Positions 1 through 25,316 of a stretch of DNA of 25,316 nucleotides are shown piece after piece (the stretch's first letter is position 1; each line of letters begins with the position of its first letter). A model generated the notes under the pieces. It worked only from the letters and a program-made list of their open reading frames with translations. It was not told the origin of the DNA and did no database searches. The stretch comes from a virus: the IMG/VR virus record IMGVR_UViG_3300042184_000057, positions 1 through 25,316 of that record. One strand, 5' to 3'. Made by a program: the position numbers and the translations under genes.

Positions 1-423
1 TGGTACGTGGCGGGAACGATGTTCGGGACTCTGGACCCGGACGAGCGGCCGGCGGACCTCGGGCTGCACGATGTCGGCTTCAACTTCCGCACCAGCGTAA
101 CGCCGGCCCGCGAGTTCATCTGGTCTGACGATTCATGGATCGAGGTGACCGCGGCAAGGTTCGGCCCGCACGCCGACCGTCTGGCCGTGCCGGCGGACCT
201 TACCGCGGACGGGACGCTGTGGGTCGAGACGGACCGCGGCAACGCAGTCTACCAGCTACAGAGCGGTCTCTGGTGGTATCTGGCGGGGACCATGTTCGGT
301 ACTCTGTCTCCGGACCAGCGTCCGGCCGATCTCGGAGTGCGTGACGCCGGTTTCGACTTCCGCACCAGCGTGCCGCCGCAGAGACACTTCATCTGGTCTC
401 AGACCGCCTGGGAGGAAGTGACA
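1..423 (+). repeat. Two in-frame fibre repeats, 273-nt period
   Basis: Unit one begins at the window edge and unit two at 274. Each encodes about 50 conserved residues including A-G-T-M-F-G-T-L, R-P-A-D-L-G, F-R-T-S-V and F-I-W-S, followed in unit one by a spacer of about 40 residues. DNA is less conserved than protein, so the duplication is old or under selection. More units may lie to the left. Confidence 0.85.
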
Positions 424-819
424 CCACCGCTGGCCGGCGACGTGCAGCGGGCTCTGTCGTCGGTCAACTTAATACTGACCACTACGCCGGCTCTGGTCCC
501 GGGCACCCTCCTCACGCTGAACCGTGCGGGACGGTATCTGATCACCGGCAATGTCACGTTCATCATCGCGGGCGGTACAGATATTACCGGTCAGTCCATG
601 TGGGCGAAGCTGATAGCCGCCGGCGTTGAACAGGCCGGTTATATTCTGGCGAGCGGTTTCGACAACTTCACCGCGGCAGGAGCCTCTCAGCAGTGGGTGT
701 TTCAGGCGGCCGTGGCAGGGCTGCAGGTTTACCTCGCCGCCTATAAGGGGGGCGGAACCGGGAGCAGTCAGACTGAGGCCGGCGCCACATCAATCACGGC
801 GCAATGGATCAGCGGCTGA
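1..819 (+). CDS. Tail fibre or appendage protein, 3' part
   Basis: This gene is open at the left edge and ends at a TGA at 817-819. The visible 272 residues contain two copies of a module starting W-Y-x-A-G-T-M-F-G-T-L and ending with F-I-W-S and W-x-E-V, spaced 91 residues apart. The last 120 or so residues are rich in short beta strands and glycine turns. They resemble the C1q/TNF-like jelly-roll tips that close trimeric phage fibres. It lies directly upstream of the ejection and internal virion genes, as expected for a receptor-binding appendage. The fibre role is inferred from repeats, strand pattern and position; no catalytic motif is visible. The true start lies outside the window. Confidence 0.7.
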   Translation, partial: WYVAGTMFGTLDPDERPADLGLHDVGFNFRTSVTPAREFIWSDDSWIEVTAARFGPHADRLAVPADLTADGTLWVETDRGNAVYQLQSGLWWYLAGTMFGTLSPDQRPADLGVRDAGFDFRTSVPPQRHFIWSQTAWEEVTPPLAGDVQRALSSVNLILTTTPALVPGTLLTLNRAGRYLITGNVTFIIAGGTDITGQSMWAKLIAAGVEQAGYILASGFDNFTAAGASQQWVFQAAVAGLQVYLAAYKGGGTGSSQTEAGATSITAQWISG

Positions 820-867
820 CCTCTGTTTCAGGAGTAGCTGACCGCTTTTTAAGGAGCAACTCAAACT

Positions 868-1899
868 ATGTGGCCTCTCATTGCCGCGGCCGGCATACAA
901 GCCGGTGTCGGATACTTCAAAGGGCGCTCCGCGCAGAAGGCCGCGCAGGCCGCGTCCAACATTCAGGCGGGGCAAGCCGGGGAGAACGCCGCACTCGCCC
1001 GAGATCTGCCCTACCGGCTCAACCCCTACCTCCAGCAGTCAGCGGAGCAGTGGGGCGGAAGTGTTCGGGACGTCCATGACCAGTCGGCGGACTTCGTGAC
1101 GCAGACCGCGGGAGACGCCGCGGCGGGGGCCAGGGGGGCAGCGCAGCAGGGGATCAGTTACATGAACCCCTACATGCAGGCCGGCGGGCAGTCCACGCAG
1201 CAACTCCTCGACTCGGCCGGTCAACTGCTGACCGGGCCGCAGGAGCAGTTCCAGTTCTCGGAGGACGACCCGAGCTACCAGTGGAGACTTCAGCAGGGCT
1301 CGCAAGCCCTCGAGCGCTCCGCGGCCGCAAGGGGTGGCCTCGCGTCTGGCGCCACGCTCAAAGCTCTCACCGGCTACGGGCAGGGCATGGCGTCGACCGA
1401 GTACCAGGCAGCGTTTAACCGCTTCATGGATCAGCAGAAGTTCGGTCTGGACCGGACGAAGCTCGGCTACGATGCACTGAGCGGGATAGCGGGACGAGGT
1501 CTGACAGCGAGTCAGTCGGCGGGCGAGTTCGGGCTCACCGGAGAGAAGTACGCCGGCGACTGGATGACTCAGGGCGCACAACAGGCCGGCAACTTCCGGG
1601 GCAGGGGCGCCGAGTTCCAGGCGAACGCGATGATGGACTCGACCGACCAGCAGATCAGGAACATCTTCGCGGGCGAGCAGGCGGGCATGAACTACATGAC
1701 CGACCGGGCGACCGCACTGTCCGGCGGACAGGTAGCCGCGGCGAACGCAAAGAACGCGACACTGTCGTCAATGGTGGACCCGTTCACCGATCTGCTCTAC
1801 TCCTGGAAGCCGAAGTCGCAAGATACAGGCTGGGCCAATCAGGGCAGAGTTTCCGGCTTACCTCCGGAATATTCAATCCCCGGATCCCCGAGACGATAA
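868..1899 (+). CDS. DNA-ejection-type virion protein
   Basis: 343 residues. A short hydrophobic N-terminus (residues 1-15) is followed by a long Ala/Gly/Gln-rich, mostly helical chain. Residues about 130-190 hold the hallmark block DPSYQWRLQQG, then a RSAAARGGLASG stretch and YGQGMAS. That block is typical of phage ejection or tail-tip proteins often annotated as DNA transfer proteins. The ATG follows AAGGAG by about 11 nt. It sits between the fibre gene and two other internal virion proteins on the same strand, with 9 nt to the next gene. The likely role is release from the virion to help DNA cross the cell envelope. Role inferred from the motif family and gene order. Confidence 0.75.
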   Translation: MWPLIAAAGIQAGVGYFKGRSAQKAAQAASNIQAGQAGENAALARDLPYRLNPYLQQSAEQWGGSVRDVHDQSADFVTQTAGDAAAGARGAAQQGISYMNPYMQAGGQSTQQLLDSAGQLLTGPQEQFQFSEDDPSYQWRLQQGSQALERSAAARGGLASGATLKALTGYGQGMASTEYQAAFNRFMDQQKFGLDRTKLGYDALSGIAGRGLTASQSAGEFGLTGEKYAGDWMTQGAQQAGNFRGRGAEFQANAMMDSTDQQIRNIFAGEQAGMNYMTDRATALSGGQVAAANAKNATLSSMVDPFTDLLYSWKPKSQDTGWANQGRVSGLPPEYSIPGSPRR

Positions 1900-1908
1900 G
1901 AGGTTCAC

Positions 1909-3381
1909 ATGCCATTCGATCCCTCGATCCCGTTCAAAGTCGACCTCCCGACATCACATCGCCCGATAGAGCGATACCTCACCCTGCGGGACATGATGGA
2001 TCAGCGCAGGGTACGAGACGCTCAGATGCGCCGGCTGGAGATGCAGGAGCAGGAAGGACTCGAGGAGCAACAGGAGAGACAGGGCATCAGAGAGCTCTTT
2101 CGGACCAACCCCAGACCGACGCCGGCCGACATCTACCGTGTCGCTCCGACGAAAGGCGGACCCATCGTCAAGGGCATGTTCGACCAGTTGACGCAGGAGC
2201 GGCTCGCGGCCAAAGCGGCCGAGGAACTGACTGAAGCGAAGGCGAGGAACAAGAAGAACCAGCAGGTAATCCTCCGCAACCGGCAGTTCGCACTCCTGCA
2301 GGAACCGGACGATACAAGGCGGCAGAAGTTGTGGGGCGAGCTCGCGCCCGAACTGGTGGAGCTCGAGCTCTCCACGGCCGAGGAAGCCGCGGCGCCCGCT
2401 CCCGATCTGGCAACGCTCGAGAGAATGGCCGGCCAGTACTTCACCGCGACGGAGGGTCCGGAGAAGTATCAGGAGTATCAGACAAAGATCCTGACCGAAC
2501 GGGACAGACGGAAACAAGCCAAGCTGGAACGTGAGCTCAAGCAGATCGCACTCGCCGGCCACTTCGCCCCCACGGTCAAAGACCCGGAGAGCTACGACAG
2601 GTGGCTATCGATCTTCGATGACGACAGCGACTTCAGGAAGGGTCTCGATCCGGTCTACTCCCCGGAGTCCATGAAGCAGGCGCAGGACGCCATGCTGACC
2701 GCCCAGCAGAGAGCTCAACTCGCGAAGCCCGCAACGGCCGCACCTCCCGCACTGTTCGAGCCCTGGTACGAAGGTTGGCTCGCCCGCAACGGGGCTGAAG
2801 ACACACCCGAGAACCGCTCGCTCGGAGTCGAGGAGTACAATCGGCAGAACCGGCCGCAGTTCGCGCAACCGGGGGTGGACGTCCCGTTGCCGCCCTCCGT
2901 CGAGGCGCAGAGGGTCCGGATGGGGCAAGCCTCGGCTACGGCCGCGGCGGACAAGCCTCTCTCGGCGGACGCCGCGAAAGTGAAAGCGATTGCGGAGACG
3001 ATGGTCCCCGAAGCACGTCAACTGCAGGCAGCGATCAGAGCCGGCGGGCGGTCTGCAATTCTCGGCATCCTGACGGGGACGGACGTGAAGCTATCGCGCC
3101 TCGCTGATCAGGTGGCGGACAAAGTCGGCCGCATGAGATCGGGCGGCGCCGTGAACAAGCCGGAAGAGCAACGCTTCATGGGTCAGATCGCCCGGTACGC
3201 TGACCTGGCGGCGGGTACGACAGCGGCCGAGGAAGCCATCGAAGCCTACATCAACGAGGCAAATCAGGTAGTGGGCGGCATGACCCGCGGTGGCGGACGA
3301 CCGCCGGCCGCGCCTGGCCAGCCCGCACCCGTTGTACGGTGGGGCAAAGACGCGCAGGGCAATCCCGTGAGGCTCCCATGA
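1909..3381 (+). CDS. Internal virion protein, coiled coil
   Basis: 490 residues. The first third is highly charged and Gln/Glu/Arg-rich (about residues 25-60 and 95-125), giving strong coiled-coil character. A second charged helix lies near 185-215. Residues about 255-340 are Ala/Pro-rich and low complexity, and the C-terminus ends in KDAQGNPVRLP, a tail shape common in phage structural proteins. There is no signal peptide. AAGAGG lies 7 nt before the ATG. The stop overlaps the next start as ATGA, so the two genes are translationally coupled. Large charged helical proteins in this position are usually internal or ejected virion proteins. I do not recognise a named family. Confidence 0.6.
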   Translation: MPFDPSIPFKVDLPTSHRPIERYLTLRDMMDQRRVRDAQMRRLEMQEQEGLEEQQERQGIRELFRTNPRPTPADIYRVAPTKGGPIVKGMFDQLTQERLAAKAAEELTEAKARNKKNQQVILRNRQFALLQEPDDTRRQKLWGELAPELVELELSTAEEAAAPAPDLATLERMAGQYFTATEGPEKYQEYQTKILTERDRRKQAKLERELKQIALAGHFAPTVKDPESYDRWLSIFDDDSDFRKGLDPVYSPESMKQAQDAMLTAQQRAQLAKPATAAPPALFEPWYEGWLARNGAEDTPENRSLGVEEYNRQNRPQFAQPGVDVPLPPSVEAQRVRMGQASATAAADKPLSADAAKVKAIAETMVPEARQLQAAIRAGGRSAILGILTGTDVKLSRLADQVADKVGRMRSGGAVNKPEEQRFMGQIARYADLAAGTTAAEEAIEAYINEANQVVGGMTRGGGRPPAAPGQPAPVVRWGKDAQGNPVRLP

Positions 3382-5282
3382 ATCCGGCATCACTCAAACC
3401 CGATGCGATGAAGCGCATCGAATACGAAGGCACGGTACACGAGTTCCCGGCCGAGTTCACCGAGCAGGACATAGCGAAAGCCCTGCGGGCGCACAAGGCT
3501 CAGGAGCCCGGCATCCTCGCGAACGTCGGCAAGTTCGCCGGCGCGGTCTGGGACAAGGTGAACCCGGTGGAGGGTGTCAGAGGACTATACCAGGCAGCGA
3601 CGTCACCGCTCGAGACCGGGTCAGCGATACTGCAGGCCCACAAGAACCTCGGCTCGCGAGCAGTCGATGACTACCAGCGGGGGGACTACGTCAATGCCGC
3701 GATCCGCGGGCTGGGGTCACTGGTCCCGCTGGTCGGGCCCGACGTCGTCCAGTCGTACGAGGATCTCGAGGCGGGCAACCAGGCCGAAGCTCTGGGCGGG
3801 CTCGCTGGCACACTGCTGGGGATGACGACTCTTCCGAACCGGGCGCAGAGGCTGGGCTCCCGGTGGGTAGGCGTCCCGGGGATGGACGCACTCCCGCCGG
3901 CGCAACGGGCAGGAGTCGACTTCCTGAGACAACGGGGCGTCCAGATGCCCGCCGCGGTACTGGGAGGTGGGAAACTGCCCGCGGCCGCTCAGGCACTGGG
4001 TGGTGTCTCGCCGGCCGGCGCGTACCTCGCGCCGAAGATGGAGCGGGCGACGGAAGCCGGACTCAGCAGAGTCGCGAAGGACTTGGGGAAGGAAACGCAC
4101 CCGACGTCCCTGACTCCGATAGCGGCCGGCGAGTCAGCAATGGGCGCACTGTCGAAGAAGGCGGGCCAGCAGGAGAAGATAGCCGCGAGGCACTACGAGA
4201 TTTTCAACGCGGCCGCGCAGGATCCTCGATACACCCGGACAGTCACCCAGCGAGTCGATGCGAAGGGCAACCCGATTGAGGCGGACGTCTCGATCCCGGT
4301 CGACACCCAGCCGTTCAGGGCCGCGGCGAAAGATCTCTATGACCACATGCAGGCACTGACGAGCTCGGCGGCGAGGCACTCGAGCAACGCCTACGCCGCA
4401 CTGTCGGGACTGATGAGCCAGGAGCGCTACATCCCGGCCGCGGCCGCGGAGGAGATCCTCTCCGTTCTGAAGGCGGACGCGAGAACCGCCACGGGCCGGG
4501 ACGCCGGCAGACTGAAGTTCCTGATATCGAAGTTCCAGCCGGTGGTCGACAACGCCTTGCTGAACGCTGACCCGTCACTGCTCAGGGCAGTCCAGAAGGG
4601 ACGCCAGTGGACCGCGAAGCAGAAGGTGACCGAGCGTGTCCACCAGCAGTTGACAGGGGTGTCAAAGACGCCTGTCGAGGGGGCGCAGATACGCGAGCCC
4701 GAGCCGGTGAATGCATACCGCCGCATCACTCAGGAGGGCGACACCCGGGCGAAGCTCCTCGAGCGCATCGGGAAGCTGGCGCCGAAGGAGCTCCCGAAGG
4801 TGGGGAGAGCCTATGTCGAAGACATCCTGCAGACGTGGCGCGACACCGGCGAGTCGTTGCCGACGCAAGGCGTAGCGACGAAAATGTGGAACGACTGGCA
4901 CAAGCTCGGCGACGAAGCGAAGAAGAAGCTCTTCCCGTTGCCGCACGTACGCGAGAACTGGGACCACTTCTTCGAAGGCGTTCGAAGGATCGCGGCGAAC
5001 CCCAACCCGTCCGGAACGGCAACCACAACGATGAGCCTCGGACAGTTCGGAACCGCCGCGGGCCTGTACGCGGCCGGCAGTCCGGTATGGGCGACACTCA
5101 GTCTGATCGGTCCCTCGGCAGTAGCAGCACTAATGTACACTCCGAGAGGCGCCGCACTGATGAGGAAGGGATTCCGGATCCCGGCCGGCAACATTGCCGC
5201 GGCGACAGCCTGGTCAAATCAGGTGGGTAATATGGTGGAGCAGATGACCCGCAAGCACGCCGCGGCGGCAGCCGTCCGGTAA
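3378..5282 (+). CDS. Large internal virion / ejection protein
   Basis: 634 residues from the ATG at 3378, which overlaps the upstream stop (ATGA). A longer in-frame start at 3339 lies inside the previous gene and is unlikely. The N-terminus (residues 8-31) carries a small motif with I-E-Y-E-G-T-V-H-E-F-P and D-I-A-K-A-L, shared by many phage internal proteins. The rest is long, helical and Ala-rich. A mildly hydrophobic Gly/Ala stretch lies around residues 550-595 (SLGQFGTAAGLYAAGSPV, then LIGPSAVAALMY). It is the last gene of the rightward structural operon and is followed by a strong hairpin. Role as an injected internal protein is inferred from size, position and composition. Confidence 0.55.
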   Translation: MNPASLKPDAMKRIEYEGTVHEFPAEFTEQDIAKALRAHKAQEPGILANVGKFAGAVWDKVNPVEGVRGLYQAATSPLETGSAILQAHKNLGSRAVDDYQRGDYVNAAIRGLGSLVPLVGPDVVQSYEDLEAGNQAEALGGLAGTLLGMTTLPNRAQRLGSRWVGVPGMDALPPAQRAGVDFLRQRGVQMPAAVLGGGKLPAAAQALGGVSPAGAYLAPKMERATEAGLSRVAKDLGKETHPTSLTPIAAGESAMGALSKKAGQQEKIAARHYEIFNAAAQDPRYTRTVTQRVDAKGNPIEADVSIPVDTQPFRAAAKDLYDHMQALTSSAARHSSNAYAALSGLMSQERYIPAAAAEEILSVLKADARTATGRDAGRLKFLISKFQPVVDNALLNADPSLLRAVQKGRQWTAKQKVTERVHQQLTGVSKTPVEGAQIREPEPVNAYRRITQEGDTRAKLLERIGKLAPKELPKVGRAYVEDILQTWRDTGESLPTQGVATKMWNDWHKLGDEAKKKLFPLPHVRENWDHFFEGVRRIAANPNPSGTATTTMSLGQFGTAAGLYAAGSPVWATLSLIGPSAVAALMYTPRGAALMRKGFRIPAGNIAAATAWSNQVGNMVEQMTRKHAAAAAVR

Positions 5283-5286
5283 GGAA

Positions 5287-5356
5287 TGCTTTCGCCTGTT
5301 GTTCGCCGAATAGTAATCACCCGTGATTACTATTCGGAGAAGAGGAGGCGAAAACA
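5287..5356 (+). terminator. Two-tier hairpin closing the structural operon
   Basis: A perfect 15-bp inverted repeat (5306-5320 with 5323-5337, loop of 2) lies inside an outer 11-bp stem with one mismatch (5287-5297 with 5346-5356). No clear T-run follows. It sits between converging operons and could stop transcription from both sides. Alternatively it could be a protein-binding palindrome. Confidence 0.6.
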
Positions 5357-5388
5357 GAGACAACAGTTAGTTTTACCTGAATAGGTTC

Positions 5389-5426
5389 CTGACATACTTA
5401 CTGACATACTGACAAGACTGTCAGTA
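5389..5426. repeat. CTGACATACT repeats and perfect hairpin
   Basis: CTGACATACT occurs at 5389-5398 and again at 5401-5410. It is followed by a perfect 8-bp inverted repeat TACTGACA / TGTCAGTA at 5407-5414 and 5419-5426 with a 4-nt loop. The right arm overlaps the stop codon of the minus-strand gene at 5421. It may end the minus-strand operon or bind a regulator. Confidence 0.6.
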
Positions 5427-5573
5427 GCCCCTCACCAGTTTTTCCAGCCTGTCGAGTCTCGCCGCTATAGGGTCAATCTTCGCGTCCAGGTACTTTCTGA
5501 AGTCGCGCACTACAGAGATTGCGAAGAGGCCCACCGCAGCTACGACAACGACACATACCTGCTCGTTCGTCAC
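5421..5573 (-). CDS. Small membrane protein, holin-like shape
   Basis: 50 residues. One transmembrane helix (about residues 6-20, Val/Ala-rich: VCVVVVAAVGLFAISVV) is followed by a charged amphipathic tail with heptad-like spacing (DPIAARLDRLEKLVRG). The GTG start overlaps the hicB stop as GTGA, so it is coupled to the hicAB cassette. The shape matches another coupled minus-strand protein at 24189-24419: an MT(N/D)-x-Q start, one TM segment, then a coiled coil. Such proteins can be holin- or spanin-like accessories, but no family is recognised. The overlap and the clean TM/charge pattern support a real gene. Confidence 0.65.
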   Translation of the reverse strand: MTNEQVCVVVVAAVGLFAISVVRDFRKYLDAKIDPIAARLDRLEKLVRGY

Positions 5574-5797
5574 GCGGCTACCTCAACGATGCCTGCTTCA
5601 CTGGTCGGCCGCGGAACCGGAAGCCCTGAATCCCGCAGTACCTCGAGGTGCAGTTCAATGGCTTCCCGAATCATCGCCTCGCATTCGGCGCGAGTCTCGC
5701 CGACGCTCACACATCCGGAAAGATCCGGCACATAAGCGGACCATGTGTCCCTGCCTTCTTCGTTGGGGCCATGTTCGTAGATCACGGCGTATTTCAT
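5570..5797 (-). CDS. hicB: HicB-family antitoxin
   Basis: 75 residues with the HicB partial RNase H-like fold: an N-terminal strand (MKYAVIYE), then W-S-A-Y-V-P-D-L-S-G-C, then V-S-V-G-E-T-R-A-E and a helix beginning A-x-x-M-I-R-E-A-I-E-L-H-L-E. HicB proteins bind and neutralise HicA. The chain is short and ends soon after the core, so it lacks the C-terminal HTH or ribbon-helix-helix that many HicB proteins use for autoregulation. The start overlaps the hicA stop by 4 nt and the stop overlaps a small membrane gene. On a phage this pair could act in maintenance, superinfection exclusion or abortive defence; that is inference. Confidence 0.9.
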   Translation of the reverse strand: MKYAVIYEHGPNEEGRDTWSAYVPDLSGCVSVGETRAECEAMIREAIELHLEVLRDSGLPVPRPTSEAGIVEVAA

Positions 5798-5976
5798 TGC
5801 AGACCTGCTTTCTTCAGAATGTCGCGCAGCGTTCCGGGTTTCAGATCGCCGGGATGATCGGGGACTGTGATGACAGAGGGATTGTCAGGATGCCGGAAGG
5901 ACTTGTGGCTTCCCTTCTGACGCACCAGAACCCATCCGTTCGATTCCAGCAGCCTGATAACGTCGCGTACTCTCAC
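5794..5976 (-). CDS. hicA: HicA-family mRNA interferase toxin
   Basis: 60 residues from the GTG at 5976, which overlaps the upstream zinc-ribbon stop (GTGA) and follows AAAGGTGAA. The dsRBD-like HicA pattern is complete: RDVIRLLESNGW, then GSHKSFRHP with the catalytic His, then ITVPDH and LKPGTLRDILKKAGL. HicA cleaves mRNA (and tmRNA) when free of HicB. A longer in-frame start near 6015 would give an unusual N-terminal extension and is less likely. All key residues are present, so the toxin looks active. Confidence 0.93.
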   Translation of the reverse strand: MRVRDVIRLLESNGWVLVRQKGSHKSFRHPDNPSVITVPDHPGDLKPGTLRDILKKAGLQ

Positions 5977-6224
5977 TTCACCTTTCCCGCCGGCTTCCGC
6001 GCCGGCACATCCCACCTCGGCTGCTTACAGGCCGGGCAGGCTTTCGGCCGGCCAGCGATCCGCGACATCCACTCGTGACCGCAGCGCTTGCAGCGCTTCG
6101 ATTTACTCGCAGTGACCAGCACATCCCACCTCGGCTGTTTGCAGTTCGGACAGGTTTTCGGCCGGCCAGCGATCCGCGACATCCACGCGTATCCGCAGCG
6201 CTTGCACGTCTTCGATCTCCCCAT
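5973..6224 (-). CDS. Duplicated zinc-ribbon protein upstream of hicAB
   Basis: 83 residues made of two nearly identical zinc ribbons, each CKRCG-x-x-W-M-S-R-I-A-G-R-P-K-x-C-P-x-CKQPRWDV, repeated with a 38-residue (114-nt) period. Each ribbon has two CxxC pairs that should bind one zinc. The DNA copies are also very similar, so the duplication is recent. It is first in a four-gene minus-strand cassette with overlapping stops and starts through hicA, hicB and a membrane protein. Its start lies 8 nt below a TATGAT hexamer with no Shine-Dalgarno, suggesting a leaderless transcript. A nucleic-acid or ribosome contact role is plausible. Whether it belongs to the toxin-antitoxin system is unknown. 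Confidence 0.8.
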   Translation of the reverse strand: MGRSKTCKRCGYAWMSRIAGRPKTCPNCKQPRWDVLVTASKSKRCKRCGHEWMSRIAGRPKACPACKQPRWDVPARKPAGKVK

Positions 6225-6296
6225 AATGAATAATCATACATCCACGCGCCGCTGTACCCTTCTTTTCTACGCGTCATAATGTTATGATTACATATT
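6225..6296. promoter_or_regulatory. Divergent promoter pair, likely leaderless
   Basis: A TATGAT hexamer faces each way: 6283-6288 on plus and 6233-6238 on minus. Each lies exactly 8 nt before its ATG (6297 plus, 6224 minus), and the two share TATGATTA followed six bases later by TATG. Neither gene has a Shine-Dalgarno. Inverted repeats TCATAAT / ATTATGA also lie at 6274-6280 and 6294-6300. The region is far more AT-rich than its surroundings. No clear -35 boxes are visible, so an activator may be needed. Confidence 0.55.
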
Positions 6297-6443
6297 ATGA
6301 CTGATCAGACAATCTGTGTGAAGTGCCGCAAGCGCATAGCCCTGCCCAGAGGCACGCACTGCTTCATCTGCCGCAAGAACGGCGCCGCGGCGATGTACCG
6401 CAAGTGGAAGCAGGAAGCGATCCGGAAGGGGAAGGGCAAGTGA
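6297..6443 (+). CDS. Small zinc-knuckle protein
   Basis: 48 residues. Two CxxC pairs (CVKC at residues 7-10 and CFIC at 22-25) form a compact zinc ribbon, followed by a very basic helix rich in Arg and Lys (YRKWKQEAIRKGKGK). It looks like a small nucleic-acid-binding protein. The ATG lies 8 nt below a TATGAT box, and the stop overlaps the next GTG start. It is the first gene of a rightward six-gene block. No family recognised. Confidence 0.6.
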   Translation: MTDQTICVKCRKRIALPRGTHCFICRKNGAAAMYRKWKQEAIRKGKGK

Positions 6444-6694
6444 GCAGCCTTGATGTCAGTTTGTGCCGCGAGATCCTGCGACTCACCATCTCCGACGTGC
6501 GAGCGTTCAATCCGGCCGTCAGGCTGAAGGACGCATGGGTCTATAAACTGAGCGAGGACCACTGGGAGTTTCACTACGGAGACTACTACTGGCATGGGTC
6601 CGCGGACAACGCCTATGAGGCGCGGGCAGAGGGCTGGTCTGCATGGCTCGGTAGTCAGGGCGCCCCTGGGTACACACGGGACGGCACCGAATGA
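6440..6694 (+). CDS. Conserved hypothetical phage protein
   Basis: 84 residues from the GTG at 6440, which overlaps the upstream stop. The chain is rich in aromatic residues (DHWEFHYGDYYWHGSADNAY), with a following helix Y-E-A-R-A-E-G-W-S-A-W-L. I recall similar small proteins in other phages without a known function. It is probably a single alpha/beta domain and is cytoplasmic (no TM or signal). The stop overlaps the next ATG. It belongs to the early or accessory block led by the zinc-knuckle gene. Confidence 0.7.
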   Translation: MSSLDVSLCREILRLTISDVRAFNPAVRLKDAWVYKLSEDHWEFHYGDYYWHGSADNAYEARAEGWSAWLGSQGAPGYTRDGTE

Positions 6695-6945
6695 CACGCG
6701 GCGAAGAAGACGCCCGCGTCCGCGAGCTCAAGCGGATCCTCGGCTCCTTCAGCGAGCCGCTGGAATTCCGGAAGAACTGGTCTCGCGTCGGTGTGTATTA
6801 CGGCAAGGCTGACCGGCAGCGGCCGGCGTTCCGCGCATACGAGTCGCGGCGAGACTCCTACTCCAGAACCAAACGCGAGTACGATGCGCTCCGCGCCGAG
6901 TTGATTGCCCTGCAGGCCCGGGCTCGCAGGAGACACACCGCATGA
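6691..6945 (+). CDS. Small basic helical protein
   Basis: 84 residues, strongly charged, with two helical stretches (about residues 5-20 and 48-80) rich in Arg, Glu and Lys. The C-terminal half looks like a short coiled coil (TKREYDALRAELIALQARARR). The start overlaps the previous stop as ATGA and the stop overlaps the next start the same way, supporting an operon gene. No family recognised. It may be a DNA- or protein-binding partner of the nuclease that follows. Confidence 0.6.
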   Translation: MTRGEEDARVRELKRILGSFSEPLEFRKNWSRVGVYYGKADRQRPAFRAYESRRDSYSRTKREYDALRAELIALQARARRRHTA

Positions 6946-7340
6946 AGCGGACTCCACTGAAGCGCTCCAGCAAGCCGCTGAAGCGCACACCACTGAAGAG
7001 GGTCACACCCCTGCGGCCGCGCAAGCCCGGGAAGAAGTCCGAGCCGGGATCGAGCGTGTACCTGCGGTGGATCCGCACGCTCCCGTGTCTTGTATGCGGA
7101 GGAGCTCAGGGACCGTCGGAAGCAGCGCACACCAAGACACACGGGTCTGCCGGCGCGGCCGCGAAGAGCTCGTATCTAAGCTGCATACCGCTCTGCACGC
7201 ACGACCATGTGCTCGCGGGCGACAGCTACCACCGGATCAGCCCCGAGTCACGCTGGGCCGCGCATCACGAGCTCGACCTTGGGTTGATTGTGAGGGCTCT
7301 GAATGCCGGGTGGGAACTGCGAAGGAGGAAAGCCGCATGA
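6942..7340 (+). CDS. HNH-like phage nuclease
   Basis: 132 residues. The N-terminus is a highly basic repeat (KRTPLKR twice, then more Lys/Arg up to about residue 35). The core has a zinc pair C-L-V-C, then S-E-A-A-H-T-K-T-H-G, then I-P-L-C-T-H-D-H, spaced as in the beta-beta-alpha metal fold of DUF968/Ref-like phage nucleases. These act in recombination or DNA processing. The block Y-L-R-W-I-R-T-L-P-C-L-V-C is typical of the group. ATGA overlaps occur at both ends. It probably cuts DNA during replication or recombination; exact substrate unknown. Confidence 0.75.
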   Translation: MKRTPLKRSSKPLKRTPLKRVTPLRPRKPGKKSEPGSSVYLRWIRTLPCLVCGGAQGPSEAAHTKTHGSAGAAAKSSYLSCIPLCTHDHVLAGDSYHRISPESRWAAHHELDLGLIVRALNAGWELRRRKAA

Positions 7341-7420
7341 CCTGGCGCGAGAACATCCTCGAGTGGCTGACCGCGGCCGCGATCCTGCTGTTGTTACTGC
7401 TGTTCATCAGCCTGCTATGA
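7337..7420 (+). CDS. 27-residue membrane peptide
   Basis: A very short gene: MTWRENILEW followed by a Leu/Ala transmembrane helix to the end. The start overlaps the nuclease stop as ATGA and has a strong GGAGGAA 7 nt upstream, which argues for real translation. It lies in a different frame from its neighbours. Single-helix phage peptides can modulate lysis or membrane proteins; function here is unknown. Confidence 0.55.
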   Translation: MTWRENILEWLTAAAILLLLLLFISLL

Positions 7421-7434
7421 AGGAGGTAAGCAGT

Positions 7435-7779
7435 ATGAAACTAACGAAGGAGCAGTTAGGCGTACTCCAGCACGCGCTCGGCGTTGACCAGTACGGGCAG
7501 GGCGAGATGTACCGAAATCACTACGTCGGCGAAGACCGCGAGTGCTATGCGCTCGTGGAGATGGGCTATATGGTCGAGCGGCGGGCGTCAGAACTGACGG
7601 GTGGAGATCCATTGTTCCACGTCACAGAGTCTGGCAGGCAGGCTGTGCGTGAAACCAGTCCGAAGCCGCCGAAACTTACCAGATCGCAACTGCGCTACCG
7701 CGAGTATCTCGGCGCAGATTCCGGCCTGTCCTTCAGAGAGTGGCTTGCGTTGCAGAAGCACAAAGCACCGCTGTTGTGA
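7435..7779 (+). CDS. Conserved hypothetical, possible winged helix
   Basis: 114 residues from the ATG at 7435, preceded by AAGGAGGT about 8 nt upstream; this decides against the in-frame ATG at 7417. Residues 1-70 have a helix-strand layout ending F-H-V-T-E-S-G-R-Q-A-V, a pattern common at the wing of winged-helix regulators. A basic helical tail follows (SQLRYREYLGADSG and so on). It ends the rightward block and is followed by a terminator. DNA binding is a guess from fold shape only. Confidence 0.65.
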   Translation: MKLTKEQLGVLQHALGVDQYGQGEMYRNHYVGEDRECYALVEMGYMVERRASELTGGDPLFHVTESGRQAVRETSPKPPKLTRSQLRYREYLGADSGLSFREWLALQKHKAPLL

Positions 7780-7844
7780 CACAATCGTCTCGTTTAGACA
7801 TGGGCGTGTTGTGTGGCGGCAAATCCGGGGGGAGGAGCCGGCAC

Positions 7845-7919
7845 ATGAACACGGCCGTAGACGCCTTCTTCTGGAGCCCGCAGGAACCTCCGATCCTGCG
7901 GGCTTATTTGCTTGTGTGA
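7845..7919 (+). CDS. Candidate leader peptide across terminator
   Basis: A 24-residue reading frame starting ATG at 7845 with a good GGGGAGGAG about 8 nt upstream. Its codons run through both arms of the terminator hairpin at 7875-7904, so ribosome movement would open the hairpin. The peptide has no recognisable motif. It could be an attenuator leader or a chance frame beside a terminator. Confidence 0.25.
   Translation: MNTAVDAFFWSPQEPPILRAYLLV
7875..7904 (+). terminator. Strong 11-bp stem terminator
   Basis: AGCCCGCAGGA (7875-7885) pairs perfectly with TCCTGCGGGCT (7894-7904) around an 8-nt loop, followed by TATTTG. It lies between the end of the rightward block (7779) and the converging minus-strand gene ending at 8054. 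Nothing else is evident in the rest of 7780-8053. Confidence 0.75.
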
Positions 7920-8053
7920 TACTTGGCCGCGAGGCCGCTACCTGCCCGGTTCCTGCCTGATTCCCTCCACACGCAGTCCTTTGCACTCCACCCAATAAAC
8001 CCCGCCGGCCTCTTTGTTCGATGTGTGTCTGAGCGTAAACGGGAGAGTTGCGC

Positions 8054-8173
8054 CTAGTGGGCGACGTGTCGGCGCATATCTGCGCGGTCCCGCTCGGCCC
8101 GACGGTGCATGTGCCGGCGGATGACGAGCAGAGCGGCGATCACTAAAGCGCAGATGAGGAAGTACTCGGTCAC
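8054..8173 (-). CDS. Small membrane protein after replication gene
   Basis: 39 residues from a GTG at 8173 that overlaps the stop of the upstream replication protein (GTGA). An N-terminal transmembrane helix (YFLICALVIAALLVI, about residues 4-18) is followed by a very basic tail with many Arg and His residues. A longer in-frame start at 8254 would lie deep inside the upstream gene and is unlikely. Short N-terminal-anchor proteins with basic tails occur among phage lysis accessories, but no family is recognised. Confidence 0.5.
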   Translation of the reverse strand: MTEYFLICALVIAALLVIRRHMHRRAERDRADMRRHVAH

Positions 8174-9396
8174 TGGATACGTCCAGGGGGACCACTGCCG
8201 CAGGGGCAGGGCGAGACTCTGCCGGACAGGTAGTGGATAGTCAGCCCGCCGCATCGATGACAGCGGATGGATTCGACCTCGGGATCGTCAAAGGCTGAGT
8301 CGCAGGCAACAGGGACGCGGGGAGTGGAGTGATTGCGGAGGACAGCGAGATCCTGACGTGTGATCTTTCGGGCGACTGCAGTCCTCAGGAAGCGGCGGGG
8401 GTGTTTGATGGTGCTGTTGGAGCGGATAGGGTCGACGGTGGAGACGAAGCGGGCCACTTCAGCCGGGCTGATTGCCGGGTCTCTTTGTTCTTCCCGGCAG
8501 TGCTCGACCATATCGACTGCGTCTTTGGTGGTGAGGTCGATGGAGTGGTACTGCTGTACCGCAGCGATCAGAGGAGCCACATCCCCTATGGGTTCGGGTT
8601 CGGCAGGTTCGGTATAAAGCGTCGGTCCGTCTGTCGGTCGGGGCTCTTCAGGTTCCCTGTACTCTACGACTGACGGACTGACTGACTCTTCCTTTCTTTC
8701 CTCAGTATTTCTTTCCTTTCTGTCTTCCTTATATAGGGGGGGGCTCGCGCAGACCCCTTTGAGCAATCGCGTGACCTCCTTTTCCGCCTCGAAGTAATCA
8801 CGCGCAGCTACTTCGAGCCGTTCGGCGAGCTCGGGCGAAAAGTAATCCCGCGCAGACGCATCCCCGGGACTGAACTTGATTCTCAGTCGTTTAGCGACGG
8901 GGATGAGGGACTCAGGCAACCAGTCCGGGAAGTATCTCTCCTCCTCGGCGGGCCGGTCCTCGGTCGCACTTGCGGACCGCGGGACAGCCCACGAGTAGAT
9001 GTGGACATTCCCCCGGCTCAGGTTCTGTCCGGTCCCGCCAGCCGCGACTCTTGCGGCGAGACCTTCCGCCTCGAGTTCCGCGAGCGCCCGCCGGACGTTC
9101 TGCTTCGCCATACCGGTCTGTGCGGCAATGTCGGTCGGAGTGAGGGGCCGTTGCCGTCGATCCTCGAGGATCACCGCGAGCTCCTGCCGGAAACCCATAG
9201 TCGCCAGTTCGAGGCAGGCATAGACACGCCTGGCTTCTGTCGAGAGTTGGCTTTGCATCATTCGCTTGGTCCGAGCTTTGGGATTGAAGTAGTACTCTCC
9301 CGCGCCGATTGGCAGAGGACTGCCATCCGCCGCCATGATCACAAACGCTGAACCAGGGGAGCCGGGCCGGGAGGGGGACACACTGGCCGTTGCCAC
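8170..9396 (-). CDS. Replication initiator-like protein, wHTH plus zinc ribbon
   Basis: 408 residues. About residues 50-135 form a winged helix: QSQLSTEARRVYACLELATM, then LTPTDIAAQTGMAKQNVRRA with the recognition helix, then a wing. This resembles the N-terminal domain of phage replication (O/DnaD-like) proteins. Residues about 215-285 are a low-complexity charged linker. A helical region follows (about 280-370), and the C-terminus has a zinc ribbon (CHRCG then CPCG). The GTG at 9396 is used; a later ATG giving MAADGSPLPIG is possible. It faces the gene-free region holding hairpins and attP, a likely control or origin region. Role in replication initiation is inferred from domain style and position. 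Confidence 0.65.
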   Translation of the reverse strand: MATASVSPSRPGSPGSAFVIMAADGSPLPIGAGEYYFNPKARTKRMMQSQLSTEARRVYACLELATMGFRQELAVILEDRRQRPLTPTDIAAQTGMAKQNVRRALAELEAEGLAARVAAGGTGQNLSRGNVHIYSWAVPRSASATEDRPAEEERYFPDWLPESLIPVAKRLRIKFSPGDASARDYFSPELAERLEVAARDYFEAEKEVTRLLKGVCASPPLYKEDRKERNTEERKEESVSPSVVEYREPEEPRPTDGPTLYTEPAEPEPIGDVAPLIAAVQQYHSIDLTTKDAVDMVEHCREEQRDPAISPAEVARFVSTVDPIRSNSTIKHPRRFLRTAVARKITRQDLAVLRNHSTPRVPVACDSAFDDPEVESIRCHRCGGLTIHYLSGRVSPCPCGSGPPGRIQ

Positions 9397-9529
9397 TAGT
9401 GTGCCGCCTTACTGATCAATCTGTATGAGGGGGAAGAAAAAGAGAAGGGCTGTTGAGTTGTGCCCCGCGACGAAGTAGAATGCATCAAGTAACACCTTTG
9501 TCTGGAAAAGGTTCAGTTACGACAGACCG

Positions 9530-9557
9530 CCCGTGAGCCTCGCTAAAGGCTCACGGG
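9530..9557. other. Perfect 11-bp hairpin
   Basis: CCCGTGAGCCT (9530-9540) pairs exactly with AGGCTCACGGG (9547-9557) around a 6-nt loop. No T-run follows on either strand, so a terminator role is uncertain. An operator or recombination arm is possible. Confidence 0.7.
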
Positions 9558-9612
9558 TATCGGACCAGGGATTCCGCTTTTACCCGCAAAAATCTTAAAC
9601 TGGGCAAGTATA

Positions 9613-9661
9613 CCCGGGAAGCCGCGTCGGGGGTCACCCCGCTTTGGCGGCTTATACCGGG
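9613..9661. other. Three-tier stem-loop
   Basis: Three nested stems pair in order: CCCGG/CCGGG (9613-9617 with 9657-9661), AAGCCGC/GCGGCTT (9619-9625 with 9647-9653), and CGGGG/CCCCG (9628-9632 with 9637-9641) with a GTCA loop. The arms are nearly collinear, giving one long hairpin. It could be a structured RNA or a replication or recombination site. Confidence 0.65.
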
Positions 9662-9769
9662 AACTCGCCGTTCCAGTATATGCACCTCAGTCACTCATTT
9701 GCAAAATGGGGATTGTGTCCGAGATTGGGGACGCAGAGAGGAGTCGCCTTCTTGAACGGCGTTGAATTT

Positions 9770-9867
9770 GCGGGACAGAGCGGGGACGAGTGGTTTAGCG
9801 CCCAACTGTCTTTCATTGGTGAAGTTGCAGCACAGACCTGCAGCATCACCAATGCGCCCTGTCCCGC
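9770..9867. other. Nested 98-nt structured element
   Basis: An outer 9-bp stem GCGGGACAG/CTGTCCCGC (9770-9778 with 9859-9867) encloses a second hairpin: CATTGGTGA/TCACCAATG (9814-9822 with 9846-9854), a symmetric 3x3 internal loop, then TGCAG/CTGCA (9826-9830 with 9838-9842) and a 7-nt loop. This is the order expected of a folded RNA. It matches no ncRNA family I know. Confidence 0.6.
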
Positions 9868-9983
9868 GACTCCCGGCTAACACTTACGTCCAACCGAGAT
9901 TCTGCCAGAAACCGTTAAAACCTTCAACCGGGAAGTCCCCCCCCCCCGGAGCCACCGATCCCTCTGCCGGGCAGACGAACCGC

Positions 9984-10033
9984 TGGTTGCGGGGGAAGGA
10001 TTTGAACCTTCGACCTTTGGGTTATGAGCCCAA
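9984..10033 (-). other. attP core: 3' part of initiator tRNA-fMet gene
   Basis: Read on the minus strand, this is the anticodon arm through CCA end of a tRNA-Met gene. The anticodon loop is CTCATAA (CAT), with three GGG/CCC stem pairs typical of the initiator tRNA. A T-arm GAAGG/CCTTC and an acceptor strand ending ACCA follow. The D arm and 5' acceptor strand are missing, so it is not a full tRNA. It lies 10 nt from a tyrosine integrase gene. Phages commonly integrate by identity with the 3' half of a tRNA gene, restoring it. This fits an attP core targeting the host fMet tRNA gene. Confidence 0.85.
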
Positions 10034-10042
10034 GTTTGAGTT

Positions 10043-11095
10043 TTGTCAGGTCACCTGGCCCGCGCCCCGACAACAATCAAACCTATGATGCACACAGCCG
10101 AGACAGGAAACAAGCCTCTCCCTGTCCTGCAGTACTGTCACACCATTATGCACGCCCTCGTGCATGTCTTCACTCAATCTTCGCAGAGCAAGCTGTTTTC
10201 TGGCGTCATCGCCCGGTTCAGGGCTGAAGAGATGCCGGACAGGCACAGCACCCGGACAGCATACGAATCCATGTTGAGCAAGTGGATCGAGCCCCGGTGG
10301 GGGAACGTACCGACGGCCGACATCAGGACTGCGGACGTCGAGCTCTGGCTCCACGAGATGAACTGCGCGGCCAAAACACGGGGACACAGAAGAGCCCTGA
10401 TGCACGCCCTGCTCAACGCCGCGATCCGGTGGGAACTGGTCGACCGCAATCCGGTCACGCTCGCCCGGGTGAGGGGAGGAACGAGACGGCGGCGGCGGCC
10501 GCTCCTGATCAGTCTGGCCGAACTGCGGAGTGTTCTCGGGCACCTGGAGACCCCGTTCCGCGAGATGGTCCTGCTCGCCGCACTGATGGGATTGCGGGCG
10601 TCGGAGGTTGTGGCGCTCAAATGGAGAGATTTCGATTTCTGCAGCAAAACACTGCAAATCGAACGCGGCTCCGTTTCGGGCCGCATCGCCGACACAAAGA
10701 CCGAGAGCTCCGAGGATCTGCTGCCGCTGCATGAGGGGCTGATCGAGGAATTGTTCCGCTACCGGGCATCCGCTCCGCAGTCGGCAGAGGACTGGGTCTT
10801 TCCGAGCAACGTCACCGGTCGCCCTTATCACCAGGACTCCATCCGCAAGCGGCGCCTGATCCCGGCCGGTGAAGCTGCAGGACTGACGCGACCTTTGGGG
10901 TGGCACACCTTCCGTCATTCCTACCGCCGCTGGCTGGACGAAGCCGGCACACCGGTGGGAATCATCAAGGAGCTCATGCGACACGCTCATATCGCCACGA
11001 CAATGGACGTGTACGGAGTCGGCACATTGACCGCTGCAAAACGGCAGGCACACAGTGCGGTGGCTCAAACAATCCTGAAGCAGTCAGCCGCATAA
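10043..11095 (+). CDS. int: Phage integrase, tyrosine recombinase
   Basis: 350 residues. A SAM-like core-binding domain (about 55-130, with RHSTRTAYESMLSKWIEPRWG) is followed by a basic patch GGTRRRRRP and the catalytic domain. Catalytic residues are visible: Arg in GLRASEV, Lys in DTKTESSED, H-T-F-R-H, H in LMRHAHI, and nucleophile Tyr in MDVYG. The enzyme cuts and joins attP and attB. The fMet tRNA fragment ends 10 nt before this start, the usual int/attP arrangement. The start is uncertain: ATGs at 10043, 10085 and 10148 are in frame and none has a clear Shine-Dalgarno. The conserved domain begins after residue 50. Confidence 0.92.
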   Translation: MSGHLARAPTTIKPMMHTAETGNKPLPVLQYCHTIMHALVHVFTQSSQSKLFSGVIARFRAEEMPDRHSTRTAYESMLSKWIEPRWGNVPTADIRTADVELWLHEMNCAAKTRGHRRALMHALLNAAIRWELVDRNPVTLARVRGGTRRRRRPLLISLAELRSVLGHLETPFREMVLLAALMGLRASEVVALKWRDFDFCSKTLQIERGSVSGRIADTKTESSEDLLPLHEGLIEELFRYRASAPQSAEDWVFPSNVTGRPYHQDSIRKRRLIPAGEAAGLTRPLGWHTFRHSYRRWLDEAGTPVGIIKELMRHAHIATTMDVYGVGTLTAAKRQAHSAVAQTILKQSAA

Positions 11096-11266
11096 AAAGG
11101 CGATGACCTTGCAAGTTGTGGCAGCAGTGGGGTAAAGTCGATTTCAACAGCCCGCCGCCGCCCGCAGTTTATTCAGGGAAGGCGATTTAATGCCCTGCTC
11201 GCCTCGCAGGAGAAGTTCGTCTTCATCTGCGTAAACCCCGGACCGCTCCCAAAACATCTCCGGACA

Positions 11267-11596
11267 ATGCATAAAGAAACTCGGCGCATCAGCGCCCGCA
11301 CCCCCTTGCTCGACCACGCGGGTGAGACACTCGGCTGGTACGACGCCGTCTCTGTCAGGGAACTGATGAGCCGTCCCGGCGTCTACGTGATCGGGACACG
11401 CACTCGCGTGACTGGCCTCCGCTTTGCCGGTCCCGATCCCGCAGGCTTACTGCTTTCCGGCTCGCGCCACAGAAGTTCAACAGGCGAGCCGCACCGGAAC
11501 GAAAACTACTACAACCCTCAGGGATGTTGGCATATAGACTTCATTCCACACCACTGGCGCGCGTTTTTCTCAATGGCTTATGCCCAAGACTCCTGA
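11267..11596 (+). CDS. Hypothetical protein between two recombinases
   Basis: 109 residues, no recognised family. The first half has a possible small alpha/beta fold (TLGWYDAVSVRELMSRPGVY, then strands V-I-G-T-R-T-R-V-T-G-L-R-F). The second half is rich in His, Tyr and Asn. The 3' end overlaps the next recombinase start by 17 nt, suggesting coupling. No Shine-Dalgarno is obvious. The preceding 11096-11266 shows nothing clear. Codon use is compatible with coding, but confidence is moderate. Confidence 0.5.
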   Translation: MHKETRRISARTPLLDHAGETLGWYDAVSVRELMSRPGVYVIGTRTRVTGLRFAGPDPAGLLLSGSRHRSSTGEPHRNENYYNPQGCWHIDFIPHHWRAFFSMAYAQDS

Positions 11597-12464
11597 CTGG
11601 GACGACGTGATGGAGCTCTGGAAGTACAACATGCCCCCGAGCACTCTGTACGTCTACCAGCCGGTGATCAAAGGGCTCCGCAACTTCGTCGGGCAGGTAT
11701 CGATCGCCGAGGTCACCGAAACGCACGTCCAGCAATACCTCGAGTCCACATCGGCGAACCAGCTTCCCTCCACCCGCAAGCGCAAATTATCGACACTGAA
11801 GTCTCTCTTCAAGTACGCCTTCAGGGCCGGCGCGATCCCGCGGGACGTGGCGTGTCTGCTGAACTCGCCGAAGGTTCCGGACGACTTGGCGCAACGAATC
11901 CTGACTCGCGATCTGGTACTGAAACTGATCAATGCGGCCGACAACCAGCGGGACAGGGTGCTGATGACCGTGCTCTACTCGACCGGCGTCAGAGCGTCCG
12001 AGGCCGCGGGGCTCAGGTGGATCGACTGCCGCGGCCGCTCCAAAACGAACGGCCAGATCTCGGTTCTCGGCAAGGGCCAGAAGCGCCGCACCATCCTGCT
12101 CACCGACGACGTCTGGCACGAGTTGCAGGCTCTGAAGCCGGCGGGCGCCGCCCCGGAAGATTTCATCTTCCTGTCGGAGTCCGGCTGGAAGAAGCCGCTG
12201 ACCAGAATCCGCATTGCGAACATCGTCCGCGAGGCCGCCAAGCGGGCCGGGCTCGAGGAGCACGTCAGCCCGCACTGGATGCGGCACGCCCACGCGAGCC
12301 ACGCGATGGAAAACGGCGCACCTCTCCCTCTCATCTCAGCCACACTGGGTCATACCAGCCTCGCCACCACCTCCCGCTACCTGCACATCTCCCCGGAGCA
12401 GAGCTCCTCCAGTTATGTCAGCGTGTCAGCCAAGCCACACCGTGTGGCTCGCCGGCGACACTGA
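11580..12464 (+). CDS. Second tyrosine recombinase, XerC/D-like
   Basis: 294 residues. A SAM-like N-terminal domain (about 1-95, with a LSTLKSLFKYAFRAG helix) precedes a full catalytic domain: Arg in STGVRASEAAGLRW, Lys in LGKGQKRR, H-W-M-R-H, H in LGHTSLATT, and Tyr in SRYLHI. All catalytic positions are present. It is closer in style to Xer enzymes than to the integrase at 10043. Possible roles are dimer resolution, a second integration system, or a DNA inversion switch. It ends 110 nt before the small terminase gene. Two tyrosine recombinases side by side in one phage are unusual. Confidence 0.9.
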   Translation: MPKTPDWDDVMELWKYNMPPSTLYVYQPVIKGLRNFVGQVSIAEVTETHVQQYLESTSANQLPSTRKRKLSTLKSLFKYAFRAGAIPRDVACLLNSPKVPDDLAQRILTRDLVLKLINAADNQRDRVLMTVLYSTGVRASEAAGLRWIDCRGRSKTNGQISVLGKGQKRRTILLTDDVWHELQALKPAGAAPEDFIFLSESGWKKPLTRIRIANIVREAAKRAGLEEHVSPHWMRHAHASHAMENGAPLPLISATLGHTSLATTSRYLHISPEQSSSSYVSVSAKPHRVARRRH

Positions 12465-12574
12465 CGAACAAAACCCAGGTTTTGCTGCGCTTCTAAGCCT
12501 TCTCGAATCAGCAACTTGGCAAGAAAAAAGCGAACGGAGCGGCAATACAGGGCTCTTAAAAAACCAGCAGAGTT

Positions 12575-13123
12575 GTGAAACGCACGCTAACGAACAGTAA
12601 TCGGAAGAAGTTCCTCGAGGTCTACGCCAAAATCGGCAACCTGACACTGGCGGCAAAGGCCGCGAAGATCAACCGCAACACTCATTACCTCTGGCTTCAG
12701 GATCCTGAGTACCGCCACGCCTTCGAGCAGGCCCACGAGGAAGCCGTAGACCTTCTGGTCGAGGAAGCCCGCAGAAGGGCTCACGAGGGCTGGGACGAGC
12801 CCATAGTCTACCAGGGCAGTTTCTGCTATCCCACGCCAAAGAAGGGCGGCAAGCCCAGCAACAAGCCCCTGAGCATTCGCAAGTTCGACTCCACGCTCCT
12901 GATGTTCCTCATCAAGGGCGCCAGACCGGAGATCTACAGAGACACCTGGAGGGGCGAGATCAAGCACTCAGGCGCCATCTCAGCCGGCCCCGACCTCTCC
13001 AACCTGACCGATGCCCAACTCGAGCAACTCAACCTCATGCTCCAGCTTGCCAATGGCTCCTCCAGCCCGGTTGAGGGCGTTGTTGTCGGCGGTACCGGCG
13101 GAACTGGAGAGGAGGAAGCGTAA
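12575..13123 (+). CDS. terS: Terminase small subunit
   Basis: 182 residues from a GTG at 12575. The N-terminal 60 residues are a helix-turn-helix of the phBC6A51/small-terminase type (FLEVYAKIGNLTLAAKAAKI, then NTHYLWLQDPEYRHAF). A long helical middle (EEAVDLLVEEARRRA) and FDSTLLMFLIKGARPEIYRD follow. It recognises the packaging site and brings the genome to the large subunit. Its 3' end overlaps the large subunit start by about 70 nt in another frame. The Gly/Val-rich C-terminus looks disordered. No clear Shine-Dalgarno lies before the GTG. Confidence 0.85.
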   Translation: MKRTLTNSNRKKFLEVYAKIGNLTLAAKAAKINRNTHYLWLQDPEYRHAFEQAHEEAVDLLVEEARRRAHEGWDEPIVYQGSFCYPTPKKGGKPSNKPLSIRKFDSTLLMFLIKGARPEIYRDTWRGEIKHSGAISAGPDLSNLTDAQLEQLNLMLQLANGSSSPVEGVVVGGTGGTGEEEA

Positions 13124-13799
13124 CCGGATCGCGACCTACTTCCCCGACACCGGCCCGCTCAGGCGAGCACTGTACCCGAAGCACCTCGAGTTTTTCGCGG
13201 CCGGCGGAAAGCACAAACCGCTGCCGAGTTGTCCGGACGGCTGCGACGGCTCGCCACACCGTGAGCGGTGCTTCATGGCCGGCAACAGGATCGGGAAGAC
13301 TTCCGCAGGAGTTTACGAGACCGTGTTGCACCTGACCGGCAACTACCCGCACTGGTGGACAGGGAAGCGCTTCGATAAGCCAATCAAGGCATGGGCAGCA
13401 TCGGACACGAACAAGACAGTGCGCGGCGTCTTGCAGGAGAAGCTGTACGGCACATTGAGCGAGCCGGGGACTGGCCTCATTCCGGGCGACAGTATCGTTC
13501 ATCGCACGACGAAGCAGGGCATAGCGGAAGCCATCGACACAATCTACGTGAAGCACGTCAGCGGTGGCACATCATCAGTGGTGCTGAAGAGTTATCAGGA
13601 AGGCCGGGAGAGTTTTCAGGCTGATACGGTGTCCTGGATACTTTTCGACGAGGAACCAAGTCTGGAGATCTTTACTGAGGGACTCGTTCGTACTATGACC
13701 TGTGACGGGTCTGTTGCGCTGGTTTTTACGCCCCTTCAGGGGCTCAGTGAAGTTGTGTTAAGTTTCCTCCCGAACGGACTGCCAGGATCGACTTCATGA
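13053..13799 (+). CDS. terL: Terminase large subunit, ATPase half
   Basis: 248 residues from the ATG at 13053; an earlier in-frame ATG at 13011 is less likely. Walker A is G-N-R-I-G-K-T (13281-13301) and Walker B is W-I-L-F-D-E-E (near 13634). The coupling motif region ends FTPLQGLSEVVLSFLP. The chain then stops after a few residues, exactly at the loop that joins ATPase and nuclease domains in full-length terminases. The nuclease half is a separate gene at 16689. Third codon positions become visibly richer in A/T from about 13600 to the end, as if this end came from another source. Both halves look intact, so they may work as a two-chain motor. Confidence 0.92.
   Translation: MAPPARLRALLSAVPAELERRKRNRIATYFPDTGPLRRALYPKHLEFFAAGGKHKPLPSCPDGCDGSPHRERCFMAGNRIGKTSAGVYETVLHLTGNYPHWWTGKRFDKPIKAWAASDTNKTVRGVLQEKLYGTLSEPGTGLIPGDSIVHRTTKQGIAEAIDTIYVKHVSGGTSSVVLKSYQEGRESFQADTVSWILFDEEPSLEIFTEGLVRTMTCDGSVALVFTPLQGLSEVVLSFLPNGLPGSTS
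13725..13787 (+). repeat. Terminase-tail duplicate, copy 1 (in use)
   Basis: 21 codons at the end of the ATPase half, F-T-P-L-Q-G-L-S-E-V-V-L-S-F-L-P and on to G-L-P-G. Copy 2 at 14786-14848 encodes the same peptide with two changes, yet only about 41 of 63 bases match. 15 codons differ synonymously, and one serine is AGT here and TCA there. Confidence 0.9.
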
Positions 13800-13813
13800 G
13801 ATAATAGATTCAG

Positions 13814-13849
13814 CAGGGCAACCAGTGCTTGTAACACTGACTGCCCCTG
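13814..13849 (+). other. Nested hairpin between terminase and HNH
   Basis: CAGGGCA / TGCCCCTG (13814-13820 with 13842-13849, one bulge) encloses CAGTG/CACTG (13823-13827 with 13835-13839) with a 7-nt loop. No T-run follows. It lies inside the inserted cassette between the recoded terminase end and the HNH gene, and may be a weak terminator or RNA element. Confidence 0.5.
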
Positions 13850-13880
13850 ACCGAAACCACAACTGAATAGGAGTTGCGGA

Positions 13881-14807
13881 GTGGCTGAATCCACCATACC
13901 TGATCAGAAGCAATGCACAAAATGTGGCGAGCTTAAGCACTGCGCTGAGTTCTATCGAATCGGCGGAGGCTACCTGGCCGGCAGGTGCAAGGCATGTACC
14001 CGCACACACGAGAGAGAGAGGCGTTTCTTACGGACGAACAGAAGCCAGGAGGCGCAGAGACGCGCGTCTGCCCAGACGGAGCTTGACTTCCATGACGTAC
14101 CGCCCGTTGTAACGAAGACGTGCCGCCTGTGCCGGAAAGTCAAACCCAGAAGCGACTTCGAGCAATATACAGTCCGTACTCGATGGGGCAACGAAACGGT
14201 CAGATACACGTTCACGTGTCTTATCTGTGTCGCCAGCGGTCCTAAAAACAGGCGCATCCCAAAAACGGAGAAACGATGCATCTTCTGTAAAGAAGTGAAG
14301 CCGGTTGCAGAGTTTCATTCGTTCAATTACACGACGCGCACAGGCAGGAACAGCAGGCGGCTGAATTCCGGCTGCAAGAACTGCTGTGCGGTCTATGCGC
14401 GACAGAGGCGCACTGACAATAAAGAGCAGATTGCCGAGAAGAATCGCGAGTGGCACGAACGCAACAAACTGCAGATTGTCGAGAGAAATAAAGAGTACTA
14501 CGCCGCTACCAAAGGGCGGATGCGCGACTATCGGTTCAAGCATCAGCTCAAGGCATTTGGCATGACGCCTGCGCATCATAGTCAAATGCTCGCAGAGCAA
14601 AACGGCGGCTGTGCCATCTGCGGCGGAAAGCCGGACGGGACCAGGCGAACTAAACTGTGTGTGGATCACTGCCATGACACCGGCACGGTTCGCTCTCTGT
14701 TGTGCCACAACTGCAATTGCGCACTCGGCTTACTGGGCGAGGATCCGATCCGCATTCAGACGATGCTCGATTACGTCCTGAAGCATTCACTCCGTTGCAG
14801 GGGTTGA
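13881..14807 (+). CDS. Endonuclease VII-type HNH, likely homing
   Basis: 308 residues from a GTG with AGGAG 7 nt upstream. Three zinc-binding units line the N-terminal half: CTKCG...CKAC (near 12-50), CRLC...CLIC (near 78-115) and CIFC...CKNC (near 130-170). A charged helix follows (about 180-215). The C-terminus is a T4 recombination endonuclease VII-type domain: GCAICGG, then L-C-V-D-H-C-H-D-T-G-T-V-R-S-L-L-C-H-N-C-N and a final helix. The gene lies between two copies of the same terminase segment and its last codons overlap copy 2. This is the expected signature of a homing endonuclease aimed at the terminase gene. Zinc units probably give site recognition. Confidence 0.88.
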   Translation: MAESTIPDQKQCTKCGELKHCAEFYRIGGGYLAGRCKACTRTHERERRFLRTNRSQEAQRRASAQTELDFHDVPPVVTKTCRLCRKVKPRSDFEQYTVRTRWGNETVRYTFTCLICVASGPKNRRIPKTEKRCIFCKEVKPVAEFHSFNYTTRTGRNSRRLNSGCKNCCAVYARQRRTDNKEQIAEKNREWHERNKLQIVERNKEYYAATKGRMRDYRFKHQLKAFGMTPAHHSQMLAEQNGGCAICGGKPDGTRRTKLCVDHCHDTGTVRSLLCHNCNCALGLLGEDPIRIQTMLDYVLKHSLRCRG

Positions 14808-14854
14808 GCTCAGTCGTCTTGTCATTCCTGCCTGACGGTCTGCCGGGCGGGTGA
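14786..14854 (+). pseudogene. Terminase-tail duplicate, copy 2 (stranded)
   Basis: The frame at 14786 encodes F-T-P-L-Q-G-L-S-S-V-V-L-S-F-L-P-D-G-L-P-G-G and a stop at 14852-14854. It has no start of its own and overlaps the HNH 3' end in another frame. Joining the ATPase gene at 13724 directly to 14786 would restore a continuous ATPase half. So this looks like the original gene end displaced by a 1,061-bp insertion. A CTGCCGG/CCGGCAG hairpin (14840-14846 with 14858-14864) overlaps its stop. Confidence 0.8.
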
Positions 14855-14880
14855 TATCCGGCAGTGGCATGATATGAGCA

Positions 14881-15225
14881 GTGAACGACAAGTACATCCT
14901 CGGAGGGGACGACGGCAGGACGCCGACACCGGTTGACGACTTGCTCGAGTGGGCTCGATGGTTTGAGAGCAACGACCGGCGAGTAGCGGAAGACCATGTC
15001 GGGCCATACCGTGTGTCCACGGTCTTTCTGGGGCTCAACCACAACTTTGCCGGTCTGTTCGGCGGCGGGGATCCCACACCCATTGTCTTCGAGACGATGG
15101 TGTTTGCCGCGGCCGGGCGCCACGATGTTCATGACTGCGACACAGAACGGTGTTCGACGTGGGACGAAGCAGTAGCCCAGCATGAGCAAATAGTCACCCG
15201 GCTGAAGCAGGAGCTCTCGGGATGA
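14881..15225 (+). CDS. Conserved hypothetical phage protein
   Basis: 114 residues from GTG. The pattern includes LLEWARWFE, then R-R-V-A, then VSTVFLGLNHNF, then PIVFETMVF and a helix W-D-E-A-V-A-Q-H. This is a small conserved phage protein I have seen in other genomes beside other small genes, with no known function. Soluble, alpha/beta. It opens a tightly packed run that leads to the terminase nuclease half, and its stop overlaps the next ATG (ATGATG). Confidence 0.75.
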   Translation: MNDKYILGGDDGRTPTPVDDLLEWARWFESNDRRVAEDHVGPYRVSTVFLGLNHNFAGLFGGGDPTPIVFETMVFAAAGRHDVHDCDTERCSTWDEAVAQHEQIVTRLKQELSG

Positions 15226-15479
15226 TGGATCCTGACTCAGTGAACCGGCTGAAGGAGAAGCTGCTTCCGCCCGGGACCACACTGGCTGAAGTCCCTCCGG
15301 ACTGGCAGGGACTGACTCCACGGCAAGCGAGGGAACTGCAATGGCAGGAATGGCTGACCGAGGCCGCACAACTGAGACAAGGCCAACCCCTTCCGGAGTT
15401 ACCGCTGGCGACAGCGAGGGATCGATATGGATGGAGGAGCTTACCGAACGGCTCGTCGTATCACCCGGAGAGGAAGTAA
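15222..15479 (+). CDS. Small hypothetical protein
   Basis: 85 residues, helical, with a central LTPRQARELQWQEWL helix and a proline-rich loop. The start overlaps the previous stop by 4 nt. The C-terminal third overlaps the next gene start in another frame. No family, TM or metal motif is visible. Real by position in the coupled run. Confidence 0.55.
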   Translation: MMDPDSVNRLKEKLLPPGTTLAEVPPDWQGLTPRQARELQWQEWLTEAAQLRQGQPLPELPLATARDRYGWRSLPNGSSYHPERK

Positions 15480-15682
15480 CAGTCGAGGGATGGTACTCAT
15501 CGGGCGCCCCGATGGTCGGGATCTTTGTCGAAGGCGAGATGCTGGTGGAGTGTACGGCAGACATTGCCCGCTTCTTTGCCTACCGGCTGGTAAGCCTGCC
15601 CGCGCCGCCTGCGCCGGGACGGGAGAAGACGGACACCCTCGCACACGAGATACTGGCCGTCTGTGATGCACTGAGTCAATGA
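15431..15682 (+). CDS. Small hypothetical beta-rich protein
   Basis: 83 residues from the ATG at 15431 (GAGGGA about 10 nt upstream); an in-frame ATG at 15341 would add an out-of-character basic N-terminus inside the previous gene. Strands V-S-P-G-E-E-V-T-V-E-G-W-Y, then A-P-M-V-G-I-F-V and M-L-V-E-C-T-A-D-I-A suggest a small beta fold, followed by a C-terminal helix. The stop overlaps the next start as ATGA. Function unknown. Confidence 0.55.
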   Translation: MEELTERLVVSPGEEVTVEGWYSSGAPMVGIFVEGEMLVECTADIARFFAYRLVSLPAPPAPGREKTDTLAHEILAVCDALSQ

Positions 15683-16215
15683 GCAGGGACGAGATCATAA
15701 AACGTCTCGCGGATTATGCGAGAGAGGACGTAGGAAGTCAGCGGGCAAGGCTGGTAGCAGAATGGAGAAGGCAATACCCGGCCGCGGCAAACGAAGCGTC
15801 ATCGGCGAGTAAACCGCTCGCCCTGATCATGAAGCGGGAGCCGGGGGAGCACGGGAGTTTACCCGATGAAGAGTACTGTAACGACACGTATTACGTGACA
15901 CTTCGCAGGCATGACACCGATCCTGTATTCGGCACGCGAGCCGGCATGATCCAGTTGGGCATCGCATCACTGGACGGCATGGCACGGCACGACTGGCGCG
16001 ACTTCCAGGCGATCAAGAATCAGCTTGCGGGTCCGGAAACGGAAGCGTTTGAGTTATACCCGGCAGAATCGAGGCTTCTCGATCCGTCAAACTATTACAC
16101 GCTCTGGTGTTTTCCGGGTCTGCGCCGTCTGAAGATTGGTCAGGAGAAGCGCGAGGTACTGGATGCAGATCATGCGCTCGCTCCACAGCGTGCCTTGCCA
16201 TCTGCGATCCGCTGA
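15679..16215 (+). CDS. DUF7694-like hypothetical protein
   Basis: 178 residues. Residues about 95-150 carry a recognisable phage block: G-M-A-R-H-D-W-R-D-F-Q-A-I-K-N-Q-L-A-G, then E-A-F-E-L-Y-P-A-E-S-R-L-L-D-P-S-N-Y-Y-T-L-W. This matches my memory of the DUF7694 domain of unknown function. The N-terminal 60 residues are helical and the C-terminus is basic. The start overlaps the previous stop. Members commonly sit among small phage genes; no reaction is known. Confidence 0.7.
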   Translation: MSRDEIIKRLADYAREDVGSQRARLVAEWRRQYPAAANEASSASKPLALIMKREPGEHGSLPDEEYCNDTYYVTLRRHDTDPVFGTRAGMIQLGIASLDGMARHDWRDFQAIKNQLAGPETEAFELYPAESRLLDPSNYYTLWCFPGLRRLKIGQEKREVLDADHALAPQRALPSAIR

Positions 16216-16219
16216 CCCA

Positions 16220-16684
16220 ATGACCGACACTGAGAACATCCTCGCCGCGGCCGAGAACAGCTACAGCAACGTCCAGAAGGCAGAGTGGACCGGAGAAGTC
16301 ACCAACTACTTCTGCGTACTGCTGGACTGCGGACACCGGGTGCATTGCAGCAGAGACCATCTCCGCGGCCGGATGATGTGCATGACGTGCCTCACTCACA
16401 AGCTTGTGAAGAGAGACGAGCAACACGCGCACATCTCAACTCCGGAGACGCACTCGCCTGACTGGAGTCCACCTCCCGGCGTGCCAGACGAAGCAGACCG
16501 GGCAGAGGGTATGAGGAACATGACGCAGGAAGAGCGTCTGGCATCGATGACCGCACGCAACGCCGCGCACTGTGGTTGTAAGTGGGAGCCGGATCCGTCC
16601 TGCATAGCGGGTACTGTCTTCCGGCCGTGTACCTATCACCGGGAACAGGCACTGATGGCGCAGAACCGTCACAACTTCGATTGA
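16220..16684 (+). CDS. Cys-rich hypothetical protein before terminase half
   Basis: 154 residues from the ATG at 16220, 4 nt after the previous stop; a longer in-frame start at 16136 overlaps that gene and is less likely. Cysteines are paired or near-paired (C-V-L-L-D-C-G-H, then CMTC, later C-G-C), with several His residues, suggesting one or two zinc sites. A proline-rich linker lies near the middle. It ends 4 nt before the terminase nuclease half, so the two are probably co-translated. Family not recognised. Confidence 0.6.
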   Translation: MTDTENILAAAENSYSNVQKAEWTGEVTNYFCVLLDCGHRVHCSRDHLRGRMMCMTCLTHKLVKRDEQHAHISTPETHSPDWSPPPGVPDEADRAEGMRNMTQEERLASMTARNAAHCGCKWEPDPSCIAGTVFRPCTYHREQALMAQNRHNFD

Positions 16685-16688
16685 GGCA

Positions 16689-17426
16689 ATGAGCAAGTTC
16701 CTTGTGATGGCGGACTGGGACTCAGCCCCACACCTGTCAGAGCAAGCGAAGCAAGACCTCCTGCAGAGCATACCCGCCTACCAGCGGGACGCCAGAAGCA
16801 AGGGCATACCGGTCCTCGGCGCCGGCGCGATCTACCCGGTGCAGGAGTCGGACATCACGGTCAGCGACTTCGAGATACCGCGGCACTGGCCGAGGTGCTA
16901 CGGTCTCGACGTCGGCTGGAACCGGACCGCGGCCGTCTGGCTCGCACTGAACAGGGACGCCGACGCTCTCTACGCATACGCCGAGCACTACCGGGGAGAG
17001 GCCGAGCCGGTCATCCACGCTGAAGCCATTAAGGCCCGGGGCGCATGGATCAAGGGAGCGATTGACCCGTCGGCCCGCGGCCGCGGACAGACCGACGGGC
17101 GCCGTCTCATCGAGATGTACCGAGACCTCGGGCTCGACCTCACCGACGCCGACAACTCCGTCGAGACGGGCATCTACGAGATGCTGACCCGGATGGCGTC
17201 GGGCACCTTCAAGGTATTCAAGTCCCTGCAGAACTGGCTGGGTGAGTTCAGGCTGTACCGTCGCGATGAACGGGGACGCATCGTAAAAGAACGGGACCAT
17301 CTGCAGGACGCAACACGCTACGGACACTCAAAACTTCACACGATCCTGAGCACCCAGCCGAAGCCGCCGAAGCAGCAGACAGTGCTGGTATCACCGGGTC
17401 AGCGCTCCACCGGGTGGATGGGATGA
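16689..17426 (+). CDS. terL: Terminase large subunit, nuclease half
   Basis: 245 residues starting MSKFLVMADWD. This matches the segment that follows the ATPase-nuclease junction in full-length terminases (A-P-H-L-S, then YQRDARSKGIP and G-A-I-Y-P). RNase H-like nuclease motifs are visible: first acid in Y-G-L-D-V-G-W-N, then G-A-I-D-P-S, and a final acid in LQDATRYG. It cuts the concatemer to end packaging. The ATPase half lies 2.9 kb upstream on the same strand. The start is adjacent to an upstream stop with only a weak GAGG. In frame, only 11 codons extend upstream before a stop, so this really is a separate gene unless RNA splicing occurs. It ends 36 nt inside an opposing zinc-ribbon gene. 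Confidence 0.92.
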   Translation: MSKFLVMADWDSAPHLSEQAKQDLLQSIPAYQRDARSKGIPVLGAGAIYPVQESDITVSDFEIPRHWPRCYGLDVGWNRTAAVWLALNRDADALYAYAEHYRGEAEPVIHAEAIKARGAWIKGAIDPSARGRGQTDGRRLIEMYRDLGLDLTDADNSVETGIYEMLTRMASGTFKVFKSLQNWLGEFRLYRRDERGRIVKERDHLQDATRYGHSKLHTILSTQPKPPKQQTVLVSPGQRSTGWMG

Positions 17427-17615
17427 CTCCTCCTCCGGTCTGGAGACAAACGCCAGCCGCTTCCAGTCCGCTCCGCACTTGGGACAGTACAGAGTCTTCC
17501 AGTGAGCGACAACCACGCTGACCGGAGCCCGCTGAAGCATCTGCTGGTCCCACTCGTGACGGCACGCCTGACACACCATCGGGGAATGCGTGAAGGTCAT
17601 CTCGGTCATACCCAC
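17391..17615 (-). CDS. Zinc-ribbon protein
   Basis: 74 residues, with CQACRHEW at residues 15-22 and CPKCGADW around 44-51, separated by a stretch with P-V-S-V-V-V-A-H-W. This two-knuckle ribbon resembles small phage proteins I have seen elsewhere, function unknown. The last 36 nt overlap the terminase end tail to tail. A likely start is the first or second Met (residue 1 or 5). It is the second gene of a short minus-strand cassette and overlaps the first by 10 nt. Confidence 0.75.
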   Translation of the reverse strand: MGMTEMTFTHSPMVCQACRHEWDQQMLQRAPVSVVVAHWKTLYCPKCGADWKRLAFVSRPEEESSHPPGGALTR

Positions 17616-17824
17616 GACTCCACGATCACGGGATCGTCTGAGGGATCTCTGGGCAGCATGACCAGCCCACGCGCCCGAAGCCGGGTACGGAGGAATTCCA
17701 GATCATTGCCCAGCAGAAACTCTTTCGTTGGCGCACCGTTCTCCCAGAGCCGCGCTACCCACCAGACTGGTAAATCAACCGGATGGTCATAGATCACCCA
17801 CGTGATGAAGGTTCTCTCGCTCAT
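17606..17824 (-). CDS. WVIYDHP-family small protein, copy A
   Basis: 72 residues with a compact pattern: WVIYDHPVDLP, then W-V-A-R-L-W, then D-L-E-F-L-R, then R-G-L-V-M-L-P-R and IVESWV at the C-terminus. A clear paralogue lies at 23884-24093. Many phages carry such proteins near the ends of gene blocks; no function is known to me. Its start codon is 12 nt from the start of the plus-strand gene at 17837. Confidence 0.8.
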   Translation of the reverse strand: MSERTFITWVIYDHPVDLPVWWVARLWENGAPTKEFLLGNDLEFLRTRLRARGLVMLPRDPSDDPVIVESWV

Positions 17825-17836
17825 TCAAGTTCCATC

Positions 17837-18142
17837 ATGAAACAGCCGAAGGACAAGTACGAGCACATCACCAAAACAGCACACATCCAGTGGACGGTGA
17901 TGCACGATAAGGAGAAGGACGAGTCGAAGGCTACGTTCTACGTGCTGGATCCGGCCTATAATGCTCACCCGTGGATGGCGTGTTCGGCGGTCACATCGCC
18001 GGCAGGGCGGGTGATCAGTATATTCAGTCACCAACTGGACCGGCCACAGACCGACGTACTGGCGAGAGCGCTGGGCATGGCTGCAAAGTGGGTGAATGGC
18101 CGGCCGCTCCCCGGCACACTGATAGCGCTGGAACCGGAGTGA
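17837..18142 (+). CDS. Hypothetical protein
   Basis: 101 residues from the ATG at 17837. The chain has strands (HIQWTVMHD, ATFYVLD, VISIFSHQL) and a C-terminal helix, suggesting a small alpha/beta domain. No metal site or TM. The stop overlaps the next GTG. The divergent neighbour begins 12 nt away, leaving no room for two standard promoters between them. Family not recognised. Confidence 0.6.
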   Translation: MKQPKDKYEHITKTAHIQWTVMHDKEKDESKATFYVLDPAYNAHPWMACSAVTSPAGRVISIFSHQLDRPQTDVLARALGMAAKWVNGRPLPGTLIALEPE

Positions 18143-18390
18143 CACCAGAGCGACGATGCCTCAGAGAGCTAGCCGAGATACAGCAGCAGGATCCGGTCAA
18201 GCCGGCCTGGCTGACCACTCTCGGTCAGTGTGACTGGATATGGGAGCTCGAGTTACTGGGAGGGACGTATGCCTTTGAAGCAGGGGAAGAGCGAGAAGGT
18301 GGTGGGCCAGAACATCAGGGAACTGGTAAACTCCGGACGCCCGCCGAAGCAAGCGGTGGCGATAGCCATGCGAACGGCCGGCAAGCCTAA
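18139..18390 (+). CDS. Possible small protein overlapping next gene
   Basis: 83 residues from a GTG overlapping the upstream stop. The first 45 residues look coding (RELAEIQQQDPVKPAWLTTL, then W-I-W-E-L-E-L-L). The second half is Gly/Glu-rich and runs over the gene at 18269 in another frame, so the end may be read-on sequence. The coupling supports it and the long overlap argues against it. Confidence 0.4.
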   Translation: MTPERRCLRELAEIQQQDPVKPAWLTTLGQCDWIWELELLGGTYAFEAGEEREGGGPEHQGTGKLRTPAEASGGDSHANGRQA

Positions 18391-18403
18391 GCCGAAGAAG
18401 TAA
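18269..18403 (+). CDS. DUF6496-like small basic protein
   Basis: 44 residues. The sequence MPLKQGKSEKVVGQNIRE followed by L-V-N-S-G-R-P-P-K-Q-A-V-A-I-A-M and a Lys-rich end matches a widespread tiny phage/bacterial family (M-P-L-K-x-G-K-S, then K-Q-A-V-A-I-A). GGGAGGG precedes the start. Likely nucleic-acid binding; function not established. It overlaps the previous reading frame. Confidence 0.8.
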   Translation: MPLKQGKSEKVVGQNIRELVNSGRPPKQAVAIAMRTAGKPKPKK

Positions 18404-18415
18404 ACTCATCACGAT

Positions 18416-18538
18416 ATGTCGAGCGAAGAACGCAGAGTGTTCTGGCGAGCCCTGCTGATACGTGAGATCCATCGTCTCTGGCTCCGCGGCGAGAACGTAC
18501 AGCCCGAGCTCCTCCGGTGGGCCGGCATAGAGTCATAG
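18416..18538 (+). CDS. Tiny helical protein
   Basis: 40 residues, mostly a charged helix (EERRVFWRALLIREIHRLWL). It begins 12 nt after the previous stop. Its last 6 nt overlap the opposing gene end at 18533. No family recognised. Coding is supported by spacing and amphipathic pattern only. Confidence 0.45.
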   Translation: MSSEERRVFWRALLIREIHRLWLRGENVQPELLRWAGIES

Positions 18539-18802
18539 CGGGTCTGCTCCAGCCGAGACAGCATCATCGATCCACTCTCGTATCGCTTGCCGTGAGGTCA
18601 GTCCATCCACACGGCCGCGGAGCTCATCGATCTCCGGTCCGATGAAGCCCGGCGCCGCGATCCACTGACGCAGGTAGGCCCGCATGACAGCGATTTGCTC
18701 CAGCGTCAGCGGCTGACCGTGCAGGTAAGCCTCTATAACGGGTCTGAGCACTCCCGATGTCTCATACATCCAGTAGCCGGGGGCGTCCACATGTTCGGCC
18801 AT
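18533..18802 (-). CDS. Conserved hypothetical phage protein
   Basis: 89 residues from the ATG at 18802; a longer in-frame start at 18937 would lie inside the methyltransferase gene. The pattern is M-Y-E-T-S-G-V-L-R-P-V-I-E-A-Y-L, then LTLEQIAVMRAYLRQWI, then ELRGRVDGLTSRQAI and D-D-A-V-S-A-G-A-D-P-L. This all-helical protein is familiar from other phage genomes, with no known role. Its start codon overlaps, base for base, the start of the opposing methyltransferase. Confidence 0.75.
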   Translation of the reverse strand: MAEHVDAPGYWMYETSGVLRPVIEAYLHGQPLTLEQIAVMRAYLRQWIAAPGFIGPEIDELRGRVDGLTSRQAIREWIDDAVSAGADPL

Positions 18803-19556
18803 GAGGTCTAAAATACCGCGAGCGCTCGATCTGTTCTGCGGAGCGGGGGGCGCAACTCGCGGGCTGCAACTCGCGGGATTCCACGTCACGGGGATAGACA
18901 ACAAACCGCAACCCAGATATTGCGGAGATGCGTTCATTCAGGCTGATGCGCTGAACCCGCCAGTGGATTTGCGGGAGTTCGATTTCGTGTGGGCGAGCCC
19001 GCCGTGCCAGCGATACACGATGGCCCAGAACGCCGCCAAGAACCGCGACGCGCATCCCGATCTGGTGGAACCGGTGAGAAACATGCTCATGGCGAGCGGC
19101 GTGCCGTGGGTGATGGAAAACGTTATAGGAGCGCCACTTATCAACCCTGTCGTCTTGTGCGGTCTGGCGTTTGGGCTCAAGGTGAAACGTCACAGGTTGA
19201 TCGAGCCTTCGCACCTGCTCCTAGTCCCGCCGTGCCCATCCCACGATCAGGACTACTACGTGATCTTCGGTCACGAGGTGAGGAATCGGCGCACAGGTGC
19301 CGCTGCGGGTCGAAAGAACAAGATCGCGGAAGGACGCAGAGCGATGGGCATCGACTGGATGACTCGCGGCGAGCTGAGCGAGTCAATCCCGCCGGCCTAT
19401 TCGCACTTTATCGCGAAGCAGTTCCTCGAGATGGAAGGCATAACGTCCCATGTATCTGAGACCACCGGAAGAGATCGCCCGGGCACGCAACCTGCTGCTA
19501 CAGGTCATGCGTGGAGAGATCCCGCGGCGTGTCATGCCGTGGACTACCGCGGCTGA
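18801..19556 (+). CDS. C5-cytosine DNA methyltransferase
   Basis: 251 residues. Motif I is RALDLFCGAGGATRG with V-T-G-I-D-N. Motif IV with the catalytic Cys is W-A-S-P-P-C-Q-R-Y. Motif VI is M-E-N-V. A VKRHRLIE motif and the C-terminal block M-G-I-D-W-M-T-R-G-E-L, then I-P-P-A-Y, match the compact phage version of the family. It transfers a methyl group from SAM to C5 of cytosine, probably to protect phage DNA. The recognisable domain ends near residue 215. The last 36 residues are low in pattern and overlap the next gene, so they may be read-on. Confidence 0.9.
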   Translation: MRSKIPRALDLFCGAGGATRGLQLAGFHVTGIDNKPQPRYCGDAFIQADALNPPVDLREFDFVWASPPCQRYTMAQNAAKNRDAHPDLVEPVRNMLMASGVPWVMENVIGAPLINPVVLCGLAFGLKVKRHRLIEPSHLLLVPPCPSHDQDYYVIFGHEVRNRRTGAAAGRKNKIAEGRRAMGIDWMTRGELSESIPPAYSHFIAKQFLEMEGITSHVSETTGRDRPGTQPAATGHAWRDPAACHAVDYRG

Positions 19557-19683
19557 CGAAGTGACTCTCAGGACCGCGGCGAGCGTATTTGCGTGGCTCC
19601 TGGGAGATGAAGAGGGCGAGGACTTCGCGGCACTGCTCGAGTTACTCGAGAGAGCCCGCATCAGAGGGCTGACCATCACGTAG
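19450..19683 (+). CDS. Small helical protein
   Basis: 77 residues, nearly all helix (EEIARARNLLLQVMRGE, then ASVFAWLLGDEEGEDFAALLELLERAR). It overlaps the methyltransferase 3' end by 107 nt in another frame. No metal site or TM. The overlap is long, but the sequence looks more coding than the methyltransferase tail beneath it. Family not recognised. Confidence 0.6.
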   Translation: MYLRPPEEIARARNLLLQVMRGEIPRRVMPWTTAADEVTLRTAASVFAWLLGDEEGEDFAALLELLERARIRGLTIT

Positions 19684-19742
19684 AGTTGAACGACAACCAG
19701 GTGGGCGGGGATTGAGTCATCATAGGGGGAAGCGGCGGCAAA

Positions 19743-19949
19743 GTGAGCAAGCCTGTTGTCCGAGTGCAGCGAACGCCAAACCCGCAATGCGGGTGGCCGA
19801 ATTACGAGCCTTACTACGAGATCACTCTCAGGTGGCGAAACGACAGCGGCAGTTTCTATTGCGTTCGTTATGCTGACAACGGCTCGCACCAGACGAGCAT
19901 AACGGCGCAGGAGCTGATGCTGGCAGGGATAAGGCGAGCGGCGTCATGA
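19743..19949 (+). CDS. Small hypothetical protein
   Basis: 68 residues from a GTG with GGGGGAAG about 10 nt upstream. Strands Y-Y-E-I-T-L-R-W and G-S-F-Y-C-V-R-Y with a final helix TAQELMLAGIRRA suggest a tiny alpha/beta fold. No known family. Confidence 0.55.
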   Translation: MSKPVVRVQRTPNPQCGWPNYEPYYEITLRWRNDSGSFYCVRYADNGSHQTSITAQELMLAGIRRAAS

Positions 19950-20009
19950 ACCGGAACACCCACAGCGCTGAGTGTCTGCACCGGATGCATCACGTAGCGT
20001 GAACGACAA

Positions 20010-20087
20010 ATGCGAGCACTCGATCTGTTCTGCGGGGTCGGCGGTGCTACCCCTTCATTGCAGGACAGTTCGCCGGAACCCGGATGA
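20010..20087 (+). pseudogene. Fragment resembling a second methyltransferase start
   Basis: An ATG is followed by R-A-L-D-L-F-C-G-V-G-G-A-T, motif I of a C5 methyltransferase, then unrelated codons and a stop at 20085. The matching segment of the intact gene is 18819-18857, with 12 of 13 residues the same. The match stops where the opposing zinc-ribbon gene ends (20047). It looks like the start of a second methyltransferase cut off by insertion or recombination. Confidence 0.65.
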
Positions 20088-20340
20088 CCAGCAGGATGCC
20101 GCAACAGTGGGAACACACAACGTCACCGACAAGGTAGCCCTGATTCAGTGAGTCTTCCGGCAGGGGCGGGTGAGGCTCTTCCTGTTCAGCCTTCCTGTAG
20201 ACCCGGCAATCTTCGCAGTAATACAAGCCTGAGAAGTTGAGGCGTGCGACGGTGCAGCCGCATTCTTTGCACCGCAGGTCAAAGCCGTCGCTGTTGAGTT
20301 CCCGGAACGCATTGCAGTAGTCGCACCAGATCTCGTGCAT
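20047..20340 (-). CDS. Multi-zinc-ribbon protein
   Basis: 97 residues from the ATG at 20340. Four Cys pairs are visible: CDYC, CKEC, CEDC and CSHC, enough for two zinc ribbons. A Glu/Pro-rich linker lies near residues 50-65. It sits antisense between a methyltransferase fragment and the portal gene, whose start is 20 nt away. No family recognised; probable nucleic-acid or protein binding. Confidence 0.75.
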   Translation of the reverse strand: MHEIWCDYCNAFRELNSDGFDLRCKECGCTVARLNFSGLYYCEDCRVYRKAEQEEPHPPLPEDSLNQGYLVGDVVCSHCCGILLVIRVPANCPAMKG

Positions 20341-20360
20341 ACGAGACACGATACACCGAA

Positions 20361-22478
20361 ATGCCTGAAGATTACGCCTACGCTGACGAGTCACTCGACG
20401 CCGGCGCCGAAGAACCACGCGACGACGAGGCCTTCCTGACGCTCGCACGCGAGAGGTTCAGGCGTGTCTCGGAGTCCGAGGCCGAGCTCCGCAAGGTCAT
20501 GCTCAATGACCTCGAGTTCTTCGACGGTCAGCAGTGGCCGGAAGACATAGTCGAACTGCGCCGGCAGGACAACCGTCCTTGTTTGACCGTCAACAGGCTC
20601 CCGCAGTTCGTACATGCGGTAAGCAACGAGCTCCGACTGAACAAGCCGGCGCCGCGGGTCAGCCCGGTGGATGACACCGGCGACGTCGACACCGCAGAGG
20701 CATATCAGGGGATCCTGAGATACATCGAGCGTCAGTCGCAGGCGCCCGCGGTCCGCAGCTACGCCGGCTTCTACGCAATTGTCCAGGGCAGGGGCTACTA
20801 CCGGATCGTCACCGAGTACTCAGACCCGCGCTCGTTCGACCAGGACATCTTCATCAGGAGAATCAAGAACCCGCAAACGGTCTACATGGATCCGGAATGC
20901 AACGAAGCGGACTGTTGCGATGCGACGTTCTGCTTCATCGTCGAGGACATGTCCGAGGACAAGTTCCGCTCCGAGTACCCGGACGCGAAGGTATCCAGCC
21001 TCGAGGAGCTCCGCTCGACCGGCGACGGCTCCCCACTCTGGGGGGACGGCTCCACCATCCGGGTGGCCGAGTACTTCACCGTCGAAACCATCCGCGAGGC
21101 GATAGCTCTGCTCCCGGGCGGACAGGTTCTGCCGCTCGCAGAGGTTCCCCCGGGCATGCCTGTTCTCGCGCAGCGCACCAGCGAGCGCAAAGAGGTCACA
21201 TGGAATCTGATCACCGGCGCCGAGGTACTGCGGAAGAAACCGTGGGCGGGCTACTACATCCCTGTCATACGAGTGGTCGGGGAAGAGTACGACGTCGACG
21301 GCAAGCTGAGGCTGGTCGGGATGGTCCGCAACGCCAAAGACCCGCAGCGCATGCTGAACTACTGGGAGTCAGCCAAGACCGAGACCATCGCACTTGCGCC
21401 GAGAGTGCCGCACATCGCCGCGGAAGGACAACTCGAGGGTCACGAGGATAGCTGGGCCGCGTCGAACCGCCGCAACTTCGCCTACCTCTACTACAAGCCC
21501 AAGTCAGTGGACGGCACGCTGGTTCCTCCTCCGCAGAGGCAGGTATTCGAGCCCCCGATACAAGCCATCACGATGGCAGAGATGGGAGCGGTCGAGAACC
21601 TGAAGGCCACGACGGGCGTGTACGACGCAAGCCTCGGACAGCGCACCAACGAGACGACAGGCATAGCGATCCAGAGGCGCATCGCACAGGGAGAGACCTC
21701 CAACTACCACTTCGTGGACAACATGAGCATCTCCTGCCACTACGAGGGCAAGGTGCTGCTGGACATCATCCCGAAGATCTATGACCGGCCCGGCAGAGTA
21801 ATACGGATCATCGGAGAGGACGGCTCGGAGCGCAACGTAACGCTGAACCAGCGCTACATCGACAAAGGCGGAATGCAGCGCTTCTACGATCTGCAGTCCG
21901 GCAAGTATGACCTCGCGATTGACGTCGGGCCGTCCCAGCAGACCCGCCGCAAGGAGTCCGTAGAATCGATGTCTGCCTTCGCGCAGGCCGCTCCCCAGCT
22001 TGTCCCGTTGTACGCGGATCTGTATGTCCAGGCAATGGACTGGCCGGGAGCAAAGCAGATCGCGGAGCGGGTGAAACCCCCGAACGTCCCCGACGACGAC
22101 GCGCCGCCGATCCCCCCGCAGGCCATGCAGCAGATCCAGCAGTTGACGGAGCAGAATCAGATGCTGCAGCAGCAAGTGCAGCAGGCCGCTCAGATCATCC
22201 AGTCCAAGCAGGTAGAGCAACAGGGACGCATGGCAGTCTCGGCTCAGGACAACGCAACCCGGATGCAGATCGCGCAGTTACAGGCTCAGGTGGACCTGAT
22301 CCTGAAGAGACAGGACCTGGGCGTCAAGACCGAAGACATCGACAGCAAAGAGACGATGCACGCGGCCGGGCTCGACTCAGCCGAGGCAATGAAGCAGGCC
22401 GACCTCGAGAGCAAAGAGAACATAGCTCTGTTCAACGCACGGGTCAGGCGACCGACTAACGGCGGTAACGGACAATAA
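20361..22478 (+). CDS. P22-type portal protein
   Basis: 705 residues. The N-terminal part has FFDGQQWPEDIVELRRQDNR, then P-C-L-T-V-N-R-L-P-Q-F-V, and the P22 portal block with G-R-G-Y-Y-R-I-V-T-E-Y. The middle contains KDPQRMLNYWESAKTE and Y-D-A-S-L-G-Q-R-T-N-E-T-T-G-I-A-I. The C-terminal 110 residues are a Gln-rich coiled coil (barrel region) ending near V-R-R-P-T-N-G. Twelve copies form the dodecameric ring through which DNA is packaged and ejected. Length fits P22-like portals (about 700). The stop overlaps the next start (TAATG). Confidence 0.92.
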   Translation: MPEDYAYADESLDAGAEEPRDDEAFLTLARERFRRVSESEAELRKVMLNDLEFFDGQQWPEDIVELRRQDNRPCLTVNRLPQFVHAVSNELRLNKPAPRVSPVDDTGDVDTAEAYQGILRYIERQSQAPAVRSYAGFYAIVQGRGYYRIVTEYSDPRSFDQDIFIRRIKNPQTVYMDPECNEADCCDATFCFIVEDMSEDKFRSEYPDAKVSSLEELRSTGDGSPLWGDGSTIRVAEYFTVETIREAIALLPGGQVLPLAEVPPGMPVLAQRTSERKEVTWNLITGAEVLRKKPWAGYYIPVIRVVGEEYDVDGKLRLVGMVRNAKDPQRMLNYWESAKTETIALAPRVPHIAAEGQLEGHEDSWAASNRRNFAYLYYKPKSVDGTLVPPPQRQVFEPPIQAITMAEMGAVENLKATTGVYDASLGQRTNETTGIAIQRRIAQGETSNYHFVDNMSISCHYEGKVLLDIIPKIYDRPGRVIRIIGEDGSERNVTLNQRYIDKGGMQRFYDLQSGKYDLAIDVGPSQQTRRKESVESMSAFAQAAPQLVPLYADLYVQAMDWPGAKQIAERVKPPNVPDDDAPPIPPQAMQQIQQLTEQNQMLQQQVQQAAQIIQSKQVEQQGRMAVSAQDNATRMQIAQLQAQVDLILKRQDLGVKTEDIDSKETMHAAGLDSAEAMKQADLESKENIALFNARVRRPTNGGNGQ

Positions 22479-22756
22479 TGACTGCTGTGACTGAATCCAC
22501 GGTGGACAACCGCGCCGAATTCCGATTCGACAAAGAGCGGCAGACGTGGATCTGCCCGAAGCACGGCGACGTTGGGGATAACACGGCATGGGTTCAGTGC
22601 TGGAACGGTTGCGACGATGGCTGGTCTGATGACTACGAAGAAGATCCCGTCAACTGCGATCCCGGCGAGATTTCCATGTGCCCGGAGTGCCGCGGCAACG
22701 GCGGCTGGACCGTTTGCGGTGAATGCAACATCGACAACCCGGATGCGGAATTCTGA
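22478..22756 (+). CDS. Cys-rich zinc protein
   Basis: 92 residues. A first zinc site may use W-I-C-P-K-H-G and C-W-N-G-C-D-D-G-W; a second uses CPECRGNGGWTVCGEC, a DnaJ-like C-x2-C-x-G-x-G pattern. The middle is acidic. The start overlaps the portal stop by 1 nt, so it is coupled to the portal. Function unknown. Confidence 0.7.
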   Translation: MTAVTESTVDNRAEFRFDKERQTWICPKHGDVGDNTAWVQCWNGCDDGWSDDYEEDPVNCDPGEISMCPECRGNGGWTVCGECNIDNPDAEF

Positions 22757-22762
22757 ACACGT

Positions 22763-22888
22763 ATGACGGTCTGCAAAGTGTGCAACGACACAGACCACAC
22801 CCACTGTCCTCACCTATTGGTACAGCGTATAGAGGGCTCACGGTGGTGTCGGTGCCTGCACTGTCTGCGCGGAGTGCTGGTGCGTTAG
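22763..22888 (+). CDS. Tiny zinc-knuckle protein
   Basis: 41 residues: CKVC near the start, a His-rich patch D-H-T-H-C-P-H, then W-C-R-C-L-H-C. The Cys/His spacing allows one zinc site. It begins 6 nt after the preceding zinc protein. The gap to the next gene (22889-22995) holds only a modest CCGCTGA/TCAGCGG inverted repeat (22914-22920 with 22947-22953) and a T-run. Confidence 0.6.
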   Translation: MTVCKVCNDTDHTHCPHLLVQRIEGSRWCRCLHCLRGVLVR

Positions 22889-23091
22889 CGGTGCAAATAC
22901 AGATGTTTTCTGACCGCTGAAACGGCGGGCCGGAAGTTCTGCGTTCTCAGCGGCCGCGGGAGTCGTCGTCCGGCAGGGTTTTTGAAACAGCCATCATGAG
23001 TCCCCGCCCGCCGGCTATAGCGATACTGGCAATGCTCATACTCTGGCTCGCGCTATGTGGTCAGGAGTTCGGCAAGTGCAGGGAAGGAACC

Positions 23092-23229
23092 ATGACGATA
23101 AGACTGATTCTGATGGTGTGTGCGGTAGTGCTGCTGATCCTCTCAGCGGCACAAGTCCAGTCGCCCCGGGTGAACCTGCAGTCACTGGGTCTGGCTCTGT
23201 GGGCCATGTCTCTGTTGGTGACGGTCTAA
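23092..23229 (+). CDS. Small two-helix membrane protein
   Basis: 45 residues: M-T-I-R-L-I-L-M-V-C-A-V-V-L-L-I-L followed by a loop and a second hydrophobic helix (SLGLALWAMSLLVTV). This layout is common in tiny phage membrane proteins. GGAAGGA precedes the ATG. An in-frame ATG at 22996 would add a third hydrophobic segment (AIAILAMLILWLALCG). A dual start as in some holins is possible but unproven. Confidence 0.7.
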   Translation: MTIRLILMVCAVVLLILSAAQVQSPRVNLQSLGLALWAMSLLVTV

Positions 23230-23239
23230 AGGGAGAGCA

Positions 23240-23776
23240 ATGAGCACAAAACTGGAACTGATCCGGCATGAAGGCGCCTTCAGCGGAAGCGTGCGGGACG
23301 TCGTCAACGACAACTTCGCTGCAGTCGCCATCCCGTTCGGCACACCGTCCCCGACCACCGAGTGCAAACAAGGCCGGATGATGATCGACGGGAGCCACAT
23401 CTACGTGTGCGTGGAGGACGGGAGGTGGGCCCGTGCCGCTCTCGCAGAGTGGACGCCCGAGCCACTGCCTGACGTCCCGCCGGTCACTCTGTACCCGACC
23501 GACCGGACCACACCGGCCGCGGGCGGCTCCGCTTCCTTCTCCGTCACGGTCACCGGCCCGGGAGAATCCGGCGCATGGGCAGTGGATCCGGAGTCCTCTG
23601 CTGCGTGGCTGCACCTTGTCTCCCCGCCGGCTCATGAGCCGCAGGCTTCAACGAGCGGACAGGTGGTCTACAGCGTCGACGCCAACGATACCGGCGCAGA
23701 GAGAGTAGCGCACATGTACATCAACGGGAAGACCTTCACGGTCACGCAATCCGCGACAGCCACGCGCAGGAAGTGA
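23240..23776 (+). CDS. BACON/Ig-like domain virion protein
   Basis: 178 residues. Residues 1-75 hold a small module with G-S-H-I-Y-V-C-V-E-D-G-R-W-A-R-A. After a proline linker, residues about 85-175 look like a BACON/Ig-like beta sandwich: S-A-S-F-S-V-T-V-T-G, then S-A-A-W-L-H-L, then VVYSVDANDTGAERVAHMYI and F-T-V-T-Q-S-A. BACON-like domains often occur on secreted or surface proteins that bind sugars. A decoration or adhesion role on the virion is plausible; inference. GGGAGAGCA precedes the ATG. It is followed by a structured terminator between converging genes. Confidence 0.65.
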   Translation: MSTKLELIRHEGAFSGSVRDVVNDNFAAVAIPFGTPSPTTECKQGRMMIDGSHIYVCVEDGRWARAALAEWTPEPLPDVPPVTLYPTDRTTPAAGGSASFSVTVTGPGESGAWAVDPESSAAWLHLVSPPAHEPQASTSGQVVYSVDANDTGAERVAHMYINGKTFTVTQSATATRRK

Positions 23777-23782
23777 GACGCT

Positions 23783-23881
23783 GTTTCACAAACGCCCCCG
23801 GAAACGGACCGGATCCGGCGTTGCAAACAAACGCTGAAACGGGGGCAGATTTACTGTTGCAGAATAGATCGTCTGTGAAAC
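23783..23881. terminator. Nested inverted repeats between converging genes
   Basis: GTTTCACA/TGTGAAAC (23783-23790 with 23874-23881) encloses GCCCCCG/CGGGGGC (23794-23800 with 23840-23846) and a CCGGATCCGG palindrome (23809-23818). It lies between a plus-strand gene ending at 23776 and a minus-strand gene ending at 23884, where a two-way terminator would be expected. Confidence 0.6.
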
Positions 23882-23883
23882 GG

Positions 23884-24093
23884 TCATATCCATGACTCCA
23901 CGATCTGGGGCTCATCGCCTTCTGAACGGGGAATGCACACAAGCCCGCGTGATTCCATCTCGTCACGCAGTGCTTCGAGGTCATAAGAGAGAAGTGCGTC
24001 TTCTGTGGGCGTCTCGCCCTCCCAGCGTCTGGCGACATAGCCTTGCGGCAGGTCCGAGGGGTGATCGTAAATAACCCACAATTCGATGCTCAT
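23884..24093 (-). CDS. WVIYDHP-family small protein, copy B
   Basis: 69 residues from the ATG at 24093 (MSIELWVIYDHPSDLP); a longer in-frame start at 24174 would add an unmatched basic stretch. It shares the family pattern with 17606-17824: W-V-I-Y-D-H-P, V-A-R-R-W, D-L-E-A-L-R, R-G-L-V-C-I-P-R and IVESWI at the end. About half the residues are shared. Function unknown. It is the last gene of a three-gene minus-strand group. Confidence 0.8.
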   Translation of the reverse strand: MSIELWVIYDHPSDLPQGYVARRWEGETPTEDALLSYDLEALRDEMESRGLVCIPRSEGDEPQIVESWI

Positions 24094-24188
24094 GAGTGAG
24101 AGAGGGTTGGCGGGCGTAACGTCCCCGCCATGTCGGTTACCAGCCGAACGCTTCCGCAGGCGCGGAAATGGCACACAACGGAAGACCG

Positions 24189-24419
24189 TTATTTATGATG
24201 TTCCAGTACGTGGATCTTCAGCAGGGTTTCCATGCGGTCGCCCAATGCTTTGATGTCGCCTCGCAGGGTGTCTCTGAGGTCGTCCATGCGGGCATCGAGG
24301 TGTTTGTTGGTGTCGTCGAGGCGTTTCGAGAGATCCGCCACGCGGCCGTTCGAGTAGATAACGGCCCCGGTGGAAATGGCAATCGAGATTGCCAGTGTCA
24401 TGATTTGTGCGTCGGTCAA
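24189..24419 (-). CDS. Membrane-anchored coiled coil, TTG start
   Basis: 76 residues. One TM helix (about 7-22, I-S-I-A-I-S-T-G-A-V-I) and a long coiled coil with Asp/Leu/Arg heptads (LSKRLDDTNKHLDARMDDLR, then G-D-R-M-E-T-L-L-K-I). The TTG start overlaps the stop of the upstream HNH gene as TTGA. Shape and coupling match the protein at 5421-5573. The layout fits a holin accessory or an anchored scaffold; no family recognised. Confidence 0.65.
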   Translation of the reverse strand: MTDAQIMTLAISIAISTGAVIYSNGRVADLSKRLDDTNKHLDARMDDLRDTLRGDIKALGDRMETLLKIHVLEHHK

Positions 24420-24943
24420 GTAAGCTTTCCTGCGGCGGATTGCTTCGGTTGGCGTCTGCGGCGGTTTCTTATCTGTTCTGGCTGGGTAGCCCAGCGGCAG
24501 TTTGCAGGTTCATAGTTTCCGTCATTGTCTTTGCGGTCTATCGAATGCTTCGGCGAAGGCCTCGGCCCCATATCGGCAAGGAATGTGGTGAACGAGTTCC
24601 ATCGAGGGCACACCGTAATACCGCGGCCCCCATAGCCGGCGTAGTTCTTGTGGGTGGGAGTGAAGCACCGCCGGCGCATATCGGACCATACGGAGTATTC
24701 CGGAATGATACGCGAAAGCCTCTGCCCCCGGGCTTGCGATGCATCGAGACCGATCATCGCGAATATGGCATATCTCATGCCGTTCCGCCCCGGATGGTTT
24801 GTTCTCCGCAGAGCGATACATGCTCGACAGCGCCGCTTTCCATGAACCCGCTGGGTATTTTCCGGCGTGAACTCATGCCCACGGATGCAGTGGCTCTTCG
24901 CTGCATTGATCGCCGTGGGTCCGAATGTGTGGAAAGTCCGCAT
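24416..24943 (-). CDS. HNH endonuclease, AP2/ICEA-like type
   Basis: 175 residues. The N-terminus has a zinc unit (C-I-R-G-H-E-F-T-P-E-N-T, then CRACIALRR). The nuclease part carries YSVWSDMRRRCF, then N-Y-A-G-Y-G-G-R-G-I-T-V-C-P-R-W, then M-G-P-R-P-S-P-K-H-S-I-D-R-K-D-N-D-G-N-Y and A-N-C-R-W-A-T. That is a common mobile HNH pattern in phages; the AP2-like end probably contacts DNA. The neighbouring structural genes are on plus, so it is probably a mobile insertion. It is 46 nt from the divergent gene at 24990. Confidence 0.88.
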   Translation of the reverse strand: MRTFHTFGPTAINAAKSHCIRGHEFTPENTQRVHGKRRCRACIALRRTNHPGRNGMRYAIFAMIGLDASQARGQRLSRIIPEYSVWSDMRRRCFTPTHKNYAGYGGRGITVCPRWNSFTTFLADMGPRPSPKHSIDRKDNDGNYEPANCRWATQPEQIRNRRRRQPKQSAAGKLT

Positions 24944-24989
24944 CTCTCGGCCTGCCGGATGGTGTCCGGCTTTGCTTCCTCATAATACA

Positions 24990-25316
24990 ATGCCTCAACC
25001 CATACGTCGCAACCTGACTCCTGCAGAGTGGCAAGCCCTGCAGTCTCAGGGCTCTCAGGGGATGAGACCCGCAGTGGGACCGATGTCTCTGGCCGACATC
25101 GTCATGGAGCCCGCGGGCCAGCTTGCGGAGGAGCTCCTCGGCGGCACCACGCTGGGAGCCATGATGCTCGGCGCGGTCATCGGCCCCAAGGCCGCGGCGA
25201 AGCTGAGAAAGCCCGGCACGGTCACCGCGAAGCAGATCCTGAAGGAAGCAGCCAACAAGAAGTCCGGCTTCCCGAGCTACGGGGACTGGCGCAAGGCAAA
25301 CCCGCAGGGCGGACAG
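24990..25316 (+). CDS. Probable virion or scaffold protein, 5' part
   Basis: 109 residues, open at the right edge. The first 35 are flexible (NLTPAEWQALQSQGSQG). A Gly/Ala/Met-rich mildly hydrophobic segment follows (LLGGTTLGAMMLGAVIG, about 49-65), then a basic helix TAKQILKEAANKK. It is on the same strand as the portal and likely continues the head gene block. A clear Shine-Dalgarno is not seen. Confidence 0.55.
   Translation, partial: MPQPIRRNLTPAEWQALQSQGSQGMRPAVGPMSLADIVMEPAGQLAEELLGGTTLGAMMLGAVIGPKAAAKLRKPGTVTAKQILKEAANKKSGFPSYGDWRKANPQGGQ

Follow-up and report, generated by a model that had tools for sequence, protein, structure and literature searches.

A phage terminase gene with an apparently imported end and its native end stranded behind an EndoVII-type HNH gene

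A 25,316-bp virus record, referred to here as the window, carries the end of its terminase ATPase gene twice, once on each side of an EndoVII-type HNH endonuclease gene. The explanation that we consider probable is that a free-standing homing gene of this type entered the junction of a split terminase together with about 190 bp of donor terminase sequence; its left side would have been joined through homologous exchange and its right side through end-joining. The sequence itself shows a recipient resembling the closest relative (L002), a leader-HNH unit that has moved between lineages, a change of lineage within the ATPase gene, and the last 22 native codons of that gene immediately downstream of the HNH gene. 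A preliminary description of this DNA had read it as a nuclease cassette that brought in a foreign end, now finishing the ATPase gene, and left the native end stranded behind it; that much is retained, but not the accompanying idea that the imported end is a recoded, target-evading tail.

Two ends of the ATPase gene

The two copies start at 13725 and 14786, 1,061 bp apart, and over 21 codons they share 19 of 21 residues but only 41 of 63 bases; by codon table, 15 codons differ synonymously, four are identical, and two encode different residues. The serine codon AGT at 13761 corresponds to TCA at 14822. All of these figures (spacing, residues, bases, and synonymous differences) agree with the preliminary description. 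When the downstream 2 kb was shuffled 50 times and searched with the copy peptide, the best chance match was 8 of 21 residues: the resemblance of the two copies far exceeds chance.

Copy 2 ends in a stop codon of its own (14852-14854). Upstream, its frame stays open only as far back as 14675, and the sole candidate starts there are GTG (14702) and TTG (14717). The HNH reading frame enters copy 2 for six codons (SLRCRG) before its stop at 14805-14807; the conserved end of the HNH protein is YVLKH, which aligns with the end of Hpy99I, and what follows is an out-of-frame reading of copy 2. Because the HNH frame stops inside copy 2, past its own conserved end, the right edge of the cassette can be placed directly before the TTC ACT CCG of copy 2. 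Joining 13724 to 14786, which had been expected to restore a continuous gene, restores the ATPase half only: the terminase nuclease half remains a separate gene (16689-17426), set off by another 1.8 kb of small ORFs.

Which of the two ends belongs to this phage? L002 has a single, copy-2-like ATPase end (FTPLQGLSAVVLSFLPDGLPAGE) that overlaps the nuclease start as TAATG, with no insert, and the HNH gene is absent from the 27-kb L002/L161 record. Among 118 distinct family ends, compared over a short sequence without bootstrap, copy 2 is nearest to L002 (43/54 nt, 17/18 aa), and copy 1 to L012/L269 (46/54 nt, 18/18 aa), followed by L247/L248. Identity between the window and L002 is 55% for the small terminase (TerS), 73% for the ATPase, 78% for the terminase nuclease, and 63% for the portal; TerS is 31-42% identical to those of other close relatives. 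Since copy 2 and both flanking sides are L002-like, copy 2 can be taken as the native end and copy 1 as the newcomer; judged by these affinities, copy 2 is the stranded native ATPase end.

No other relative surveyed has a second ATPase-end copy between its two terminase genes. At loci with inserts of at least 60 bp, the best second match elsewhere was 7 of 18 residues, vs. 16 of 18 in the window; three long islands at the ATPase/nuclease junction yielded no second end copy, and fused or overlapping loci have no space for one. Both copies were likewise found in no relative lacking the HNH gene. A duplication arising within the window, of tandem or target-site type, is rejected, since the copies differ too much from each other and each has its own lineage.

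The foreign part of the ATPase gene, put at 21 codons in the preliminary description, appears from trees and identity pattern to be considerably longer, about 60 codons. At about 13620, identity to L002 drops from 95% to 35-55%, and beyond this point the window resembles L244-L248 (QADTV.FIL.DEEPSL.I..E.LVRTM). With the gene divided near 13600, a breakpoint selected after the identity profile was viewed, the tree of the body (13120-13600) has L161 (= L002) as its nearest row and rejects grouping with L244-L248 (p-AU 0.006), while in the tree of the end (13600-13788) the window joins L244-L248 (support 99/93) and grouping with L161/L002 is borderline rejected (p-AU 0.049). Copy 1 therefore differs in lineage from the body of the gene that it completes. 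Third-position GC falls from 0.78 in the body to 0.52 in the imported end. These patterns indicate a chimeric ATPase gene whose final 190 bp or so come from another lineage, the exchanged tract taking in the Walker B region and FTPLQG motif, with only the last 22 codons left as native remainder, in the form of copy 2. In single-breakpoint tests, the strongest L002/L244-pattern break was at 13290, and the window/L002/L003 test gave 13668; as the best break position varies with the parent pair, the left boundary is given only as about 13600. The gene may thus be mosaic and switch lineage more than once. Its start codon is uncertain, the frame being open from 13011.

Table 1. Features of the terminase region (positions in the window)
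Feature	Position	Strand	Remarks
Small terminase gene (TerS), native background	12575..13123	+	PHROG 4044 terminase small subunit, E 6e-28
Split terminase ATPase gene, body (Walker A)	13083..13598	+	Terminase_6N E 8e-11; 77% identical to L002
Imported ATPase 3' end and stop (Walker B region WILFDEEP, FTPLQG motif)	13599..13799	+	Left boundary approximate
Copy 1 of duplicated terminase end (FTPLQGLSEVVLSFLPNGLPG)	13725..13787	+	Nearest of 118 family tails L012/L269
HNH gene leader	13797..13880	+	Two predicted hairpins; second includes AGGAG ribosome-binding site
EndoVII-type HNH endonuclease gene	13881..14807	+	Endonuclease_7 E 5e-19; zinc-finger-like CxxC array and C-terminal catalytic domain
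Copy 2, stranded native ATPase end (FTPLQGLSSVVLSFLPDGLPGG, then stop)	14786..14854	+	Out-of-frame overlap with last HNH codons; nearest tail L002
Second island, small ORFs 14881-15225, 15222-15479, 15341-15682, 15679-16215, 16136-16684	14855..16688	+	
Terminase nuclease gene (ATPase-domain end and RNase H-like nuclease)	16689..17426	+	Terminase_6C E 1e-10; 78% identical to L002

A mobile gene at a recurrent terminase split

The ATPase gene covers positions 1-142 of Terminase_6N, and the nuclease gene, which matches the solved large-terminase nuclease 4dkw, weakly covers 162-213. In a non-redundant set of 129 terminase loci (the window and its IMG/VR relatives), 52 are fused, 37 are split with the halves adjacent or overlapping (≤20 bp), one has a gap of 21-59 bp, and 39 have an insert of at least 60 bp: 77 of the 129 are thus split, with a common linker as the site and inserts ranging from 0 to 6.7 kb. 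Fused and split states alternate on the locus tree, with 15 changes by parsimony, at least four of them forced by well-supported branches. Since insert-free relatives are already split, the HNH cassette did not create the split; many relatives have the junction open into which it came. The expectation that the insertion had broken a working gene is not borne out. Nine diverse split relatives (L019, L022, L027, L040, L055, L059, L069, L070, and L074) have in common an NTG-CC-TGA context at the ATPase gene end, which can be read as a start/stop overlap of 8 bases or as a potential +1 frameshift site that would join the terminase halves.

The HNH protein, of 308 residues, retains its CxxC, DHxH, and CxxCN residues in alignment with Hpy99I and EndoVII (the Hpy99I match is at 244-302). 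It is 80% identical to that of L003, with dN 0.125, dS 0.52, and dN/dS about 0.24, and the gene is intact, with its catalytic motif kept, and under purifying selection. Between the same two phages, synonymous sites of the ATPase and nuclease terminase genes are saturated (pS 0.78-0.83). Identity is about 85% over a stretch that begins within the last few codons of the ATPase gene, takes in the leader, and covers most of the HNH gene, vs. 55-70% in the flanking terminase genes. From the contrast between a dS of 0.52 and saturated flanks, it follows that the HNH gene has moved between phages. The leader is about 80% identical in L003 despite being non-coding, and two hairpins are predicted in both phages, with paired changes between them (fold z -3.0 in the window, -2.1 in L003).

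The HNH gene is optional at a fixed junction, being found in the window and L003 and absent from L002; in L003, its end falls on the nuclease-gene start codon, and there is no second ATPase end. A leader-motif scan and a protein scan of viral contigs found further copies of the cassette only in three L003-type contigs, and a scan of bacterial genomes for relatives of the cassette found only one distant nuclease. An intact homing-type catalytic domain, optional presence, and independent transfer are features of a free-standing (intronless) homing gene, and the HNH gene has all three; that it homes is suggested by its nuclease family, its position, and its patchy presence.

Two other kinds of mobile element were considered for this junction. 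Between the terminase genes, an Rfam search (E up to 1, 12400-17500) gave no intron of group I or group II and no further RNA family, apart from two sub-threshold hits taken as chance, and the overlapping stop and start codons at the terminase junction of L002 and other relatives speak against a group I intron with a nested nuclease. Split inteins are rejected because the gene ends carry no extra domain: the ATPase ends 17 residues past FTPLQGL, and the nuclease begins MSKFLVMADW.

EndoVII-type or HNH genes are also present at the ATPase/nuclease junction of L003, L012, L210, L226, L248, and L264. Those of L210 and L226 (both EndoVII-type) lie in the ATPase/nuclease gap, and the EndoVII-type genes of L248 and L264 end on the nuclease-gene start. 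The ATPase and nuclease genes are parted by about 5 kb of cargo in both L285 (from L248) and L286 (from L264), and the EndoVII-type gene immediately precedes the nuclease gene; the L285 cargo includes an IS110-like transposase-related ORF. The junction of L012 has an inverted 341-residue ORF (6045-7070, minus strand) with a zinc-finger-like array as in the window nuclease and an HNH-like motif at its end, apparently another nuclease domain, with no Pfam hit. In the second island of the window, the lone recognized domain is DUF7694, in the ORF at 15679-16215, and none of the island ORFs has a homologue at the equivalent position in relatives.

A more speculative possibility, which we offer tentatively, is that in this large P22-like phage group the linker is a recurrent fission point, kept open by EndoVII/HNH invasions that also re-edit the Walker B/FTPLQG end. 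If true, homing genes would be driving the formation of two-subunit packaging motors. A terminase that is recurrently split at one linker, drawing in nucleases and cargo, is a case in which the shaping of an essential machine by homing genes can be put to the test.

A candidate homing event and its alternatives

The proposed event would begin with the nuclease cutting an L002-like recipient at or just upstream of the first codon of copy 2, and repair would then fill the break with a donor ATPase end and the HNH gene. On the left, strand invasion or homologous exchange in conserved ATPase sequence near 13600 would co-convert about 60 codons; on the right, the joint would be free of homology, made straight onto the unresected native end, which would become copy 2. 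The imported end would carry the ATPase reading on to a proper stop, and should also abolish the cleavage site, an effect that co-conversion of the flanks has in intronless homing at large. A donor with both an L244-like ATPase end and this HNH gene was not found among the relatives surveyed, and the arrangement with both ends is seen in one genome only.

The survival of copy 2 limits where the target can be: as it persists uncut, the target is not wholly within 14786-14854. Either it would include some of the lost codons upstream, or it would straddle the stop of the ATPase gene and the start of the nuclease gene, now parted by the second island.

Another possibility is ordinary illegitimate recombination between two related phages in the packaging module, joining a genome that ended in ATPase and HNH genes to another whose sequence set in midway through an L002-like ATPase end, with the HNH gene as a passenger and its cutting uninvolved. 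The junction is indeed a general insertion site, where the 39 inserts of at least 60 bp are mostly without recognized nucleases; the window itself has a second island at the same place, and its ATPase gene may be mosaic elsewhere too. Both flanks are L002-like, however, and hence two exchanges are required, one of them exactly at the end of the HNH gene. Nucleases of this kind recur at the junction, and the HNH unit is far less diverged from that of L003 than are its surroundings; we consider this explanation unlikely.

It is still more doubtful that the cassette carries a dedicated terminase end, synonymously recoded and selected to function while evading the nuclease target, as the preliminary description had it. 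The 15 synonymous differences in 21 codons invite this reading, and replacement of the flank by donor sequence is held to confer resistance in intronless homing (PMC12724721). The divergence is ordinary, however: between the two copies, 34 of 54 bases agree where 16 of 18 residues are identical, and 12% of 121 family pairs with equal protein identity are as diverged or more. The homologous cassette of L003 adjoins L003's own end, with raised identity beginning only at the last few ATPase codons, so that the cassette does not always bring the tail with it. The foreign tract extends about 125 bp upstream of the supposedly recoded 63 bp, and a target site wholly inside the 69 bp of copy 2, which persists unaltered in the same genome, would be self-cut. 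As a co-converted flank accounts for the imported end, special recoding is not needed; the foreign end is best seen as such a flank, not evolved for evasion, and its replacement would protect the phage all the same.

The HNH nuclease might instead be a working part of DNA packaging, like the terminase-adjacent HNH protein of HK97, with the duplication incidental. It does lie inside the packaging module, and terminase-adjacent HNH proteins can assist packaging (PMC10448857, PMC12724721), but the gene is missing from the nearest relative, L002, and from the L244 (5.4-kb fragment) and L245 records; an EndoVII-type fold with a zinc-finger array, patchy distribution, and differing nucleases at the same place also make such a role highly improbable. 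A contig assembled as a chimera of two phage strains would be conceivable for a virus record with an arrangement known from a single example, but is highly improbable: no 13-mer near 13600, 14786, 14855, or 16689 is repeated in the contig, the copies are just 65% identical, and the HNH frame is coherent, as are the two gene ends.

Known parallels and neighboring genes

The closest parallels to the homing event proposed here are mobile ORFs (mORFs) of fungal mitochondria, an analogy already drawn, aptly, in the preliminary description. In Glomus mitochondria, endonuclease ORFs have an inserted foreign C-terminus on one side and the native C-terminus on the other, the native end being unexpressed in atp6; mobile ORFs with foreign C-termini are known from Glomus atp6, atp9, cox2, and nad3 and from Allomyces macrogynus atp6 (PMC3630166). 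As in the window, an endonuclease sits at the end of an essential gene, with a foreign end upstream and the native end stranded about 1 kb downstream, and DNA and protein identities of the two ends are similar: 63.5% and 91% in Glomus atp6, 65% and 90% in the window (PMC3630166). The window shares with mORFs a foreign end in frame upstream of the nuclease and a native end, nearest L002, downstream. The differences are that mORFs are in mitochondrial genes and encode LAGLIDADG or GIY-YIG enzymes, whereas the window has a phage terminase, already split as a target, and an EndoVII-type nuclease; and that its foreign end is about 60 codons long, vs. just 22 native codons left.

Free-standing phage homing enzymes of the EndoVII type are represented by F-CphI of cyanophage S-PM2 (PMC6083498). 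Like the window HNH gene, it is a free-standing phage gene beside a conserved gene and has the EndoVII catalytic motif, but the target of F-CphI is psbA, with an intron protecting its own genome (PMC6083498); in the window, where no intron RNA family was found, protection would come from the replaced end. Homing genes of T4 are restrained by hairpins over the ribosome-binding site, which the leader hairpin in the window resembles, and T4-type cases such as MobE in Aeh1 nrdA and seg43 in the split polymerase gene of phage 25 likewise place a homing gene between or inside essential phage genes, with the split T4-type proteins staying usable (PMC2988022). For the phage 25 polymerase, the nuclease is thought to have invaded a gene that was already split, as in the window; unlike the window, the T4-type systems are not described as having a duplicated foreign gene end in the portion of that source drawn on here (PMC2988022). 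In ICP1, a homing gene adjacent to terL puts a nuclease at a recombination boundary near terminase, as here, but its terL is joined by RNA splicing, whereas relatives of the window keep two genes and the boundary is within coding sequence (PMC10448857).

Within the literature searched, coverage of which was partial, no phage case with both gene ends preserved was found. The window would be a phage counterpart of the gene-end replacement of fungal mitochondria, and with both ends kept, a single homing event becomes readable: where the donor tract starts, where the right joint lies, and which end is native.

Other mobile or selfish genes may be present elsewhere in the window. An ORF at 24416-24943 (minus strand) has an HNH-like motif (SIDRKDNDGNYEPANCRWAT) with no Pfam hit, and is possibly a second homing-type gene. 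A HicA/HicB toxin-antitoxin pair (Pfam) is at 5570-6015 (minus strand). Tandem tyrosine recombinases (10043-11095 and 11580-12464; Pfam) lie just upstream of the terminase genes, which suggests that the phage is temperate.
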